DNA from: a virus
Strand: one strand, 5' to 3'
Length of the DNA stretch: 64,000 nt
Virus record (IMG/VR): IMGVR_UViG_3300017963_000024
Span: 22,833 to 86,832 of that record
Shown: positions 1 to 64,000 of the stretch, piece by piece
Numbering within the stretch: the stretch's first letter is position 1
Layout of the letters: each line of letters starts with the position of its first letter
The notes under the pieces: generated by a model
Told to the model about the DNA's origin: nothing
The model's input: only the letters and a program-made list of their open reading frames with translations
Database searches by the model: none
Program-made: the position numbers and the translations under genes

Positions 1-333
1 GAATTCCGACCAGACAAAGTTCATGCGGTATTCGTAGTTGAGGGTACTCCAGATATTCCTATCATCTCTTGCTATGAGCACATCAATGGAATCGCCCTTG
101 CATCTAAGAAACTCCGTTGGTGCATTGAGAACTTCAAGGCAGAGGATGGAGAGCGTCTTGAAACGGGGATCATTTCTCCACAGGGAGAACGAACTCTTCT
201 CAATGAGAGGCTGGAAGTAATCGAGAAGCTTCCGCCTCACGTCATGTTTACATTGGAAGACGGGTGGGAGTTGGAAGTTCAAAAGCTTGCTGAGTCATTC
301 AGTAAATTTCTGGCAAAAGGAGGAGCGAAATGA
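1..333 (+). CDS. 3' end of an unknown phage protein (partial)
   Basis: The reading frame is open from base 1 to a TGA at 331-333, giving the last 110 residues of a protein that begins upstream of the window. No family is recognised. The protein ends in GGAK because its last codons are also the ribosome-binding site (ggaggagcgaa) of the next gene, and the two overlap by ATGA. It lies just upstream of the recombination cassette. Confidence 0.7.
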   Translation, partial: EFRPDKVHAVFVVEGTPDIPIISCYEHINGIALASKKLRWCIENFKAEDGERLETGIISPQGERTLLNERLEVIEKLPPHVMFTLEDGWELEVQKLAESFSKFLAKGGAK

Positions 334-563
334 GCAAGAGAATAAAGGCAACGTTCAGGAAAAGCTTCCAAGTTGGGCAGGGACCGTGGCAAACAGTCGA
401 ACTTGGAATCGAAGAGGACATCAAGAGCGAGAAGAACGCAATCGAAGAGGTACGGAAGCTTCACCGGGAACTGGTCATTCTAGGGGAAGAGATCGTAGCC
501 CAAGAGATTCGGAAGAGCCGTCCCGCGCCCGGAACGAAAAATCGTCAGTCAAAACTTTTTTAG
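330..563 (+). CDS. Small hypothetical protein, 77 aa
   Basis: ATG at 330 follows a strong ggaggagcgaa site and overlaps the upstream stop by four bases. The product is highly charged, with a probable helical stretch at residues 28-60, and has no recognisable domain. It is the last gene before the short gap and candidate promoter at 572-600. Confidence 0.6.
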   Translation: MSKRIKATFRKSFQVGQGPWQTVELGIEEDIKSEKNAIEEVRKLHRELVILGEEIVAQEIRKSRPAPGTKNRQSKLF

Positions 564-571
564 TTGGACAC

Positions 572-600
572 TTCACAGGGGCTTGACGACTTGATATAGT
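572..600 (+). promoter_or_regulatory. Candidate sigma-70-type promoter for the recombination cassette
   Basis: TTCACA (572-577) and TATAGT (595-600) are separated by 17 bp and lie about 60 bp upstream of the gene at 662. They sit in the only gap between 563 and 662. The match is weaker than the promoters at 15.4-20.2 kb, and an overlapping TTGACG at 583 has no -10 at the right distance. Confidence 0.4.
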
Positions 601-661
601 GTCGTGTGAGTGGGCAAGCACCGTTGGGATTCCTATTCCCTAAACTGAAAGGAGGAGCAGA

Positions 662-1225
662 ATGAAGCGACAGGAGAAGAACGAAGTGGACATCACAGAG
701 AATGAGGTGTCCATGTCAATTGATTTGAGTGGTCGGGTTTTCGATGAGGACCTTACCGCTCAACTGGCCTTCAGTTCGGACCCCCAAGGTCTGAATGAAG
801 CTTTGGTTGACCACGCAAATCGGTTTGCTCATTGGGCAGCGATGGAATGTGTGGCGAAAGAAAACTTGGAAGAGGCAAAGAATGGAATGAAGCTTTTGGA
901 AGCTGATCTCTTCCGGCGGATCGAGAAAACTTTGACCGAAGAACAGGACGGGAAAAAACCGACTCTCGACCGGATTCGGTCAGAGATGGTGAAGCGAGAC
1001 GACTACCAAGAAGGATCAGATACGGTTGCACGAGCACAAGTCATGCTCGACAGAATCGTTGTCGGGCGTCAAGCGATGATGCACCGGAAAGACTGTCTCA
1101 TCGAGGTAGCCAGAAACATGAGGGCGGAAATGGACGCTGGGCTGGTGGTTCAGAGCAGACCAGAGAAAGGAGTGGAAAACGCAAAGAGGAAAGAAGAAAG
1201 AGCGAGAAGGAAGAGGATGCAGTAA
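662..1225 (+). CDS. Candidate UvsY-like recombination mediator
   Basis: This 187-residue, mostly helical and charged protein starts at an ATG with an aaaggaggagcaga site. Its central part (about residues 55-165) has the layout of phage UvsY-type mediators: a W near the start of a helical stretch, a K-rich helix, a PT-D-I/S-M-V-x-R-D turn, then another long helix ending in R-x-E. The tail is very basic. The neighbours strengthen the idea, because the next two genes are a gp32-like SSB and a UvsX/RecA protein, the partners of UvsY in T4. In T4, UvsY helps load UvsX onto gp32-coated single strands. Sequence similarity is only suggestive, so the function is inferred mainly from position. Confidence 0.4.
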   Translation: MKRQEKNEVDITENEVSMSIDLSGRVFDEDLTAQLAFSSDPQGLNEALVDHANRFAHWAAMECVAKENLEEAKNGMKLLEADLFRRIEKTLTEEQDGKKPTLDRIRSEMVKRDDYQEGSDTVARAQVMLDRIVVGRQAMMHRKDCLIEVARNMRAEMDAGLVVQSRPEKGVENAKRKEERARRKRMQ

Positions 1226-1264
1226 AGAGGGGCCAAGTTCAACCAACAGAGAAGGAGGATACAA

Positions 1265-2575
1265 ATGGCATTGAGCAAAGCGTTGAAAGAGGAAATGATG
1301 AAGCAAAGCGCCGCCGTCAAGCAGTCGATGTTTGGTGGTGGTAACCGGATCGACCTTTCTGGCAAGAACGCAATCGTGCAGCCGGGAAGTTCCGTGACGC
1401 TGCGTCTGCTGCCCCGGTGGGATGGTGACGACAACAAACCGATCTATGTGGCAGCCAAGCAGCACTGGCTCGACTCCGCGACTCAGCCGGGAGTCCGAAT
1501 TCCTGTCTGGTGTCGGAAGCAGTTCGGGAAAACTTGCCCCGTCTGTGAACAGTCGAAAGCTTTGTCCAAGAGCAAGGACCCAGACGAGCGGCAGACGGCA
1601 GTCGATCTCTCACCCTCTGAGGTGTTTCTTTACAACGTGGCGGTTGGCAAGAAGGAAGATCGGACCACTGACGACATCGGCTACGTGGTTCTGCAAGGAA
1701 CGCTCTTCACTCAGATCATCGACATTATGACCGGGGGCGGTGACGATGATGCTGCTTACGACGACGTGTCTGACATCAAGAAGGGATACGATCTCAGGTT
1801 CATCCGTCCTGCCAAGAAGGGCGACCGCTGGTCAGTCAAGCCCGTGAAGAACTCCTCGCCACTGTTCGATAAGGCGGACAAGCAAGAGTGGAAGGGGTGG
1901 GAAGACGAGATGGCTAACCTTGAAGAGATCGTGCAAGGCGACGTTCGTAGCTACTCCGAAATCTACAAGCTTTTGTTCGGAGTGGAACCGGATGAGGTCC
2001 CCAATGAGGACAATGCCTCTCCGAAGAAGTCCAAGGTGCGGAAGTCGAAGAGCAAGGCAAGCGACGACGAGGAAGAGGAAGAAGAGGACTTTGGCTTCGA
2101 CGACGAGGAAGAAGAGGACGAAGGCGAAGAAGAGGAGGAGACGGACGACGAGGAGGAAGAAGAGGGGGAAGAGGAGGACGACGAGGAAGAGGAAAGCGAC
2201 GAAGACGAGGAAGAGGAGGACGACGAGGAAGAGGAAAGCGACGAAGACGAGGAGGACGATGAGGAGGACTCCGACGAAGAGGGGGAAGAGGAGGACGACG
2301 ACGAGGAGGAAGAAAACGACGAAGACGAGGAGAATGAAGGTGACGATGAGGACGAGGAAGAGGATGACGAGGAGGATGACGAGGAGGATGATGAAGATGA
2401 TGACGATGACCTCTTCGCCGCTCTCGACAAAGAGGTGAGCAGCAAGGGCAAGGGCAAGAAGGCTCCTACCAAGAAAGCACCTCCAAAGAAACAGCCCGCC
2501 AAGAAGAAGGCTCCTGCCAAGAAGAAGGCGGCTCCGAAGAAGGCTCCTGCCAAGAAGGGGAAGGGCCGAAAGTAG
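1265..2575 (+). CDS. gp32-like single-stranded DNA-binding protein with acidic and histone-H1-like tails
   Basis: The first 250 residues look like a phage gp32-type SSB. A β-rich core contains LRLLPRW (46-52) and a zinc set H67, C83, C91, C94, matching the H-C-C-C pattern of T4 gp32. Residues 267-382 are almost entirely Asp and Glu, far longer than the usual acidic SSB tail. A short LFAAL link follows, then about 45 residues of Lys, Ala and Pro repeats like histone H1. The acidic tail of SSBs normally contacts recombination and replication partners; the basic extension is unusual and might bind DNA or fold back on the acid tract. The gene lies between the candidate mediator and UvsX. The start has a gaaggaggatacaa site. 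Confidence 0.85.
   Translation: MALSKALKEEMMKQSAAVKQSMFGGGNRIDLSGKNAIVQPGSSVTLRLLPRWDGDDNKPIYVAAKQHWLDSATQPGVRIPVWCRKQFGKTCPVCEQSKALSKSKDPDERQTAVDLSPSEVFLYNVAVGKKEDRTTDDIGYVVLQGTLFTQIIDIMTGGGDDDAAYDDVSDIKKGYDLRFIRPAKKGDRWSVKPVKNSSPLFDKADKQEWKGWEDEMANLEEIVQGDVRSYSEIYKLLFGVEPDEVPNEDNASPKKSKVRKSKSKASDDEEEEEEDFGFDDEEEEDEGEEEEETDDEEEEEGEEEDDEEEESDEDEEEEDDEEEESDEDEEDDEEDSDEEGEEEDDDEEEENDEDEENEGDDEDEEEDDEEDDEEDDEDDDDDLFAALDKEVSSKGKGKKAPTKKAPPKKQPAKKKAPAKKKAAPKKAPAKKGKGRK
2063..2410 (+). repeat. Low-complexity GAN-rich tract coding 116 acidic residues
   Basis: The coding strand is an almost unbroken series of GAC, GAT, GAA and GAG codons within the SSB gene. Short imperfect repeats (gaggacgacgaggaagagga-type units) recur, so length variation by slippage is likely. 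The complementary strand therefore shows a long false open frame of poly-serine. Confidence 0.9.
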
Positions 2576-2584
2576 AGGTTAGCA

Positions 2585-3763
2585 ATGGGACGGAAGCCTA
2601 AGAGTGGTGACGCCGCTGATTATCGAAAAACTTTGATCGAACTGGCAAGCACAGCAGTCGAGAAGAGGTTCAAGAAGAAAGGCGGTGTTGCCATCGAGAC
2701 AGCTTCCGACTCCCTCATTACTCCCTCGCTGTGGGTGTCCACGGGGAGCTTGGCCCTAGACCGGGTCTGCCGGGGTTTCAACCCCGGTGGAATCCCGGTC
2801 GGCCCCAAGCGAGGTCGGCTTGTCCATATTGCGGGCAAGTGGAGCACACTCAAAAGTTTGATCCTCGACCATCTGTTCAAGTCGGTTCAAGAGTTGGAGG
2901 GGATTGCGGTGTGTACTGAGTCGGAGGGGAGTCGGGACCCGTACTTTCCAGACCGCATTGGACTTGATCTGTCGGAAGTGAAGATCATGTATCCAGATAC
3001 GATTGAGTCTGCTTTCGATGCGGGACTCAGCTTTGCCAGTACAATCCGTGCTGTCGATAAGGAGATACCTATTATTTGGGGTGTTGATTCAATCGAGGCA
3101 ATGGAAGCGAAGAAGACGGCAGACTCAGGGTTGTCTGAGAGTGGTTCCTTCCACTATGGAGGAGGAAGGACACAAGCTTTAGGTGCGGCCTTCAGAAAGG
3201 TCGTAGGCGAAACGAACAAGCACCCAACAACTGTAGTTCTCATCAACCAGACACGGACAAACCCAATGATCCTGTTCGGTGACAAGAGCACAACGGGGGG
3301 AGGCAATGCACCTCACTTTTACGCTTCTCTCGAAATCTTTCTCAATCCCTCACAGAAGGGTAAAGTGTTCTCCCCGTATCGCGGATCGAGGCTCCCGAAG
3401 GAACTCCGAAAGAAGCTAGGCTTGAAGGTTACGGAGAAGGGGCACGTCGCTGGCTTTTGGGTTCATGCCCGTGTAAACAAGTCCAAGGTTGGAGGAACGC
3501 TTGGGCGGGAATGTGACATCTACCTCGACTTCCAAACCGGGATCAATCCTGTAGCAGGACTTCTTGAAGTTCTGCTCGAAGAAGGCGTTGTGGACTTCGA
3601 TGGTAAGAAGGTTGTCCACCATCTTCCAACTGCAAAGAAGCGAACATTCTCTTCACAAGCTTTGTGGGAGGAGTGGATTCTGGACAATCTCGAAGTTCTC
3701 GGGCCGGAAAGTGTGAGGCGCAATGGCAAGAGGACTAAGAAGAAGAGACGTAAAGAAGATTGA
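2585..3763 (+). CDS. uvsX-like: UvsX/RecA-family recombinase
   Basis: This 392-residue protein has the RecA core: a substrate-loop start STGSLALDR (52-60), a P-loop at 84-91 (GKWSTLKS), a Walker B-like IIWGVDS, and an L2-like loop TTGGGNAPHFYAS. The P-loop has Leu where most RecA proteins have Gly before the Lys; T4 UvsX also departs from consensus there, so this supports a UvsX-type protein. It would form filaments on single-stranded DNA and drive strand exchange in recombination-dependent replication. It is preceded by its SSB and followed closely by SbcD- and SbcC-like genes. The C-terminus is very lysine-rich. Confidence 0.88.
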   Translation: MGRKPKSGDAADYRKTLIELASTAVEKRFKKKGGVAIETASDSLITPSLWVSTGSLALDRVCRGFNPGGIPVGPKRGRLVHIAGKWSTLKSLILDHLFKSVQELEGIAVCTESEGSRDPYFPDRIGLDLSEVKIMYPDTIESAFDAGLSFASTIRAVDKEIPIIWGVDSIEAMEAKKTADSGLSESGSFHYGGGRTQALGAAFRKVVGETNKHPTTVVLINQTRTNPMILFGDKSTTGGGNAPHFYASLEIFLNPSQKGKVFSPYRGSRLPKELRKKLGLKVTEKGHVAGFWVHARVNKSKVGGTLGRECDIYLDFQTGINPVAGLLEVLLEEGVVDFDGKKVVHHLPTAKKRTFSSQALWEEWILDNLEVLGPESVRRNGKRTKKKRRKED

Positions 3764-4268
3764 GAAAGCCTTTCACAAGGCCACCGAGCGCATTACTGAG
3801 GAAGTTTCAAAGGGGCAGGACAACTTGTTCGAGGAAGTTGTGTTTCCTTCTCCACAGTCAATGAATTCGCTGGTTAAGCTTCTAACTCTCACCAATGAAG
3901 CTGTCGCAGGTGCTATTTCAGATCACATCAGCGAGCCTCAGAATGAGGGTACTCTTAAAATCTTGGGGATGATAGACGCTGCTTGCGTGGAAATGGCTTC
4001 TGTAGTTGAAGCTGAAAAGACTTCTATTTGTCTATCCACGCCTCTTTGGGCGCACGTTATCCTATCCCTCGAAAGCTTTTCAGACGGATTGAAAAATAAG
4101 CTTGCTGATCCTGAATGTGGAAAGGAAGCGCGTATTACCTTTACATTGATGAAGGAAATGTCCTCAATCATTAGAGGACAAGCTTTGAACGCAGCAAAGG
4201 AGGCTGACAAGCTGAGTAACACTTATAATAACCATGTCGCTTCGATGAAACCAATGGGTTCGGCATGA
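3723..4268 (+). CDS. Hypothetical protein, 181 aa, in the recombination cassette
   Basis: The ATG at 3723 overlaps the recombinase gene by 41 bases, and the stop overlaps the next gene by ATGA. The product is predicted mostly helical with a basic N-terminus (R- and K-rich first 20 residues). No family is recognised. Its fixed place between the recombinase and the SbcD-like nuclease suggests a role in the same pathway, which is inference only. Confidence 0.65.
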   Translation: MARGLRRRDVKKIEKAFHKATERITEEVSKGQDNLFEEVVFPSPQSMNSLVKLLTLTNEAVAGAISDHISEPQNEGTLKILGMIDAACVEMASVVEAEKTSICLSTPLWAHVILSLESFSDGLKNKLADPECGKEARITFTLMKEMSSIIRGQALNAAKEADKLSNTYNNHVASMKPMGSA

Positions 4269-5374
4269 ACTGCTGCTCATTCATACACACGGCAGATTGG
4301 CATCTACATCGCTTTCGGAGTTGTTCCAAGAACAACGGACTAGACCGGCTGAATGATGGTCTGTCCGTAGTCGAACAAATTTTTGATTACGCTTCTGAGT
4401 ACGAATGCCCCATCGTGGTTGCTGGTGATCTGAAACAGCAAAAAGGAACATGGGACCAGCTAGCTCTGAGCGGCCTCATCGACATCTGTGAACGGCACTC
4501 TCACGTTCAGGTCCTCGCTCTTTCAGGCAACGGTAATCACGACGGCACAGGGAAAGAGACAACGGGGGAGTCAGCATTGGCTCCCCTTCGCTTGCACATG
4601 AGATGCCATTCAGAACCCTTCGTCGGTCGCCTCGACATCTTCGATGAGATGCCCATCGCTCTTTGGCCTTGGCAACCAACACTGGAAGCCTTACCTCAGT
4701 TTCTTAGAGATGCTGAGTTCCACGGAGCGAGGATTCTCTTTGGTCATGGTATGTTCGAGGGGTCAGCCGTGGGTCCAATTGAATACCGACCATCGGGGGC
4801 ACCGCTCAAGCTTTCTGACTTTGGACTTTCAGGACCACCGAAGAACAGGAAGTTCGATGCCGCTTTCTTTGGGGACGTTCACAAGAAACAAAAACTTGGT
4901 GGCGTCTACTACTGTGGTAGTCCTTATGCTCAGAATTGGGGCGAGCGGGAAATCGACAAGGGTGTGTACTTTGTAGAGATCGACTGGAATGCTGAGAAGG
5001 GACGCATTGACAGCATCAAGGCTACTGAACTGCGGATCAAAGCACCACGGTATCGAGTGATCGACCTATCGAAGCGGCTTCCCAGCAAGGTGCCGTGGGG
5101 AAAGTTCAAGGATGACTTCGTTCGTGTGCTTGTTCCAGTGGGAATGAGTCTCAACACGGAACAGGTGCAGGAAGAAACCAAAGCCCGCTGGTTAGAGTTC
5201 AGACCAATTCGGAAGGTACAGAAGATCGAGAGAAAGGAGGAGATCAACGCTGCGATGTCTCCAGTGGACATCATCGAGGGCTACGTCCGGGCAGTGCCGC
5301 CGGGTGAGGAGTTTTCGGCACGAGACGTAGCAAAGCTTGGACTTAAACTCTGGAAGGAAGGAGGAGCGAAATGA
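4265..5374 (+). CDS. sbcD-like: SbcD/Mre11-type nuclease subunit (T4 gp47-like)
   Basis: This is a calcineurin-like phosphoesterase. The metal-binding motifs appear in order: D11-x-H13 (TADWHLH), GD at 54-55, GNHD at 90-93, FGHGMFEG near residue 157, and GDVHKK near 200. In T4 the gp46-gp47 complex resects double-strand breaks to make single strands for UvsX. The 369-residue length is normal for the phage form. The stop overlaps the next start, and the protein ends in GGAK because of the embedded ggaggagcgaa ribosome site. Its partner SbcC is two genes downstream. Confidence 0.88.
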   Translation: MNCCSFIHTADWHLHRFRSCSKNNGLDRLNDGLSVVEQIFDYASEYECPIVVAGDLKQQKGTWDQLALSGLIDICERHSHVQVLALSGNGNHDGTGKETTGESALAPLRLHMRCHSEPFVGRLDIFDEMPIALWPWQPTLEALPQFLRDAEFHGARILFGHGMFEGSAVGPIEYRPSGAPLKLSDFGLSGPPKNRKFDAAFFGDVHKKQKLGGVYYCGSPYAQNWGEREIDKGVYFVEIDWNAEKGRIDSIKATELRIKAPRYRVIDLSKRLPSKVPWGKFKDDFVRVLVPVGMSLNTEQVQEETKARWLEFRPIRKVQKIERKEEINAAMSPVDIIEGYVRAVPPGEEFSARDVAKLGLKLWKEGGAK

Positions 5375-5778
5375 GTAGAGGAAGATTTGAATTTTTCATC
5401 TGCTTAGGACAAAACGATTACCACTTCATGTTCTTTGCAGCACGGGTGATGCTGAACGATTCGGAGACAGGCGAGAATGTTCGCTGGTGTCGTTACATGG
5501 GCTGCCAAGTATCTGTAGACAATCATCCCATTGAACCGATACTGGCGCGGGTTTATCTGAGTGACAAAGACAAATGGGATACCCTCACCGGGCGAAGACG
5601 CGCTTTGGAACGTGCTCTCCAAATGTCGATGGTCGATAGGGAGGAGCGCATCAAAGTTTGGAATCGCTTCAACGAGCAACCAGAGATCAAGAAGCTGGTG
5701 GCTAGGGCTGCTGCAAAGTCGAAGAGTGAACGGGAGTGGGCTGCTTACTATGCTAAGTATCCCAAGCGATGCCGATGA
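5371..5778 (+). CDS. Hypothetical protein, 135 aa, between sbcD and sbcC
   Basis: It starts at an ATG behind the repeated ggaggagcgaa ribosome site. The N-terminal half is predicted β-rich and the C-terminal half helical and basic. No known domain is seen. It overlaps the genes on both sides and is probably co-translated with the nuclease subunits. Confidence 0.6.
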   Translation: MSRGRFEFFICLGQNDYHFMFFAARVMLNDSETGENVRWCRYMGCQVSVDNHPIEPILARVYLSDKDKWDTLTGRRRALERALQMSMVDREERIKVWNRFNEQPEIKKLVARAAAKSKSEREWAAYYAKYPKRCR

Positions 5779-6284
5779 CCGTCGAGGAGTGTCAGGACTT
5801 TCTCCCGCTTTGGCACGGCAAAGGACTAAAGCTTGCACCAAAGGTTGAAGCGGTTACTGATTGGCTTCTCAGTCAGTATCAACCAAGAAATCGGGAATCT
5901 CTTCCTCCTGATATCGCTAAGGTGATGAAGGATTTTGGTGGACCGATCAAGGAATGCTTCCACACGACGCAGACGCTCGTGGCGAGCTTGGACAGAGCAC
6001 AGTACGTCGAAGGCTTTGTATTCAACTGTGCGATCATTCCCATCGAACACGCTTGGATCGAAGTAGACGGGTACGTTGTCGAACTGACTTTACGGTCAGA
6101 CCCGGAAAGAAAGGGTGAAGCGGTTATCACTCCTGACCCGGAGTGGATCTACATAGGAATTCCTATGGGTACTTCGTTTGTTTTGCATACGATGTTGGAG
6201 CGGAAGTTCACTGGCCCACTGAAGTATGTACTAGCAGCGAAGGCTCTTGGGTATCCAGAGGGAGAGTATCATGCTTGCTTTTGA
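5775..6284 (+). CDS. Hypothetical protein, about 169 aa
   Basis: ATG at 5775 overlaps the upstream stop (ATGA); an in-frame ATG at 5769 is an alternative start. A central stretch, IEHAWIEVDGYVVELT, recalls phage proteins that carry an H-W-x-x-x-D-G-x-x-x-D/E-T core, but no catalytic role can be assigned. The 3' end overlaps the sbcC-like gene. Confidence 0.6.
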   Translation: MTVEECQDFLPLWHGKGLKLAPKVEAVTDWLLSQYQPRNRESLPPDIAKVMKDFGGPIKECFHTTQTLVASLDRAQYVEGFVFNCAIIPIEHAWIEVDGYVVELTLRSDPERKGEAVITPDPEWIYIGIPMGTSFVLHTMLERKFTGPLKYVLAAKALGYPEGEYHACF

Positions 6285-8154
6285 GTTTCTGGAATTGGAA
6301 AACTTCATGTGCTTCCAATCCCCCGTGAAGATACCGCTACGGGATCAGGGTTTGGTTGTCATCAAAGGTGACAACCAAGTCAGCAACGTTTCCGATGCGA
6401 ACGGAGTTGGAAAGACGGTGGTGGCCGCTGATGGTTTGGCATGGGTTCTATACGGACAAACCCTTCGGGGCCTCAAGGCAGATGCCGTCATCAATCGCTT
6501 CTCTGGAAAGAAGACGTGCAAAGGCAAGCTAACGTTCGAGAGTGATGGTGAGTTGTGGAGGATCGTCCGTGAGCGCCCGCATCGAATCTATGTCGTCAAT
6601 GGAAGCAATGAGGAATGGACGGGACCGGAAGCTGAAGAGGTCATCCAGCGAAAGATTGGCATTGGCTTCAAAACTTTCTGCAATGCCGTTGTGTTCGGTC
6701 AGGGTGCATTCGAGCGATTTGCCAAGGCCGATCAAGCAACGAAGCTTCGGATGTTCGATGAGATTCAAGGGGTGGACTTCAGAAAGATGAGGGAAGCCGC
6801 TGTTGCTCTCCGTTCCAAGATCGAGGCAGAGCAATCTATCGTTGAATCAAAGCTCCAATCGCTGCGAAGCACTGGAGTAGACCTTGCCGACGAGAAGGAA
6901 CAACTCGAAAGGGAACGAGACGACTTCAAAGCGGCGCAGAAAAAACGGCTGGCAGCGCGTCGTAAGGCGGAGGAAGAAGCGTTGGACGAATACCTCCGGG
7001 CCAAGGAAGCTTTCGAGGAGTTCAAGGCAGAACAGGCTAAATTACCGGAATTACAGCGGAAAAAGGCAAAGCTTGAGAAGGCTGCTGAGATTCTGGACGA
7101 GATGAGAGACGAACTAAACTCCGCAGAGTCCGAGAAGCGGGTTATCGACACGATCATTGCCAACGAGTTGAAAAGCTTGGAAAAGCTTGTGGCAGAAGGA
7201 GTTTGTCCTACCTGCCGCCGGGAGGTGCTCGATAGGGGTGATGTGAATGTCGTGACGGAGGCTTTCGAGCGTGAGGTCGCACCCTCCATTGAAGCTCAGA
7301 AGGAAGCTGAGAAGACTATCACTAGGTGTGTAAAAGCTTTGAACAAGGCTCAAGCGAGGTACGACAAGGCTGTTGCCGACAGTGGGGGTGTGACTTCAAT
7401 CGAGATCGCCCGCTTAGAGGCAAAGTACGATGACGATGCCGAGGACATCCGACGAAAACGTCTGAAGACCCTCAAGGCCGCTGCGGAGAAAGCACGCGAC
7501 GAGTACCAAAATACTGTAACAACTGATACTTGGGGCGGTGAGCAAGCTTTAGCTAGGATAGTAGAGAAGCAACTGAAGGTTGGCAAGGAACTCAAGAAGC
7601 GAGTGAAGGAAAACGATAAGCTTCAACTCAAGTACGACATGGCGGACTATTGGGTGGTTGCGTTTGGTGATCGTGGGATTCGCTCCCGATTCCTCATGTC
7701 TCAGGCCGACTTTCTCAATGCTCGACTGTTGCAGCATCTCGAAACGTTAGCGGGTAGCGAAGCCGAAGTGCTCCTCTCACCAGAGAGGACAACAGGAAAG
7801 GGGGCAACCAAGCAGCAATTCAACATTCAGACGAAGTGGAATTGGGGCGGAGAAACCTACGAATCAGAAAGTGGAGGTCAAGAACGTCGGGTAGACCTTG
7901 CAATCTTTCTGGCTCTTCAAGACTTGGCAGAGAAAACCTCCGCGTCCCCGTTTCCTCTCCGAATGTGGGACCAGCCAGAAGAGGGCTTGGATGCGACGGG
8001 GTTGGAGATGTTCGGTAGGTGGATGAAGGTCGAAGCTCGTCGCAGAGGAACAGGTTTTCTAATCACACACAATCCAATTTTGGCGGAGGCAGTACAGGCG
8101 GATCAGGAATGGACAGTGCAGCTAACAGAAGATGGAAGTCGCTTAGTGCTCTAA
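6271..8154 (+). CDS. sbcC-like: SbcC/Rad50-type ATPase subunit (T4 gp46-like)
   Basis: This is an SMC-like ATPase of 627 residues counted from the ATG at 6271 (site gagggagagtatc), preferred over the in-frame ATG at 6247. The N-terminal P-loop is NGVGKT at 44-49. Two coiled-coil arms surround a zinc hook CPTC at 312-315. The ABC signature SGGQERRVDLA starts near 534 and Walker B MWDQPEE near 565, and a switch-like ITHNP follows. It would form a DNA-end resection complex with the SbcD-like protein. The coiled coil is short, as in phage gp46. The 3' end overlaps the HNH gene. Confidence 0.88.
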   Translation: MLAFEFLELENFMCFQSPVKIPLRDQGLVVIKGDNQVSNVSDANGVGKTVVAADGLAWVLYGQTLRGLKADAVINRFSGKKTCKGKLTFESDGELWRIVRERPHRIYVVNGSNEEWTGPEAEEVIQRKIGIGFKTFCNAVVFGQGAFERFAKADQATKLRMFDEIQGVDFRKMREAAVALRSKIEAEQSIVESKLQSLRSTGVDLADEKEQLERERDDFKAAQKKRLAARRKAEEEALDEYLRAKEAFEEFKAEQAKLPELQRKKAKLEKAAEILDEMRDELNSAESEKRVIDTIIANELKSLEKLVAEGVCPTCRREVLDRGDVNVVTEAFEREVAPSIEAQKEAEKTITRCVKALNKAQARYDKAVADSGGVTSIEIARLEAKYDDDAEDIRRKRLKTLKAAAEKARDEYQNTVTTDTWGGEQALARIVEKQLKVGKELKKRVKENDKLQLKYDMADYWVVAFGDRGIRSRFLMSQADFLNARLLQHLETLAGSEAEVLLSPERTTGKGATKQQFNIQTKWNWGGETYESESGGQERRVDLAIFLALQDLAEKTSASPFPLRMWDQPEEGLDATGLEMFGRWMKVEARRRGTGFLITHNPILAEAVQADQEWTVQLTEDGSRLVL

Positions 8155-8621
8155 CAACAGACAGTACCATCGTCCAGCGAATGTCGAAAAAGATCAAGAA
8201 GGGACCCGGATGCTGGGAGTGGACTGGCTCAAAAACTTTGTGTGGCTACGGGCAAATTCGCTTTGAGGGAAGATTGGAATTGGCCCATCGTGTCATGTGG
8301 ATATTGGTAAAGCTAAAGCGTATTCCAAAAAAGCTTTGTGTGATGCATTCTTGTGACAATCCCGGTTGTGTTCGTCCTACACACCTAAAGCTTGGAACAC
8401 ACGCTGAGAACTCGCTAGATATGAAAGAGAAAGGAAGAAGTGCTGTAATTAGAGGAGGTGACAGCCCGCGAGCAAAGCTTTCTTGGGATGATGCGTATGA
8501 GATTAGGCGACTGTGCTATAATGGATTGGCAAATCAGAAGCAGCTTGCAGAGCGATACGGTGTTACACAGCCAACTATTTCTTACATTGTAAACAAGAAG
8601 CATTACGTGAGACAGACATAG
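8109..8621 (+). CDS. HNH homing-type endonuclease with C-terminal HTH (copy 1)
   Basis: The protein has the phage HNH pattern: GCWEWTG, a GYGQI strand, AHRVMW, then H-x-CDNPGCVRPTHL and GTHAENSLDM. A helix-turn-helix near the C-terminus (KQLAERYGVTQPTISYIV) probably reads target DNA. ATG at 8109 lies inside the end of the sbcC-like gene; starts at 8019 or 8181 are possible. HNH proteins of this sort are free-standing mobile endonucleases. A related copy is at 10089-10643. The sbcC-like frame seems intact despite the insertion. Confidence 0.8.
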   Translation: MDSAANRRWKSLSALTTDSTIVQRMSKKIKKGPGCWEWTGSKTLCGYGQIRFEGRLELAHRVMWILVKLKRIPKKLCVMHSCDNPGCVRPTHLKLGTHAENSLDMKEKGRSAVIRGGDSPRAKLSWDDAYEIRRLCYNGLANQKQLAERYGVTQPTISYIVNKKHYVRQT

Positions 8622-8645
8622 AGTGGCTAAAGAAAGGAATGTACG

Positions 8646-9035
8646 ATGACAATGTTTGCTTTCGTAAGAGGAAGTCACAGGGCACATGAGATTGCGGAGG
8701 ACAAAGTTCACACCCGATGTGGACTCATCTTTGATGAGGTGCAGGATATTACCCCTTGTGCGGCGACCAAGTTTTGTAAGGAGTGCCCACGAGAGGATGC
8801 CGCTTTTCCACCCGAAGCTGATATTCCAGAAGAGGTCGAGGTGAAGGAGTCCTCCCGTCAAAACGAGATCGAACAGAAGCTCGCTGCTCTAGATTCTCTC
8901 TTCCCTAACAATCCGTACTTCTGGAACGCGGCTCTGATGCTGGCCTTTGCAGAACCTCACCGATACGATTTTCGTTGTGATACAGCCATTGCCTTCATCA
9001 ACGAGGCCCGGAGGATGCGAAAACTCAAAGGGTGA
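8646..9035 (+). CDS. Hypothetical protein with cysteine pairs, 129 aa
   Basis: ATG at 8646 follows an agaaaggaat site. Residues 20-50 contain H-x-x-CG and FCKEC, a possible small zinc site. The rest is acidic then helical. No family is recognised. It ends before a 60-base gap carrying a candidate promoter. Confidence 0.6.
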   Translation: MTMFAFVRGSHRAHEIAEDKVHTRCGLIFDEVQDITPCAATKFCKECPREDAAFPPEADIPEEVEVKESSRQNEIEQKLAALDSLFPNNPYFWNAALMLAFAEPHRYDFRCDTAIAFINEARRMRKLKG

Positions 9036-9061
9036 GAGGTCAAAGTTTTTTCTTTCAGCCC

Positions 9062-9090
9062 TAGACAGCCAAAGCTTGACTTGATAGAGT
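9062..9090 (+). promoter_or_regulatory. Candidate promoter directly abutting the nuclease start
   Basis: TAGACA (9062-9067) and TAGAGT (9085-9090) have a 17-bp spacer that contains AAGCTT. The ATG at 9098 is only 8 bases beyond the -10, and no Shine-Dalgarno is visible, so the transcript might be leaderless. The boxes are imperfect and the call is tentative. Confidence 0.35.
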
Positions 9091-9097
9091 GAGCACA

Positions 9098-9694
9098 ATG
9101 GAACACAGGTCACGGAGAGCCAAGGGAAGGCGGCTGCAAGTGAAGGTTGCCGAAGCTCTAGCTCGTGAATACAGCTTGACGATTGAGGCTGCTCCGCCCA
9201 GCAAACCGGGGATCAGGAAGGGAGTCCGATACGTTCCAGAGGGTTCCAATCCTGATCTCCGGGTCCGCGTCGGGGGTCAGCCGGGTGAGGATGTTGCTTT
9301 GGTATCGAAGAAGGCTCAAGAGGCGTGTGCAATTGGTGGAGACAAGCTCTACATCGAGTGCAAAAATGCGGAGGCTTGGGACTTCGGAGCAAACTTTTGG
9401 AACAAAGGAGGAAGACTAGAGTTCATCATCAGAGCGTTGGAGCAATCAGAGAGAGGCTTGGAGAAAAGGAGGGGGTCTTGGATTCCTGTCGCTTTCTTCT
9501 CGAAGAACCACTGGCCGATCCTTGTGGCTTTCACAGCACGGGGAGGCGAGATCATTCGGATGAGGGAAGAGACTCCGATCTTGGTTGCATCGGGATTCAT
9601 CGTTGTAACCCTCCCCGCCTTTCTCAAAACTCTGGATGGGAGGAGTCTCAATGAAGACCAAAAAGAAAAAGGCATCCAGTGCCTCACCGACTAA
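9098..9694 (+). CDS. PD-(D/E)XK-type nuclease, possibly resolvase-like
   Basis: The 198-residue protein has a basic N-terminus and helix (RRAKGRRLQVKVAEALA) followed by NPDLRV with D53 and LYIECKN with E87 and K89, the layout of a PD-(D/E)XK active site. Phage proteins of this build act as Holliday-junction resolvases or related structure-specific nucleases; which applies is not clear. The ATG at 9098 is preferred, although an in-frame GTG lies at 9089. It shares the region with the recombination genes. The 3' end overlaps the next gene. Confidence 0.65.
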   Translation: MEHRSRRAKGRRLQVKVAEALAREYSLTIEAAPPSKPGIRKGVRYVPEGSNPDLRVRVGGQPGEDVALVSKKAQEACAIGGDKLYIECKNAEAWDFGANFWNKGGRLEFIIRALEQSERGLEKRRGSWIPVAFFSKNHWPILVAFTARGGEIIRMREETPILVASGFIVVTLPAFLKTLDGRSLNEDQKEKGIQCLTD

Positions 9695-9932
9695 GAGGCA
9701 ACCCCCGAAGAAGAGAGAAGTAGCGAAGGGATCAAGTCAGCCCAAGGGCAACTACTACGCACAGATCACTGATGAGAAGACAGGAGTTGAGCGGAAGGCC
9801 CAGTTCCAGTACGTCGAGGATCGAGATGTGTGGTTCCTTGCTTGGGGCATCAGAGACGCGCTGGAGACGAAGGACAAAAAGTACCTCCGTGAATGTATCA
9901 CGCTCCTCAAGAAGATTCCGGTGCTGCACTGA
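9651..9932 (+). CDS. Small basic hypothetical protein, 93 aa
   Basis: ATG at 9651 follows gggaggagtctca. The first 35 residues are rich in Lys, Ser and Pro, suggesting a disordered nucleic-acid-binding tail, and a short folded domain with several aromatics follows. It overlaps the nuclease gene and the next gene (TGATG). No family is recognised. Confidence 0.6.
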   Translation: MKTKKKKASSASPTKRQPPKKREVAKGSSQPKGNYYAQITDEKTGVERKAQFQYVEDRDVWFLAWGIRDALETKDKKYLRECITLLKKIPVLH

Positions 9933-10180
9933 TGGAAACTTTGAGAGAATTGGTGAGGCTAATCGTGCGGGAGTCGGCTTGGTGGCTTGTCGTCCTCTTC
10001 TGTGCCTACCAGCTTGGTTACATGACTGCCGTGAATCGAATGAGGGGAGCGGTCTTGGAAGAGCAGATGGTGGATAGCGAGGTCTACAGTGGCAGTGTTC
10101 AAAAGGAAAAACCGGGCAAGTCTCTCTGCGAACCAAAGCGTTCAAGACCGATTTCTAGCCAAGGTCAGCAAAGAATCTAG
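9932..10180 (+). CDS. Small membrane protein, 82 aa
   Basis: The TGATG overlap places the start at 9932. Residues 15-35 (SAWWLVVLFCAYQLGYMTAV) form one probable transmembrane helix preceded by a charged N-terminus. Its C-terminal third overlaps the start of the second HNH gene, so that part may be a consequence of the insertion. Function unknown; a holin-like role cannot be argued from one helix. Confidence 0.55.
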   Translation: METLRELVRLIVRESAWWLVVLFCAYQLGYMTAVNRMRGAVLEEQMVDSEVYSGSVQKEKPGKSLCEPKRSRPISSQGQQRI

Positions 10181-10643
10181 GGAAGATGGTTGCTGGATTT
10201 GGACAGCGTCAATCCGAACGGATGGCTACGGTCAGTTTGGTTGGAAGGGGCGGATCATCGGTGCTCACAAGTTTTCGTATATGCTCTTCGTTGGTGACGT
10301 TCCCGATCCACTTGTGGTGTGCCACAGATGCGACAATCAACTCTGCGTGAACCCGGACCACCTGTTTCTCGATACTCAGTCAGAAAACGTTTGGGATATG
10401 CGGAGAAAAAATAGGAACTTCAGGGCGACGGGTAACATGAACGGCATGAGACGACGACCAGACCGCGTGGCGAAAGGAGAAAAGCATGGACAGGCCAAGC
10501 TGACAAGAGAGACTGTGAAGGCGATCAAGCGTTTTGCAAAGCTTGGGTGGAAGCCGAAGGAGATAGCGGATCACTTCGGAGTCGGCCCCTCAACTATTCG
10601 TGATGTCCTCACGGGTAAGACATGGAAAGGAGACACAGCATGA
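10089..10643 (+). CDS. HNH homing-type endonuclease with C-terminal HTH (copy 2)
   Basis: The domain order matches the gene at 8109: RFLAKV, GCWIWTA, GYGQFGW, AHKFSY, CHRCDNQLCVNPDHL, then a K-E-H-G-Q-A-K-L linker and an HTH (KEIADHFGVGPSTIRDVL). The start appears to be GTG at 10089 or 10095, behind a gcgagg site, inside the small membrane-protein gene. The stop overlaps the next gene by ATGA. The two HNH proteins are paralogous but diverged, which points to separate or old invasions. Confidence 0.82.
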   Translation: MAVFKRKNRASLSANQSVQDRFLAKVSKESREDGCWIWTASIRTDGYGQFGWKGRIIGAHKFSYMLFVGDVPDPLVVCHRCDNQLCVNPDHLFLDTQSENVWDMRRKNRNFRATGNMNGMRRRPDRVAKGEKHGQAKLTRETVKAIKRFAKLGWKPKEIADHFGVGPSTIRDVLTGKTWKGDTA

Positions 10644-11113
10644 AGATGAAAAAGCGAAAGAAGAAGATCGGACTGGTCAACGCACTTGGCGGTGGCTCGG
10701 ATAAGCCCAAGAAGAAAAAGAAGCAGGTCGAGGAAGCTGCCATCGAAGAGAAGCCCAAGAAGAAAAAGAAGCTGAAGAAGACGAAGAAGACGAAGAAGGG
10801 CAAGAAGGACCTCGCTGAACTGAAAGATAAGGTCAAGGCCGAACGTAAGAAGCCGAAGGGCCGCACCATTGAGTTTCTCGATCTGAAGGTGGAGTACGAT
10901 GTCGAGATTCCAGCCAAGGGCCGCCCGTCCTTGAAACGGATTCCGTTCGACAAGCTGAACAAGAAGAACGCTTCTTTCTTCATTCCGTTCGAGGAGATGG
11001 CTCCTTCACAGGTCAACTCTGCCGTGGGTCAGGAAAATCTCCGTGCCGAAGGGAAGCGCAAGTACATCTACCGTTCGGTCGAAGGTGGCTCACGAGTCTT
11101 CCGAATCGACTAG
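10640..11113 (+). CDS. Lysine-rich hypothetical protein, 157 aa
   Basis: ATG at 10640 follows aaaggagacacagc. Residues 1-75 are dominated by KKKKK runs, and residues 80-157 look like a small folded domain with β character. Such phage proteins often bind nucleic acid, but no family is recognised here. It overlaps the upstream HNH gene by ATGA. Confidence 0.6.
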   Translation: MKMKKRKKKIGLVNALGGGSDKPKKKKKQVEEAAIEEKPKKKKKLKKTKKTKKGKKDLAELKDKVKAERKKPKGRTIEFLDLKVEYDVEIPAKGRPSLKRIPFDKLNKKNASFFIPFEEMAPSQVNSAVGQENLRAEGKRKYIYRSVEGGSRVFRID

Positions 11114-11114
11114 A

Positions 11115-11339
11115 ATGGCTGGTGTTTTTTCGAGAGACTACGGCTCGCACGTTGCAAAGTTTGAGGACGTGCGGGCCACAGGGCAGACGATGGGGGGTGC
11201 TCTGATTTGTGAGATCAACGGCAAGTCGGAGTTCATCCCCCAAGGCTGTATTGACGACACCAGCGAGGTTTGGGAACCGGGGCACGAGGGGACGCTTGTG
11301 ATTTGGGAGAAGATCGCAATCGAAAAAGGTCTGGTGTAG
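11115..11339 (+). CDS. Small hypothetical protein, 74 aa
   Basis: The ATG lies one base after the upstream stop, suggesting translational coupling. The product is acidic, with several G and D turns and probable β-strands (GALICEINGKSEFIP). No family is recognised. Confidence 0.55.
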   Translation: MAGVFSRDYGSHVAKFEDVRATGQTMGGALICEINGKSEFIPQGCIDDTSEVWEPGHEGTLVIWEKIAIEKGLV

Positions 11340-11350
11340 AATGTGTTCCC

Positions 11351-11569
11351 ATGAAGCTTGCGACGAAGAGGTGGTTGCTGGCGGCTCTTGACGACATTCA
11401 AAAGCTTTCAGATGAGTTTGCGAATGACCCACGGGGAGTCGCTGATGCGTTATGGGAAGTGGGCTTTGAGGTGGAACAGGAACTAGCTTCAATGGATGGG
11501 CTACTGCCCAACGAAAGGAGTGATAATGAAGACAAGGCGAGTAACGGTGACGATGGAGATCGAGACTGA
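11351..11569 (+). CDS. Small acidic helical protein, 72 aa
   Basis: ATG at 11351 is 11 bases after the upstream stop and its second and third codons form AAGCTT. Residues 5-50 are helical. The last 15 residues overlap the next gene and are highly acidic, perhaps as a by-product of that overlap. Confidence 0.5.
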   Translation: MKLATKRWLLAALDDIQKLSDEFANDPRGVADALWEVGFEVEQELASMDGLLPNERSDNEDKASNGDDGDRD

Positions 11570-11690
11570 CATCCCTCTGAGTGATCTTCGCAAGAAGGCG
11601 AACTGGCATACTGATGTGTGCCGAAGAGGAGAGCGAGTAGCTGAACCTGTGGATGTGAAGCAAGTCACGGTTCAGGTCGCCGCCAACTGA
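11526..11690 (+). CDS. Small hypothetical protein, 54 aa
   Basis: ATG at 11526 has a good gaaaggagtgata site and overlaps the upstream gene. The sequence alternates hydrophobic and charged residues at both ends, suggesting a small β-rich protein. No family is recognised. Confidence 0.55.
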   Translation: MKTRRVTVTMEIETDIPLSDLRKKANWHTDVCRRGERVAEPVDVKQVTVQVAAN

Positions 11691-11838
11691 CAAGCTTCGG
11701 TGTACCTGCGGGCTAGGCCAGCACATTGTTTAACCGTGAATAGAATACAGGCACTCATCCTCGTTGTCAGCGCAAAGAGCACGAGTAGCCTTTTTTCTTT
11801 TCCCTTAGACGATGTCGTGCGAAGTGTCCGCAGGAAAC

Positions 11839-11863
11839 GGGCCGGGTTGCTGGTCCCCGGCCC
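11839..11863 (+). terminator. GC-rich hairpin in the 11.69-11.89 kb gap
   Basis: GGGCCGGG (11839-11846) pairs perfectly with CCCGGCCC (11856-11863). There is no T-run after it, so it is at best a weak terminator or an RNA stabiliser. The 203-base gap also holds a T-rich stretch near 11790 but no convincing gene. Confidence 0.4.
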
Positions 11864-11893
11864 ACCCTTTGCAGATTCACGAGAAGGGGCGGT

Positions 11894-12208
11894 ATGGAGG
11901 ATAGAGCTTTCAACAATGTCTGGTTACTGCCTGAACTCTGGAGAGCGTTAATCTCAGGTGTATGCTTTGCTGAGAACCAATCCAGCAATAGGCGGTATGA
12001 TTACTCCGGTCTACTCCAAGCTTTGCTTCTCCTCGATCAGATGCGGGAGGACGACGACATCATCGAGATTCGCCTACTCAAGCCAGATGAGATCGGACTG
12101 AATGGGGAGGACTTGGGGTTGAACACGGAAGCTGTGACCGAGGTGCTGAGAGAAAAGCGGGTCATCAACGTAAGACAACTTAGGCAGTTGCGGAGGAGGG
12201 CTGGATGA
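11894..12208 (+). CDS. Hypothetical acidic protein, 104 aa
   Basis: ATG at 11894 follows gagaaggggcggt. The N-terminal part is aromatic-rich, and the C-terminal half is helical and ends in an arginine-rich tail. It overlaps the next possible start by ATGA. No family is recognised. Confidence 0.6.
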   Translation: MEDRAFNNVWLLPELWRALISGVCFAENQSSNRRYDYSGLLQALLLLDQMREDDDIIEIRLLKPDEIGLNGEDLGLNTEAVTEVLREKRVINVRQLRQLRRRAG

Positions 12209-12387
12209 GGACGTTCAACGTTTACGTTACATCACCCAATGGGGCAGGGCGGTTTTTCTCCGTTCCTGCCCCGTTCACTTTGAAGGGCAGAGCTAGAAAG
12301 GGGGAGCGAAATGAGAGTCAATCTAGGAACCATCGACATCAGCGACAAAGCACGAAAGGCGATCACACGGCACCTGACCGATGGTAG
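12205..12387 (+). CDS. Possible small protein, 60 aa (doubtful)
   Basis: The ATG overlaps the upstream stop (ATGA), which favours a real gene. The first 35 codons look plausible, but the last 26 overlap the better-supported gene at 12311 and read as low-quality arginine- and histidine-rich sequence. It may be translated to keep ribosomes moving into the next gene. Confidence 0.3.
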   Translation: MRTFNVYVTSPNGAGRFFSVPAPFTLKGRARKGERNESQSRNHRHQRQSTKGDHTAPDRW

Positions 12388-12490
12388 GCGGGGCAGCTTG
12401 GCTGGCCGTGCCGAAGTCAAGGAAATCTTCCAGAAGGCGGGGAAGAAAGCCATCAAGAAGATGGTGAAGGAGTGGAGTGGGAGCGACTGA
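12311..12490 (+). CDS. Small basic helical protein, 59 aa
   Basis: ATG at 12311 follows the repeated agggggagcgaa ribosome site. The product is lysine-rich and probably all-helical (AEVKEIFQKAGKKAIKKM). The stop overlaps the next start (TGATG). No family is recognised. Confidence 0.6.
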   Translation: MRVNLGTIDISDKARKAITRHLTDGRRGSLAGRAEVKEIFQKAGKKAIKKMVKEWSGSD

Positions 12491-12897
12491 TGCAAACGTT
12501 CCTCCCGTATGCCGACTTCGATCAGACTGCAAAGTGTTTGGACTTTCGTAGACTCGGCAAGCAGCGTGTTGAGGCAATGCAGATTCTCAAAGCATTGTGC
12601 TTCCCCGGCACGAGTCGGTGGGAACATCATCCCGCAGTGAAGATGTGGAGTGGTTGTGAAGAAGCCTTGGCCCTCTACTACAACACCATTGTACGTGAGT
12701 GGGTGCGGAGGGGATACAGAAACACGATGCCTTCCCTGTTGCTGGAGGACATCGTTCTTCCCTCTTGGCTGGGGAGCGAAAGTTTTCACGCAAGCCACCG
12801 ATCAAACTTGCTGCGGAAAGACCCTGAGTGGTACGGACAGTTTGGATGGGATGAGCCTTCGGACTTGCCGTACATCTGGCCGAAGGGGGAGCGATGA
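12490..12897 (+). CDS. MSMEG_6728-family protein (pyrimidine-dimer-glycosylase-like fold)
   Basis: The 135-residue protein matches this family along its length: MQTFLPY at the start, LDFRRLGKQRVEA, HHPAVKMW, a W-x-x-RGY motif, SHRSNLLRKDP near 105-115 and a final PYIWP. Members resemble T4 endonuclease V-type pyrimidine-dimer glycosylases in sequence databases, but most are uncharacterised, so DNA repair activity is a hypothesis. The start overlaps the upstream stop by TGATG and the end overlaps the next gene by ATGA. Confidence 0.78.
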   Translation: MQTFLPYADFDQTAKCLDFRRLGKQRVEAMQILKALCFPGTSRWEHHPAVKMWSGCEEALALYYNTIVREWVRRGYRNTMPSLLLEDIVLPSWLGSESFHASHRSNLLRKDPEWYGQFGWDEPSDLPYIWPKGER

Positions 12898-13379
12898 GAG
12901 CAATCACTCAAGAGGAGTTCGACAAACTTGAGTGCAACCAGTGTGGGGATTGTTGTGAACGTTTCTACCTTCCCCTCCCAACAAAACTTTGGTCTGGTTG
13001 TCAGTGGCCGCTCGATCACTACAACTGGTCCGAAGAAGAAAAGGTAGAAGCCCGGAAGATGGCGATGTGGGTGTCTTTCGGAGTGGAGCCACTGGATGAA
13101 CCGTTCACCGAGCGAAATAGGATGTCCTGCAAGTGCAACTGGTTCAGACGGATCACTCCAGACTACGGTGTCTGTACTCGCTACGAGGATCGCCCAAAAA
13201 CGTGTTCAAGCTTTCCTCTCCACTGTACCATTGGGGATGAATTTCCCCGCTGCGTCTACAAAGTTTTCTCAGAAGAGGAGCAAACCAGTGACGACGAAGG
13301 CGAGGAGAAATTCGAGAAAGACAGAGAAGAAGCTGAAGTCACGCAAGAACCGATTACTGTCGAAGGAGGAGCGAAATGA
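12894..13379 (+). CDS. CxxCxxCC (YkgJ-like) metal-binding protein
   Basis: Cysteines at 14, 17, 20 and 21 (ECNQCGDCC) followed later by YEDRPKTCSSFP fit the zinc- or iron-chelating CxxCxxCC domain family. The acidic C-terminal 40 residues are probably disordered and end in GGAK because the next gene's ribosome site lies inside them. The biochemical role of this family is unknown. Confidence 0.75.
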   Translation: MRAITQEEFDKLECNQCGDCCERFYLPLPTKLWSGCQWPLDHYNWSEEEKVEARKMAMWVSFGVEPLDEPFTERNRMSCKCNWFRRITPDYGVCTRYEDRPKTCSSFPLHCTIGDEFPRCVYKVFSEEEQTSDDEGEEKFEKDREEAEVTQEPITVEGGAK

Positions 13380-13828
13380 ATGTGTTGGTGTGTGGATCGA
13401 GGACATGGACCGACCGGGAGAGAATGAAGAGCGTGCTTGAAAAACTCCGTGAAGAGTTCGAGGGGGAAATCCACCTCATCGTGGGGGGAGCGCGTGGAGC
13501 AGACGAGAGGGCTTGTCTGCTGGCAGAGGAACTTGGGTACACCTACGAGAACTACTACGCACAGTGGGACCGCTACGGAAGGTCTGCTGGCCCGATCAGG
13601 AACAAGAAGATGGTGGACATCCTCGTTGAGGAGGGCGGCAAGCTTGTCCTTGCCTTCTTCGGCCCCGGCCCCTGCAAGGGAACGTGGAACACCGTCAAGT
13701 ACGCCCGAACGAAGGAACTCACCGTCAGGGGGTTCCCGCAGGAAGGAATCTCCGTTGGCTTCAGCACAGAGGAGGACCATGATGGGAAAGGAAGTCGAGA
13801 AGTATCGACCAGTGTGGAAGGCAAGTAG
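13376..13828 (+). CDS. DUF2493 / YspA-type SLOG-fold protein
   Basis: The start MNVLVCGSRTW, the GGARGADERA motif (about 38-47), AQWDRYGRSAGPIRNKKM and LAFFGPG-x-x-KGTW are diagnostic of DUF2493, a Rossmann-like family related to lysine-decarboxylase-like and DprA/SLOG proteins that probably bind nucleotides. These are common in phages, with no established role. The start follows ggaggagcgaa and overlaps the upstream gene. Confidence 0.85.
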   Translation: MNVLVCGSRTWTDRERMKSVLEKLREEFEGEIHLIVGGARGADERACLLAEELGYTYENYYAQWDRYGRSAGPIRNKKMVDILVEEGGKLVLAFFGPGPCKGTWNTVKYARTKELTVRGFPQEGISVGFSTEEDHDGKGSREVSTSVEGK

Positions 13829-13970
13829 TGCGGGAGGACTCCACTACTACGGAGCGTGGTTGAAAGCTTGGACCTTCGATGAGATGTGGCGGTGTGAGCA
13901 CAGGCACAGAACCAGAGAAGAAGCTCTGGCCTGTGCAATGAAGTGGAAGCCGGGAAAGGCGGATGGATGA
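13779..13970 (+). CDS. Small hypothetical protein, 63 aa
   Basis: ATG-ATG at 13779-13784 follows gaggaggacc and lies inside the 3' end of the DUF2493 gene. The product is rich in Trp and His (WRCEHRHRTREEALACA) and recalls small proteins that mark a transmembrane-free aromatic fold. No family is named. Confidence 0.55.
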   Translation: MMGKEVEKYRPVWKASSAGGLHYYGAWLKAWTFDEMWRCEHRHRTREEALACAMKWKPGKADG

Positions 13971-14224
13971 CGTACAAACTTTGGTGCTGCTGTGATGGAA
14001 GGTTCAAGTTGTGGTGGAGGCGAATCCAGAAAGTTTTAAAGGAAACCTACGGAGGAAAGAGGGGCTACCAAGTGGTCAGCGTCGAGGAGTCCGAAGTCCC
14101 TCTGGAAGTCTTCGACCGGAGAAGAAGACTGGCAGGATTCGCTGGCCGGGGTAGATGCTCGTTCTGTGGGAGCAGGGACCCCCGGTACGAAGTCAAGCTT
14201 GAAATAGAAAGGAGGAGCGAATGA
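13967..14224 (+). CDS. Small cysteine-containing protein, 85 aa
   Basis: ATG overlaps the upstream stop (ATGA). The N-terminus has LWCCCDGRF and the C-terminus CSFCGSRDP, so a metal site is possible but incomplete. It is basic overall and overlaps the next gene by ATGA. Confidence 0.55.
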   Translation: MTYKLWCCCDGRFKLWWRRIQKVLKETYGGKRGYQVVSVEESEVPLEVFDRRRRLAGFAGRGRCSFCGSRDPRYEVKLEIERRSE

Positions 14225-14472
14225 AGGTGACGTTCTCAATCGACGTGGACGACCGGGTCAGGAGGGCACTCCGCGCCTACCGAGGAAAGAGAGGGCTTGC
14301 CTCCCGTGAAGAGGTCAGGCATTTCTATATCAGCCACGGAGGAGCGGTCCTCGATGACGTGATGTGGGAATTTGAGAGGGGGGAGCGGTCTGATGAGGAA
14401 GAGGAGAGCGATAAAAAAGCAGAGGGGGGCGGGTCCTCCGATACCGTCAGCCCGCCAAGCCAGCATCTTTGA
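14221..14472 (+). CDS. Small hypothetical protein, 83 aa
   Basis: ATG at 14221 follows aaaggaggagcga. The first 55 residues begin with KVTFSIDVDDRVRRAL and contain a probable helix of the sort seen in small DNA-binding proteins. The acidic, serine-rich tail overlaps the next gene and may not be functional. Confidence 0.55.
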   Translation: MKVTFSIDVDDRVRRALRAYRGKRGLASREEVRHFYISHGGAVLDDVMWEFERGERSDEEEESDKKAEGGGSSDTVSPPSQHL

Positions 14473-14902
14473 AATCTACCGTGGAACCAACTCAGCCCTG
14501 ACCAATCTGGTAGCCTCAGAAAGAGATCCGATTTTCATCCCCGGCGGGGTAAAAGACTCCACCCCGCCAGCTTTCAAATCCCCGGAAAAGAGGCTCATGG
14601 CTGCAATCCTAGAAGCAGCCCTAGACGACCTCCGCAAGAAACCCACCTACCTATCCAGCCACACCCCCGACGAGAGACAGAGAAAGAACCGTCTAATTCG
14701 CTTGAAAAACAATGCGATAGACTGGTTCGAGGACGATGACGACACCTACGTCTTCTCCTTCCCCTCAGTCACACAAACGCTCTTCTCAGCCCACCCAGCT
14801 TCCATTCGAGAAGCCCTGAGAGCGTCCCACCTCCTTGAAAAAGAATCACCAGAAATCCCCCGTCAATCACCCAAGAGAATCAAAAAGCCCGCCCACAAGT
14901 AA
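14393..14902 (+). CDS. Hypothetical protein of a widespread small phage/bacterial family, 169 aa
   Basis: ATG at 14393 follows gggggagcggtctg. The segment from about 75 to 150 (RLMAAILEAALDDL, then a W-F-E-D block, YVFSFPSVTQTL and SIREAL) follows a pattern common in phage and proteobacterial proteins of unknown role, in which F-S-F and I-R-x-x-L are conserved. It is the last gene before the repeat-rich gap. Confidence 0.6.
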   Translation: MRKRRAIKKQRGAGPPIPSARQASIFEIYRGTNSALTNLVASERDPIFIPGGVKDSTPPAFKSPEKRLMAAILEAALDDLRKKPTYLSSHTPDERQRKNRLIRLKNNAIDWFEDDDDTYVFSFPSVTQTLFSAHPASIREALRASHLLEKESPEIPRQSPKRIKKPAHK

Positions 14903-14922
14903 TTCCCCGCCTGTTATATGTA

Positions 14923-14945
14923 AGGGGTAGATTCAAACTACCCCT
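14923..14945 (+). terminator. Hairpin after the 14393 gene
   Basis: AGGGGTAG and CTACCCCT form a perfect 8-bp stem with a 7-base loop, 20 bases after the stop codon. There is no T-run behind it, so termination strength is doubtful. Confidence 0.4.
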
Positions 14946-15119
14946 CCCACCTGATTCAAAAACACCCTCAAAGATTTCAGGACAGAAAATCCAGCAAAAA
15001 CAACGGGAAGCGATTCCACACAACCCAAAACAAACGGGGAGAGTTGTGAAAAAGCGGCCCTACCGATTCCAAAAACCTTCAGGGGGACACATCGCTGAAA
15101 AAGGGGGTAATCTCGCCTT

Positions 15120-15171
15120 CAAAAGGTCCTAGAGGGGGTAATCCACCCTACAAAAGGTCCTAGAGGGGGTA
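15120..15171. repeat. Two 21-bp direct repeats with 31-bp period
   Basis: The same 21 bases (core GGTCCTAGAGGGGGTA) occur at 15120-15140 and 15151-15171. A partial copy of the GGGGGTAAT end lies at 15102. The reverse complement, with a two-base insertion, recurs at 23751-23768. Confidence 0.85.
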
Positions 15172-15220
15172 CACGCTTGAATGAAGTATCAATACTCGCT
15201 CGTGTGAGCACTGCGGTTGC

Positions 15221-15236
15221 AATACTCGTGAGTATT
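15221..15236. repeat. Isolated copy of the AATACTC/GAGTATT palindrome
   Basis: AATACTCGTGAGTATT is a 7+2+7 inverted repeat identical to the centre of the tandem array downstream. A half-site, AATACTC, lies at 15191. The flanks differ from the tandem repeats. Confidence 0.75.
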
Positions 15237-15286
15237 CGCACCGCTCACGGAGCGGCGTTCCTTATATAGACAGAAACCCATAGCAG

Positions 15287-15391
15287 CCCTCCTACGGTGC
15301 GAATACTCGTGAGTATTCGTGCCCTCCTACGGTGCGAATACTCGTGAGTATTCGTGCCCTCCTACGGTGCGAATACTCGTGAGTATTCGTG
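15287..15391. repeat. Three perfect 35-bp tandem repeats, each with a palindrome
   Basis: Units at 15287-15321, 15322-15356 and 15357-15391 are identical. Each contains CGAATACTCGTGAGTATTCG, a 9+2+9 inverted repeat, preceded by CCTCCTACGGTG. The array ends 18 bp before a -35 box. It could be an operator array, iterons or a processed RNA hairpin series. There are no unique spacers, so it is not CRISPR. Confidence 0.92.
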
Positions 15392-15409
15392 CCCTCCCCC
15401 GCCCCCAAC

Positions 15410-15438
15410 TTGACAAAGCTTTGATAATGTGAGACAAT
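15410..15438 (+). promoter_or_regulatory. Promoter: TTGACA-17-GACAAT
   Basis: TTGACA (15410-15415) is followed by AAGCTTTG and, 17 bp on, GACAAT (15433-15438). It directly precedes the gene at 15493 and lies just after the 35-bp repeat array, which could regulate it. Confidence 0.7.
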
Positions 15439-15492
15439 ATGACCGTGGAAAAAGCCCATTCTAACGGTCACAGACCAGAAAGGAGGAACAGA

Positions 15493-15774
15493 ATGGCGGT
15501 ATCGAAATCATTGGAGGAGCAGTTGGCGGCTTTGACTGGAAAAGGGGGCAATACGAAGAAAGCCCCTGCCAAGAAGAAGGGGGGCCGCCCCAAGAAGACC
15601 GAGGCGGAAAAGATCGTGGAGAAGGTCCTGAAAAAGGGTCCGAAGTGCAACTTCTGCGGGCGTCCTGCCACGGTCGAAGTTCTCATCGCTGAACTGGACG
15701 GTAGCCATGTGAAATCGGTGATGCTCTGCAAGGGCTGCACGGGGAAGCGCATGAACTTCAGGAAGGAGGGGTAA
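15493..15774 (+). CDS. Small basic zinc-finger-like protein, 93 aa
   Basis: ATG at 15493 follows gaaaggaggaacaga; an upstream in-frame ATG at 15439 lies at the -10 box and is unlikely. Residues 10-45 are Lys- and Ala-rich (KKAPAKKKGGRPKK, AT-hook-like). The C-terminal half has CNFCG and MLCKGC pairs, one possible zinc site. A role in nucleic-acid binding is inferred. Confidence 0.65.
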   Translation: MAVSKSLEEQLAALTGKGGNTKKAPAKKKGGRPKKTEAEKIVEKVLKKGPKCNFCGRPATVEVLIAELDGSHVKSVMLCKGCTGKRMNFRKEG

Positions 15775-15775
15775 G

Positions 15776-16261
15776 ATGGTGGCGAAGAGCACGTTCGTTT
15801 CCCCGATTCGGTTCACAGAAACGTGGGAGCGGCTAACCGAGAAACAGAGGGAGTTCGTTCTGGATGCTTTCGATGGTACTTCACAGGACGAACTGGTGGA
15901 CGCGCTCACACGCATCGACACGATCATCGTCTACCACGGAATGCTCAAGGACGCGGAGGAGCACGAGAGGAACATGGACCCGAAACGCGGCACAGAGGAT
16001 GAGGACTGCACCTGTCCACAGTGTCGCGGGTTTGGGCACGATGACAGGATCGTGGTCGATCTCCAGAAGGAGAAAGCCACAACGGGGACGCTCATCTGTG
16101 AGCTACTCCAAACCTTCATCGACGATGTTCCCCGTAGCGAGATCCTCGATGCAATCCACAGACTCCGGGTGTGGGTCGAGCGGCATCCGGGTGTCAGCCC
16201 TGACATTCGTAATCTGAAATGCTCCGCTCCAGACTACGAACTCTTCGAGGTTTGTCCGTGA
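15776..16261 (+). CDS. Hypothetical protein, 161 aa
   Basis: ATG at 15776 follows aggaggggtaag, one base after the upstream stop. The product is acidic and helical, with one CTCPQC pair near residue 80. No family is recognised. The stop overlaps the next gene's GTG. Confidence 0.6.
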   Translation: MVAKSTFVSPIRFTETWERLTEKQREFVLDAFDGTSQDELVDALTRIDTIIVYHGMLKDAEEHERNMDPKRGTEDEDCTCPQCRGFGHDDRIVVDLQKEKATTGTLICELLQTFIDDVPRSEILDAIHRLRVWVERHPGVSPDIRNLKCSAPDYELFEVCP

Positions 16262-16458
16262 GTACGCTCAAGCAACTCAGGAAGGTGCGTAACAAAGCTT
16301 ACCGGCTGTCGATCATACTCGGGGATGTGATCGCAATCCTCAACGGGACTTACATCAAGCGTGTGATGAGAAAGCACGCGCTGAAGCGGGCCGGTAGAGC
16401 AACGATGTGGGGCATCCCCGTTTCAAAGCTGAAAGGAAAAAGGAGGAAGCGCAGATGA
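16258..16458 (+). CDS. Small basic phage protein, 66 aa (paralogue of 22890-23060)
   Basis: GTG at 16258 overlaps the upstream TGA and follows cgagg. The pattern K-x-Y-R-L-x-x-x-LGDV-x-A-x-L-x-G, then IKR-x-x-RK-x-ALK-x-AGR, is shared with the 56-residue product at 22890. Short arginine-rich proteins with LGD and RK motifs are common in phages, with no known role. Confidence 0.6.
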   Translation: MSTLKQLRKVRNKAYRLSIILGDVIAILNGTYIKRVMRKHALKRAGRATMWGIPVSKLKGKRRKRR

Positions 16459-16736
16459 AGGGGAACTACGAAGAAGGGAAATTGGGGCGAACAGCGGCAG
16501 AGAGTCTGCTGGCGGCTGCCAACCTGATGGGAAACGAAGCAGAGGTTGATGCGTTCATGGACACGATCATGCGGTCCCACCGTACTCTGCAACAGGGGGC
16601 GGGGCGTTTCATCCAAGCTTTGATCTTCAACACGGCGGAGGACAAGTGGGGCCACGATCTCCGTAATGAAGCGTGGGTGGAGTTCTGCAAGGCAGCCAAA
16701 CCTCTCGTGTGGGACCACCCGCTGCCGTTCATGTAG
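16455..16736 (+). CDS. Hypothetical helical protein, 93 aa
   Basis: ATG at 16455 follows aaaggaggaagcgcag and overlaps the upstream stop by four bases. It is predicted all-helical with aromatic residues in its second half. No family is recognised. It ends a four-gene unit, and a hairpin follows. Confidence 0.6.
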   Translation: MKGNYEEGKLGRTAAESLLAAANLMGNEAEVDAFMDTIMRSHRTLQQGAGRFIQALIFNTAEDKWGHDLRNEAWVEFCKAAKPLVWDHPLPFM

Positions 16737-16750
16737 CAGGGGGAGCGGCT

Positions 16751-16779
16751 CGCCATAGCGGGCCTACCCTGCTATGGCG
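16751..16779 (+). terminator. Hairpin CGCCATAGC/GCTATGGCG
   Basis: A perfect 9-bp stem with an 11-base loop sits between the 16455 gene and the next promoter. The T-run is missing. The 18 bases at 16744-16761 recur at 17483-17500, just before another promoter. Confidence 0.5.
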
Positions 16780-16790
16780 GGACTGCTAAC

Positions 16791-16819
16791 TTGACAAAGC
16801 TTTGGGCATTTGGTACAAT
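16791..16819 (+). promoter_or_regulatory. Promoter: TTGACA-17-TACAAT
   Basis: TTGACA (16791-16796), AAGCTTTG just after it, and TACAAT (16814-16819) with a 17-bp spacer. It serves the gene at 16876. Confidence 0.75.
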
Positions 16820-16875
16820 GTGCCACCATCGAGAAACGGGGATTTCCCCCACACACACAACGAAAGGAGGAAGCG

Positions 16876-17481
16876 ATGGCAGTAGATCTGAAGAAGAAGT
16901 TGGCGGCCTTGAAGGCGAAGGCTGCCGCCGCGAAGAAGGAGTCCAACGGGAAGGTGCCGAAGAAGGGTGCTTTCAAGGAGGACAAGAAGGCAGCGGCAAA
17001 GGTGAAGGGTGAGGTGAAGAAGAAGGGGAAGAAGGACTACGACCCGGACAAGGAGGAGTTGTTCGGCGGGATGACCGAGAAGGAGATGAAGAAGATCGAG
17101 CGGACGACCAATCCGAGGGAACTCGATGTCTCCACCCGGCGTTACCTCCCGCAGATCAACGAGACGTGTGCCATCCTCCGGCAGATCGAGAAGCTGAACG
17201 AGGAAGTCTTCTGCGCGGTGGGGACGTTGCTGTTCGACAGGACGGTGGCGGGAGAATTGAAGTGGGCCAACCAGTGTCTCAAGGCCAACGACATGGGGCT
17301 GGACTTCAAGGGCGAGGTGGATCAGCCTGTCGAGAAGGTGCTCGACGTTCTGTATCTGGCAGGGTTCTACGTGGCGGAGGTGCAGAAGAAGCAGATTGCT
17401 TTGGCCCACCAGACGAGCAAGGCCAAGGCGGTGGTGCTGGCCGGGAAGGATTCCTGCAAGGTTGCCGTTGCCAAGGTGTAA
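16876..17481 (+). CDS. Lysine-rich hypothetical protein, 201 aa
   Basis: ATG at 16876 follows cgaaaggaggaagcg. Residues 1-60 are a Lys/Ala-rich basic tail and the rest is a helical folded domain with two cysteines. It is transcribed alone from its own promoter and must be abundant if promoter strength is a guide. A DNA-binding or nucleoid role is possible but unproven. A 377-codon antisense frame over it is an artefact of composition. Confidence 0.65.
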   Translation: MAVDLKKKLAALKAKAAAAKKESNGKVPKKGAFKEDKKAAAKVKGEVKKKGKKDYDPDKEELFGGMTEKEMKKIERTTNPRELDVSTRRYLPQINETCAILRQIEKLNEEVFCAVGTLLFDRTVAGELKWANQCLKANDMGLDFKGEVDQPVEKVLDVLYLAGFYVAEVQKKQIALAHQTSKAKAVVLAGKDSCKVAVAKV

Positions 17482-17508
17482 AGCGGCTCGCCATAGCGGG
17501 GAGGAAAG

Positions 17509-17537
17509 TTGACAAAGCTTTCCTCCCTTGCTATAAT
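17509..17537 (+). promoter_or_regulatory. Consensus promoter: TTGACA-17-TATAAT
   Basis: Both boxes are perfect sigma-70 matches: TTGACA at 17509-17514 and TATAAT at 17532-17537. AAGCTTT follows the -35 box. It starts the unit for the gene at 17593. Confidence 0.85.
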
Positions 17538-17592
17538 GTATGCACAGTGAGGGAAGGGATTTCCCCTTCCCCTTAGACGAAGGAGGAGCGAA

Positions 17593-17844
17593 ATGGCAAC
17601 ATCGAAAGACAGAGAGATCGAGAAGCTGCGGAAGGAACTGGCTGCCATGAAGTCGAAGAAGTCGAAGGTGGAGTCGGGTCTGAACCTCTCGGTCACGTCG
17701 GGCAAGAACAGGCTGGCCGTGGCGGGGCTGGCCGGGATCAAGGGCTACGTGTTCACGTTCAAGCGGGCGACGATCATGGACATTCTGGAGAACGCGAAGC
17801 GCATCGTCGAGTTCCTCGACGAGCACCCCGAGATCGAGGAGTAG
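17593..17844 (+). CDS. Small hypothetical protein, 83 aa
   Basis: ATG at 17593 follows cgaaggaggagcgaa. A charged coiled-coil-like N-terminus (EIEKLRKELAAMKSKK) is followed by a small domain with GLAGIKGYVFTF and a C-terminal helix. The strong promoter suggests high expression. No family is recognised. Confidence 0.62.
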   Translation: MATSKDREIEKLRKELAAMKSKKSKVESGLNLSVTSGKNRLAVAGLAGIKGYVFTFKRATIMDILENAKRIVEFLDEHPEIEE

Positions 17845-17856
17845 ACCGCCGGAGCA

Positions 17857-17911
17857 CGGCCCCCTTCGGGGGGCCGCCCCCTCCCGAAACGAACCGCTCC
17901 CCGAGGAGCGG
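17857..17911 (+). terminator. Two GC-rich hairpins with tetraloops
   Basis: CGGCCCCC-TTCG-GGGGGCCG (17857-17876) and CCGCTCC-CCGA-GGAGCGG (17894-17911) are both perfect stems. They lack T-runs, so they may slow polymerase or protect transcript ends. A ribosome site (ataggaggcgagt) for the next gene follows. Confidence 0.55.
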
Positions 17912-17930
17912 CCAGCCATAGGAGGCGAGT

Positions 17931-18089
17931 ATGACGTTGGCAGTACAAGTTTGCCGCGTCTGCCTCCGACCGGAGAATCTCTGCAAGTGTACCGAAGCTC
18001 TCGAACGCGCCTATGCAGAGAGTGAAGGTCCTTGGATCATTCGGACGGAGGAGGAGATAGCGGCTTTGGATTGCAGGGGCAGACCATGA
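17931..18089 (+). CDS. Tiny cysteine-rich protein, 52 aa
   Basis: ATG at 17931 follows ataggaggcgagt. Cysteines in CRVCLRPENLCKC could bind one zinc. The rest is acidic. The stop overlaps the next start (ATGA). No family is recognised. Confidence 0.55.
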   Translation: MTLAVQVCRVCLRPENLCKCTEALERAYAESEGPWIIRTEEEIAALDCRGRP

Positions 18090-18277
18090 GCAAAACATTC
18101 AAGGATGATCGAGGCGATGGAGACAAACGTTACCGGCTGCTGATGAAGAAGGCGGAGCAGTCGAGGAAGGAACGGAGGAGGTATGAAGCTTTCAGTCGAA
18201 GCGAAGAAAGAACTCGTCAGGGTCGTGGACAACACATGGAGCGCAATCGCAATCGACGTGCTCCAGTGCCTAGCTGA
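18086..18277 (+). CDS. Tiny charged protein, 63 aa
   Basis: The ATGA overlap favours translation. The first 35 residues are charged and helical (RLLMKKAEQSRKERRRYEA); the last 30 overlap the next gene and are arginine-rich and of poor quality. The true product may matter mainly for translational coupling. Confidence 0.4.
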   Translation: MSKTFKDDRGDGDKRYRLLMKKAEQSRKERRRYEAFSRSEERTRQGRGQHMERNRNRRAPVPS

Positions 18278-18464
18278 TTGCGAAGGCAAGAAGGTCGAGG
18301 CGGTCACAGTGGACCGGGAGTCCGTGTGTGACTCTGTCCTCAACTATTGGGAAACGCACGGCGGGAAGATGAGTGACGAACTCAAAACCTTCCTCCGTTC
18401 GGGAAGCGATCTGGTCAGGAAGTCTGTCCGGGGGTGTCTGAAGTTCTCCCGTTACGGACTCTGA
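18183..18464 (+). CDS. Small helical hypothetical protein, 93 aa
   Basis: ATG at 18183 has a strong gaacggaggaggt site. The product is helical with three cysteines and a basic C-terminus. No family is recognised. It is followed by hairpins and a terminator. Confidence 0.6.
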   Translation: MKLSVEAKKELVRVVDNTWSAIAIDVLQCLADCEGKKVEAVTVDRESVCDSVLNYWETHGGKMSDELKTFLRSGSDLVRKSVRGCLKFSRYGL

Positions 18465-18528
18465 CCGCTACGGGCTGCTCCCTCTGTCCCCCCGGAGGGA
18501 GCGGTCCACCTCCCAGCCGCTTAGGGGT

Positions 18529-18557
18529 CGCCGCACAAGCGGCGCAATCTTTTTTTT
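18529..18557 (+). terminator. Rho-independent terminator
   Basis: CGCCGC-ACAA-GCGGCG is followed after five bases by eight T residues. A second GC-rich hairpin (GCTCCCTC with GAGGGAGC) lies just upstream at about 18476-18502. It ends the 17.5-18.5 kb unit. Confidence 0.7.
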
Positions 18558-18635
18558 AGCAAGCGGTGCAAGACCAGCCGCGAAGCGGCTGCTCATAAGG
18601 GCAACCCATAGGTGGGGGATAAGCCGCCTCTCGAT

Positions 18636-18664
18636 TTGACAAAGCTTCAAAGCTTTGCTATACT
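18636..18664 (+). promoter_or_regulatory. Promoter: TTGACA-17-TATACT with two AAGCTT
   Basis: TTGACA (18636-18641) and TATACT (18659-18664) flank a 17-bp spacer that holds two AAGCTT palindromes. It drives the gene at 18697. Confidence 0.78.
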
Positions 18665-18696
18665 GTAACCATCGAAAACAACCACGGAGGAAGGAC

Positions 18697-19164
18697 ATGA
18701 GAAAGACAAAGTATAGATGGCCCGCAATGACCAAGGCACTAGAGGCAAAGTACGAGAGAGCCAGAAAGGAGGTTCCGCGACTCTGGAACGGAATTGTGCT
18801 GGGACTCGGGGAAGAGTTCCTGCTCCACTGGAAGAACCAGAGAGAGTGCCATGATAACCGCGACCTCGAAGAAGTGTGGGAGGTGTGGAGGCACCTGACG
18901 AGTGGAGGTGGTGCCCGCCCCAAGACCCCGAACGACACCTACCGGATTGCAATGGCATGGCTCCCAAAGCTTGTCCACCGTACTACCTCCGCAGGTGAGG
19001 CAATCCGTTGGGTGCAGGGGGTTCTCAACGAAGACGGGGAACTGTCGGACAATGGTATCGCCATCCCCTTCTTTGCCGTCTCCCATCATGGGACAACCCG
19101 CGATGCTCTGGAGCACATTGCCATGAAGAGGCATGAAGAAGTCTTTGACATGGGTTCTTGCTAG
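18697..19164 (+). CDS. Hypothetical protein, 155 aa
   Basis: ATG at 18697 follows ggaggaaggac. The N-terminus is basic (KTKYRW) and the middle helical with several Trp residues. No domain is recognised. It is the only gene in its unit, between a strong promoter and a hairpin. Confidence 0.62.
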   Translation: MRKTKYRWPAMTKALEAKYERARKEVPRLWNGIVLGLGEEFLLHWKNQRECHDNRDLEEVWEVWRHLTSGGGARPKTPNDTYRIAMAWLPKLVHRTTSAGEAIRWVQGVLNEDGELSDNGIAIPFFAVSHHGTTRDALEHIAMKRHEEVFDMGSC

Positions 19165-19179
19165 AAAGAGAGTGTGTGC

Positions 19180-19206
19180 GCGGCCCCCCGTGGGTGTGGG
19201 GGCCGC
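19180..19206 (+). terminator. Hairpin GCGGCCCCC/GGGGGCCGC
   Basis: A perfect 9-bp GC stem with a 9-base loop lies after the 18697 gene. No T-run follows; the next gene's ataggaggag site starts a few bases later, so transcription may continue. Confidence 0.5.
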
Positions 19207-19225
19207 CGAACCATAGGAGGAGAAA

Positions 19226-19501
19226 ATGAAAGAACTACAGGGCAATGAATTCTTTGATCTGTTCGACCCGGAGGTTCACCAGACGCTCAAGGACGTGGCA
19301 AAGAAGTTCGACGCGGACGGGATGATCGTGTTCGAGAATCTCCAGATGGACTCCAGTCAGTTCGGGGAGCGAACTGCCGTGGTGTTCGGGTCATGCTGCA
19401 CCTACAAGACGGCGCAGGACGCGGAGGGGAAGTGGCTGTACGATCTCCCGTCTCAGAGGCAGTACGCAACGGCATGGGTGGATGCGGTGTGGTTGGATTA
19501 A
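19226..19501 (+). CDS. Small acidic hypothetical protein, 91 aa
   Basis: ATG at 19226 follows ataggaggagaaa. The sequence is acidic and aromatic, with a probable α/β fold (ADGMIVFENLQM, TAVVFGSC). No family is recognised. Confidence 0.6.
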   Translation: MKELQGNEFFDLFDPEVHQTLKDVAKKFDADGMIVFENLQMDSSQFGERTAVVFGSCCTYKTAQDAEGKWLYDLPSQRQYATAWVDAVWLD

Positions 19502-19526
19502 CAGAAAACCATAGCGCGGGTCCAGC

Positions 19527-19555
19527 TTGACACTCCTTCAAAGCTTTGCTATACT
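19527..19555 (+). promoter_or_regulatory. Promoter: TTGACA-17-TATACT
   Basis: TTGACA (19527-19532) and TATACT (19550-19555) with a 17-bp spacer. Here AAGCTTTG lies next to the -10 rather than the -35, unlike most of its relatives. It precedes the gene at 19583. Confidence 0.75.
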
Positions 19556-19582
19556 GGTTGCAAATGGAGGAAGGAGATTCCA

Positions 19583-20068
19583 ATGACCAGAACCTATGAA
19601 GTTTGTGATCGGTGTTCCCGCGTCGTCAGCAAGTGGGAGAGAGATGCGGGCTGGGCTGCCTGTCATGGACGGGGAGTCATCGAGGTCCCCGAAGAGGCAG
19701 CTAAGGACTACGAGTCCTGCCGCCTCTGCGATGAGCCAGCCGTCGCTTACGTGGAGTGGGTGAGTGATGCTGATGGGTGGGACCGCAGGACGGGGCTGGC
19801 TACGGTGGTCGAACAGGTCGAACGGTTCCCGTACTGTTTGGAGCACGTTCAGACGACCATCTCCGATGGTGACGCTATCGGGAGTGAGCCTGTTGAGCCG
19901 CTGACGTTCGAGTTTCTGCTCAATATCTCGCGGAGTCTGGAGGATGTCTATGACTTCTTCTGGTCCTGCATGAAACACAAAGGAGTCTACCACCCGAACC
20001 ACAGGAAGCGTCGTGGTCTTGCGCGTGCCTTTCGGGGGATTGGAGGAAGGGTTCGCCGAGGAGGGTGA
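19583..20068 (+). CDS. Hypothetical protein with zinc-binding-type cysteines, 161 aa
   Basis: ATG at 19583 follows ggaggaaggagattcca. Cysteine pairs CDRC (8-11) and CRLC (46-49) with further Cys and His could form zinc sites. The C-terminus is strongly basic (KRRGLARAFRG-type), which suggests nucleic-acid contact. No named family. Confidence 0.6.
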   Translation: MTRTYEVCDRCSRVVSKWERDAGWAACHGRGVIEVPEEAAKDYESCRLCDEPAVAYVEWVSDADGWDRRTGLATVVEQVERFPYCLEHVQTTISDGDAIGSEPVEPLTFEFLLNISRSLEDVYDFFWSCMKHKGVYHPNHRKRRGLARAFRGIGGRVRRGG

Positions 20069-20090
20069 AAGCCCTACCTCATCCACCCGG

Positions 20091-20116
20091 TAGGCGGAAT
20101 CTTCGGATTCCGCCTA
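20091..20116 (+). terminator. Hairpin with 11-bp stem and TTCG loop
   Basis: TAGGCGGAATC-TTCG-GATTCCGCCTA is perfect. Further small stems follow (CCCCAC/GTGGGG near 20125, CGTGC/GCACG near 20145). There is no T-run, but the cluster lies exactly between a stop codon and the next promoter. Confidence 0.6.
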
Positions 20117-20217
20117 TGGCTGACCCCCACCCGTGGGGCTGATCGTGCGTAGCACGCGGGATCGTGGGGAACACCTAGCGGGTGCTCATAACAGAAACCC
20201 ATAAGCCGCTAGTCCAT

Positions 20218-20245
20218 TTGACAAAGCTTTTAGATTTGCTATAAT
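20218..20245 (+). promoter_or_regulatory. Promoter: TTGACA-16-TATAAT
   Basis: Consensus TTGACA (20218-20223) followed by AAGCTTTT and TATAAT (20240-20245) with a 16-bp spacer. The 14 bases ACAGAAACCCATAA just upstream resemble sequences before the promoters at 15.4 and 19.5 kb. It drives the 28-codon gene and the two after it. Confidence 0.82.
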
Positions 20246-20287
20246 GTAGTCACGTTGGAAATGAATCCAACAACAAAGGAGGAAGGT

Positions 20288-20374
20288 ATGCACGCAGAAG
20301 GAAAAGTTGGAGTAAGTGAGTTCGTGCGGAGGCAAACCCCGGAATCACGCTTCGGGCACTTCGAGGGAACGTAG
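20288..20374 (+). CDS. 28-residue peptide gene directly behind a consensus promoter
   Basis: ATG at 20288 follows aaaggaggaaggt, as strong as any site in the window, and a TAG closes the frame after 28 codons. The peptide has mixed charge and no signal or membrane segment. It may be a functional micropeptide or a leader that primes ribosomes for the next gene, nine bases on. Confidence 0.45.
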   Translation: MHAEGKVGVSEFVRRQTPESRFGHFEGT

Positions 20375-20383
20375 GAAGAACTG

Positions 20384-20857
20384 GTGAAGATGGTCGAGGC
20401 AGTTGAAGTGGAGAAGTGGGAGCGTGGCTACCGGGATGGTGTGTGGCTCGTCCCCATAACGCGGAGTGAGCCGTGGGGGGGTGCGGTACAGAGATTCTTC
20501 ACCAGCATCGTTCCCACGAAAGGCCGAATCATGTACGGGAGGTGGGAGGCGAGGAGGCCGGGTGAGAAACCTGTGATGGTCCGAACGGTAGCTGGTGACA
20601 AAACCAGAGCTAACTTCGTGGCAATCGTGCTCTACGAAGATTGGGTGCTCGCGGAAGACAACGAACGGTCCACCGACAAGAAGTACGAGATCATCTCCAT
20701 CAACGCCTCCCCGTTGGACAAGGATGTTCCGATGACCCCGGAAACGATGAAGCGCAACATGAACCACGAGGCTGGGGGAACGAAGGGAACATACACAGAC
20801 GAGGAGTTCGCGGAGTCGGAGGCTTTCTGGAAGGCTCACGCAATGGTGGAGAGGTGA
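20384..20857 (+). CDS. DUF3228-like protein
   Basis: The C-terminal half matches the DUF3228 pattern I recall: VLYEDWVLAEDNERSTDKKYEIISINASP, PMTPETMKRN, GGTKGTYTDEEFAES and a final W-x-x-HA, read here in order without gaps. The role of this family is unknown. The frame opens at GTG 20384, with ATG at 20390 as an alternative. It follows the micropeptide gene. Confidence 0.65.
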   Translation: MKMVEAVEVEKWERGYRDGVWLVPITRSEPWGGAVQRFFTSIVPTKGRIMYGRWEARRPGEKPVMVRTVAGDKTRANFVAIVLYEDWVLAEDNERSTDKKYEIISINASPLDKDVPMTPETMKRNMNHEAGGTKGTYTDEEFAESEAFWKAHAMVER

Positions 20858-20858
20858 G

Positions 20859-21014
20859 ATGCTGAAGACGATGCTGGGCGGACTGGTGAAGGAGGGGCTG
20901 AAACAAACGAGTGAGTTCAGGAATCGCCCCTCCGGGTTGTATGACAGGAACGAGGAAGAATTGACGTTCGAGGAGGTTTTCAAACACCTCCTCGATGCGC
21001 TAAGAAAAGGATAA
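20859..21014 (+). CDS. Tiny hypothetical protein, 51 aa
   Basis: ATG at 20859 follows ggagaggtgag, just after the upstream stop. The product is helical at both ends and acidic in the middle. It closes the unit and is followed at once by a strong terminator. Confidence 0.55.
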   Translation: MLKTMLGGLVKEGLKQTSEFRNRPSGLYDRNEEELTFEEVFKHLLDALRKG

Positions 21015-21059
21015 TCTGCGAGCGGTGAGACGGATACCTTCCCCCGTCACCCGTGTCGA

Positions 21060-21090
21060 GGGGCAGTCTTTCGGGACTGCCCCTTTTTTT
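21060..21090 (+). terminator. Strong Rho-independent terminator
   Basis: GGGGCAGTC and GACTGCCCC make a perfect 9-bp stem with a TTTCGG loop followed by seven T residues. It ends the transcription units of the 15-21 kb region. Confidence 0.9.
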
Positions 21091-21252
21091 GTCCTCGTCG
21101 CTCTGTGGACGAGCGGTGCATTTGACTTGCTAGCGGCGCGCCTTACGCTTCGTGGAGGTCGTTCAGTCAAAGCTTTCCTGAAAACGCGCGGTGCAGCTTT
21201 TAACGGCAGACTCGACGCTTTTGGACCCCCCCCGAACAGAAGTTCGTACCCC

Positions 21253-21274
21253 CTGACCGACCCCCTGACCGGGG
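21253..21274. repeat. Left flanking direct repeat of the 21-24 kb island
   Basis: Twenty-two bases (CTGACCGACCCC start, TGACCGGGG end) recur at 23703-23723 in the same orientation with one C fewer. A related GTTCGTACCCCCT also occurs beside each copy (21243 and 23746). Confidence 0.8.
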
Positions 21275-21276
21275 GT

Positions 21277-21403
21277 GTCAAAGCTTTGACGGTGCCGTGA
21301 AGTGTCACATGGTCAAAGTTTGTCACTTTCCAAAAGTCAAAGCTTTTCGACCACTTAGGGGGGAAGGTTCAAGGAAATTCGACCTTTGTGTCAAAGCTTT
21401 GAC
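21277..21403. repeat. Two perfect GTCAAAGCTTTGAC palindromes
   Basis: The 14-bp palindrome is exact at 21277-21290 and 21390-21403, and a third exact copy lies at 23492-23505. Imperfect versions occur at 21167, 21336 and 21464. Such repeated 14-mers in non-coding DNA look like protein-binding sites. Confidence 0.85.
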
Positions 21404-21438
21404 GGTAGTGCGAACAAACGTTCACGATAGGACGTCAA

Positions 21439-21489
21439 GGACCGTGCCAAAAGCTTTGAACCTTCAAAGCTTTGACGTTGGCACGGTCC
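21439..21489. repeat. Nested inverted repeat centred on paired AAGCTT sites
   Basis: Outer arms GGACCGTGCCAA (21439-21450) and TTGGCACGGTCC (21478-21489) are perfect. Inside them AAGCTTTGAA (21451-21460) and TTCAAAGCTT (21463-21472) are also perfect inverted arms around CC. The element could extrude as a cruciform or bind a dimeric protein cooperatively. Confidence 0.85.
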
Positions 21490-21778
21490 TAGCTACCATT
21501 CCGAACCATGATCGGTTCACGTTCCCCCCCTTCGGTTCCCCTTCGGTCAAGCCTTCCCCTTGGAAGGTGAGGAACCAAAGGGGATTCGGCACCTTCCAAG
21601 GTGAGCAGTCAGGGATTGCAGAATAATCGTGGCTCCTGATTGGCCGAACGAAGGTTCGGTCACGTCACTCCAGTTCTGATGATCGAAACCTTGGAAGGGG
21701 TGACAGGGAAGGGGAACCCTTCCTACCGAATAAGAACCCAAAAGCTTTGAACCTACAACGATCAAGGGAAGGTGAGAA

Positions 21779-22831
21779 ATGGCTACTGACAAAACTGAGT
21801 TTGTTACTCCTGAAGGGTTTGTTTTCTACGTTCCTACCTCTGATGCCGATGTAATCATGCAACAGAGGAAGGAAGGCCGTCGAACCCTTCTCGAAATTCT
21901 AGAAGGAAGGGGATATGAGCCTTCCGAAGTGACCGAACCTTCCGAACCCTTGGAAGTGGTCAAAGGCTCCGAGCCTGAACTTCCGATTGAACTTACAGAC
22001 GTGGTCAACGAACCGAAGGTTCAAACGAAGCCACTTCGGAGAACAATCGTTGACCGTTCCCGTGAGTCAAAGCTTGAAGAACTGACAAGCCTTCTGACTC
22101 AACAGAACGAAGCTTTGAAAGCTCAGTTGCTTGAACTGAGGAAAGAAGCCAACGGGAACGAACCTGAAGCCAACGAAGCCACTTCGGAAACGGTCAACGG
22201 TCCTGTCACTCCTGAAATGGTCGAAGCCTTTTTCGTTTCCATTCTGGCAACAATCGGAAGGGATGTTAAAGCCTTCGTTTCCACGTTCGTTCGGTTCACC
22301 TTCAAGCTTGTTTCCTTCACCTTCAAGCTTGCCACTTCCCCCCTTTGGGTTCCTATCAAGTGGCTTGTCCGGTTCGGATTGTACCTGAACGGAGTTTCCC
22401 CTTCGGGAACGGTCAAGCCTTCAGGAACCGTCAAGGCTTCGGTTCCTTCCGAACCTTCCGAACCTTCGGGAACGAAGGGAACGAAGGGAACGAAGGGAAC
22501 GAAGGGAACGAAGGCAAAGTCAAAGCTTATCCCTGAAGCCACTTCCTACAAGGCTTTGACCGAACGAATCCGAACGAACTTTGGTTACGGTGCCGACCGT
22601 TGGCTTTGTGGCTGGATTGCAAACGAAGGTGAGGAACCGGGAGACGTTCCCGAACTTTCCAAAAGCCCTAGGATTGCAGACACGTTGGCTTTCCTTCATG
22701 CAATCAAGGAACGTGTTTTCAACGGGAACGAAGCTTTGACCGTCAAGTGGTACAACGAACACGTTCGGCAAGACAACGAATGGAAGGTTCGGAAGGGGAA
22801 GGCTTCAGCTAACGTCTACATTTCAGAGTGA
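21779..22831 (+). CDS. Hypothetical membrane-associated protein with GTK repeats, 350 aa
   Basis: ATG at 21779 follows gggaaggtgagaa. Residues 1-100 are acidic and Pro/Glu-rich; about 100-130 form a coiled coil (LEELTSLLTQQNEALKAQLL). Residues about 155-205 are hydrophobic with Lys and Arg breaks (FVRFTFKLVSFTFKLA) and could lie in or on a membrane. A linker with PSEPSEPSG and five GTK units precedes a C-terminal globular domain with several Trp residues. Codon and word use (GGAAC, GAAGG, TTCGG) differ from the rest of the window. No family is recognised. Confidence 0.65.
   Translation: MATDKTEFVTPEGFVFYVPTSDADVIMQQRKEGRRTLLEILEGRGYEPSEVTEPSEPLEVVKGSEPELPIELTDVVNEPKVQTKPLRRTIVDRSRESKLEELTSLLTQQNEALKAQLLELRKEANGNEPEANEATSETVNGPVTPEMVEAFFVSILATIGRDVKAFVSTFVRFTFKLVSFTFKLATSPLWVPIKWLVRFGLYLNGVSPSGTVKPSGTVKASVPSEPSEPSGTKGTKGTKGTKGTKAKSKLIPEATSYKALTERIRTNFGYGADRWLCGWIANEGEEPGDVPELSKSPRIADTLAFLHAIKERVFNGNEALTVKWYNEHVRQDNEWKVRKGKASANVYISE
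22468..22512 (+). repeat. Five tandem 9-bp repeats (GGGAACGAA)
   Basis: Five exact copies within the 21779 gene encode the GTK units. The same word also occurs singly through the island, so it may have grown by slippage. Confidence 0.9.
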
Positions 22832-22841
22832 AGCCAACGAA

Positions 22842-22870
22842 GGGGGGAACGTTCCTCAGTTCCCCCCTTT
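22842..22870 (+). terminator. Hairpin GGGGGGAAC/GTTCCCCCC plus short T-run
   Basis: A perfect 9-bp stem with an 8-base loop is followed by three T residues. It probably gives partial termination before the gene at 22890. Confidence 0.6.
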
Positions 22871-22889
22871 CCTGAAGGGAAGGTGAGGA

Positions 22890-23060
22890 ATGAACATCAG
22901 GAAGGCAAGGGGAAAGCTTTACAGGCTTGCAAGGGTACTCGGTGACGTTCAGGCAATGCTAGACGGTCCCGAAGCCTACGTGAAGAGGCTTGCAAGGAAA
23001 CAAGCCTTGAAGGCTTCGGGAAAGTCGATCAACCATGCAATCAGAAGGAAGGGAAGGTGA
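22890..23060 (+). CDS. Small basic phage protein, 56 aa (paralogue of 16258-16458)
   Basis: ATG at 22890 follows gggaaggtgagga. It shares with the 16258 product K-x-Y-R-L-A-R-V-LGDV-x-A-x-L-x-G and KR-x-x-RK-x-ALK-x-xGK. The two differ in codon use, as this copy follows the island's style. No function is known. Confidence 0.6.
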   Translation: MNIRKARGKLYRLARVLGDVQAMLDGPEAYVKRLARKQALKASGKSINHAIRRKGR

Positions 23061-23064
23061 GGAA

Positions 23065-23364
23065 ATGGAAATGAACTTCAGAAGGAACTACAACGATCAA
23101 AGCTTGATAGTTCCCCTTTGTGGACTGTGCAACGAACGGACAACAATCAACGAATTAACCGTGGCTACAGTGCAAAGGGAAGGTGAGGAACCGAAGGTGA
23201 AGGCCGTGTGCTTCGATTGCTTAGGAGCCTACTCCGACTCTGAAGTGTCGAAGATCACTCGGACGTCAATCGTGAAGGTTCGACCTTTTCCCGTTCGGGA
23301 AACTGAAGGGGGGGAACTGAAGGAACGTTCCTTCGGTAGAGTTCACCGATTCAACGTGTACTGA
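23065..23364 (+). CDS. Small zinc-site protein, 99 aa
   Basis: ATG at 23065 (or 23071) follows gggaaggtgaggaa. CGLCNERTT and VCFDCLG give two CxxC pairs about 30 residues apart, a plausible zinc ribbon. The gene starts four bases after the upstream stop and ends before a strong terminator. Confidence 0.6.
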   Translation: MEMNFRRNYNDQSLIVPLCGLCNERTTINELTVATVQREGEEPKVKAVCFDCLGAYSDSEVSKITRTSIVKVRPFPVRETEGGELKERSFGRVHRFNVY

Positions 23365-23381
23365 CAAAGCTTGAACAACGA

Positions 23382-23420
23382 AGGGGGGGAAGGGGGGAAC
23401 GTTCCCCTTCCCCCCTTTTT
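23382..23420 (+). terminator. Strong terminator with G/C-tract stem
   Basis: GGGGGGAAGGGGGGAAC pairs with GTTCCCCTTCCCCCC (two unpaired G) and is followed by TTTTT. It closes the island's transcription unit. Confidence 0.8.
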
Positions 23421-23491
23421 CTGGCTTCGTTCCTTCAATCAAACGTCATTCTAAAAGCTTTGATATGCAACGAACGTGCCACTTCCGAACC

Positions 23492-23505
23492 GTCAAAGCT
23501 TTGAC
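23492..23505. repeat. Third perfect GTCAAAGCTTTGAC palindrome
   Basis: Identical to the sites at 21277 and 21390. The three bracket the island's gene block. Confidence 0.85.
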
Positions 23506-23702
23506 ACGTTCGGGAACCGTTGGCACAAAGCTTGCAAGCCAACAGACGTTTGGCCTAGTCAAACGATTCCCCTTCAAGGAACGTGCCAAGTGGCTTCCCC
23601 TTGCCAAGTAAAGCTTTGACAAAAAGTGGCACCGTAGCAACGAACGTGCCAAGGCCAGTAACAAAATTTGACCATGCACGGCTAGCACGAAGCCATTTTT
23701 GG

Positions 23703-23723
23703 CTGACCGACCCCTGACCGGGG
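23703..23723. repeat. Right flanking direct repeat of the island
   Basis: Twenty-one bases identical to 21253-21274 apart from one missing C, in the same orientation and 2.45 kb away. Confidence 0.8.
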
Positions 23724-23782
23724 ACCCCTCTCCGCACGAATTTTCGTTCGTACCCCCTCTTTAGGACCCCCTCGAAAATATA

Positions 23783-23830
23783 GCGGAAAAATCTATCAAA
23801 ACTTGGAAATTTGGCGGAAAAATTTATCAA
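23783..23830. repeat. Two 17-bp A/T-rich direct repeats with 31-bp period
   Basis: GCGGAAAAATCTATCAA (23783-23799) and GCGGAAAAATTTATCAA (23814-23830) differ at one base. The 31-bp period equals that of the repeats at 15120 and puts the copies on nearly the same helical face. Confidence 0.8.
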
Positions 23831-23983
23831 GTTTTGAGGACTGCCTTAATGCGAGCGGGGGGAAATGGTGAAATGTGTGAATTGAAAAAAGTTTCGTTGT
23901 GCAGTGGAAGATTTCCGCTCGGCGTGCTAGGGTCCCATGTGTAAGCTGGCAGTAGGTCGAATAGCTAGAAAGGAGTATGCACG

Positions 23984-24058
23984 ATGGAAGATGCCGAAGT
24001 GGTCGAACTGGTCATGGCCCTGTCCCGCGAGATCGGGTGGAGGAACGAGGAGGAGTGA
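23984..24058 (+). CDS. Tiny acidic peptide, 24 aa
   Basis: ATG at 23984 follows gaaaggagtatgcacg and the TGA overlaps the next ATG. The peptide is acidic and helical. It could be a genuine micropeptide or a coupling leader; an ATG at 23977 in another frame competes for the same site. Confidence 0.4.
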   Translation: MEDAEVVELVMALSREIGWRNEEE

Positions 24059-24363
24059 TGGACACAATTGACGCTGAACACTGGTCACGTCTACAAGACA
24101 TCTGGAAGCGACTCGATGACCTCAAGTGTGACATTCGCGGCATTGGGGCCGACGACCAGCGGATTGATAGCCAAGTGGATGATGTGGTCGAGCTACTCTA
24201 CACGGCACAGTGCCGCGTGGAGGAAGCGCAGGGTGCCATCGCAGACCACTATGACGAGATGATTGAACAGAAAAACCAGCGCATTGAGGAGCTGGAAGAA
24301 GAGGTTGCCAGACTAAAGAAACCCGGCTCAGTAACCGCAGCCCGCGAGACTGAGGAGGAGTGA
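24058..24363 (+). CDS. Coiled-coil protein, 101 aa
   Basis: ATG at 24058 follows gaggaggagt. The product is acidic and helical, with a clear heptad stretch near residues 60-90 (EQKNQRIEELEEEVARL). No family is recognised. Confidence 0.6.
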   Translation: MDTIDAEHWSRLQDIWKRLDDLKCDIRGIGADDQRIDSQVDDVVELLYTAQCRVEEAQGAIADHYDEMIEQKNQRIEELEEEVARLKKPGSVTAARETEEE

Positions 24364-24364
24364 G

Positions 24365-24682
24365 ATGAGGGCTACCGACACGCGAATTGTTTACGGCGCT
24401 AAGTGTACGTGGTGGGACGTAATCCAGACCGTCGCTACGCTCCCCCCGCGCATAGGAGATCGTGGTCTGGCGGGTCTACCATGCTGCCCACACTGCGACA
24501 GCGTCCTGATATTTGAGGTGGATGCCGCAACCGCGTGGCGCAACGTGGACGAATACGAACGGGATGGTCATCCGGGTTATAGGGCCATGATGGAGTGGGC
24601 ATGGAAGAAATGCTTCCCGTCGAGGGTATGGACTTGGAGTTCGAGGACGGTTACGGCTTCCGCATCGACTACATCAACGTGA
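24365..24682 (+). CDS. Hypothetical phage protein with CCPHC motif, 105 aa
   Basis: ATG at 24365 follows gaggaggagtgag. VYGAKCTWWDVI, GLPCCPHC and a late PGY-x-x-M-x-W-x-x-KCFP follow a pattern seen in many small phage proteins of unknown role. The last 20 residues overlap the next gene and are Ser/Thr-rich. Confidence 0.6.
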   Translation: MRATDTRIVYGAKCTWWDVIQTVATLPPRIGDRGLAGLPCCPHCDSVLIFEVDAATAWRNVDEYERDGHPGYRAMMEWAWKKCFPSRVWTWSSRTVTASASTTST

Positions 24683-24885
24683 AGCTGCCCAATGGTGAGA
24701 TCGTCCTGTCCGAGAAGGAGGAAAGGTTGCAGATCAGCAGTGATCCACAGCACCTCCGCGATGCGATGGTACATCTCGACAAGCTTGCCGAAGAGTGGAT
24801 AAGGAACGGATGGTCTGTCACCCGTTCGCCTGACATCAAGAAGATCGCAAATGAAGAGCGAGAGAGGAGGGCGAATGAAGGCTAA
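24601..24885 (+). CDS. Hypothetical acidic protein, about 94 aa
   Basis: ATG at 24601 (with an in-frame GTG at 24595) lies inside the upstream gene. The product has β-type sequence at residues 10-40 and helices after it. No family is recognised. It overlaps the next start by ten bases. Confidence 0.55.
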   Translation: MEEMLPVEGMDLEFEDGYGFRIDYINVKLPNGEIVLSEKEERLQISSDPQHLRDAMVHLDKLAEEWIRNGWSVTRSPDIKKIANEERERRANEG

Positions 24886-25189
24886 GAGCACACTGGACTT
24901 CCTTCCGGGGTACAACCGGAAGAGGATGACAAGGCGGGAAGACTACGACACGAGCAACGAAGCTGCCGACAGAGTGTTCACAAAGCTTCGCCCGTTGCAG
25001 AAGAGGGTTCTGGCTGCGCTTAGAAAGAAGCCGATGACTGACAGGCAGCTTGAAGCTTTGCCGGAGTTCGAGGAGTATATGTACTCCACAGTTCGTAAGC
25101 GGAGGAGTGAACTTTTCCAAGACGGGCTGGTCGAGAAAGCCGGAAGGGACCCGGAGACTCGAATGACGATCTGGAGGGCTGCAAGATGA
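24875..25189 (+). CDS. Winged-helix-type DNA-binding protein, 104 aa
   Basis: ATG at 24875 follows gagaggagggcga. Residues 40-95 read as a winged helix: a helix with QKRVLAALRKK, a turn PMTDRQLEAL, a recognition-type helix with STVRKRRSEL and a wing GLVEKAG. It could regulate phage or host genes; the target is unknown. Confidence 0.6.
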   Translation: MKAKSTLDFLPGYNRKRMTRREDYDTSNEAADRVFTKLRPLQKRVLAALRKKPMTDRQLEALPEFEEYMYSTVRKRRSELFQDGLVEKAGRDPETRMTIWRAAR

Positions 25190-25401
25190 GCTTTGAAATC
25201 TGGAGGTTCTCCTGCAATTTCCTCCGCCGTGGAGTTTTCATCTTCTTCAGGTTCGGACCTAACAAGAAGACTGGTGGCTGGATAGATTACAGAAAAGTAA
25301 TCGGTTTCTATTGGCCTTGGTGGGGTTGGCTGGTCAGACGGGAGGAAAAGCGAAGGAGGCAGAAAGATGGGGTATCTATTTCTGACGGCGAAAGACGGTA
25401 G
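25186..25401 (+). CDS. Small aromatic-rich protein, 71 aa
   Basis: The ATGA overlap supports the start. Residues 8-50 are rich in Phe, Trp and Tyr with basic residues between, which could lie at a membrane. The charged tail overlaps the next gene. Confidence 0.5.
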   Translation: MSFEIWRFSCNFLRRGVFIFFRFGPNKKTGGWIDYRKVIGFYWPWWGWLVRREEKRRRQKDGVSISDGERR

Positions 25402-25576
25402 TGAAACAATCATCAATCTTTTGCACGTCAAGATGATCTGCACCTCCCGTGAAGGTGGAAGTGAGATCCGAATGAGCGATGGTGGTTACTACACGACAAC
25501 CACTTCCGTCAGTGAGTTGAAGAACCAAGTTGTTCAAGCCCTGCGGCAAGCTTTGTTTGGTCTAAGGGGTGTGTGA
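25367..25576 (+). CDS. Small hypothetical protein, 69 aa
   Basis: ATG at 25367 follows gaaggaggcagaaag. The sequence looks β-rich (YLFLTAKDGSETIINL) then helical. No family is recognised. Confidence 0.55.
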   Translation: MGYLFLTAKDGSETIINLLHVKMICTSREGGSEIRMSDGGYYTTTTSVSELKNQVVQALRQALFGLRGV

Positions 25577-25938
25577 TGGGCGTCGAATTCGGAGTTGATG
25601 GTCACAGTACACAGGACAAGCTTGCCCGAATGACCGAGAAGGCTCGCTTGCTGGACGAGCATCTGGTAAAAAGGACGGCAGAGAGAAACGCAATCATCTT
25701 CGAGATCGAAAGGATGGCCGAGAGCTACAGGGCGGAAGCAAGTGAAAGCTTGAAGGGGGCAGCTAGATTGCTGTACGGAACCATCGCCCGTGAACTGGAC
25801 GGGATAGCCAAACGTTTCAGGGGAGAGTTCAATGTCAGAGCAGTTGAAAGCGGAGTTGGACAAGAGGATCAGGGAGAACACGGCACTACGGAGAGAGAAT
25901 CGGGGAGCGAAACTTCGGATCAAGCATCTGGAGATTGA
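25576..25938 (+). CDS. Helical charged protein, 120 aa
   Basis: The TGATG overlap sets the start at 25576. Residues 15-85 are a long amphipathic helix region. The last 35 residues overlap the gene at 25832 and are acidic and Ser/Gly-rich. Confidence 0.55.
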   Translation: MGVEFGVDGHSTQDKLARMTEKARLLDEHLVKRTAERNAIIFEIERMAESYRAEASESLKGAARLLYGTIARELDGIAKRFRGEFNVRAVESGVGQEDQGEHGTTERESGSETSDQASGD

Positions 25939-25987
25939 GAATGAAAGGTTGACGGACAAGCTTCGGGATGCTGGACTGGAGCCATGA
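25832..25987 (+). CDS. Short coiled-coil protein, 51 aa
   Basis: ATG at 25832 follows ggggagagttca, inside the upstream gene in another frame. Residues 5-48 form a convincing charged coiled coil (LRIKHLEIENERLTDKLR). The overlap shows two frames coding at once for about 107 bases. Confidence 0.55.
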   Translation: MSEQLKAELDKRIRENTALRRENRGAKLRIKHLEIENERLTDKLRDAGLEP

Positions 25988-26217
25988 AGCGTAGAGAGTG
26001 GAGGATCGGGATTTCGATGGCTACGTTGGGACAAGTTTTGTGTGGGATTGGTGTCCATGATTACAGGCTGGACACTTCGTCAGGCTCGCTCGACTCGACT
26101 TTCCGTATCTGCAAACGACCGGGTTGCCACCACAAACAACGGTGGGTATCCTACGAGGAACTACCCGACCCGCTCTATGGTCGGGCAACAGGAAGATGGG
26201 AGGACATAGAGGAATGA
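25984..26217 (+). CDS. Small Cys/His protein, 77 aa
   Basis: The ATGA overlap supports the start at 25984, although the conserved-looking part begins at an internal ATG near 26017. CGIGVHDY and ICKRPGCHHKQRW suggest a small zinc finger of a type common in phages. Unknown function. Confidence 0.55.
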   Translation: MKRREWRIGISMATLGQVLCGIGVHDYRLDTSSGSLDSTFRICKRPGCHHKQRWVSYEELPDPLYGRATGRWEDIEE

Positions 26218-26333
26218 AAAAGCTTTGTTTTCTGCTCATTTTCTTTACATTCATGGGCTGCGATGGCAAGTTCAACCCAATCACCAAGCAGCCTCGTCCG
26301 TTGCCAACCGCTGCCGTAGAGGTGCCACAATGA
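26214..26333 (+). CDS. Tiny lipoprotein, 39 aa
   Basis: MKKLCFLLIFFTFMGC is a signal peptide with a lipobox ending at Cys16, leaving a 24-residue proline-containing mature peptide. Size and composition recall the Rz1-type outer-membrane spanin, but no inner-membrane partner or endolysin is nearby. It may instead be a decoy or immunity lipoprotein. It overlaps both neighbours by ATGA. Confidence 0.6.
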   Translation: MKKLCFLLIFFTFMGCDGKFNPITKQPRPLPTAAVEVPQ

Positions 26334-27007
26334 GAAAACTTTGTTTGCTGCTGGTTTTTCTGTTTCTTTTCGGTTGTGGTTCTCTGGCCCACAACAATGC
26401 AGACCCACGACCAGACCTCGCCTTGCCTGATCTTTGGGAGGAGCAACCTGCATCCTTCTACTTCGCACCTCTGGCAATCGAGGATCACCCCGACAGTGAT
26501 GTTGTACGGGAGACGGAACGGTCGATCCGCTACCTCAAGAACCACTACCTCCCGTACCTCGGGATGTACGAGGACGAGGAGAATCCTGAGATCACGTTCC
26601 ATACTATCCTGTTCGAGGACAACGACGACATCAACTTCGGGCGAACGTATCACCTAACCAAAGCTTGCCGAATCGAGTTGAACGAGGACAGGATCAAGGA
26701 AGTTCCAGTTCTTTGGGACCGTGCTCTGAAGAACACCTACGTCCACGAAGCGGGTCACTGCCTTGGCCTTGTTGTCACACCAACAGAGTCGGCCCAAAGA
26801 TCACCGGGGGACACGCTTAACCATTGCCGTCATTTTGACTGTGCCATGACGATTCGTGGGATTGGCAGTGACCTCGATCAGTTTCTCGGCTGGCTGGAGA
26901 ATGTTGGGAGTGACGAGCCAACTTTCTGCCGCCACTGCGAGGAGTATCTAATGAAACGCTTGGAGGAGAGGCACAATGAGCAGGAGAATGCTTCGGTTGC
27001 CCACTGA
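26330..27007 (+). CDS. Archaemetzincin-like metallopeptidase lipoprotein, 225 aa
   Basis: The start MRKLCLLLVFLFLFGC is a lipoprotein signal with Cys16 as the lipidated residue. The metal site VHEAGHCLGL has H139, E140, H143 and G146. After 18 residues come H165-C166, then C171-A-M173, then C200-x-x-C203. The CX4CXM and CXXC elements are the hallmark of archaemetzincins (family M54), which normally have the third His three residues after the Gly, so this protein has an insertion there. It would sit on a membrane surface outside the cytoplasm and could cut envelope proteins. The identification rests on motifs only; matrixin-like zincins are an alternative. Confidence 0.65.
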   Translation: MRKLCLLLVFLFLFGCGSLAHNNADPRPDLALPDLWEEQPASFYFAPLAIEDHPDSDVVRETERSIRYLKNHYLPYLGMYEDEENPEITFHTILFEDNDDINFGRTYHLTKACRIELNEDRIKEVPVLWDRALKNTYVHEAGHCLGLVVTPTESAQRSPGDTLNHCRHFDCAMTIRGIGSDLDQFLGWLENVGSDEPTFCRHCEEYLMKRLEERHNEQENASVAH

Positions 27008-27227
27008 GAACCCCTACCCGTTGGAGGGATCAGCGGCAGTACCGGGAACAAGGGCTAGGGGTACTTTCACCAGTGAAGAACTCGTCAAGCAAGTTTTGAT
27101 GAGGTTGGCCGAGAAAGGCTTTCTGCGTGACGACACAGACGAGCGGCGAGAAGGCATCCTCAAGACGGTGAGTGAAGTGATGACGATCACAGATTCGGAG
27201 GAAGAATGGAAAGGGTTCCTGTCGTAA
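26976..27227 (+). CDS. Small hypothetical protein, 83 aa
   Basis: ATG at 26976 follows ggagaggcaca, inside the end of the peptidase gene. A Pro/Gly-rich N-terminus leads to a helical acidic C-terminus. No family is recognised. Confidence 0.5.
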   Translation: MSRRMLRLPTENPYPLEGSAAVPGTRARGTFTSEELVKQVLMRLAEKGFLRDDTDERREGILKTVSEVMTITDSEEEWKGFLS

Positions 27228-27436
27228 GCTCGAACATCCACAGCGTCGGGTACGATCCAGACACCGAGACGCTTCAAATCCAGTTCAAGACAAAGAACGG
27301 AGGACCGGGGTATGTCTACAACTATCCCGGTATTCCAGCCTCAAAACACGAAGATCTGATGACTGCTAAGTCGAAGGGAAAGTTCTTCGCAATGGAGATC
27401 AAGCCTCTCACCAAAGGTGAGCGGATTGAAGAGTAG
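27206..27436 (+). CDS. KTSC-domain protein
   Basis: ATG at 27206 follows cggaggaaga. SSNIHSVGYDPDTETLQIQF, YVYNYPGIPASKHEDL and A-x-SKGKFF match the KTSC domain, a short module found in phage and bacterial proteins and sometimes fused to RNA-processing proteins. Its biochemical role is unknown. It is followed by the folded intergenic RNA. Confidence 0.8.
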   Translation: MERVPVVSSNIHSVGYDPDTETLQIQFKTKNGGPGYVYNYPGIPASKHEDLMTAKSKGKFFAMEIKPLTKGERIEE

Positions 27437-27440
27437 GAGA

Positions 27441-27531
27441 GTTGGGGTCCCATCGGCATAGCCTGTTGTGAACCGTGCGTACTTCGACCTACGCCAGCCC
27501 GCAACGTGAGTGCTCCGGTAGGGACCCCGAC
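27441..27531 (+). ncRNA. Candidate structured RNA filling a 103-base intergenic gap
   Basis: GTTGGGGTCCC (27441-27451) pairs with GGGACCCCGAC (27521-27531) over 11 bp with one G-U. Inside, TGTTG (about 27464) pairs with CAACG (about 27502), and GCGTA with TACGC (about 27477 and 27490). The fold is thus a closed multi-stem element of 91 bases starting four bases after one stop and ending eight bases before the next ATG. It has an ACCA after the closing stem but no T-arm or anticodon, so it is not a tRNA. It could be a riboswitch-like leader, a processing element or a small RNA. Confidence 0.5.
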
Positions 27532-27539
27532 ACCAAATT

Positions 27540-27746
27540 ATGACGAACGAACAATTTGAGGAACTTCTAAACGAGATCAGGATAGGATTCGTGACTCTGA
27601 GTTCTGCCACACTGCACGGGTTTGACAATCTGGCGGAGTGCTTCAGAAAGTCACAGCACCAGTGGACTTCCCCGCATCAACTTGTTGACAAAGCCGAAGC
27701 TTTAATGGCAGATGTGAGGAGACACTATGGGACGATCAAAGACTAA
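27540..27746 (+). CDS. Small hypothetical protein, 68 aa
   Basis: ATG at 27540 lies eight bases after the folded RNA and has no good Shine-Dalgarno, because the GGGACC part of the stem occupies that place. Opening of the stem could therefore control translation. The product is helical with several His residues. No family is recognised. Confidence 0.5.
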   Translation: MTNEQFEELLNEIRIGFVTLSSATLHGFDNLAECFRKSQHQWTSPHQLVDKAEALMADVRRHYGTIKD

Positions 27747-27807
27747 GAGCAAGAAGCCGACGCAGGAGAAGAGGGCTAAGAAGAGGCGTGGCAAGAATCA
27801 CAACTGA
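27727..27807 (+). CDS. Tiny very basic peptide, 26 aa
   Basis: ATG at 27727 follows tgaggagacact, inside the upstream gene. More than half of the residues are Lys or Arg, suggesting nucleic-acid binding. The TGA overlaps the next ATG. Confidence 0.4.
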   Translation: MGRSKTKSKKPTQEKRAKKRRGKNHN

Positions 27808-28028
27808 TGAAGCCACCGGGACATACGATGTACCACTGTGACACGGGTTTTGCCTGTGGTTCTCTTTGCCTTGTCGGAGATACAGTTTGTGCCGCCCATT
27901 CAGCACCAATCTTTCGGAAGTGGAATGGAACAAGGTACAACAGGACATGGAAGCTCAATCGTTTGGGAGGAGCGAAAAATGCCAAGAGCCAGTCCGTAGT
28001 AAGTCCTCAGAGAAAAATTTCGATCTGA
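27807..28028 (+). CDS. Small Cys/His-rich protein, 73 aa
   Basis: The TGATG overlap sets the start. The first half has four Cys and several His residues (YHCDTGFACGSLCLVGDTVCAAH), a possible metal site. The C-terminal part contains an embedded ggaggagcgaaaa site that leads to no real gene. Function unknown. Confidence 0.45.
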   Translation: MKPPGHTMYHCDTGFACGSLCLVGDTVCAAHSAPIFRKWNGTRYNRTWKLNRLGGAKNAKSQSVVSPQRKISI

Positions 28029-28055
28029 AACCCAAAACCTAAGAGGAGAAAAGCG

Positions 28056-28307
28056 ATGTCTATGAAAGTTTTGTTAGGAGTTCCTTCCCCCTGTGAGTGT
28101 GCGCCCGGATTGGTTGAGAACCTGATCGAGGAAGTGCTCGACGAGTTTGCCTATCCGCCGGGACAGGAAGACCTTTGGGCTGGAATGTTTCTTTGTGGCG
28201 TGCTGATGAGCCGCCAAGACATCCTCGACAAGCTTCCGAAATGGCCCGGTACGGATGTTCCGATGATTACCCCTGAGACGGTCAAGATCGGGATTCTCTC
28301 GACATGA
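28056..28307 (+). CDS. Small hypothetical protein, 83 aa
   Basis: ATG at 28056 follows aagaggagaaaagcg. An acidic helical middle part is followed by a Pro-rich end. It overlaps the dockerin-like gene by ATGA. No family is recognised. Confidence 0.55.
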   Translation: MSMKVLLGVPSPCECAPGLVENLIEEVLDEFAYPPGQEDLWAGMFLCGVLMSRQDILDKLPKWPGTDVPMITPETVKIGILST

Positions 28308-29128
28308 CCCGCTTTGCGCTTCTGCTGGCTCTGCTTGTCCCGGTGCTGGCCGGGGCGCAGACTTCCATCGACGTTAAGGCTGCCGTGGCTCGCGCTGAAA
28401 GTGCGGCCATTCGAGCCGAAGTAGCCGCAATCAAGGCCCAGCAAAAATCCACAGTGGCTACAGAGGCAGCCGAACGTGCCGAAGCGGTTGTCAGAATCAT
28501 GGAGGTTCCTCCAAAGCTTGAAGTAACTCCAGAGGAGCCTGTAATTACAGAATACACTGCCCCCTTAACCTTCGTACCTCGTAGAGCGTCAATGGGCGGA
28601 GGAGGGGGAACTGATGCGTGTGGGGTGGACCCCGGAGCCGTTACTACGGACGGCTTCGGGATGTACGAGATCACGAATATCGAGAGTGGCACGAAGATCA
28701 AGCCCTTCAAGGTTGGTGGAACGTGCAACGCAATTTCTGCTCTCGATGCCTCGTGGATTCTGCAATACGTGGTCGGAAAGAGGGAGTTCGACTCGTTCCA
28801 ACTTTTAGCCTGTGACACTACAGGAAATGGTACGTGTTCGTCTCTCGATGCAGCAAAGATTTTACAGTACATGGTGGGTAAGATTGACAGGCTCCCCGCT
28901 GCTGACCTCTGCTGCTCCGACTGGCTGTTTTGGCCCGTGATTTCGGCTCTTCCCGTTGGTGTGGATCTTGTGACGGTCGCTCCCAATTTCGCTGGAGGCG
29001 TCTGCACGATGGGTTCTGCTGAATATACTTGGGAAGAGCCTCCTCCTGACGGAAGGATCATAGGCCAGAATTACAAGGGGATCGTGATCGGTGACGTAAC
29101 CGGAAACTGGCAACCTTGTGAGGAGTAG
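28304..29128 (+). CDS. Secreted protein with dockerin-like repeats, 274 aa
   Basis: Residues 1-18 are a Sec signal peptide (cleavage after AGA). An Ala-rich helix follows to about 65. Residues 139-195 hold two dockerin-like units: CNAISALDASWILQYVVG and a loop D171-T-T-G-N-G with D182 followed by AAKILQYMVG. The second loop keeps the calcium ligands of type I dockerins; the first is degenerate. The C-terminus ends in GIVIGDVTGNW, a motif I associate with bacterial dockerin-repeat proteins. Dockerins bind cohesins on scaffolds or cell surfaces, so an extracellular binding role is inferred. It may be host-derived. Confidence 0.7.
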   Translation: MTRFALLLALLVPVLAGAQTSIDVKAAVARAESAAIRAEVAAIKAQQKSTVATEAAERAEAVVRIMEVPPKLEVTPEEPVITEYTAPLTFVPRRASMGGGGGTDACGVDPGAVTTDGFGMYEITNIESGTKIKPFKVGGTCNAISALDASWILQYVVGKREFDSFQLLACDTTGNGTCSSLDAAKILQYMVGKIDRLPAADLCCSDWLFWPVISALPVGVDLVTVAPNFAGGVCTMGSAEYTWEEPPPDGRIIGQNYKGIVIGDVTGNWQPCEE

Positions 29129-29130
29129 AG

Positions 29131-29430
29131 ATGAATGTGTTTGTGACCATGCTGATTCAGACCGCTCTAAAGCTTTTGGGCGAACTCATCGTTGCTTTCA
29201 TCGAGAATCTTCGGAAGGCAAGGATGGATGATCCCGATCTCGCTGGTGTGGTTCTGAAGATCGTGCAGGGAATCAACAATGACCACCCTGAGTGGGACAA
29301 CGAACAGAAATGGCGTTACGCAAAGGACGCCGTCATCCAGTACGGCAAGGGCCTTGGAAAAGATTTCAAGGATTCGCTCATCAACACGCTGATCGAGCTT
29401 GCCGTGCAGAAAGTGAAGCTCAATGGCTAA
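29131..29430 (+). CDS. Small hypothetical protein, 99 aa
   Basis: ATG at 29131 lies two bases after the upstream stop with a gaggagtagag site. The first 25 residues are hydrophobic (VTMLIQTALKLLGELIVAFI) and the rest charged and helical. One membrane helix is possible; phage holins can look like this but so can many other proteins. Confidence 0.5.
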   Translation: MNVFVTMLIQTALKLLGELIVAFIENLRKARMDDPDLAGVVLKIVQGINNDHPEWDNEQKWRYAKDAVIQYGKGLGKDFKDSLINTLIELAVQKVKLNG

Positions 29431-29485
29431 GAAATGTGGTGGAGGCAAACGGAAGAGGCAGCGCAAGGGCCAAGGGGCGAAGTGA
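29423..29485 (+). CDS. Tiny basic peptide, 20 aa
   Basis: The ATG overlaps the upstream gene's end and the TGA overlaps the next ATG. Gly, Lys and Arg dominate. It resembles the 26-residue basic peptide at 27727. It may serve mainly to couple translation. Confidence 0.35.
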   Translation: MAKKCGGGKRKRQRKGQGAK

Positions 29486-29733
29486 TGAATCACCACATCC
29501 ATGTCTACTTGGTTGCAGGGTTACGGGAGTATGACTTCAAGGATTGCACCGAGACAGAAGCTCTGCAACGCGCTCTCGACAACGCACTGGACGGCAGAAA
29601 GAAATTCAAGCAAGCTGACTGTGTAGTTGTCGCGCTCTCTCCTTCTAACCCAGCAAACAAGACACAGTCGAAACCAAAGGGCGCTCCCGGTTCTGTGTTC
29701 TCGACCAGTGATCTCAGAGGAGGATCAAGGTGA
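29485..29733 (+). CDS. Small hypothetical protein, 82 aa
   Basis: ATG at 29485 overlaps the upstream stop (TGATG). The product starts HHIHVYLVAGL, has an acidic helix, and ends with a Pro/Ser-rich tail. No family is recognised. Confidence 0.5.
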   Translation: MNHHIHVYLVAGLREYDFKDCTETEALQRALDNALDGRKKFKQADCVVVALSPSNPANKTQSKPKGAPGSVFSTSDLRGGSR

Positions 29734-29960
29734 TGTCCGACGAGACACCAAAAACCCCTGTTGCAATGGAAGCCGCGTACAAGGAGGTATGCGAGCTTCG
29801 TGCAAAGCTTTCTGTGGCTCAAGAGGCTATGGAGGAGCGAGCCAAAGCGCACGACCTGACGAGGCGAGAGTTGGATCGCGCTGCTACGGTTCGAGACAAC
29901 CTTAAAGAGCAACTCGACAAGGCTCTGCAAAAGTTTCAGAACGCGACTTTGAAGGCTTGA
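29733..29960 (+). CDS. Coiled-coil protein, 75 aa
   Basis: ATG at 29733 follows gaggaggatcaaggtg. Residues 14-70 form a long heptad-patterned helix. It is the last gene before the terminator at 30019. No family is recognised. Confidence 0.55.
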   Translation: MSDETPKTPVAMEAAYKEVCELRAKLSVAQEAMEERAKAHDLTRRELDRAATVRDNLKEQLDKALQKFQNATLKA

Positions 29961-30018
29961 CTTTGGTCTTGGCTACTTTACCCTAGAGAAGGGTGGATCG
30001 CTGTCCGCCTTCCTCCTT

Positions 30019-30056
30019 GGTGACGGGGGCTAGCCCCCCTTCAGGCCCCCGTCACC
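30019..30056 (+). terminator. Hairpin terminator closing the early block
   Basis: GGTGACGGGGGC and GCCCCCGTCACC form a perfect 12-bp stem with a 14-base loop; six T residues follow 15 bases later. The gap it sits in separates small genes from the secreted-protein and virion block. Confidence 0.65.
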
Positions 30057-30144
30057 AACCCAAACTTGGATTTTTTAGAACAGGGTGTTGACTTTCATGG
30101 GAGAGTTGTGACCAAAATATGCACAATCCTCTTTCCCCCTCGTG

Positions 30145-30196
30145 GGGCGGCCCTGATGGTGGCCGAAGTTTTGTCCCCCGACCATCAGGGTCGCCC
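30145..30196 (+). promoter_or_regulatory. Stable 5'-leader hairpin before the secreted-protein genes
   Basis: A 16-bp stem (30145-30160 with 30181-30196, one G-U) encloses a 20-base loop, about 40 bases upstream of the ATG at 30235. No T-run follows. It may protect the 5' end of the late transcript or be an RNase III site. A TTGACT lies at 30088, without a good -10. Confidence 0.5.
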
Positions 30197-30234
30197 GCCT
30201 CGGAGGAAGAGGGGATGAGGAAAGGAGAGAGAGG

Positions 30235-30873
30235 ATGAGAGATCAGAGGTTCTTCGGGGTTCTTACAACCCTGATTGTGCTGACGCTTCTTGGGCTTATT
30301 CTTCTGGCGTCTCCAACTTACGGTCAGGAAACCCCAACCGACACTCCAACGGACACGCCTACGGAGACTCCGACAGAGACTCCAACGGATACGCCTACGG
30401 CAACTCCAACAGACACCCCAACCGAAACACCGACACCCACCGACACGCCTACAGAGACTCCAACTGACACTCCAACGGACACGCCTACCGACACACCTAC
30501 TTCGACGCCAACCAGCACTCCAACAGCAACGCCAACAACCACATCTACGAACACTCCGACACCAACAGCTAGACCCGCTGGTTTCATGGGACCAATCTCA
30601 TCGTGTCCAAGTCCTCCTTGTTGCACAAACATCATGGGAGGTCTGACCAAAGGTTTGAAGACGGTTTCGGTTAAGCAGACAGGCACGGCAACTATGAAAG
30701 TGATGTGCCGCGTCTGTGACGACTTCAGTTGCCCGTTTGTGCAGATTGGTTCTGACATTACCGATTCAGCCGCACTCCTGACCTTTAGTGACTGGTGTTC
30801 AGAGTTAAAGCTTTGCGTCGATCCTTACACAGACGGCTCTTCAATGGGATGGGTCCGGTCTACAGGCAAATAG
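30235..30873 (+). CDS. Secreted protein with TPT(D/E) repeat stalk, 212 aa
   Basis: Residues 1-31 are a long signal peptide ending SPTYGQ. Residues 32-115 are TPTDTPTE-type repeats, a rigid proline/threonine stalk that could be glycosylated. The C-terminal domain (about 120-212) has CPSPPCC, then [18 protein letters not shown] and [10 protein letters not shown], and resembles the C-terminus of the protein at 31631. The gene lies just upstream of the packaging genes; whether the product is a virion part or is secreted by the infected cell is unknown. Confidence 0.65.
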
Positions 30874-30881
30874 GAGAAAGT

Positions 30882-31631
30882 ATGGATATTTTAGCAGCGG
30901 CAATGGCCGCTTGGCTCATTGGAGCGCAGGACAAGCCAACCAGAACTCCCCGTCCACAGAGAACTCCACGCCCCACCCGTACTCTGAAAGCTGTCCCTAC
31001 CATTGGAGATAAGGACCACGGGGGCAAAGGAAAGAGTGAGAAGGCCAAGGCGGCAGACAAGAGCAAGACGAAGGACATTTGGAACAACGCCAAGCCAGAA
31101 GACGCTCCCGGTCAGGTCAAGAAGCTGGCCGAGATCACGCAAATGTGCATGGCGGACAATCCAACAAACACTGACAAGTGGGACAGAAAGTGGGGTAATG
31201 CCAATGGTCGAGGACGTGTGCTGAAGAAGAGTGGCAAAACTTTGGCTTTCACTACTCTTCCTCCAGCGTTTGAGGAAAGCGTCAGGAATATCAACGGAAA
31301 GATGTACTGCCCGTTCGACATCATTGTTCTCAACACTCAGGAAGCTGACGTTCAGGACGATGGTATTGCACTCTACAAGACGTTCTCAATGGACGTTGTG
31401 GGCGACTTGCAGGGAATGGGCTATGATGGCCTCTACGTCATCACACCAAAGCGCATTGGCGATTCGGACGACAAGCTTCCCGGCTACTTTGTGACTCTCG
31501 GTGAACTCGGGTTCACTGAGTACGTCTACAAAATGGACGTGGATGGAAATGCAACGAAGTGGCTTTACACGGTTGACTTCAACGAAGTGCAGACAGGGAT
31601 GATTCTCGATGCGGCGAGAGGAGGGGTGTGA
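30882..31631 (+). CDS. Hypothetical protein with short Pro/Arg/Thr stalk, 249 aa
   Basis: ATG at 30882 follows aggagaaagt. Residues 1-19 are hydrophobic (ILAAAMAAWLIGAQ) and may be a signal or anchor. A TPRPQRTPRPTRT linker and a Lys-rich stretch follow, then a folded domain from about 75 with β character. It is set between two secreted proteins. No family is recognised. Confidence 0.55.
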   Translation: MDILAAAMAAWLIGAQDKPTRTPRPQRTPRPTRTLKAVPTIGDKDHGGKGKSEKAKAADKSKTKDIWNNAKPEDAPGQVKKLAEITQMCMADNPTNTDKWDRKWGNANGRGRVLKKSGKTLAFTTLPPAFEESVRNINGKMYCPFDIIVLNTQEADVQDDGIALYKTFSMDVVGDLQGMGYDGLYVITPKRIGDSDDKLPGYFVTLGELGFTEYVYKMDVDGNATKWLYTVDFNEVQTGMILDAARGGV

Positions 31632-32797
31632 TGAAGTTGGTCAAATTTTTGCTGACTCTTCTTCTGCTAGGCTCTCCAGCCTTCGGCCAGATTTGGCCCA
31701 CTCCCCCTGCTGTAACTCCGACTCCTCAGACTGGTGGCCCTATCGCCGCTGATGTTGTCATGTTTGAGGGGACGTTCGAGGACACGCTTGAGGTTCTACA
31801 CTTTTACGAGGGCGAATTCACTCCCGAGACTATCGAACCCACATGGGTTGGTGTATTTCCCTCCAAAGGTGGTGGCTTAGGCAACCTTACCCGTGCGCTT
31901 TATCAGTTGAACCTCTACGACATTGGAGCAGAACCGGGTGACACAATTCTTCAGTGCCTTGTAGGGCTGGTAACTGAGGAGGTTGGTGTAGGCTTCTCTG
32001 ACGGCGAGGTTTACAAAACTACAGTTCCTTGGGAGCCTGTGCCGGGGCCTACATGGTGGACGGCTGCTGGGGATATAGTAAAGCTTTATGGTTTTTACGA
32101 AGATCCTGGCATTATAGAGGATGCGGGATTTGAAATGACGCCTCCTCTTCCTTTTGGTGCAACAGACCCCGGTTGGCCCACCTCAACGATTGGGGACTCG
32201 ACCGTCATCTACCGCTCGCCTTATACGAACCTTCGGACGTGGGAAACTTCGGGAGGTGACTGGACTGTTACCGATGGAATTACTGGCATCGTTTGTGACA
32301 CGGTCGATGAGTGGCTAATCCTTGATGTTCTGCCTTGGTGCAAGGACGCGGTTGAAGGTGGTGGAAACGGGGTTGTGCAATTCATTTTCAAACGTGCCTC
32401 AGAGGATGTAACCGCAGGGGTGTGTGGCTACTCTGGAACAGACCACGCGGACGAGAGCCGCCATCCAGTCTTCGGCCTCAGTCTTCTTCGTGGTTCTGGT
32501 TTTGGACAGGTCGAAACGTGCTCGTCTGCTCCGTGCGCTTCTCCCCGAAAGCTTACAGGAGCAACTGTTGGACGAAAGACTATATCCATCAACAACGAAG
32601 AGGGAGCCTCAGTTTCGGTCTATTGCCGGATCAGCAGTGAATTTGCCGCCCCTCCCGTTGTGATCGACAGCACAACGACTTCCGAAAACATTGTCTTCGA
32701 TGATTGGTGCGAGGAAGTCTGGTACGAAGTAACGGCTACGTGCGATCCTTGCAATGTCACAGCTACTCTACGGATCGACAAAGGAGCTTGTTTGTAA
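31631..32797 (+). CDS. Secreted protein, 388 aa, sharing a C-terminal domain with 30235
   Basis: Residues 1-20 are a signal peptide (LVKFLLTLLLLGSPAFGQ). A long β-rich middle region with many Trp and Gly residues follows. The last 90 residues (GRKTISINNEEGASVSVYCR, DDWCEEVWYEV) line up with the C-terminus of the 30235 product, including V-x-V-x-CR and D-W-C-x-E. This shared module may be an attachment domain. The stop overlaps the small-terminase start. Confidence 0.6.
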   Translation: MKLVKFLLTLLLLGSPAFGQIWPTPPAVTPTPQTGGPIAADVVMFEGTFEDTLEVLHFYEGEFTPETIEPTWVGVFPSKGGGLGNLTRALYQLNLYDIGAEPGDTILQCLVGLVTEEVGVGFSDGEVYKTTVPWEPVPGPTWWTAAGDIVKLYGFYEDPGIIEDAGFEMTPPLPFGATDPGWPTSTIGDSTVIYRSPYTNLRTWETSGGDWTVTDGITGIVCDTVDEWLILDVLPWCKDAVEGGGNGVVQFIFKRASEDVTAGVCGYSGTDHADESRHPVFGLSLLRGSGFGQVETCSSAPCASPRKLTGATVGRKTISINNEEGASVSVYCRISSEFAAPPVVIDSTTTSENIVFDDWCEEVWYEVTATCDPCNVTATLRIDKGACL

Positions 32798-33375
32798 TGT
32801 CTAAGGGGGCTAAACCCAAAGTGAGTGCGGAAGTTCCCTCCGCTCATGGAGGGAAACGCCCCGGTGCTGGCCGACCAAGAGGCTCAAAGAACGCACCAAG
32901 GCCCACTGCTAGTTCACTTGCTAAGATGTCACGTCGGGAAGCTCGTGAAAAATTTAAGGAGCTTCTCGAACCAGTTGAGCGCGCCGCAGCAGTGAGGCTC
33001 ACTCAAATCTTGCTAAAGGAAACAAAGGATCGACCAGACCTCGCGCTGGAAGCGTGTCGGTTGGTGTTTGAGTTCCGTCAGGGCAAACCGGCTCCGATGG
33101 AGTGGCTGGACGAGATGCCAGAAGGACTTGTGTCCGGGCAACAGCAACCTCAGATCGGACAACAAGCGAACATTGGCGTCCTGATGATCGGGGGAAACGA
33201 AGAGGAGTACAAAGAAGGTCTTCGTATGCTCCGAATGAAGATGAGGGGAACTGCCGAGCCTCAACAGGTTGACCTCTCCAAGATTCCTCCACCCCTTCCA
33301 GCCCCCGTGCAGTCCGACGTTGTGGACGTAACTCCTGAAGAGGAGTCAGAAGCGACGGGAACCGATGGCGACTAA
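32797..33375 (+). CDS. terS-like: Small terminase-like protein
   Basis: The N-terminus has HGGKRPGAGRPRGSKN, typical of phage small terminase subunits, followed by a helical region (about 45-110) and a disordered Pro/Glu-rich C-terminus. TerS proteins recognise the packaging site and stimulate the large subunit. The ATG overlaps the upstream TAA, and the gene lies two genes before the large terminase. Confidence 0.7.
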   Translation: MSKGAKPKVSAEVPSAHGGKRPGAGRPRGSKNAPRPTASSLAKMSRREAREKFKELLEPVERAAAVRLTQILLKETKDRPDLALEACRLVFEFRQGKPAPMEWLDEMPEGLVSGQQQPQIGQQANIGVLMIGGNEEEYKEGLRMLRMKMRGTAEPQQVDLSKIPPPLPAPVQSDVVDVTPEEESEATGTDGD

Positions 33376-33652
33376 CGACGTTGATTTCAAGTTTACTTGG
33401 AAGATTCTCTCTTGGCCTGAACAGGAAGAAGGCTTTCTAACAAAGCTTTTTGATCCTGATCGCCTTGGATTTCCTCTCGATCCTGACGAGAAGATTACTT
33501 CCGAGCGTATTAGAAGAGCCTTGGAATCTCCTCAATTCCGAGATGAGTTCAGACGGAACTTGAATGAGATTGTGGAGGAAACGGCTAGAAAGATATTTCG
33601 AGAAGCTTTGGAAAAGGGTTTTACGGCCATTGAGCTAGAGCCAACACCATGA
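33365..33652 (+). CDS. Small hypothetical protein before the large terminase, 95 aa
   Basis: The ATG overlaps the terS-like gene by 11 bases. The product is acidic and helical with a DPDE-rich middle. It overlaps the large terminase by ATGA. No family is recognised; its place suggests a packaging accessory. Confidence 0.55.
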   Translation: MATNDVDFKFTWKILSWPEQEEGFLTKLFDPDRLGFPLDPDEKITSERIRRALESPQFRDEFRRNLNEIVEETARKIFREALEKGFTAIELEPTP

Positions 33653-36093
33653 GTGAAGTAGCCTTTGATCCGCTTTCGGTAATCGACGACAGCACTCCTT
33701 GTGCTTTTAGTCGGTTTCCTCAGACGGACGACGAACTTTGGGAGTTCGTGGCAACGGTTTGGGGCGTTGAGATCCCAAGGAAAAAGATTTGCCCCCAGCA
33801 CTGTGCTCCGTTCGATGCTTTTGCCGATGCCTTCTTCTGTAAAGCGGAAAACGCGATCTGGCTCGCAAGCCGTGGGTTGGGTGGCAAGAGTTTCCTTCTT
33901 GCTACGCTGGGCCTCACTGAAGCAGTTTGTCTTGGGGCGACGGCAACGGTCCTTGGTGGATCAGGCGCACAATCACAAAACGTTCACAGGTATATGCAAG
34001 ATATGTGGAGTTACCCTGCCGCGCCACGTCAATTGCTTGCGGAGGACCCCACGAAAATGAGGACCGTTCTTAAGAACGGTGCCTATGTTCAAGCTTTGCT
34101 GGCTTCATCCACCAGTGTTCGTGGCCCTCACCCTGTAAGGCTTCGGTGCGACGAGTGCCTCACTGGAGATTCACTCGTTCTAATGGCTGATGGTTCTAAG
34201 AAACGTTTGGACAGGGTAGAACCCTCAGACAAGGTGGTTACTTTCTATAGGGGTTGTTTATGTGAGGGTGTTGTGTTAGCCTCTGAGTATAAGGGTGTCA
34301 GAGAGACACTAAAGCTTAGAACGGAGGCTGGTAATGAAATCGTCTGCACAAAAGAACATCCGGTCCTCGGAGAAAGTGGTTGGCGAGAAGCGTCTACCTT
34401 TGCAGCGGGGGATTACATCTGGCTATCCGATAACTCTGCCGACGTACTCCCACCGGGACGTGAAGAAGTGTCTCGACTGTGGGAAAGCTTTGAAGCACAA
34501 GATGGCTCGGCTGGTGACGGGGTACTGCAAAGAGTGTCTAACGGAGAAGGTCAAGAAACCGAAGTTCTGCGAAGAATGCGGGACTCAGGTTGGAAGCCAA
34601 TCGAAGCTTTGTCGGCCCTGTTGCTTCAAACGAAGGAAGAAGTCAAAAGCTTTTTGCAAGGATTGTGGAACCGAATTGCGTTTAGCTTCTACGAAGCGTT
34701 GTCGCCCCTGCCACCTCAAGTTCATGTCCTCGGAACGCATGGTTTCGAGGATGTCGGCTTCCAGAGCTACGGCTATGAAAAACAGGGAGGAGAGATCGAG
34801 AGCCGAAACACAGGCGGCGGAGCTTCTTCGACTGTTCAAGATAAACTTTCGAGAGCAAGTTCCAGCCTCCCGTTATATTCTGGACTTCGTTCTGGACGAC
34901 TACAAGGTTGTGATCGAGGTACACGGGGCGTATTGGCACGACAGGCCCGCTGCGAAGAAAAGGGATCAAGCAAAAAAGAAAGCTTTGGAGAAGAGGGGTT
35001 GGCAGGTTCTTTTCTGGCGAACCGAAAAGCTCCACCTGTGGTGGCTCGATCTCGTGTCGCCTCCATTCAACAAGCTGGGAGAAGTGGAGTCTATGATATA
35101 AGAGTTTCTCCTGGCAAGAGCTTCGTCGCTAACGGTATCATTGTTCATAACTGTGACGAGATGAAGCTCGACATTCTCGATGCGGCTCTAGGCCAGCCGA
35201 TGTCGAAGGACGGAATTCCCGCTCAAACAGTAATGTCCTCGACGCACCACTATCCTGACGGTACGGTCACAGAGCTTCTGAATCGAGCCAAAGAACGTGG
35301 GATGCCCGTCTATAACTGGTGCTACCGGGAAAGTATGGCCGGGGGCTGGCTTTCCCCTGCCGATGTGGAAGCCGCCCGTGCTCGTGTTCCACTGGCAATG
35401 TGGGATGTTGAGTTTGAGCTTCAGGAGCCGAGTCCTGAAGGACGCGCCATCCAGCCACAAGCTGTAGAGTGGACTTTCGATCAAAGCTTGGGATACTTTG
35501 AAGGCCAAGCGAATGAAAAGATCGTGCTTGAACCCCCACAGGAGGGGGCTAAGTACGTGACCGGGGCAGATTGGGCGAAGGAGAGTGACTGGACAGTCAT
35601 CATTACGTTCCGAATTGACGTTACTCCTTGGAAGCTTGTCATGTTCGAGCGGCTTGGCCGACGCCCTTGGCCGGAAATGGTTGAAAAATTCAATGACAGG
35701 CTTACTCGCTACCGAGGTGTCGGCGTCCACGATGCAACAGGGCTGGGAAATGTTGTGGATGACTTCGTGACCAACAGAGCCGCCAGAGGGGAAGTTTTGG
35801 TGGGAAAGAATAGGGCTGAAATTTTCTCTGAATACGTTGCAGCACTGGAAAACCGTGAAGTGGTTGCACCGAGAATTGACTTCATGTATGCAGAGCACAA
35901 GTATTGCACGGTGGATGATTTGTGGGGGAGTGGGCACCCGCCTGATTCCTTTGTTGCTGGTGCGCTGGCATGGCGAGGCAAACGTTTCAGCCAGTCTACG
36001 GGAACCGTAAGGTCCATTGTGTCCCACCCGAAGTGGAAAGAGCGGTCGGACGAGAGGATCGCACGTCGGCTTGAACCTTGGAAGTTCGACTAG
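33649..36093 (+). CDS. terL: Large terminase subunit interrupted by an intein
   Basis: The 814-residue precursor has a Walker A SRGLGGKS (74-81) and a Walker B segment VRLRCDE ending at residue 169. There the intein (170-501) interrupts it, and the host protein resumes at CDEMKLDILDA. The C-terminal nuclease domain shows TGADWAKESDW, GVHDATGLGNVVDDF and DSFVAGALAWRG with conserved acids. Splicing would give 482 residues, a normal size. The enzyme packages DNA into the prohead by ATP-driven translocation and cuts it. The intein sits beside the catalytic Asp-Glu pair, so an unspliced precursor should be inactive. Confidence 0.92.
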   Translation: MSEVAFDPLSVIDDSTPCAFSRFPQTDDELWEFVATVWGVEIPRKKICPQHCAPFDAFADAFFCKAENAIWLASRGLGGKSFLLATLGLTEAVCLGATATVLGGSGAQSQNVHRYMQDMWSYPAAPRQLLAEDPTKMRTVLKNGAYVQALLASSTSVRGPHPVRLRCDECLTGDSLVLMADGSKKRLDRVEPSDKVVTFYRGCLCEGVVLASEYKGVRETLKLRTEAGNEIVCTKEHPVLGESGWREASTFAAGDYIWLSDNSADVLPPGREEVSRLWESFEAQDGSAGDGVLQRVSNGEGQETEVLRRMRDSGWKPIEALSALLLQTKEEVKSFLQGLWNRIAFSFYEALSPLPPQVHVLGTHGFEDVGFQSYGYEKQGGEIESRNTGGGASSTVQDKLSRASSSLPLYSGLRSGRLQGCDRGTRGVLARQARCEEKGSSKKESFGEEGLAGSFLANRKAPPVVARSRVASIQQAGRSGVYDIRVSPGKSFVANGIIVHNCDEMKLDILDAALGQPMSKDGIPAQTVMSSTHHYPDGTVTELLNRAKERGMPVYNWCYRESMAGGWLSPADVEAARARVPLAMWDVEFELQEPSPEGRAIQPQAVEWTFDQSLGYFEGQANEKIVLEPPQEGAKYVTGADWAKESDWTVIITFRIDVTPWKLVMFERLGRRPWPEMVEKFNDRLTRYRGVGVHDATGLGNVVDDFVTNRAARGEVLVGKNRAEIFSEYVAALENREVVAPRIDFMYAEHKYCTVDDLWGSGHPPDSFVAGALAWRGKRFSQSTGTVRSIVSHPKWKERSDERIARRLEPWKFD
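34156..35151 (+). mobile_element. Intein (332 aa) in the Walker B motif of TerL
   Basis: The N-terminal splicing block is CLTGDSLVLMADGS with Cys1; block B is GNEIVCTKEHPVL with the T-x-x-H motif. The C-terminal blocks are VYDIRVSPGKSFVANGIIVHN, ending His-Asn, with Cys as the first residue of the C-extein. All residues needed for protein splicing are present. No LAGLIDADG or HNH motif is seen in this frame between blocks B and F; that stretch looks like unstructured filler kept open while the +1 frame codes an endonuclease. Confidence 0.93.
34334..35101 (+). CDS. Candidate homing endonuclease nested out of frame inside the TerL intein
   Basis: This 255-codon gene is in the +1 frame relative to terL and lies wholly within the intein. 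Its ATG is six bases after GGAGG (34323-34327). Residues 46-126 hold six CxxC pairs (46/49, 65/68, 79/82, 93/96, 108/111, 123/126), enough for three zinc knuckles. Residues 155-235 match the Vsr/DUF559-like fold: a helix, then SRYILDFVL with D184, VVIEVHG with E195, H202, and a basic helix followed by GWQVLFWRTEKL. Such EDxHD-type nucleases include known homing endonucleases of introns. Zinc knuckles probably give target binding. It would cut intein-free terL genes. Confidence 0.88.
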   Translation: MKSSAQKNIRSSEKVVGEKRLPLQRGITSGYPITLPTYSHRDVKKCLDCGKALKHKMARLVTGYCKECLTEKVKKPKFCEECGTQVGSQSKLCRPCCFKRRKKSKAFCKDCGTELRLASTKRCRPCHLKFMSSERMVSRMSASRATAMKNREERSRAETQAAELLRLFKINFREQVPASRYILDFVLDDYKVVIEVHGAYWHDRPAAKKRDQAKKKALEKRGWQVLFWRTEKLHLWWLDLVSPPFNKLGEVESMI

Positions 36094-36101
36094 GAGTGGT
36101 C

Positions 36102-37667
36102 ATGTCCCGAAGCAAAAAGCGAATAATGAAGACCGGGGGAGCCGTTCAGGTTTCCAAATCAACGGTCGTCAAAGAAGATCAAGAACCACTCCTGCCGACG
36201 ATGTTCGTGAGGGTCATTAAGGCGGCAAAGCCAGTGACTTCTACTCCTCCAAGTCAGCAGATTACAAACGATGACTTCAGTTCGTACTACGAAGGCGAGG
36301 TTGTCGTCCAACCTTATGTAGACCCTTCTGCGCTTCTAAACCTCGCTCAAGAGAATCCTGTTCATTGTGCTTGCATCACTGCTGTTGCGGCTGATGCTAC
36401 TGGCCGGGGTTGGAAATTGGAGTGGTCTGGTCAGCCTGATCTTAGGATCGAGCAGAAGGATGTGAAGCAAGCACAGCAAGAACTTTGGCAAAAGCTTGAA
36501 GACATTACACCAAATCTCACGTTTTCCGAACTCCTTCGTCAGGCAGTTTGGGAGCTTCGGGCAATTGGGTGGGCCGCTTGGGAGGTCGCTCGTGACAGCA
36601 GTGGCGAAATTGGTGCTCTCTACCCAATTCCCGCCCACACCGTTCGAGTTTTGAAGGACAAGACTGGTTACATCCAGATTCGAGGTGGCAAAGCTCGATA
36701 TTTCCGAAACTTTGGTCAGGAGGGCGCGCTTCCAGAAGGTGTGGAGTTCGTGAATGTGGATACAGGCGATGCTTCCCGAGCCAATGAACTTCTTTTCTTC
36801 CAATCTTACCATCCACGAACTCCTTTCTATGGACTTCCCGATTGGGTTTCCGCCGTTTCGTCGATGGCTGAGATGACTCAGATTCGAGAGTTCAATATGT
36901 CGTTCTTCTCAAGTGGAGGGATGGCAGACAGAATCATCACTGTAAAAGCCGATAACGAGGCAGTTGCCGATGCGCTTGGTAAAAAGATCGAGGAGCAAGT
37001 CCAAGCTGCTAAAGGTCTAGCTCACGTTTCCATAGTAATCAGTGGAACGACTGATGTTGAAGTTCGTGTGGAATCAATGAGCCGAACCGAGGGCGATAGG
37101 GATGGTCAGTTCAGAACTCGGCGGGATGACCTCGTAAAAGAAATTCTCATGGCCCACAGTGTTCCTCCATACAGAATCGGCTTTGCCGAGCTAGGAACTC
37201 TTGGAGGATCAGCAGCCCGTGAAATGCTTCGAGCCTACCGCTTTGGGGCAATCGAGCCTGTCCAGACAATCATCGAAGACCGACTAACTCAAACTTTGTT
37301 CGGTCAACAAGGCTTGCAGATTCCATCAAGCATGAGATGGGTTCTGCAAGACGTTGATTTTGAGTTGGTTGATTTGAATCTTCTCATCGCTACCCGAGGA
37401 GTTCAAAATGGTTTTGCCACTCCCTCACAAGCTGGACAGTTGATGGGATTCGAGCCAACTGACGATCCAGCGGCAAACCGTCTCTATATGGATGGTGTTC
37501 CTATCACTGGAGATGTTCGTGAAGGCCAACCATCTGGATTATCTACAGAGCAACCAAGCGGATTGCCAGAAGGAATGGCTCCGACCGCCCCGACACCGAT
37601 GGAGACTCCAGCACCACAGAGCGGGGGCAATGGTCGAGGAGGAACGATTGAGGTTGCTTCCGCGTGA
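36102..37667 (+). CDS. Portal protein
   Basis: ATG at 36102 follows ctaggagtggtc. The 521-residue protein has the phage portal layout: a segment near 75-100 (ENPVHCACITAVAADATGRGW), WAAWEVARDSSGEIGALYPIPAHTVRVL, YHPRTPFYGLPDWVSA, and later VPPYRIGFAELGTLGGSAAREMLRAYRF. It forms the ring at the vertex through which DNA passes. It directly follows the large terminase. The C-terminus is Pro/Gly-rich and probably disordered. Confidence 0.88.
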   Translation: MSRSKKRIMKTGGAVQVSKSTVVKEDQEPLLPTMFVRVIKAAKPVTSTPPSQQITNDDFSSYYEGEVVVQPYVDPSALLNLAQENPVHCACITAVAADATGRGWKLEWSGQPDLRIEQKDVKQAQQELWQKLEDITPNLTFSELLRQAVWELRAIGWAAWEVARDSSGEIGALYPIPAHTVRVLKDKTGYIQIRGGKARYFRNFGQEGALPEGVEFVNVDTGDASRANELLFFQSYHPRTPFYGLPDWVSAVSSMAEMTQIREFNMSFFSSGGMADRIITVKADNEAVADALGKKIEEQVQAAKGLAHVSIVISGTTDVEVRVESMSRTEGDRDGQFRTRRDDLVKEILMAHSVPPYRIGFAELGTLGGSAAREMLRAYRFGAIEPVQTIIEDRLTQTLFGQQGLQIPSSMRWVLQDVDFELVDLNLLIATRGVQNGFATPSQAGQLMGFEPTDDPAANRLYMDGVPITGDVREGQPSGLSTEQPSGLPEGMAPTAPTPMETPAPQSGGNGRGGTIEVASA

Positions 37668-37678
37668 GAGGTGAGATC

Positions 37679-39622
37679 ATGGCAGCAATGAAAACGGAAA
37701 GGGGCATGAAGTTCCCCTCCAAAGCCTACGCATACGTTCCAGATGCGTCCAAACCTTCAACATGGAAACTTCGTCTCTGGTCAACCCCGACCAGTGGAGT
37801 GACGGCCCAACAGGTAGGAGCCGCAATCGCAGCAGTGGGTCCCAAAGGCTTCCGTGGGAAACGAGTTCAGATTCCGAGTTCCGCGATGGGTTCCGTGAAG
37901 CAAAAGATCAGGGGGGCTTTCAAAAAGTTGCACCCCGGTCGAATGCTCCCGGCAGCCCTCAAGAAAAGCTTTGAGGCCATCGAAAAAGCCGTTGAGCGGC
38001 TGGAGAAATCGGACAACGTCCTGAAAGCTTGTGGGGCCTGTATGTTTCCGACTCTCCCCGATGATCCTCTCTGCCAGTGGTGCGGAAGTCCTCTCGCAGA
38101 AACAGCCGAGGAGCTTATGAAAGAAGAAGTAAAGAAGGTCACTGGAGGAATCGAAGAGACGGATCGCAGCTACCGCGTTCGTGTGACGGCCCCGAAGGGC
38201 TTTCTCAAAGGAACCATGCGTCACAAGGAAATGACAGGTGGTGTTACAGGCTTGTTCGGAAAAAAGTCAGCTTCCGGCAAAATGATTCTGCGGACTCTAA
38301 TCTTCGACAAGTCGGCGTTCAAGGACACCAGAGCTGTCCGGGCGTGGATGACCCGCAACAAGGTCAAGAAAACCGAGGATGGGTACGAGCAGCCGACCTT
38401 CCCTCTCTGGCTGGAAGACGACAAGGAGTTCGTTCTTGTAAAAGCTTTGATCGACTCCGATCAGGTTGCCGAGTACAGCTATATGCAGATCAACCGAAAG
38501 GATGGGGTCCGAATCTCGCTGGAGCACAACGGAACCGAGTGGTATGTCTCCAGCCTTGGATTCAGCCGTGATCCCTACCCAACGATGGAGCAAGCCGAAG
38601 CGTGGATCAACGAGACGCGCTCGACGGTAGAAGCCTCGAAGAACAAGTGGTCGGAGGGTGCCGTTCTTCCTCTGGATGGTGGCCCACAAAAATTTGTCAT
38701 TCACGCTTCATTTGATGGCTTGTCGCAGAAGGAATCCACAGAATCCTTCCCGATTCTCAAGGAGAAGTTTCAGCCTGTGTTTGATGTACGATTCGGAACC
38801 TCACGGGATCGCAGTGGGTTCTTCGGCTGGCGCACAGACACAGATCTCTCCAAAGCTTGCCCGATCCTGAAACGGGCACCGGGTCCCGCGTTCTGGCTAG
38901 ACACCGACAACGTGGCCCCTAAAGTCATCAAGACAGCCGGAGCCTACCCTCCCGTCTCGACATATCGTGAGACATTCGTGATGGACTATGGAGAGTGGCG
39001 GCTGCGGCACGCAACTCCCACCAATCTTTCGATTTCCATCGAAAGTGCTCTCAAGAAGTTTTCCGGTGACGTTGAATTGGTCTATGACGAAGACATTGGC
39101 TGGTTGTGGTTGCCCGCTGCCAAAGCTTCTGACCCCGGTGATCGAATTACTTGGGCCAAGAAGGAACTGGAGTGGGTGATCGTTCCAGATGGTGCCACAC
39201 ACACGAAGATTGACGTGGATGCCTCCGCGACAAAGCTTCGTCAGTACAACGTTATCAAGTCCACCGGGGAACGTCGATTCACTCTCGGAGTAGCTTATCC
39301 GGTTGCTGAACTCGATGCTCACAAGGACTACATGACCAAGGAGCGACTGGAAGAAGCTGCTTGGCTCTACATGGCGAAGTGTCAGGACATCGGCTTGTAC
39401 CACAAGGATGGAACAAGTGGTTCCGGTCAAGTGGTGGAGTCCTACATCTATCGGGGTCCTGATTGGGAAGTTGGAGATCAGATCATCAAGTCTGGTGACT
39501 GGCTTCTCGGTGTGCTCTGGAGCGAGGAAGCTTGGGAAGTTGTGAAAAGTGGAAAAGTGAAGGGTTACAGCTTCCAAGGGCTTGCCAAGAGGGTAATTCG
39601 AGAACTCAAGAATGCCGCCTAA
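37679..39622 (+). CDS. Multidomain protein with C-terminal XkdF-type prohead protease
   Basis: From the ATG at 37679 (site gagaggtgagatc) the protein is 647 residues. The N-terminus (FPSKAYAYVPDASKPSTWKL, then a GFRG-x-RVQIP segment) is a module known from other phage proteins. Residues 115-140 hold a four-cysteine zinc ribbon (CGAC, CQWC). The last 110 residues (YPVAELDAHKDYMTKERLEEAA, VVESYIYRGPDW, GVLWSEEAWEVVKSGKVKGYSFQG) match XkdF-type putative serine proteases that mature the capsid. The middle 400 residues are unassigned, making it much longer than ordinary XkdF proteins. Confidence 0.75.
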   Translation: MAAMKTERGMKFPSKAYAYVPDASKPSTWKLRLWSTPTSGVTAQQVGAAIAAVGPKGFRGKRVQIPSSAMGSVKQKIRGAFKKLHPGRMLPAALKKSFEAIEKAVERLEKSDNVLKACGACMFPTLPDDPLCQWCGSPLAETAEELMKEEVKKVTGGIEETDRSYRVRVTAPKGFLKGTMRHKEMTGGVTGLFGKKSASGKMILRTLIFDKSAFKDTRAVRAWMTRNKVKKTEDGYEQPTFPLWLEDDKEFVLVKALIDSDQVAEYSYMQINRKDGVRISLEHNGTEWYVSSLGFSRDPYPTMEQAEAWINETRSTVEASKNKWSEGAVLPLDGGPQKFVIHASFDGLSQKESTESFPILKEKFQPVFDVRFGTSRDRSGFFGWRTDTDLSKACPILKRAPGPAFWLDTDNVAPKVIKTAGAYPPVSTYRETFVMDYGEWRLRHATPTNLSISIESALKKFSGDVELVYDEDIGWLWLPAAKASDPGDRITWAKKELEWVIVPDGATHTKIDVDASATKLRQYNVIKSTGERRFTLGVAYPVAELDAHKDYMTKERLEEAAWLYMAKCQDIGLYHKDGTSGSGQVVESYIYRGPDWEVGDQIIKSGDWLLGVLWSEEAWEVVKSGKVKGYSFQGLAKRVIRELKNAA

Positions 39623-39962
39623 GATGGCTGAAGAAATTACAGAGAGTGCTGCCCTCAGTAAGTTGAGGGAGGTCAAAGACATCAACCGTCTGTTTGTTGA
39701 CGTGCGCTGCCGCAAGTGCCGCAAGCTTTTCTTCAAATGGTTACCCGTGCAGCAGATCATGTTTGAGGTCAAGTGCAGTCGGTGTGGGCACATCGAAACT
39801 CGGAATATGTGCGGCATATTGACGCCGGACTTTTTTCCAGAAAGGGGTTGCAAAAAACAAAACAGCGGATTAAAAGTTGGGACCGATGAGGAAGAAACTG
39901 AAGTGTCTGAGCACCCTTCAAGAGTGCCATCGAATGAAGCCATTCAAACTTTTGGAGGGTGA
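39612..39962 (+). CDS. Com-like zinc-finger protein, 116 aa
   Basis: Residues 28-70 show VRCRKCRKLFFKW and VKCSRCGHIETRN, the paired CxxC layout of Com-type zinc fingers found in many phages beside the portal and capsid genes. Mu Com is a translational regulator, but most relatives are uncharacterised. The acidic C-terminus is probably disordered. It overlaps the protease gene's end. Confidence 0.65.
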   Translation: MPPKMAEEITESAALSKLREVKDINRLFVDVRCRKCRKLFFKWLPVQQIMFEVKCSRCGHIETRNMCGILTPDFFPERGCKKQNSGLKVGTDEEETEVSEHPSRVPSNEAIQTFGG

Positions 39963-39965
39963 ACC

Positions 39966-40568
39966 ATGAGTCTGTTCAGCTTTACCGTTGCAGACAAGCC
40001 GGAGACGGAACTCGAAAAGCTCCAAGTCGCCCGCGTGGATGCTGTCGAGGACCCGGCAACAGGCCGATCTTTCATCATTACGAAATCGGAAGACACGGCT
40101 GAACTGCGGGCGAATATCGAGAAGCTTGCGAAGAAGACCGACGAGGTACTTCGCAAGATTCACAAGTCGAGTCCAAAGCTTTCGGACGAGGCAGTTGTGA
40201 CTTCTCTCAACGAACTTTCAACGCTACTCGGTACGGAGAAAGACGTGAAGTTCGAGTACGCGAAGAAGGAAGAGGGTGATAAGCCCTCCGATGCTCCGGC
40301 AACGGAGGCCACGAAACCCGAAGACGACAAGGACAAGGTGGAGACACCGGAAACTCCGGCAACAGAAGCCGCCAAGTCCGCTCCCACTGTGGAGGAGATC
40401 GCCGATGCCGTCATCAAGAAGCTCGAAACAAAGCTTCAGAAGGACGACGGCAAGGAGAAGAGCAAGCCAGCTTCCCAGCAAGTTCAGGCGGGCGACGATG
40501 TGAAGAAGTCGAAGAAGCCCGATTTGGGAGAGGGCCTGTTCGAGAGTGTCGTCTTCTCGCAAGAGTAG
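39966..40568 (+). CDS. Candidate scaffold or prohead assembly protein, 200 aa
   Basis: ATG at 39966 follows ttggagggtgaacc. ARVDAVEDPATGRSFIITKSE near residues 22-42 is typical of prohead protease and assembly proteins. The rest is acidic, helical and rich in Pro, Ala and Thr, like scaffolds that are removed after capsid assembly. It lies immediately upstream of the major capsid gene. Confidence 0.55.
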   Translation: MSLFSFTVADKPETELEKLQVARVDAVEDPATGRSFIITKSEDTAELRANIEKLAKKTDEVLRKIHKSSPKLSDEAVVTSLNELSTLLGTEKDVKFEYAKKEEGDKPSDAPATEATKPEDDKDKVETPETPATEAAKSAPTVEEIADAVIKKLETKLQKDDGKEKSKPASQQVQAGDDVKKSKKPDLGEGLFESVVFSQE

Positions 40569-40608
40569 ACGGACAACCTCAAATCTTTTCTGAGTGAGGA
40601 GAAGAAAC

Positions 40609-41628
40609 ATGAATCTTTCACAGTGGTTGGAGAAGGCAACTTTTACGACCGACGACATCGACCCCTCGATCACCGCAGGAGCAGGTGGGCTTCTCTCTCC
40701 GCGTCAGACGCAGCAGTTCCTTCGCATCGCAATCGAAGCACAGGTAATTGCGCGTGAGGCCCGGATCGAGACTTCCCCCTCTCCGAAGTTCGAGGTTCCC
40801 CGGCTGGCAATGGCCGACCGCATCATGCGGGCTGGTGTCGAAGGTGCTCGCGTAGTGGATGGTGACAGGGTTAAGCCCCGTACCGGACTGATGGAGTTGT
40901 CCACGGTCCTCCTGAAGGGCGAAATGCCCGTCACTGACGAACTGTTCGAGGATCAGATCGAACGGGGTGCCATCGCAGACACTCTGATGATGATGCTCGC
41001 ACAGGGAGTCGGTCGAGACATCGAAGAACTCGCCATCAAGGGTGACACCGACAGAACGGCAGCCGATGACGGTCTGCTCGGAACCAGCGAGCGGGAATTC
41101 ATGGCGTCGATGGACGGTATCGTCAAGCACGCGCAGGACGACTTCGATGCTGGTGTTCTGGTGGACGCGAGCACGATCACGAGCTACGAAGACCTCTTCG
41201 CAGCAATGATCGAAGCTTTGCCTCCGCGTTATCGCCGGAACTACGGCCAGCTTCGGTTCTACGTTCCTGTGGTAGTGGCTGACGGCTACCAGAAGTCCCT
41301 GTCGGCACGCGGAACAAACCTTGGAGATCAGGCGATCATCGACAATCTCCAGACCCGTCTCGGGTACAGGGGAATTCCGGTTGTCTCCGTTCCTCTGCTG
41401 GACGGGGAGAGTTCGATCAACGGGACGGCAATCGACTACTCGAAGTTCTGCTTCTTGACGCCTCCGACGAACATCATTTTTGGCTACCATCGTCGGGTCA
41501 GGGTCGAAAGGTGGCGTGATCCGCGTGCGGGTCTGACCAGCTACTTGCCGACTGTCCGGTTCGACGTGAATTGGGTCAACCCGGAGAGTCAGTCGGTCAT
41601 GGCATCGAATGTGGACATCACCGTCTAG
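40609..41628 (+). CDS. Major capsid protein (HK97-fold type)
   Basis: ATG at 40609 follows gtgaggagaagaaac. The 339-residue protein has the size, position and features of an HK97-type capsid protein with a short N-arm: TAGAGGLLSPRQTQQFLRIA, a GVEGAR turn, MPVTDELFEDQIERG on the spine helix side, and YVPVVVADGYQ with GYRGIPVVSVPLL in the A-domain. It lies between the scaffold candidate and a decoration-like protein. Hairpins follow. Confidence 0.82.
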   Translation: MNLSQWLEKATFTTDDIDPSITAGAGGLLSPRQTQQFLRIAIEAQVIAREARIETSPSPKFEVPRLAMADRIMRAGVEGARVVDGDRVKPRTGLMELSTVLLKGEMPVTDELFEDQIERGAIADTLMMMLAQGVGRDIEELAIKGDTDRTAADDGLLGTSEREFMASMDGIVKHAQDDFDAGVLVDASTITSYEDLFAAMIEALPPRYRRNYGQLRFYVPVVVADGYQKSLSARGTNLGDQAIIDNLQTRLGYRGIPVVSVPLLDGESSINGTAIDYSKFCFLTPPTNIIFGYHRRVRVERWRDPRAGLTSYLPTVRFDVNWVNPESQSVMASNVDITV

Positions 41629-41636
41629 CTTTGAGT

Positions 41637-41661
41637 AGGCCCCCGGTTCCGCTGGGGGCCT
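41637..41661 (+). terminator. GC hairpin after the major capsid gene
   Basis: AGGCCCCC and GGGGGCCT form a perfect 8-bp stem with a 9-base loop. There is no T-run, so it probably only attenuates or stabilises the capsid mRNA. Confidence 0.55.
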
Positions 41662-41685
41662 CCTCAAACCAAAAGTTTGGAGGAG
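41660..41685 (+). promoter_or_regulatory. Hairpin that covers the next gene's ribosome site
   Basis: CTCCTCAAAC pairs with GTTTGGAGGAG with one bulged G, hiding the GGAGGAG (41679-41685) that serves the ATG at 41693. Its left arm overlaps the right arm of the previous hairpin, so the two folds compete. This could tune the ratio of capsid to decoration protein. Confidence 0.5.
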
Positions 41686-41692
41686 AAAAGAA

Positions 41693-42592
41693 ATGAGAGA
41701 TCCAAACAGAGGGAAGCTGGTCGGGTTCGGTGAAAGCTCCCCGTTTGGCCTCGGCAGCATTCCGTTTGCTGTCCTCAGTCAGACGGGCGATGGAGTCACG
41801 GGTGAGCAACTCGTTTTTGGTGATACGGTTGATGCTGAAGTCTACGAACTCAGTGTCGTCGCCACCGATACGACTGTGAACACGGCAGACGACGAACTGA
41901 ACAACACCAACGGCTTTGCCGTGGTGACGATCACCGCACATGGGTTGTCTGTGGGTGATCTGATTCGTGTCGAAGACGAGATTATGAAGATCATCGAAGT
42001 CATCGACGTGAATACAGTTCGTGTCTCTCGTGAGCACAGTGGAACGACGATTGCTGCTCATGCCGATGGTGAGGACATCCTCAAAGCTGCGGCGGCTGCA
42101 ACTGCCGGGGCGAAAGAGGTGGGCCTCGGGGCTGACGTTACCAATGCGTCAGTTACGACTGCTCTGGCTGCGGTTATCGACGCTGAAACCAACATCGGGT
42201 TGAATGCCGAGAAAATCGCAGATGACGAGTTGCTCGTGGCTCTTTCGGCTGGTGCTCAGAATGCTTTGGCGGTGTCCACGGACTTTTCCAACGGTACGTG
42301 GCTCACTGGAGCAAACATGGTTGCCGGGGTCAACCCGAACGATTCGGTTGGCCCGATGGTCGTTCAATCTCGTGTGCCTCTGGCAAACGAGGTTGCGGCA
42401 GCCAAGATGCACTTCGTTCTTCCCTTCGCTCCTGTCTACGTGGGCGTTCTCGTGACGGTCACGGCAACCGGGGTCCAGAAGGTGTGGGACGGACTCATCA
42501 CCATTGTTGGGAACAGAGTAACTCTCGACGATGGGGCGGCAACGGAGCCTTTCGCAGCTACCGACACGATCCGACTGGTCGCACTCCAGTAA
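41693..42592 (+). CDS. Virion structural protein, likely capsid decoration, 299 aa
   Basis: ATG at 41693 follows tggaggagaaaagaa. The protein is β-rich, with AHGLSVGDLIRVEDEIMKI, a small β-barrel module common in virion proteins. The C-terminal half is Ala- and Val-rich with repeated VTVTATG-type strands. Position right after the major capsid gene suggests a head decoration protein. Confidence 0.55.
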   Translation: MRDPNRGKLVGFGESSPFGLGSIPFAVLSQTGDGVTGEQLVFGDTVDAEVYELSVVATDTTVNTADDELNNTNGFAVVTITAHGLSVGDLIRVEDEIMKIIEVIDVNTVRVSREHSGTTIAAHADGEDILKAAAAATAGAKEVGLGADVTNASVTTALAAVIDAETNIGLNAEKIADDELLVALSAGAQNALAVSTDFSNGTWLTGANMVAGVNPNDSVGPMVVQSRVPLANEVAAAKMHFVLPFAPVYVGVLVTVTATGVQKVWDGLITIVGNRVTLDDGAATEPFAATDTIRLVALQ

Positions 42593-42606
42593 AGAAAGCT
42601 TGAGAG

Positions 42607-42630
42607 TGACCGGGGGAAAACCCCCGGTCA
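42607..42630 (+). terminator. Hairpin TGACCGGGGG-AAAA-CCCCCGGTCA
   Basis: A perfect 10-bp stem with an AAAA tetraloop, 15 bases after the upstream stop. It lacks a T-run; partial termination or RNA stabilisation is likely. Confidence 0.6.
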
Positions 42631-42653
42631 TGTCTCAGGAAGGGCCGAGATGA

Positions 42654-43292
42654 ATGTCCACTCTCGTCACACTAGACCAAGCGAAGGAGCGGCTGGGCAT
42701 CGCCCCGGCTAACACGACTGAAGACGTTTCCATTCAACTAGCCCTTGATTCTGCCGAAGAGCATCTCGTTGAACTCTACGGCTACACCTTCACTGCTGGC
42801 GAGAAAACAGACATCCTACGCAACAAGAGACTTCAAGACCAAATCTTTCTAGCTTATCGGCCTGTAACCTCGATCACATCAGCCAAAGCCCGCTACCGGG
42901 GAGCCGATTCAGAGGTCTACGATCTTGAACCTGACCTCATCGACCCGGACGAAGGCATCATCGCCCTTTGGCCTGATCCAGAAGCTTTGTTCCCACCTAG
43001 CTACTGGTACAATTACTCTCCGTTCAACATCATCACACGATGGCGGTATCAAAATTGGCCTGTCGTCACCGTGGTCTACCAAGTCACGGCACTGGAAGAA
43101 GCAACTGCTCCTGTTTCCTTGAAGGACACTGTTCTCGATCTTGGAATTTACTGGCATCGTCGGGGAGGCGCGGCAGAGCATCTATCCTCGAACATTGGTG
43201 GAGTTCAGGAAACGTTTCTGGCAATGGGAGTTCCCCGTTGGGTGGCAGCACGAATACCACATAAACGAAGACAGTCTGTGCGGGTGGTGTAA
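42654..43292 (+). CDS. Head-tail connector (gp6-like), 212 aa
   Basis: ATG at 42654 follows aagggccgagatga. The start MSTLVTLDQAKERLGI, an acidic helix and VTSITSAKARYRGADSEVY fit the head-tail connector/adaptor family that binds the portal. The order with the next genes (closure, completion, tail terminator) is the standard neck cluster. The stop overlaps the next start. Confidence 0.75.
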   Translation: MSTLVTLDQAKERLGIAPANTTEDVSIQLALDSAEEHLVELYGYTFTAGEKTDILRNKRLQDQIFLAYRPVTSITSAKARYRGADSEVYDLEPDLIDPDEGIIALWPDPEALFPPSYWYNYSPFNIITRWRYQNWPVVTVVYQVTALEEATAPVSLKDTVLDLGIYWHRRGGAAEHLSSNIGGVQETFLAMGVPRWVAARIPHKRRQSVRVV

Positions 43293-43633
43293 TGAGACGG
43301 GCTAGCTCCCAGCATCTTCTGAAGGAGCACGTCACCATCCTTCATCCTGTAATAACCACCGATGGGATGGGTGGGCACACAGAAAGCTTTGTTCCAGAAG
43401 CAACTATCAGGAGAGCACGATTCCAAGCTTTGAAAGGCGAAACAGAAGCTTTCTTCGCCGGGACGATAGAAGCCGATGGCATGACTCAGGTTTGGGTTGA
43501 GCCTTATCCCATTCCCGTAGAGAGTGATGATCGTGTTCTGGATGATGAGGATAAGCAGTGGGAAATCGTTAGCATAATGAACATCGAGGGTCTTCAACGC
43601 TTGACGTGTAAGGACATCGGAAGGGAGCCATGA
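43292..43633 (+). CDS. Head closure (head-tail joining) protein, 113 aa
   Basis: The small β-rich protein with HVTILHPVITTDGMGGHTESF and a final LQRLTCKDI fits the SPP1 gp16-like joining family. It would plug the portal and connect the tail. It overlaps both neighbours. Confidence 0.68.
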   Translation: MRRASSQHLLKEHVTILHPVITTDGMGGHTESFVPEATIRRARFQALKGETEAFFAGTIEADGMTQVWVEPYPIPVESDDRVLDDEDKQWEIVSIMNIEGLQRLTCKDIGREP

Positions 43634-44079
43634 TCTTTCGCGCAGACTTAGTGGGCTGGCGTTTGCTTCTCTCAAGATGGGAAAAAGCTGCCTACCTTTT
43701 GAGTGCAGCCGCACAACTTGATGCTTTGAAAGAAGTTGCTGAGAAAATTGCGGAAGCAGCCCGCGAGATGGCTCCGAAAGCTTTTGGTGATCTGATCGAG
43801 TCAATTGTTGTGGAGGAACATCCAACTTGGGTAGCTGTTCTCGTAAAAGCACCCTACGGAGGTTACGTCGAGTTCGGAACAAAACCACATTGGCCGCCTC
43901 TTGAGGCTGTTAGGGCTTGGGCTGAATTGAAGGGCTGGACTGCCGAAGAAATCCAAGCTGGAATTGCTAAGAAAGGTACTCCCGCTCAACCTTTCTTCAT
44001 ACCAGCTTGGGAAAAGTACGAAGATGAAGTTCCGGTAGCCTTTCGTGGAAAAATACAAAAGCTTTGGAAGAGAGTATGA
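43630..44079 (+). CDS. Tail completion protein (HK97 gp10-like), 149 aa
   Basis: An N-terminal helical half and APYGGYVEFGTKPHWPPLEAVRAW are typical of HK97 gp10-like neck proteins, in which Y-x-x-Y/F-V-E-F-G-T is conserved. The C-terminus QPFFIPAWE also fits. It overlaps the next gene by ATGA. Confidence 0.8.
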   Translation: MIFRADLVGWRLLLSRWEKAAYLLSAAAQLDALKEVAEKIAEAAREMAPKAFGDLIESIVVEEHPTWVAVLVKAPYGGYVEFGTKPHWPPLEAVRAWAELKGWTAEEIQAGIAKKGTPAQPFFIPAWEKYEDEVPVAFRGKIQKLWKRV

Positions 44080-44489
44080 TCTCCTTCGAGGAAGTGCAGC
44101 AAGCGGCTTACAACCGACTTGTTGGGGATGTAACCCTTACTTCAAAGCTTGCTCAAGGTGCGAGCAGCGTCATGGATCAGATGGAGCAAGAGCCTCCGTA
44201 TCCTCTGGTTCACCTCGACTACATAACAGCTACTCCTTATTGGGTCCACGGTGAAACGCCTACAGCGGATACTGCCTATTTGCACATGGCTGTCTGGTCA
44301 AAGAAGAATAGCTGGGCCGAAGCTGACGCGATTGCGCGTGACGTGGTCAGACTTCTAGGGCGGTATCAAGTAGTGCAGGGAGACTACAATCTTCAGTTCA
44401 TGTACGGATGGGCACACCAAATTCGCTCCCCGGACGGCAAGCTTCGTCAGATTGCCTTTCGGTTCAAAGTTCTGGCTCTCGATCCGTAG
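44076..44489 (+). CDS. Tail terminator (DUF3168-like), 137 aa
   Basis: ISFEEVQQAAYNRLVGD at the N-terminus, PYPLVHLDYITATPY, and a middle helix after WSKKNSWAEADAIARDVVRLL match the minor tail proteins that cap the tail tube. It lies between the completion protein and the tube genes, as expected. Confidence 0.75.
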   Translation: MISFEEVQQAAYNRLVGDVTLTSKLAQGASSVMDQMEQEPPYPLVHLDYITATPYWVHGETPTADTAYLHMAVWSKKNSWAEADAIARDVVRLLGRYQVVQGDYNLQFMYGWAHQIRSPDGKLRQIAFRFKVLALDP

Positions 44490-44533
44490 GGTCTTGGCTT
44501 TTGAGGCAATCTCGCTTATAGGAGAGAGTGACG

Positions 44534-44785
44534 ATGGAAAAGAAGAAGGTTTTTTTCTACAAGGGGTACACGCACCGTCACGAAGGCGGACGTATCGCAA
44601 CAAGTTGGGGGAGAGGCTTGGCTTCTCTTCCGGTTGATGTAGCTGATCGGCTCATCGCAGAAGGTGCTGCGACTGATCCGAACGCCCCCGCACCAGTTGA
44701 GGAAGAAGAAGCTCCTACTGAAGCTCCAGAGAATCCAACGGAACCATCAAACGACATGGAGGACGTAGGAGATGGCAATTCTTGA
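44534..44785 (+). CDS. Small hypothetical virion-region protein, 83 aa
   Basis: ATG at 44534 follows aggagagagtgacg. The first 45 residues look folded (FFYKGYTHRHEGGRIATSW) and the last 35 are Pro/Glu-rich. It may be a small tail-associated protein. No family is recognised. Confidence 0.5.
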   Translation: MEKKKVFFYKGYTHRHEGGRIATSWGRGLASLPVDVADRLIAEGAATDPNAPAPVEEEEAPTEAPENPTEPSNDMEDVGDGNS

Positions 44786-45128
44786 GATTCCCGTAACGAC
44801 GGTCGAGCGGTTCGGTGTTCTCGATGTTTCGCCGGGAGAAGCTGACGAGACAGACGGGAACTACCCTGACGGCAACGACTACAACAACAACGAACAGGAT
44901 GTGATTTTGCACATTCACAACACAGGCGTAGTGACACGCAACATCATCATCGAGTCCATTGACGATCCCTACGGTCGGCAGGAGGACATCCCTATTGCGA
45001 TAGACGCTGGGGACACAAAGATTGTAGGCCCTCTGAGGTCCATAGCCTTTGGTCGGAGAGTAGCTATCACCATCAGCGAGGACTCGACCGATCTCAAGTT
45101 TTGGGCGCTCCGCTTCAAGTACAACTAG
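44772..45128 (+). CDS. Small hypothetical virion-region protein, 118 aa
   Basis: ATG at 44772 follows gaggacgtaggag. The protein is β-rich with several Asp-Asn-Asp turns (DGNYPDGNDYNNN) and probable Ig-like strands, resembling small capsid or tail decoration proteins. It precedes the tail-tube gene. Confidence 0.5.
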   Translation: MAILEIPVTTVERFGVLDVSPGEADETDGNYPDGNDYNNNEQDVILHIHNTGVVTRNIIIESIDDPYGRQEDIPIAIDAGDTKIVGPLRSIAFGRRVAITISEDSTDLKFWALRFKYN

Positions 45129-45159
45129 GACCGGGGACGCTCACTAGGAGGACTTTCAG

Positions 45160-45612
45160 ATGGCAACGGAAGCAATTGCTGGCTTTAAGTCGATGGTCTA
45201 CATCTCGCAGACTGAGGATGGAACCTACAACCGTCTGTGCGAGTTGAAGGAAGTCACTCTCAGCATCGAGCGTGATACCATCGACGTGTCCAACCACTGT
45301 AGCGGAGGGTGGAAAGACAACATCAACGGGATGGCTCAGTGGAGCGCGTCGGCGGAAGCTCTCTACATCTTCGACAACACGGCACAGGAAGATGTGTGGG
45401 ATGCCCTGATCGACGAGAATCCACTGTGGTTCCGCTTCGTTCCTCGTGGCTCGGAAGGTGTTGTCGGTACGCATTACAAGTACGAGGGTCAGGGGATCAT
45501 TACTTCTTGGGAACTCTCCGGGCCGAATGACGATGCGGCTGCAATCAGCATCGAGATTCTCGGTGTAGGCCAACTCGACAGAGCAGTTCTGGAGGCGGGT
45601 GACAATCCATAA
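45160..45612 (+). CDS. Major tail tube protein
   Basis: ATG at 45160 follows aggaggactttcag. At 150 residues it has the length and pattern of TP901-1-like tube proteins: VTLSIERDTIDVSNHCSGGWKDNINGMAQWSASAEALY, then a W-F-R-F stretch and GQGIITSWELSGPNDDAAAISIEILG. It is followed by the chaperone pair and the tape measure, the standard order. Confidence 0.85.
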   Translation: MATEAIAGFKSMVYISQTEDGTYNRLCELKEVTLSIERDTIDVSNHCSGGWKDNINGMAQWSASAEALYIFDNTAQEDVWDALIDENPLWFRFVPRGSEGVVGTHYKYEGQGIITSWELSGPNDDAAAISIEILGVGQLDRAVLEAGDNP

Positions 45613-45643
45613 GTAAAGCTTTCAACGAAAGGAGAGCACTACG

Positions 45644-46036
45644 ATGCCAAAGTTTCGCACAGTTCCGTTTGATCTGCTGGACAGGCCACGGAACATCAGG
45701 TTCGATGTCAATGCGCTGGCCGATCTCGAAGAAAAACTCGGGATCGGTCCCGCGCAAATTTTTTCTGAGGAACGTACCGGCTACGCCACGATTCGTGGTC
45801 TGCTTTGGGCTGGTATAAAGTGGGAAGACAAGAGGATTACCGTCGATAGGGCGGGCGAACTCTTGCAGACTTTCCTCGAAAAAGGCGGCGAGTTAGAGAA
45901 GCTGATGATGCCTCTGGCTGAAGCTTTGACCAACTCAGGTATCTTCCCTAGAGAGGAGGAGATACCTGAATCAAAAAACGAGGAAGCGGGGGGGACGACG
46001 AAGGAAAACCCCTCCGTACCTTCAGAGAATGGATAG
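45644..46036 (+). CDS. Tail assembly chaperone, short form
   Basis: ATG at 45644 follows gaaaggagagcactacg. The 130-residue product has a folded N-terminus (IRFDVNALADLEEKLG, TIRGLLWAGIKWED) and a hydrophilic C-terminus. Like lambda gpG, it is probably made in excess and a fraction of ribosomes shift -1 near its end to make a longer fusion. These proteins coat the tape measure during tail assembly. Confidence 0.8.
   Translation: MPKFRTVPFDLLDRPRNIRFDVNALADLEEKLGIGPAQIFSEERTGYATIRGLLWAGIKWEDKRITVDRAGELLQTFLEKGGELEKLMMPLAEALTNSGIFPREEEIPESKNEEAGGTTKENPSVPSENG
45973..45994 (+). promoter_or_regulatory. Programmed -1 ribosomal frameshift site
   Basis: The heptamer A AAA AAC (45973-45979) is in the correct phase of the chaperone frame (tcA AAA AAC), the classic -1 slippery site. 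Nine bases later a run of seven G (45988-45994) is also in slippery phase. The -1 frame stays open from here into the extension that ends at 46359. One or both sites could work. Confidence 0.8.
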
Positions 46037-46359
46037 ACGCTGCTTTACCTGCTGCGTTGGGGCCGTTGGCACTCTCTCACGATGAATTCTTTCGGCTTAC
46101 CGTGAGAGAGTTCAATGAGCTAATTGAGGGCTACAAGTGGCGCGAGCAGCGAAAGTGGGAAGAAAACGCGGTCGTTGTTGCGACAACGATTGCTCCACAT
46201 CTCAAGAAAGGGAAGAGTCTTTCACCGAAAAAGCTTTTACAGAAGTGGGGTATAGGGGAAGTTAGCCGCGAAGACAAAATATCAAAGTTTGAGGAGCTAA
46301 AGCGACGACTCGAAGAACGTCAACGACGTGCTAGGATGGCGGAGAGGAACCTACGGTAA
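45979..46359 (+). CDS. Tail assembly chaperone extension (-1 frameshift product)
   Basis: In the -1 frame the sequence reads TFREWIDAALPAALGPLALSHDEFFRLTVREFNELIEGYKW, typical of the second half of siphophage chaperones (gpT-like). There is no ATG at its beginning; the first alternative start is a TTG at 46057 without a ribosome site. It is therefore expressed as a fusion (45644-45979 joined to 45979-46359). The stop overlaps the tape-measure start. Confidence 0.8.
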   Translation, partial: RGSGGDDEGKPLRTFREWIDAALPAALGPLALSHDEFFRLTVREFNELIEGYKWREQRKWEENAVVVATTIAPHLKKGKSLSPKKLLQKWGIGEVSREDKISKFEELKRRLEERQRRARMAERNLR

Positions 46360-49300
46360 TGGCAGCATCGGGGGCAGCTAGCTCAATCGCGTCGATGATG
46401 GTTCGGCTCGGTGTCGATCCGAAAGCTCTCTTCGTCGGTTTGGCTCGCGCCACAAACGCGATTCTTGCATTCAAAGGCAAAGTTGGCGGTTTGGCTGCTG
46501 CTGGCTCTGCCATTGGCATAGGCTTTGGTGTCGCAATCGCAAACGTCATTGATGAAGCTCGTGAATTTCAAGACACGTTCACGAATGTTGCAAAGACGGT
46601 TGCTGGAGACGCGAAGGAGCTTGAGCCAAAACTCGGTGATCTGGCTCGTCAGTTCCAGAGGTTGTCAACGACTATTCCGATGACAACCACTGAGATCAAC
46701 CGGGTTGGTGAGATCGCTGGTCAGCTTGCTGTTCCAATCGACTTCATCGAGACATTTACCAAGACAATGCTTGGAGTTGGTGTCGCAACCAACTTGTCTG
46801 CCGAAGAAGCTTCGATGGCAATGGCAAAGCTTTTGAACGTAACGGGGATGGGGTATGACCAAATCGAGAATTTGTCCTCCGCTCTCGTTCAACTTGGTAA
46901 TACATCTGCGACCACTGAACGTGATATTGTAAACTTTGCCGTCAGAATGGCTCCGGCAGCCAAACAAGTTCAACTAACTGCCGATCAAGTTTTGGCATTT
47001 TCAGCTAGTATCTCAGAGTTGGGTATCTTGACTGAAGCGGGGGCTACCGCAATCAGCCGTGCAATTGTAGATATGTCGGCTGCTGTGAGTCGGGGTGGCA
47101 CAAAGCTTGCTGTTATGGCGGACACCGCTCAAATGTCCGTCGAAGATTTTTCCACAGCTTTCAGAGAGAAACCCGCAGAAGCCATCCATGCTTTCTTGCG
47201 GGGTTTGGGGGAGCTTGGAGTTGAGTCTGGTAAAGCTTTCTTGAGACTGGCGCAGTTAGGTTCTACATTTGTTGGTCAGCGTGTTCGTAATACTTTGCTT
47301 GCGCTTGCTGGAGCAAGTGACAAGTTGAAGAAGCACCTTGCTGATGCTTCTTCCGAAATGCTTCACGCACAAGCTTTGTCAAATGAGTTTAATCGTAGGT
47401 TGGGCACCCTGACGAGTAACCTACAGATGCTTGGAAATTCCTATGTTCGGATCAAACAGCACATAGGCTCGATTTTCATACCCTCGCTCACAGACGCGAC
47501 CAAAGCAATCAAAAAGGTTGTAGACCGCATAGGTGACTGGACTGAAGGCTCTACTGAGTGGGAAGACTCCACCAAGAAAATGTCTGTAAAGCTTGGATTG
47601 GTGACTGTTGGCGTAACAACACTCATCGGTACTTTCTCCCTCCTAATTGGTGCTCTTCAGCTTGTCTCCAAAGCCATCAGCGTAGTAGCCGTACTCAGGT
47701 ACGCAAGCATTTGGGGGCTTGTTGCTGTTGGAATCGGTACTTTTGTATCACAGGTCATAAAGTATTGGGACGATATTGTTATGGGCACCAAGCGCGCAAC
47801 TGCGTCGGTTGTAAGAGGTGCCTCCATCGTCGCAGAAGCTATTGCGTATCTTACTGGTTGGGATGGCTTGAAGATAAGCGCAGCAGCTTGGGAGGAGTGG
47901 GCCGATTCCGTTGAGGAGTCAGCCTTTCGTGGCTACTCGGCTGCTACAAGCGGACCTGAAGGGGGCAAAGACGAAACAGGGCCTAAACCACCCGAACAGA
48001 TACTTGAAGAGGCTGGCATCGAGTGGGCGCAGATGATGGGGGAGCACGTTGAAGCCATCGCTTCTGCCATTCAAGGACTAGCAGCCATCGACATAAAGGC
48101 ACCAAAACTGAAGTGGGACGAAGAGCAGATCAGAGATGAAACTATAAAACTCTTGGAAAAGGTCTTTACTGATCTCCCGTTTGAAGCTTTCGAGAATATG
48201 CCGCCTGAGTTGCAGGATTTTCTCGATCTTCTGAACCGGCTTAAAGACCCCATTAACACACTCCAAAAAGATTTGTCGCACTTGGAGACAATCTGGCAGC
48301 TTAACGGCAAAACACTGGAGTATGTCTCAAATGTTTGGGATCGCTACGACACCGAAATTCAAAGCTTGTCGCGTAACATGGACAAGCACGGCGCAACAGT
48401 TGTGAAGCTGACAGACGAGCAAGCGGCCTTTGCTAGGTCGTTCGATGTTGTCGGCTTATCCATAGACAATGCAACCAGTGAGCTTACGTCGTTTTCGTCA
48501 GCGGAGGACCAACTCAAAGCGGTGATTAAGGGCATACAAGATGCTCTCCCCATTCTTGCCAAAATGTACGGCCTAAATAGCCAGATGGTTGCTAAGTGGC
48601 GCGAAGAGCTAGAAGGCTTGCAACTTCAACTAAAGGCTATGGGGGAAATAAAAACTGAAGTCTCACTCGGCGAGGTGACGCAAAACTTTGACAAAAGTAT
48701 AAGAGGTGCCGAGCGTCTTGCCGCTGCTTACTGGAGTATTGGAGAACCTTTCGATCTCCTTGAAGCAAAAGCTTCTGAGTACAGGTCCGCTCTACAAGAA
48801 ATTTATGAATCGAACACTATCGACAAGAATGCGGAGGATGTCAAAAATCTTTTAGTAGGCTTGCAAAATCTTCGGAATGTCCAGAAAGTTTTTAATGTCA
48901 TCGAAGGCTCGATTGACAGCGTAGCTAACTCGATCACCTCGACGTTCGATCAGTCCCTCGAAGGCATTATCAACGGAACTGTTTCCGTCGAACAAGCCTT
49001 TGCGAACTTAGGCCGCAATATCGCTCTGATGTGGGCAAAGACAATGGTGAACATGGCTGTTAAGTCTGCTGCTCGCTGGGCAAAAGAGAAAGTTTTGATT
49101 GCTCTGTCTAAATCGACGAAAGCCGCAGCCGATCAAGCCGAAGTTGCATCACACTTAGCCAAGGAAACTGAAAAGACAGGAATCACAGCAGCCGGAACAG
49201 CTACCCGCGAGGAGCTTACTTGGTGGGAAGCCACGAGTGCTGTGCTCGCAAAGTGGTGGGAAAAAGCCGAGTGGCTAGGGACCGAAATACAAAAGACAGC

Positions 49301-49973
49301 TATCTCCATTTGGGGTTCTGTCCAGCGTAACGCAATCCAGATGTGGGAGTTTGCACAGGAGAAAGCTGGAAAGCTTGCTGAGACGGCACTCTGGATAATG
49401 ACTGAAGGCTGGAAGGCTGCCGTTACTTGGGTGACGAACACAGCATTGTGGGGGCAAGTCACCGCTCTTTGGGCTGTAATCGCACCCCTTGTTGCTTCGG
49501 CAGCAAAGTGGCTCCTCCTAGCCGCAGCACAGATGATCTCAGCAATCATGGGGGCTGCTGCCTCCGCTGCACAGATCCCCTACATTGGATGGGTGCTAGC
49601 TATCGTGGCTGCTGCGACTCTGGGTGGCATACTTGGAGCTTACCTCTCTTCGGCTGCCAAAGGTGGTGTGCTAGGCGAAGATACACTCCTCTTTGCTCAC
49701 AAAAAGGAAATGATCCTCCCGCCTGATCTGTCGGTTGGCCTACAGAATATGATTCGTGGCAAGGGCTTCTCAAGTGACGACTACATTGGAGAATTGGGAA
49801 TCGCTGGTCCTACGGAAACTAGAGAAGCCCCCATTACATTTATAATTCAGGCTGCCGATAGCAAAGACGTTAAACGTTTGTTCATGCGGAACGGCCCAGC
49901 GTTGGCAAAAGCTGGAAGGAAGCAGTTCCGTAATTTCAACAAGGACACGCGGATTCCGAGGAAACGAGGATGA
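46359..49973 (+). CDS. Tape measure protein
   Basis: This 1204-residue protein has an N-terminal TP901-type core (about 60-330: EFQDTFTNVAKTV, TTEINRVGEIAGQLA, LSAEEASMAMAKLLNVTG, SASISELGILTEAGATAISR). Long helical regions follow, with hydrophobic stretches near 430-490 and 1040-1110 that could insert into membranes during DNA entry. At about 1.5 Å per residue its length predicts a tail near 180 nm. It follows the frameshifted chaperone, as is usual. AAGCTT sites occur in it in several frames. Confidence 0.9.
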   Translation: MAASGAASSIASMMVRLGVDPKALFVGLARATNAILAFKGKVGGLAAAGSAIGIGFGVAIANVIDEAREFQDTFTNVAKTVAGDAKELEPKLGDLARQFQRLSTTIPMTTTEINRVGEIAGQLAVPIDFIETFTKTMLGVGVATNLSAEEASMAMAKLLNVTGMGYDQIENLSSALVQLGNTSATTERDIVNFAVRMAPAAKQVQLTADQVLAFSASISELGILTEAGATAISRAIVDMSAAVSRGGTKLAVMADTAQMSVEDFSTAFREKPAEAIHAFLRGLGELGVESGKAFLRLAQLGSTFVGQRVRNTLLALAGASDKLKKHLADASSEMLHAQALSNEFNRRLGTLTSNLQMLGNSYVRIKQHIGSIFIPSLTDATKAIKKVVDRIGDWTEGSTEWEDSTKKMSVKLGLVTVGVTTLIGTFSLLIGALQLVSKAISVVAVLRYASIWGLVAVGIGTFVSQVIKYWDDIVMGTKRATASVVRGASIVAEAIAYLTGWDGLKISAAAWEEWADSVEESAFRGYSAATSGPEGGKDETGPKPPEQILEEAGIEWAQMMGEHVEAIASAIQGLAAIDIKAPKLKWDEEQIRDETIKLLEKVFTDLPFEAFENMPPELQDFLDLLNRLKDPINTLQKDLSHLETIWQLNGKTLEYVSNVWDRYDTEIQSLSRNMDKHGATVVKLTDEQAAFARSFDVVGLSIDNATSELTSFSSAEDQLKAVIKGIQDALPILAKMYGLNSQMVAKWREELEGLQLQLKAMGEIKTEVSLGEVTQNFDKSIRGAERLAAAYWSIGEPFDLLEAKASEYRSALQEIYESNTIDKNAEDVKNLLVGLQNLRNVQKVFNVIEGSIDSVANSITSTFDQSLEGIINGTVSVEQAFANLGRNIALMWAKTMVNMAVKSAARWAKEKVLIALSKSTKAAADQAEVASHLAKETEKTGITAAGTATREELTWWEATSAVLAKWWEKAEWLGTEIQKTAISIWGSVQRNAIQMWEFAQEKAGKLAETALWIMTEGWKAAVTWVTNTALWGQVTALWAVIAPLVASAAKWLLLAAAQMISAIMGAAASAAQIPYIGWVLAIVAAATLGGILGAYLSSAAKGGVLGEDTLLFAHKKEMILPPDLSVGLQNMIRGKGFSSDDYIGELGIAGPTETREAPITFIIQAADSKDVKRLFMRNGPALAKAGRKQFRNFNKDTRIPRKRG

Positions 49974-50596
49974 GCAACCGAGTCTTTCCACCCGATGAGG
50001 CTTACCTCACGGACAAAATCGCGTGGAACAACACAAAGACTCCTCTGTTTACAACTCTGACTCAAATGTCGAGTTCGGGGCGGGAGTCTCGTGTAATGCA
50101 GGAAGTGTATCCTCGTTGGCAATTCGAGGTGGAGTTCAAAGGTTTGTTCGATGATGAACCTCATGGCGATCAAGTCAACGCAATGTACGCCTTCTTTTTG
50201 CAGCATCATGGGCAGTACGAAACGTTCCTCTACAAGGACACACAGGACAATCACTTGGAAGAGCAGCAAATTGGTGTTGGAGATGGCACACAGCGGGTGT
50301 TCCAGATCGTCCGTTCGATGGGTGGCATATTTGCCGAGCCGATCTTCGACATAGATGCAAGCTCTCTTGAAATCTATCACTACATCGGCGGAATCAAGAC
50401 GCCGATTCTGACAGGCTGGGAGGAAGACAACGGGCGTATTACGTTCGATCTAGGAAACGAGCCGACAGGTCCGGTGCTTGTGACGTGTGACTTTTACTAC
50501 CGCGTTAGGTTCTCCTCTGACGAGCTAACGCTTGAGCAACTTCTAACCGCAGTTTGGAGATCGGGGACGATTACCCTTGTCTCAGTCAAACCATGA
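49970..50596 (+). CDS. Distal tail / DUF2460-type protein, 208 aa
   Basis: The protein begins FPPDEAYLTDKIAWNNTKTPLFTT and ends with YYRVRFSSDELTLEQ, matching the DUF2460 family found between the tape measure and hub genes of siphophages and gene-transfer agents. It probably forms the ring below the tail tube. It overlaps both neighbours by ATGA. Confidence 0.8.
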   Translation: MSNRVFPPDEAYLTDKIAWNNTKTPLFTTLTQMSSSGRESRVMQEVYPRWQFEVEFKGLFDDEPHGDQVNAMYAFFLQHHGQYETFLYKDTQDNHLEEQQIGVGDGTQRVFQIVRSMGGIFAEPIFDIDASSLEIYHYIGGIKTPILTGWEEDNGRITFDLGNEPTGPVLVTCDFYYRVRFSSDELTLEQLLTAVWRSGTITLVSVKP

Positions 50597-53500
50597 AACT
50601 GGCAACCAAAGAATTGGTAAGCCTCCTGACTACTCCCGGTCGCCGGGAGTTCTGGATGGCCGACCTGTACCGCTTTCGTCTAAAGTCTGGACAGGATCTC
50701 CGGTGGGCGTCGTCTGACGTAAACGTAAAGCTTTCTTATCGAGACATCATTGTCGGGTCCCACCCGATTGCGTACTTTCCCCTCAGTGGTGATGTGCTGG
50801 ATGAACTTCCAGCGGCACACGACGGGAGAGCCTACAACCTCACGTATGCCAGTGACTCCCCGTTAAACGATGGTAGTGAGGATCAGCAATGTGCCGTCTT
50901 CAATGGAGCGGACTCCGTAGTTGAATTTGACCTGTACGGAGGATGGTTTCGAGTCCTTCGTGCGTTTACCTACGAGTGTTGGTTCAAGGGGGACAACAGC
51001 GCAGACGGCACACACAATCAAGTTTTGATGGGGAGCAATGCTGGTGGTTTTCAATTCTCATGGGACCAAGTTGGTAAAGGCTTGAATGCTTCAGCGGGGT
51101 CTATAACCAACCTTGAATGGATTGGAGCGGAGACTATCCAGACAGGCGCTTCAAAGCTTTATCCGGCTGGAGGGGTTTGGTATCATCTCATTGCAACTTG
51201 GGATGGTGTTTTTCTTCGCCTCTACACCAACGGTGTTCTTGACAACCAGAGCACAGAAACCGATCTAACTCTGAACCCTTATGATGAGTATGTGAAAGAC
51301 AACGATGTGGGCCACTTCCGCATTGGTCTTGGCCCTGAAGCTTTGTCGAGTACAGCTTGGCTTGCTGGCCGATTGGCTCACGTTGCAGTGTACCCATATT
51401 GTATGCCCCCGGAACAGGTGGCGTACCACTATGAGGCGAGGAACGGCATTCTCTTCAGGGCCGACGGGCCTCCGATGGAGAGAGAAGGAGTTCGAGAAAC
51501 GGTTGGAGTCGAAGCAGCGGACATGGAAATGACCGTGTTCCCCCGCGCCGAGGATATGCTGCCTTCGATTGAGGAAAGTGTCGGGAGTACCAATCTGACA
51601 ATCAGGAAAGCTTTGGCAAATCACTACTTCGATCTCGCTGATGTGACTCTCTATCGTGCGTTTGCGTGCAATGTCCTCTGGCCGACTCCTTCTATCACGG
51701 CAGATGTAAACTATGCCGCACATACGAAGTACAATCGTAATGTCTCCGGTGGAGTAGTTTGGATCAACGAGGACAACGCTCTAGGCGAACCAGATGGGTC
51801 TTTTGCGTATCAAGATTTGATCCAAGGAGATACCACTAAGCCTCTGATGTCATTCGGCCACAACTTTGAAGTTCCAGCCGATGCGACAATTACAGGTGTA
51901 AAGGCTACAATTCGGCGGAGAAATGTAAAGATTGATCCAGAGACAGAAGATGTTGGTTCTATCTTCGTGATGCTTGTCGTCAACGCAGATCGTTATGATC
52001 TAGGCTTACCCGATCCCGCTCTTATTGGTGTGTCCCAAGATGATCTTTTCGGTCCAGCTTGGAGTGTTGGCAGTTGGGAAGACAAAGTTTACGGTGGACC
52101 GAACGAGCTGTGGGGCGCAACCCTAACACCTGAAATTGTGAATGATCCGGGATTTGGAGTCGCCTTCAATGCTCACGGGTCTGGCGGGGGAACCCACCCA
52201 CGTCAAGCACAGGTTGATTCGATCCTCTTGGAAGTTTTCTTCGACCACGATGGGACGGAATACAGTCATCCATCGAAGTACCCCGGAGCGGTTACTTCGG
52301 GGAACGTGATTGGTCATGTCCCCGGTACACCTGACTGGATCAATCAATCGAATGTGCTTGTTGAAGACGACACTGGCACCTCTATAACGCTAGCCGCAAA
52401 CCAGTTCGGTAAAGCTTTGCTAGTATCGAACTTTGGTTTCGAGATTCCAGATGGGGCTGAAATCAAAGGACTCAGAATGGGAGTCCGCCTTAAAACATCT
52501 GGAGCAGGAGCCTACATCTGGTACGCGAACGTTCACCATGACGTGACAACGCTTACTTACGATGGCGACACGAAGGGAGTTCTTCCTTATACCAACACAG
52601 ATTGGGAAACAGCTTGGTTCGGAAGCGTTGCTGATGATTGGGGAGCTTCACTCACCCCAGCTATCGTCAGTTCTGAAAACTTTGGTGTTTCTATCCAGCC
52701 GCGCGGATTTTCCAGTGGTCCTAGTGTGATGGAAGTGGACTCCATTCAAGTAATCGTAACGTATTCCTTGGGAGGTGGCACAGACGGAGAGTGCGTCAGC
52801 TACGTCAACACCTCCGACCTAGTGAATAGTGGACCTTTTGTTAAACCACCGGGAGCACTTCTTCGATTTGCTGGAATAATTGGAACGGTACAGGTGAAGC
52901 CAGCGCAAACCGATATGACGGTTCGGAGCAAAATGATCCTCCTCAATGCTCCCGTTCCAAAAAACATCATCAAGCCGGGGTGCTCTTGGTCCCTCTTCGA
53001 CGCGGGCTGTGGAAAACGGCTTACCGACGAAACCTTGTACTTCCAGACAGCCGTTGGACCGGGGTCTACGGCAAGTATTCTTCAACTCCAGTCCTCACCC
53101 GCCTCAAGCTTTTCGTCTACTGTGGCCCCCACACTTCGTTCTCAGGCAAACTACGCAAGAAAGGCGTATGACTACGCTTCAGGTGGTGGCTCTCAGCCTT
53201 GGACCTCCCCGGAAAACTTGGGAGAGTTCAATACACCTTCAACCGTTGCAACCTGTCAGGTCAGAAACGTGACGGGAGAAAATGTCTCTCACCCTCTACT
53301 CCTCTTTGATTATGGATTTGCTCTACCCGATGACGCGGTGGTCGAGGGCGTTGTGGTCACGTACACTCGCCGTCTCCCCGGTAAGAGTGACGACCACAAT
53401 GTTTGGAATTACAACCTGAGTTCCGCTCTATGGGAAAATTGCCAGAACTACGAGTCTGGTTCTCCGGTTCCTATCAAGATTGGTAACGACAAAGCGGACT

Positions 53501-54021
53501 GGAATGGACCCGACTGGTGGGGTGGTTGGGAGTACAAAACGCACGGTAACGAGTCCGACTTGTGGGGAACAGCAGGTGCTTTAACTCCTGAGTTGGTAAA
53601 TTCAGAGGGGTTTGGTTTTGACATTCAGGTCATCAGTGCAGACGACAGCGACAACTGGAGAATTCCAGAAGTTGACGCTGTTAGGGTAACTCTCTACTAC
53701 CGTAGCGCGTCCGAGGATATTGCTGAAGGCGTAGAGGGGCAGAACACAGTTGGCTTCTTCAACCTTGGGCATATCAAATTTTTGACAGGAGATATGGCCG
53801 GATTGCAACGAAGCATCAAGCGACAGACTGGAACTTATGTCGAGCTAGCTCAACCATTTCCCTTTGCCCCACAAGTGGGGGAGACGGTGAGAATGTGGGC
53901 TGGATGCGACAAGACACATACCATGTGCGAGCAAAAGTTTAGGAACCTTCAACGTTTCAGAGGATTCCCGTTAATTACTCCAGCAGATTTGCAACAAGGC
54001 TTTGCACAGGTCAACGCATGA
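50593..54021 (+). CDS. Tail hub protein (DUF2163-type) enlarged by LamG and β-sandwich modules, 1142 aa
   Basis: The ends of the protein are DUF2163-like: MKLATKELVSLL and DLYRF at the start, and CSWSLFDAGCGKRL plus a late GFPLITP. Between them are insertions. A LamG-like domain lies at about 60-265 (AYFPLSGDVLDEL, YECWFKG, LRLYTNGVLD). Three related β-sandwich modules lie at about 375-560, 565-740 and 845-1045, each with a W-x-x-x-LTPEIVN-x-x-x-FG core and a final VDSI/VDAV strand. The extra domains probably bind surface glycans. The usual protein is about 300 residues. Confidence 0.72.
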   Translation: MKLATKELVSLLTTPGRREFWMADLYRFRLKSGQDLRWASSDVNVKLSYRDIIVGSHPIAYFPLSGDVLDELPAAHDGRAYNLTYASDSPLNDGSEDQQCAVFNGADSVVEFDLYGGWFRVLRAFTYECWFKGDNSADGTHNQVLMGSNAGGFQFSWDQVGKGLNASAGSITNLEWIGAETIQTGASKLYPAGGVWYHLIATWDGVFLRLYTNGVLDNQSTETDLTLNPYDEYVKDNDVGHFRIGLGPEALSSTAWLAGRLAHVAVYPYCMPPEQVAYHYEARNGILFRADGPPMEREGVRETVGVEAADMEMTVFPRAEDMLPSIEESVGSTNLTIRKALANHYFDLADVTLYRAFACNVLWPTPSITADVNYAAHTKYNRNVSGGVVWINEDNALGEPDGSFAYQDLIQGDTTKPLMSFGHNFEVPADATITGVKATIRRRNVKIDPETEDVGSIFVMLVVNADRYDLGLPDPALIGVSQDDLFGPAWSVGSWEDKVYGGPNELWGATLTPEIVNDPGFGVAFNAHGSGGGTHPRQAQVDSILLEVFFDHDGTEYSHPSKYPGAVTSGNVIGHVPGTPDWINQSNVLVEDDTGTSITLAANQFGKALLVSNFGFEIPDGAEIKGLRMGVRLKTSGAGAYIWYANVHHDVTTLTYDGDTKGVLPYTNTDWETAWFGSVADDWGASLTPAIVSSENFGVSIQPRGFSSGPSVMEVDSIQVIVTYSLGGGTDGECVSYVNTSDLVNSGPFVKPPGALLRFAGIIGTVQVKPAQTDMTVRSKMILLNAPVPKNIIKPGCSWSLFDAGCGKRLTDETLYFQTAVGPGSTASILQLQSSPASSFSSTVAPTLRSQANYARKAYDYASGGGSQPWTSPENLGEFNTPSTVATCQVRNVTGENVSHPLLLFDYGFALPDDAVVEGVVVTYTRRLPGKSDDHNVWNYNLSSALWENCQNYESGSPVPIKIGNDKADWNGPDWWGGWEYKTHGNESDLWGTAGALTPELVNSEGFGFDIQVISADDSDNWRIPEVDAVRVTLYYRSASEDIAEGVEGQNTVGFFNLGHIKFLTGDMAGLQRSIKRQTGTYVELAQPFPFAPQVGETVRMWAGCDKTHTMCEQKFRNLQRFRGFPLITPADLQQGFAQVNA

Positions 54022-54482
54022 CCGAAAACGAACAAAGAGAAGAAGTGGTCCGAGAGGCCCGGAGTTGGCTGGACACACCTTATCACCATGCCGCAAGGAC
54101 GAAGGGTGTTGGGGTGGATTGCGCCTATCTCCTTCTAAAAGTGTACGAGGCTGTAGGCATTGCTCCTCCGTTTGATCCCGGTCCCTACAAACCGGGATTG
54201 GCAATGTATCTGAAGGGGGAAAGACTGTATAGGAAAGTTTTGTCTTCTTTGGCGCAGCCTGTGAATCGAGAGCCTCTTCCCGGCGATATTCAAGTTTTCC
54301 GCATTCGGGTTGGAAACGCCACACACAATGTCGTTGCCACTCATGGAGGCATTGTGACCGATTGGCCGAAGTTCGTTCATGCTGATGCTGTGCAGCACGC
54401 TGTCAGTGAAGATAATGCTCTTCGTCTTCCTGCTCACGCGACTCTCGCTCAACTTTGGACTCCGAAAGCTTGGGTGATGTGA
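54018..54482 (+). CDS. NlpC/P60-type tail peptidase, 154 aa
   Basis: The catalytic Cys is in GVDCAYLLL (C35), followed by H109 in ATHGGIV and H121 in VHADAV, the Cys-His-His triad of NlpC/P60. The N-terminal YHHAARTKGVG segment is typical of phage tail forms. It would cut peptidoglycan at the tail tip. It overlaps both neighbours. Confidence 0.85.
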   Translation: MTENEQREEVVREARSWLDTPYHHAARTKGVGVDCAYLLLKVYEAVGIAPPFDPGPYKPGLAMYLKGERLYRKVLSSLAQPVNREPLPGDIQVFRIRVGNATHNVVATHGGIVTDWPKFVHADAVQHAVSEDNALRLPAHATLAQLWTPKAWVM

Positions 54483-57400
54483 TGGGTGGGGGAAAGATCA
54501 GCCAGAAAGAACCAGAAGCGCAGGGCCTCCAGCTTCAGACTTCTGTGTACGGGAGAAGCTTGCCTCTTCAGTACGGTCGAAACCGTATTGCTGGAAATCT
54601 CATCTGGACTGGAAATTTCACTCCAGCCCAATTTGTGAACGTCGAGAAGGTTGATGACTTCATAGCGGGGGATGGTTTTGGTGGTGCTCCTCCGGGTAGC
54701 AAGCAGTTTTACTACTTTCTAAGCGCATTCACCGCATTCTGCGAAGGCCCGATTCGTTCTTTTCGACAGGGCTACCGCGAACAAATCCGATCACCCTTCT
54801 CTCCGTATTCTATTGGAAAAGGAAATTATGCTTTCGACCCAGCTATCCTGACGACAGACGATAAAATTCATCTCGTTCACAGTTGGGACATTGCCCACGC
54901 CGATCTGTATGCGTATCGAGGTACTTACGCGCAGCAAGCTTTCTCACAAAATTCGGTAATGGTCCTCAAAATAGATGGCAGTCGGGCGTACATAAATATG
55001 CCCGCTCCAAGCTTGCAGTTGTCCTACTCACGAACGGCTTATATTTCTCGACCTGTGTGGGGTGTGGGCAGCAGTCCTCAGATGCGGAATCTGACTGTCG
55101 AGATCGAAGGTTTGTTTTGCAGCTACGTTGAATACTTGTACGGAGTGAAGGGCATCACGTTCGTAGAGCTTGACGAACCCCGCGATCACTGGTTTCCTTT
55201 CCAGCCTTCTCCAATTCCTGTCTACTGGACGTGGAGAGGGTTCAGCCACATCTGCACAGGTAAAATTTCAACTGTTGATGGGCAACCCGGCGTTCTTAGC
55301 TTTCTTAACACCGACCCTTCCACACACGAGACTCTGGACTACATCTATCTCAACAAAGGAAACATCCAGAGCGTACAAAACTTTCCATCTGGTACTTACG
55401 GAATCGTTCGTGGTGCAGACCCCGCTGATGTAATCATTGACTTCGTAACTCATCCGTATCGAGGGACTGCTGTGCAGATGGGACCTCATCTTGGAAACTT
55501 TGCGCCCTACACATACTACGTTGGTGCAATCGACGTTCCTGTAAATCCTTCTTACATCGAGCCAGTGGCCGCCGCAGACGCAATCGTTGAACTTCTCAAG
55601 ATCACGAACTCTGAAGCCGTGTTCTCCCAAGGCTTTCTGAAAATCATACCAAAGGGCGATCAACAAATTATCCATAGGGACTGGTACGACAATCGTCGGC
55701 GTATGCAGCGAAACTACACGCCGGATTTCATGGACTACAGTGTAAATCCTCCCGTAGTGAAAGCTTTATTCAGTCTGGACGAGGATGATTTCGAGGAAGG
55801 AGACACCGTAATTGAGATTAGTCCTCCAGACTCAGAAGATGTGGTCAACTCTGTTAGCGTCGAATTTGCTGACGCTGAAAACTTTTATCAAACCCGAACA
55901 GTGGACTACACCGATCAAGCATCAGTTCTTGTGTACGGCCTACGCGAGGGTGAAAGTGTTAGAGCTACAATGCTCATCGACGAGGGGACCGCAGGAATCG
56001 TTGCTGCTCTCGTTGGTCAGGAATCGTCGGCTCTCAAAAACAAGTACAGCTTTTCGCTTCCGTGGAAGTTCGTTCTGATAGACCCGATGGACGTTCTCGT
56101 GTTTTCATTTCCAGATTTGGAAATCGAGGACAAAGCTATCCGGGTGCTTACCGTTGAAGAGAACTCAGAGGGGACCTTAGCGATTGAAGCGGAAGAACTT
56201 CTTACTGGACATAGTAGTTCGTACCTGTACGAGCATGAGGGGCCTCAGACAGAACTTCCAGACTACAACGCCGAACCGGGCAACGTAACTCGTCCATTCA
56301 TCTTCGAGCCTCCGTATCACCTCTCGAAAGGCCAGTTCTCAATTTGGATTGCTGCGGCAGGAGAAAGCCCGAATTGGGGTGGAGCAACTCTAAAGCTTTC
56401 TGAGGATGACGGAATTGAGTACAACGCTGTAGGCACTGTTTTGCCTACGGCGGGTCTTGGCTACCTTATTTCTGATTTTACCGAGGGCTACACGGAAGAA
56501 ATAGTCAGGGGGATAACAGTCTACAAGGCTACGGATGCCTCCATTGACATTCAACTTCTGACTCCGAGAATGGAGCTTCCGACATTCGACGAGTACCAGG
56601 CGGTGAATTTCAATCTCCCCTTCATTCTTGGAAACCGAAATCGCTTCGAGATTCTCTCGTATGAAGGTGCAGAACTGATCTATACCGATGATGACGGGAG
56701 AAATAGGTACAGGCTAACCAACATCTACCGAAAAGGTTTTGGAACAGAAGCGATCCAGCACTTTCTAGGCAGCAGCACATTTGCAATGCTGGGGTCGAAC
56801 GTCATCAAGATTCCAATCACAAAGCGATACGCTAACAAAACTTTGAAGTTCAAGTTCGTTAGTTGGAACACCTACAATGCCGCTCGTCAGGTCGAGACTG
56901 ATGTTGACGACTTTTCTTTCCGAGCAACCGGAAAGAAGTTCGCCATCGGCGCACCTATCCCAAAGAGGCTGACAGCGGAGTACAACGATAGACGTGGAAG
57001 CTTGGAACTACAGTGGAAGCAACTGGATTTTGTTGCGAACCGCCCCGGCTTGTTCGTGGAAATCAGAAAAGCTCCTTTACAAGTTCCTCAAAAGCTTTTA
57101 GACATCTTTCCCGGTTTGGATGTAACTGATCCCACGTCTTTATGGACAGTCGCAGCGCGACTCGGCTACACGCATGAGCCAAACTTTAAGGTGCAAGGGG
57201 ATGGTGTCTACCTTGTTGCCCTCCGTTGTGGTGATCCTGTTGATGCCGAGCTTTCTGATATTGAGGGAACTCCAGCGGCATACGGTGTTCCTGCCGATCT
57301 GGTGATTGAAGGTACAGAAAACGTTGTTGGCGAGAATACCATCGTTTCCCGTCAGGAAGTTCCTGTTTCTGACAATAACTATGACTACGAAGCTTTGGCA

Positions 57401-59680
57401 GATGCGGACGAACCTGCATTGTGGTTGCAGATGGGTGATCGTCCTCTTGTTGAACCGGGAATCCTTGAGGAACTAACGGACGAGCCTTTCGTTGACGCTG
57501 AGTACAAGACCTACGGATCGGCAACGATTGAGTTTCGTGCCGTAAAACGTGTGTTTGACACTCTCAGAGAGCGGACGGTAAAGTTTCAGCCTACCGATAC
57601 AAGTGTAACTGGATGCTGGATGGAGTTTCCAAACACAGATGGACTCCTAGACTTTCCCGACGCTGATTGGAGTGTCCTCATCTGGTGTGCTCCTGAAACA
57701 GGAAGCGCCGAACCTGCATTGTTGTTCGGTCGTGAGGAAGGCTCTTGGATCAAAGTCGATCATATCGCTAAGACGATCACTTGGCAGTCTGACGTTGATA
57801 CTCCTGTTCAGACAGCCCCTTGGAATTTCAGTGAAGGGGATTTCCATCTAATTGTAGTCGCTTATGACTACAGCAGACAGCGACTCTTTGTGTTCGACAA
57901 TGATAAGCGGGCTGCTCTCTTCGAGAATGTCATCATCACGAAGAAGACGGGTGCTGTGTACGTCGGAGCACGAGGCTGGCTCACGAGTGGAATGCAGTCC
58001 TTCAAGGGAAATCTCTACGGATTTTCTTTCCACCATGAGCGTATTAGACTTGCGAGTATTGAAACTCTCGTCACAGCAACTCGATTGAGCGCGGATCTCT
58101 ACCATCGGCGTTTGAACCGACTCAGTCAGGTCGCTTATGCCCGGACGCAGGAAAAGCCTGAAGGAACAATGGTAGATCGGTCACCCATCGGAGACGGTGG
58201 CTATCTCGATCTCAATCCTGAATTGCCTCTCGCTGTTGGACTCGTGCAGGGTGCGGAAGACGAAGCACGACTGGTAGACGGCACGTTCAACCGATTTTGG
58301 GGCATAAATCAACGGATTCGGAACATTACCACTGAATTCACGATGATGTGCCTTGTTCGCCTGACTGCGGTAGATAAGGAACAATACCTCTTTCATTGGG
58401 GGGACTATGGTGGTGGAGATGATGCTGTAGAATTCTACATTAGTGCCGCCAATTATCTTGAAGTAACAATCACAGACCAGCCGGGAACAACAAGCCTCAC
58501 ATGGGACTCGATAGGTTCTGGCATTCAGCTTGAAGCTGGCAAAGTTTACCATCTCGCTGCAACCTACAACTACAATAATGTCGGAGTGCGGGGCAGAATC
58601 TTTATCAACGGACGTGTGGTAAGCGAAGAGGTAAGTGGCCTCATCATAGGAGGTACTTTTCCGTATTGCTCTTCAAACTTCATAGCCTCGAAGACTGATG
58701 GAACTTCAAAGCTTGATGGTATTCTCGATGAGCCTATGGTGTTTACGAAGGAACTTACTCCAAACAGAATCCGAGAGTACGCCGAGCAAGCCTTGCAGTC
58801 TAACGTCTACCAGAATCTCCGACTGACAGAAGAAGGCTACGTCTCAGCGTTGCCAAACACCGAAGGAATCTTCGCTCCGAACTACACTCTTTCTCTGAGC
58901 AGCGGCCCCGACACTGTTCAGTTCTCCAGCACGTTTGATCTGGTGCCTCTACCTGAAGAACAGTTTCTCCTGTTTTCCACTATCCGACTGATGCCAGAAA
59001 TCGGACGGGTAGACCCTGTTCAGCACATTCGAGGGAATCCGATTCTGAAGACATCGTTGATGGACTACCAGACGCCTTACTACGTTTCGGAGGACATCAC
59101 GGTAAACGCTGCTGGTCAATACTTTGAAGACCTGAGTGGGGGCTTTACTCCTCTACCGAAGGCTGGCGAATACTTCCGGGTTATCTATGCTGACAACTTT
59201 GAGAACAGAGGAGAATTCCTTGTCACCGGAACCGAGACAAACCGAATCTACGTGGATGCTCCAAACCTCGTGAACGAGAGTGGATCGGAGATGACCGTTC
59301 AGTGGTACACTGGCTGGAAGGAACTCATTAGTTCTGGAGCCACGTATGGGCGGCATTTTTGGGTAGGCTTTTCTCTTGCCAGTAGTGGGCAGGACTTGGT
59401 AGCCCTCCTTTCAAAGTTTGTCTGGTATGCAGATGTGCCTGACATCGTGAAGAGTGCCACAGCAATCAGCGATGACTCTACCCCTCCGTACTGGACGGCA
59501 GTGACCTACTCCTCTGCTTTTTCGGACGTGCCAAAGCTCATGGGAATCATCCAATCTCCCGATCTAGGAGATACGCTTGAAATCCAGAACGAGACGGCTA
59601 CAGGCTTTGAGTTTCGGGTTGCAACTGTCTATGGAACTTACGTGCAAAAGAGTGTACGCTTCTACGCGAGAGGATTTTGA
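54482..59680 (+). CDS. Tail tip / host-specificity protein (TipJ-like), 1732 aa
   Basis: MGGGKISQKEPEAQGLQLQTSVYGRSLPLQYG is the diagnostic start of this tail-tip family, with the TipJ-like core over about 370 to 640. Residues about 980-1180 and 1285-1430 contain two LamG-like modules (LIWCAPETGS, FHLIVVAYDYS; MMCLVRLTAV, YHLAATYNY, LDGILDEPMVF). The C-terminus (about 1600-1732) is a further β-rich domain. It probably attaches fibres and touches the receptor. The TGATG start overlaps the NlpC gene. Confidence 0.8.
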   Translation: MGGGKISQKEPEAQGLQLQTSVYGRSLPLQYGRNRIAGNLIWTGNFTPAQFVNVEKVDDFIAGDGFGGAPPGSKQFYYFLSAFTAFCEGPIRSFRQGYREQIRSPFSPYSIGKGNYAFDPAILTTDDKIHLVHSWDIAHADLYAYRGTYAQQAFSQNSVMVLKIDGSRAYINMPAPSLQLSYSRTAYISRPVWGVGSSPQMRNLTVEIEGLFCSYVEYLYGVKGITFVELDEPRDHWFPFQPSPIPVYWTWRGFSHICTGKISTVDGQPGVLSFLNTDPSTHETLDYIYLNKGNIQSVQNFPSGTYGIVRGADPADVIIDFVTHPYRGTAVQMGPHLGNFAPYTYYVGAIDVPVNPSYIEPVAAADAIVELLKITNSEAVFSQGFLKIIPKGDQQIIHRDWYDNRRRMQRNYTPDFMDYSVNPPVVKALFSLDEDDFEEGDTVIEISPPDSEDVVNSVSVEFADAENFYQTRTVDYTDQASVLVYGLREGESVRATMLIDEGTAGIVAALVGQESSALKNKYSFSLPWKFVLIDPMDVLVFSFPDLEIEDKAIRVLTVEENSEGTLAIEAEELLTGHSSSYLYEHEGPQTELPDYNAEPGNVTRPFIFEPPYHLSKGQFSIWIAAAGESPNWGGATLKLSEDDGIEYNAVGTVLPTAGLGYLISDFTEGYTEEIVRGITVYKATDASIDIQLLTPRMELPTFDEYQAVNFNLPFILGNRNRFEILSYEGAELIYTDDDGRNRYRLTNIYRKGFGTEAIQHFLGSSTFAMLGSNVIKIPITKRYANKTLKFKFVSWNTYNAARQVETDVDDFSFRATGKKFAIGAPIPKRLTAEYNDRRGSLELQWKQLDFVANRPGLFVEIRKAPLQVPQKLLDIFPGLDVTDPTSLWTVAARLGYTHEPNFKVQGDGVYLVALRCGDPVDAELSDIEGTPAAYGVPADLVIEGTENVVGENTIVSRQEVPVSDNNYDYEALADADEPALWLQMGDRPLVEPGILEELTDEPFVDAEYKTYGSATIEFRAVKRVFDTLRERTVKFQPTDTSVTGCWMEFPNTDGLLDFPDADWSVLIWCAPETGSAEPALLFGREEGSWIKVDHIAKTITWQSDVDTPVQTAPWNFSEGDFHLIVVAYDYSRQRLFVFDNDKRAALFENVIITKKTGAVYVGARGWLTSGMQSFKGNLYGFSFHHERIRLASIETLVTATRLSADLYHRRLNRLSQVAYARTQEKPEGTMVDRSPIGDGGYLDLNPELPLAVGLVQGAEDEARLVDGTFNRFWGINQRIRNITTEFTMMCLVRLTAVDKEQYLFHWGDYGGGDDAVEFYISAANYLEVTITDQPGTTSLTWDSIGSGIQLEAGKVYHLAATYNYNNVGVRGRIFINGRVVSEEVSGLIIGGTFPYCSSNFIASKTDGTSKLDGILDEPMVFTKELTPNRIREYAEQALQSNVYQNLRLTEEGYVSALPNTEGIFAPNYTLSLSSGPDTVQFSSTFDLVPLPEEQFLLFSTIRLMPEIGRVDPVQHIRGNPILKTSLMDYQTPYYVSEDITVNAAGQYFEDLSGGFTPLPKAGEYFRVIYADNFENRGEFLVTGTETNRIYVDAPNLVNESGSEMTVQWYTGWKELISSGATYGRHFWVGFSLASSGQDLVALLSKFVWYADVPDIVKSATAISDDSTPPYWTAVTYSSAFSDVPKLMGIIQSPDLGDTLEIQNETATGFEFRVATVYGTYVQKSVRFYARGF

Positions 59681-60489
59681 TGGCACAGGAAGATTTGGTA
59701 ATTGATCCCGGTTTGAACGGGGAAGCCTACACGGAGCAGCTAAACGCTGCGATCCGCTCGTTGTTCACTCTCTACTACGGGGCTGCCGACCCGATCAACA
59801 TTGCCGGAGAAGATAGTGATGAATGGGCACCTGTGGGGCCGGGGGCGATGTGGTGGGACTCCGGTGGCTCTCCTGTTGTGCTCAAAGTCTACGATGGTTC
59901 CGATTGGATCGTAATCGCTCGTCTTGATGGTCTGCCTCACCAGTCTTTACAAGACCTCCTCGATGACAAGATGACCCTTGCTGGTGGCACCATCGAGGAT
60001 GGCGGGAACAGAAACCAGCTTGGAACGAATGGAGTCATTCGAGTTCATTCAAGCTTTTGGCCGTCAAGCGATTATGATCTTGTTCACAAAGCTTACGTGG
60101 ATGCCAAAGCTTATTCGGATTCCGTATCCTTTCTCTTTCAAGGTAACGTGTCGATCACGGAAAACCTCATGGGTAGAGTGCTCGACAAGGAAGGCTTCTG
60201 GAGTGGCATCAGAGTTCGCGTGGGAACCGCCCCGGTTGGTTCTCCCTTGATCGTTCGCGTTTCCCAACTGCCGGGAGAGAATCATCCGAGCGGATTTAGC
60301 GATTCTCCCATTGATTCAGAGACGGCTACTGTTCCGAGTGGGCAGAAATACGTTGATGCTACTTTCTCTTCAATTCAAGTCTACCCCGGAGACATCTTGC
60401 GACTGGACATCGACGACATAGGGGCGACGACCCCCGGAGGAAATGATTTGTACGTCACTTGTACGATTGATCCGAACATTCCGAGTTAG
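59680..60489 (+). CDS. Tail fibre-associated protein, 269 aa
   Basis: TGATG places the ATG at 59680. WAPVGPGAMWWDSGGSPVVLKVYDGSDWIVI is a short module usual in phage fibres. The C-terminal part (about 150-269) is β-rich with RVRVGTAPVGSPLIVRV. It is probably a fibre or baseplate-proximal adaptor between the tip protein and the long fibre. Confidence 0.65.
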   Translation: MAQEDLVIDPGLNGEAYTEQLNAAIRSLFTLYYGAADPINIAGEDSDEWAPVGPGAMWWDSGGSPVVLKVYDGSDWIVIARLDGLPHQSLQDLLDDKMTLAGGTIEDGGNRNQLGTNGVIRVHSSFWPSSDYDLVHKAYVDAKAYSDSVSFLFQGNVSITENLMGRVLDKEGFWSGIRVRVGTAPVGSPLIVRVSQLPGENHPSGFSDSPIDSETATVPSGQKYVDATFSSIQVYPGDILRLDIDDIGATTPGGNDLYVTCTIDPNIPS

Positions 60490-60498
60490 GGGTGAACC

Positions 60499-63459
60499 AT
60501 GCCAACTTCCTACCCCGGTGCTCTCGATTCCTTCACTGTCAAGTTGAATGATCCCGGCGGTGACGTAGTCTACGCAGAGCACGTCAATGATCTTCAAGAT
60601 GCCATTTCTGCTCTCGAAGCAAAGCTTGGAGTGAACGGAAGTGGCGACACTACCTCGATTGATTACCTTCTGAAAAACCCGGTGTCTCAGGACCCCGGCC
60701 ATCGTCATTCTGTCGCGAGTTTGGACAGCTTTGAAGCCTCGAATCTCGCATACTCGGGGTTGACCTCCGGTCACGCGCTAATGGCAGATTCTCCTACGTC
60801 TGCCGATTTTCGAGCAATCCAAGAAACAGACATTGCCCCCGGTGGCTCGATCTTTGCGAAGGTCGCCAGCAATCATGTCATCACAGGCTACTGGAACTTG
60901 ACGAATCTTGCCGAGTTCACACTCAAGAATGCGGGTGATCCCTATGTTGACCTCGAATACACTCATTTTGGATTTGGCAGTGATGTCATTCTGTATTGGT
61001 GGGCAGGGGCGACAATTGGTGCAGGAGTTCCCGATGTTGGGCTGAGAAGGTCGAACACGGCAACATTGCGTGTGACGTATGCCGACGATGCACCGGGACC
61101 AAATGACATTGCCGATCTCGAACTTGGAAAGCTTTACTTCTACGAGTATGGCGGAAATTACTACAATTCGTTCATTACTTCAGCCAGTGCATCTAGCAGC
61201 TACAATTACACCCTTCCCGTTGGGGGTCCTGTTGCTGACTATTACTTGAAGACTGATGCGCTTGGAAATCTTTCGTGGGCACCCGCTTCAGGCGGAGGTG
61301 TTTCCCCCGGAGGTGCAAACACTCAGGTTCAGTTTAATGACAGTGGAGTTTTTGGTGGAGACTCTGATCTGACGTGGAACAAGACTACCAATGTTCTGAC
61401 TTTGGCGGGAGACGGTACGGTTGATTCACCAAATGTCATCACGGGTGATCTTCAGGTCTACACAGGCGCACAGCAAGTTTTGAGAACTTGGCCGGTTGGC
61501 GGAAGAACAGAGCTAGCTCCTTGGCCGGATACCGAGCAAACCGCATTTACTTGGGGTGGCCTGAAAGTCACGTACAGCTTCAACCCAACAGGCGCTTCTC
61601 TAGTTTACGGTCGAGGTATTTGGTCTTGGACGTACATCGACAATGCTTGTGCTCAAAGCTTTACTAACCCTCTCGATGCAGTCTTTGCCGATATGTGGCA
61701 TCGAGGCACAGGCGCAGCACAGCAATTGAATGCTGTCCGTGCAAGAGCGGACGTTGAATCTGGTGCCACGGTCGTAAATCTCTCGGCCATCAGAGCGGAA
61801 GTGAACATCAACTCAACAACGGTCACAACAGCTTCCGCCATTCGTATTCCAGCTTTTACAGGAGCACAAGCCGCTTCGGCACCTTGGGCTATTCTCCAAG
61901 AAGGACCGGAGTGCAGTGTCTTCGCCGGATGTGCTCGCTTTGGTTCTCTCACAGCCCCGGAACGTCATGTCCATGTGGACGAAGCTTTGAGAATTCAGCC
62001 ACAAGCTTCTCCTCCCGCATCTGCGGCTCTCGGGGACTTCTACGTGGATTCGGACGATAGTAAAGCTTACTTCTACAATGGCTCGACGTGGCAAGCTTTC
62101 ACTGGAGCGGCTGGAGGCCCTGTTCCTTTCAACGATTTAACAGACGCTACAAACACAAACACCCTCAACAATGGAACATACAGCCAATACTGGAATTGGG
62201 GGACACTTGCTGCGCTTGCTTATGGCCTTAGCCTCGCGGCAGGTGGAGGAGCGGACTCCAGCGTTCTAGGCATCACAACAACTTCTTCGGGTATTCGTGG
62301 AATCACGATTGACTGTGCTTCAGGCGGAGGCGACCCTAATACTGGCCTTTGGGTCAACATGGGAACCTCGACCGTTGCTGGGTACGGAATCGAACTCGAA
62401 AGCGGAAACAGTGCTGGGTCAGTTGCCTTCAGGCGTGTAACAATCAATTCTCTAGGCTCTAACCTCCGTCTGGTTGTGAACAACACGGCTGGAAGCGCGG
62501 TTGGAACTCAAACTCAGCACATTCGGTATTACTCCGAAGACACAAGCCACACAGAAACAGAAATGTGCCGTCTCAGTACCGTACATGATGGAGATTGGGA
62601 CAACGCGAAGTTTGAGATTGCTACCCGAAGACTAGGCGGCACAACTGTACTTGCCACGTTCGGAAACGACATTGAGTTCACCCGCCCGCTCACAAAGCTT
62701 CATGGCTTGATTGCTGGGTCGAATTGGGGGACTCCGAGTGCAAACGACGGCAACAACAACATCTCGTTACTGGACACCAGCGAAACAAAGATTCGGATTG
62801 GCGAGCAACAAGTAGGGGCTGCAACCCCATATCAAGTCACACTCTCTTCCGATTCCTACCTTGGTTGGCAAAACAGTCTTGATTGTGATGCGGGCCTTAC
62901 AGCGGTTGGTTTCGAGTACGTTTCTGGTGGAGTCCTCCGCCTGACTGACGGGCAATCCGGTGCGGATTATACCGCAAAGCTTCAATTGCGTGAGATCGAG
63001 TTCTACGATCCAACCGGGCCGACGACGGTTATCCATAAAGCGATTCCCACGGCTGGTGGCTCTGCAACTTACCAGTGGCCTACATCGGCCCCCGCTGGAA
63101 CATTCCTCCGTAACATTGCCGGGGGTGTTCTCCAATGGTCATTGGCGAGCCAGAAGAAAGTCACTGTTGTCACTACAACTTCCTATCTGGCACAGGACAC
63201 GGACGAATTCATTATTGCCGACACTGCTAGTGTGGGCGCGGCGATCACGATCAATCTCCCGACTGCTTCTGGCAGGTCGGGAAAGATGTACTACATCAAG
63301 AATCGAACAACTGGATCGGCTCCTTACTACAACTGCATCATTGACGCCTACTTGACCGAACAGATTGACGGCGCATTAACGACAACAGCAGCCGCAACGT
63401 GGGGCTTCAAGACTATCATTTGCGACGGAACGCGCTGGCTGATTCTCTCGACGAGTTAA
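60499..63459 (+). CDS. Long tail fibre protein, 986 aa
   Basis: ATG at 60499 follows taggggtgaacc. The N-terminus (AEHVNDLQDAISALEAKLG) is a typical fibre trimerisation helix, and PGHRHSVASL is a fibre motif. Repeated β-segments, VQFNDSGVFGGDSDLTWNKTTNVLTLAG, a DFYVDSDDSKAYFYNGSTWQAF module and a Ser/Thr-rich C-terminus ending TTAAATWGFKTIICDGTRWLI follow. The C-terminal domain probably binds the receptor. No chaperone gene is visible before the window ends. Confidence 0.75.
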   Translation: MPTSYPGALDSFTVKLNDPGGDVVYAEHVNDLQDAISALEAKLGVNGSGDTTSIDYLLKNPVSQDPGHRHSVASLDSFEASNLAYSGLTSGHALMADSPTSADFRAIQETDIAPGGSIFAKVASNHVITGYWNLTNLAEFTLKNAGDPYVDLEYTHFGFGSDVILYWWAGATIGAGVPDVGLRRSNTATLRVTYADDAPGPNDIADLELGKLYFYEYGGNYYNSFITSASASSSYNYTLPVGGPVADYYLKTDALGNLSWAPASGGGVSPGGANTQVQFNDSGVFGGDSDLTWNKTTNVLTLAGDGTVDSPNVITGDLQVYTGAQQVLRTWPVGGRTELAPWPDTEQTAFTWGGLKVTYSFNPTGASLVYGRGIWSWTYIDNACAQSFTNPLDAVFADMWHRGTGAAQQLNAVRARADVESGATVVNLSAIRAEVNINSTTVTTASAIRIPAFTGAQAASAPWAILQEGPECSVFAGCARFGSLTAPERHVHVDEALRIQPQASPPASAALGDFYVDSDDSKAYFYNGSTWQAFTGAAGGPVPFNDLTDATNTNTLNNGTYSQYWNWGTLAALAYGLSLAAGGGADSSVLGITTTSSGIRGITIDCASGGGDPNTGLWVNMGTSTVAGYGIELESGNSAGSVAFRRVTINSLGSNLRLVVNNTAGSAVGTQTQHIRYYSEDTSHTETEMCRLSTVHDGDWDNAKFEIATRRLGGTTVLATFGNDIEFTRPLTKLHGLIAGSNWGTPSANDGNNNISLLDTSETKIRIGEQQVGAATPYQVTLSSDSYLGWQNSLDCDAGLTAVGFEYVSGGVLRLTDGQSGADYTAKLQLREIEFYDPTGPTTVIHKAIPTAGGSATYQWPTSAPAGTFLRNIAGGVLQWSLASQKKVTVVTTTSYLAQDTDEFIIADTASVGAAITINLPTASGRSGKMYYIKNRTTGSAPYYNCIIDAYLTEQIDGALTTTAAATWGFKTIICDGTRWLILSTS

Positions 63460-63472
63460 TCGGAGAAAGCTT

Positions 63473-64000
63473 ATGACGTATGATGACTCTTATCTCTTCG
63501 TGGCGCTCGGGTATGACCCAACCCGGATGCTGAAGAAAGTTGTGGGCGTCAATTGGGATGTTGGCACAAGCTTTGAAGACATTTGGGCTGGAGGTGCCAA
63601 TCTCAATTGGCCTCAAGCGGCTCAAAAATTAGAAATCATCTCAAGTGATGCTGCCGACGACTATGGTTCTGGTGACAATGCGTGGGTTGTTCGCCTTTGC
63701 GGACTGAACGAGAATTGGGAACTCATCAAAGACATCGACGTTCAGCTTCAGGGACTATCAGCGAGCGCACAAACAACAGAGCAGTTTATTCGTGTGCTCG
63801 ATGCAAGGGTGATTCAAGTTGGCTCTTACGGAGCCTCGAACAAAGGAACTCTGACAATTCGTGGAGCGGACGGCTCTACCCTCTTTGGAAAAATCGGAGT
63901 GTCACCTGATGGGGAAGGTACAGGACAACTCCTTTCGTCCGCCTTTACAATCCCCGCCAATTGGACTGGTTTTTTTCTCGGGGGGACGGTCTACGTCGCA
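63473..64000 (+). CDS. 5' part of a virion structural protein (partial)
   Basis: ATG at 63473 follows ggagaaagctt. The frame stays open to the window end (176 codons). VNWDVGTSFEDIWAGGANLNWPQAAQKLEIISSDAADDYGSGDNAW is the style of a common phage structural domain. Its place after the fibre gene suggests a tail or head appendage protein. Confidence 0.65.
   Translation, partial: MTYDDSYLFVALGYDPTRMLKKVVGVNWDVGTSFEDIWAGGANLNWPQAAQKLEIISSDAADDYGSGDNAWVVRLCGLNENWELIKDIDVQLQGLSASAQTTEQFIRVLDARVIQVGSYGASNKGTLTIRGADGSTLFGKIGVSPDGEGTGQLLSSAFTIPANWTGFFLGGTVYVA

Follow-up and report, generated by a model that had tools for sequence, protein, structure and literature searches.

A probable lambda G/GT-type programmed −1 ribosomal frameshift in the tail chaperone gene of an uncultivated phage

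Gene content of the locus

The window, i.e., the whole stretch of 64,000 bases that was analyzed, belongs to a virus record of 86,832 bases in full. On its plus strand it carries the gene order tail tube, G, T (in the −1 frame) and tape measure, with overlapping G and T frames (Table 1).

Table 1. Coordinates of genes and proposed signals at the tail chaperone locus (positions within the window)
Feature	Position	Strand	Evidence or remark
Major tail (tube) protein gene	45160..45612	+	Upstream of G; PF06199 Phage_tail_2 E 7.7e-18, phrog_1407 E 5.7e-26
G, zero-frame ORF of 130 aa, tail chaperone-like	45644..46036	+	phrog_2115 tail protein E 1.6e-18; phrog_183 tail chaperone E 4e-4
Shine-Dalgarno-like AGGAGG, proposed upstream stimulator	45954..45959	+	Gap of 13 bases to the slip heptamer
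Last −1 frame stop, TGA	45967..45969	+	5' limit of the frameshift box
T, −1 frame extension	45970..46359	+	Without own ATG near its 5' end; phrog_7377 E 2e-10, phrog_16333 E 3.7e-10
A AAA AAC slippery heptamer, proposed slip site	45973..45979	+	X_XXY_YYZ phase of G; in-phase XXXAAA[CG] in 22/24 loci
Spacer of 6 bases before the main stem	45980..45985	+
Possible outer stem	45980-45983 with 46020-46023	+	RNA fold
Proposed stimulatory hairpin, 5' arm (GCGGGGGGG)	45986..45994	+	Holds the G7 run (45988-45994); fold, L011 pairing
Proposed stimulatory hairpin, 3' arm (CCCCTCCGT)	46009..46017	+	Fold, L011 pairing
Tape measure protein gene, 1204 aa	46359..49973	+	Downstream; phrog_13339 E 3.4e-67, PF10145 E 1e-14

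Judging by its matches to phrog_2115 and phrog_183, G is homologous to a described family of tail chaperones; it closes with a stop codon at 46034-46036 and gave no match against NCBIfam or PDB sequences. In Pfam it reached only PF11836, a gene transfer agent (GTA) protein (GTA-gp10), which it resembles weakly and below the cut-off of that model (E 0.022). T resembles TIGR02216 (rcc01693 family), also weakly and under the cut-off (E 0.0073), and this family is presumably tied to GTA; the two resemblances hint that the GTA pair may be split G and T.

T ends at a TAA (46357-46359) that shares a TAATG overlap with the tape measure ATG at 46359. Its first in-frame ATG is codon 122, and its first TTG lies at 46057, 21 bases past the G stop. 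A search of T against the phages collection returned no match, and the T frames of the window, of its closest relative found here (L011), of GBK2 and of Silence match the same two PHROGs, 7377 and 16333. When the T proteins were aligned from the slip site, they displayed a common core with a (L)xPxEfxxlTpxEf-type stretch, and in the window the homology takes in LRTFREW, a stretch that precedes any possible start codon of T. The first-pass annotation had described the −1 frame as a gpT-like extension without a start of its own, a description borne out by the lack of an ATG before codon 122 and by the conservation of the frame in relatives.

Elsewhere in the window, the gene at 33649-36093, upstream of the portal gene and in what we take to be the terminase position, carries an intein (PF14890, E 4.6e-10), the only domain that Pfam shows there. 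Inside this gene, on the same strand but in a different frame, lies a complete 255-aa ORF (34334-35101) of DUF559/Vsr-type endonuclease character (PF04480, E 3.2e-12; PF03852, E 2.7e-6), which would be a gene for a homing endonuclease concealed in a shifted frame within an intact intein frame; the available text of PMC11855218 describes a hidden endonuclease that is possibly comparable. Low-complexity proteins are encoded at 1265-2575, 21779-22831, and 30235-30873 (acidic D/E tract, GTK repeats, PTDT/PTET repeats), and a RecA-like gene (2585-3763; PF00154, E 1.7e-23) has an SMC/AAA-type gene close by at 6247-8154.

Collection of related loci

Searching G against the phages collection with tblastn yielded 40 records, six of which were fetched. 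A six-sequence alignment (A1) proved too divergent for use as a scan profile, and a three-sequence alignment (A2) was used to scan for relatives, which recovered 25 viral loci and one genome locus; the best of these was L011, whose 55% identity is the upper bound among relatives of G. Three further loci were obtained with T as query. Single queries with G and with the major capsid, tail tube, and tape measure proteins found no relatives in viral_contigs, and L011 as query returned nothing beyond itself and one contig already known. The resulting 36 sequences (the window, and L002-L036; L001 is the window itself and L037-L039 are repeats of earlier contigs) were reduced by 12 near-identical ones to 24 dereplicated loci, window included. 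Removed were L003 and L004 (as L002), L010 (as L009), L015 (as L012), L017 (as L016), L019 (as L018), L021 (as L020), L024 (as L023), L026 (as L025), L034 (as L033), L035 (GBK2 again), and L036 (as L014). Related pairs persist within the 24 (L014/L020, L022/L027, L012/L013), so that p-values for the heptamer and for stability, as well as for the Shine-Dalgarno (SD) element, overstate independence.

The overlap was defined as the stretch from the last −1 stop to the G stop. Structure and SD figures refer to the 22 loci in which an XXXAAA[CG] heptamer was found, and where an overlap held several heptamers the last one was taken.

Conservation of the slip heptamer

Both AAAAAAC and GGGGGGG begin on the third codon position of the ORF 45644-46036. 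As words, neither is rare nor enriched in the window (AAAAAAC: 9 observed vs. 13.4 expected; GGGGGGG: 7 vs. 10.2), and rarity per se was dropped as a signal; the frameshift signal is instead phase, position, and conservation. An in-phase XXXAAA[CG] was found in the overlaps of 22 of the 24 dereplicated loci; the overlaps hold 22 such heptamers in phase, compared to 2 and 0 in the other two phases, and against expectations of approximately 0.8 from the rates in the G body and 3.2 from those in the downstream T region (8 in 7494 nt), the latter background being higher because of Lys codons in the −1 frame. The types were CCCAAAC (7), AAAAAAC (6), GGGAAAC (6), GGGAAAG (1), CCCAAAG (1), and AAAAAAG (1); L013 and L025 had no XXXAAA[CG] heptamer in phase. 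Assignment of the heptamer is less certain in L008, L018, L028, and L029, given their long overlaps, and in L008, L018, and L002 the candidate lies far from the stop or is accompanied by weak structure. In the window the heptamer sits 18 codons before the G stop, farther than in most relatives. At the end of G in L002 (T-frame relative, 2690-3019), a run of nine A was seen, where the two frames could be joined by slippage, either ribosomal or transcriptional.

A chaperone annotated by the depositors as a joined, two-piece gene is found in Bacillus phage Silence and in Paenibacillus phages Wanderer and Bob, the latter two having an identical AAAAAAC close to the G stop. GBK2, the Syntrophomonadaceae phage, and vir515 share the same layout and have no joined annotation. 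The −1 frameshift site that had been proposed in the tail chaperone gene from the sequence is well supported by the relatives, and the coordinates and phase given for A AAA AAC in the window were confirmed.

Elements upstream and downstream of the heptamer

In dnaX-like cassettes, the SD-like element lies about 10-14 bases upstream of the slip heptamer. The AGGAGG of the window falls within this range and is the top anti-SD match of the locus among all 16-mers; the strongest match of L011 is found at the same place, and its gap of 13 bases, read by eye from the sequence, is the same. Across the 22 loci, the anti-SD strength of the upstream 16-mer was above usual (median fraction 0.084), albeit not everywhere (L030, 0.636; L028, 0.484; L023, 0.475), and this enrichment may partly reflect the Glu-rich tails of G. 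The AGGAGG also sits within a predicted upstream hairpin (45940-45964), which might modulate the site.

Downstream, RNA folded from position 45980 paired the two arms of the proposed hairpin and formed the outer stem (−21.5 kcal/mol). The statistical significance of this hairpin is modest: over 66 nt, z was −1.91 and 8 of 200 dinucleotide shuffles were as stable, while over 60 nt the values were −2.83 and 1 of 300. For a 50-nt window starting three bases past the heptamer, the median fraction of same-locus windows that were as stable was 0.025 over the 22 loci and 0.091 at the locus under study, with L008 (0.596) and L002 (0.289) as exceptions and L018 (0.157), L027 (0.145), and L030 (0.119) as intermediate cases. 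The mean dinucleotide z was −2.18, with only 12 of the 22 loci below −1.64. In 18 of these loci the longest helix followed a spacer of 3-12 bases; it was farther off in L005, L007, L002, and L027. A scan of the plus strand for a terminator at the frameshift site found none.

L011 has the same pairing register relative to the heptamer (i with 45−i) and keeps all nine pairs of the window, four of them unchanged, two altered on one side, and three on both. Sliding the partner by 1-3 columns lowered pairing to at most 72%. Covariation of this extent was reached by 56 of 500 shuffles and, with two sequences compared, is suggestive only.

Role of the G run

The run of seven G had been put forward as a second slippery site whose closeness to the first might set an unusual ratio. 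Its slippery phase was rightly recognized (X_XXY_YYZ), and the reported spacing of nine bases holds as the distance from the last base of one heptamer to the first base of the other, the number of bases in between being 8. Its role as a slip site is not supported, as none of the 23 other dereplicated loci has an in-phase G7, and the run pairs with 46009-46017 as an arm of the hairpin. In relatives, the 5' arm consists of other, often G-rich sequences that keep the pairing and not the slip motif. Because the in-phase G7 is, among the 24 loci, confined to the window and the pairing is kept in L011, the run is best read as a hairpin arm that at the same time codes for the glycine-rich linker in the fusion protein. 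Most likely, it is one arm of a slip-promoting RNA hairpin and not a second slip site. The G run was also considered as the main slip site, and this was rejected.

Two readings would still grant the run some slippage. It might double as hairpin arm and weak second slip site, which we regard as unlikely; ribosomes that open the hairpin unslipped would then get a second chance, the ratio would be self-adjusting, and two GT fusions would arise that differ only over five linker residues (RGSGG or EEAGG). Unlikely, too, is an arrangement in which A AAA AAC and G GGG GGG act in series, both feeding the −1 frame and jointly setting the G:GT ratio. The phase of the run within an open −1 frame would allow it, and both tRNAs could presumably re-pair perfectly after the shift. 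However, besides the absence of the motif from the other loci and the survival of the pairing without it, the position of the run as 5' arm means that the hairpin is open while the run is decoded, so a ribosome slipping there would presumably do so with its stimulator already melted, and the sequence 5-9 bases past the run offers no comparable structure, the next stem (about 46036-46058) being weak. Among the publications listed for two or second slippery sites, no phage tail example was found; six consecutive Gs do not occur in the available text of PMC10885494 or PMC3711429, nor seven Gs in that of PMC5009743.

Frame break and separate expression of T

A miscounted homopolymer in the metagenomic contig could have split one continuous gene, since homopolymers are error-prone and one added base in the G run creates a single reading frame of 238 residues. 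We consider this very improbable: all 23 other dereplicated loci have a frame break at the equivalent place, many with the G stop 0-3 codons past the heptamer, so that the fusion is not in frame there, and a continuous gene would not need the slip heptamer, SD-like site, and hairpin that are all present. Hardly credible is the separate production of T, whether from an internal start at TTG 46057 or through translational coupling with the stop of G. Although the TTG lies near that stop, it lacks an SD sequence (anti-SD duplex energy of +2.2 kcal/mol, vs. −8.0 at the start of G and −5.8 at that of the tape measure gene), the homology of T starts upstream of it, and an in-frame ATG comes only at codon 122.

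Proposed mechanism and implications

With a probability of roughly 90%, we interpret the locus as a lambda G/GT-type case of standard programmed −1 ribosomal frameshifting. The analysis shows the sequence elements with their phase and conservation, as well as the pairing in relatives; from these we infer slipping at A AAA AAC as well as its frequency and efficiency. The majority of ribosomes would translate G up to its stop, while a minority would move one base back on A AAA AAC and read on in the −1 frame as far as 46359, producing a G-T fusion of 238 aa. The AGGAGG, the heptamer, and the hairpin 6 bases downstream probably act jointly. By analogy with lambda, G would bind the tape measure protein and T the tail tube protein.

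The window would accordingly add a previously unannotated G/GT frameshift in an uncultivated phage, an ordinary and well-formed case of a known class. The loci gathered here form a compact test set of chaperones of the phrog_2115/phrog_183 type that have an XXXAAAC site and a hairpin close by, in some cases together with an SD-like element. In GBK2, the Syntrophomonadaceae phage, and vir515, the annotation could become that of joined genes. As a caution, a homopolymer flanking a slip site need not be a further slip site and may instead form one arm of a hairpin.

Comparison with known systems

The window shares with lambda G/GT the gene order and two chaperone forms that would arise from overlapping frames by a −1 shift late in G, ahead of the tape measure gene. 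Its G is of the phrog_2115/phrog_183 type, and the likeness drawn here is one of layout. The heptamer, A_AAA_AAC, is also unlike that of lambda, which we take to be GGGAAAG. In the lambda scheme, as given in the available text of PMC5009743 (which cites Levin 1993 and Xu 2004 on G/GT), G binds the tape measure protein, T binds the tail tube protein, and slippage occurs in a small fraction of ribosomes. The same portion of text states that the haloarchaeal virus HCTV-2 has A_AAA_AAC as its g-t shift site, and that in E. coli this heptamer is far less shift-prone than A_AAA_AAG, a possible point against the present reading. For a phage tail chaperone cluster, 7% frameshifting is given in the available text of PMC3711429, and several motif types are described in that of PMC10885494 (PRFect).

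Other counterparts are Silence (KT001912) and Wanderer (NC_054985), which share with the window a homologous G (31-39% identical to that of the window by tblastn), a layout that is annotated in them as a joined, two-piece coding sequence, an in-phase CCCAAAG or AAAAAAC, and a downstream hairpin; in contrast to the window, their slip site lies 0-1 codons before the G stop. The combination of an SD-like element, an A-rich heptamer, and a simple hairpin recalls the E. coli dnaX cassette, and the spacing in the window (13-base gap after AGGAGG, 6 bases before the hairpin) is dnaX-like, the latter value falling within the 5-9 bases between heptamer and hairpin used in many studies according to the available text of PMC5009743. 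Since dnaX is an unrelated gene with A_AAA_AAG in place of A_AAA_AAC, this likeness concerns the mechanism only and not membership.
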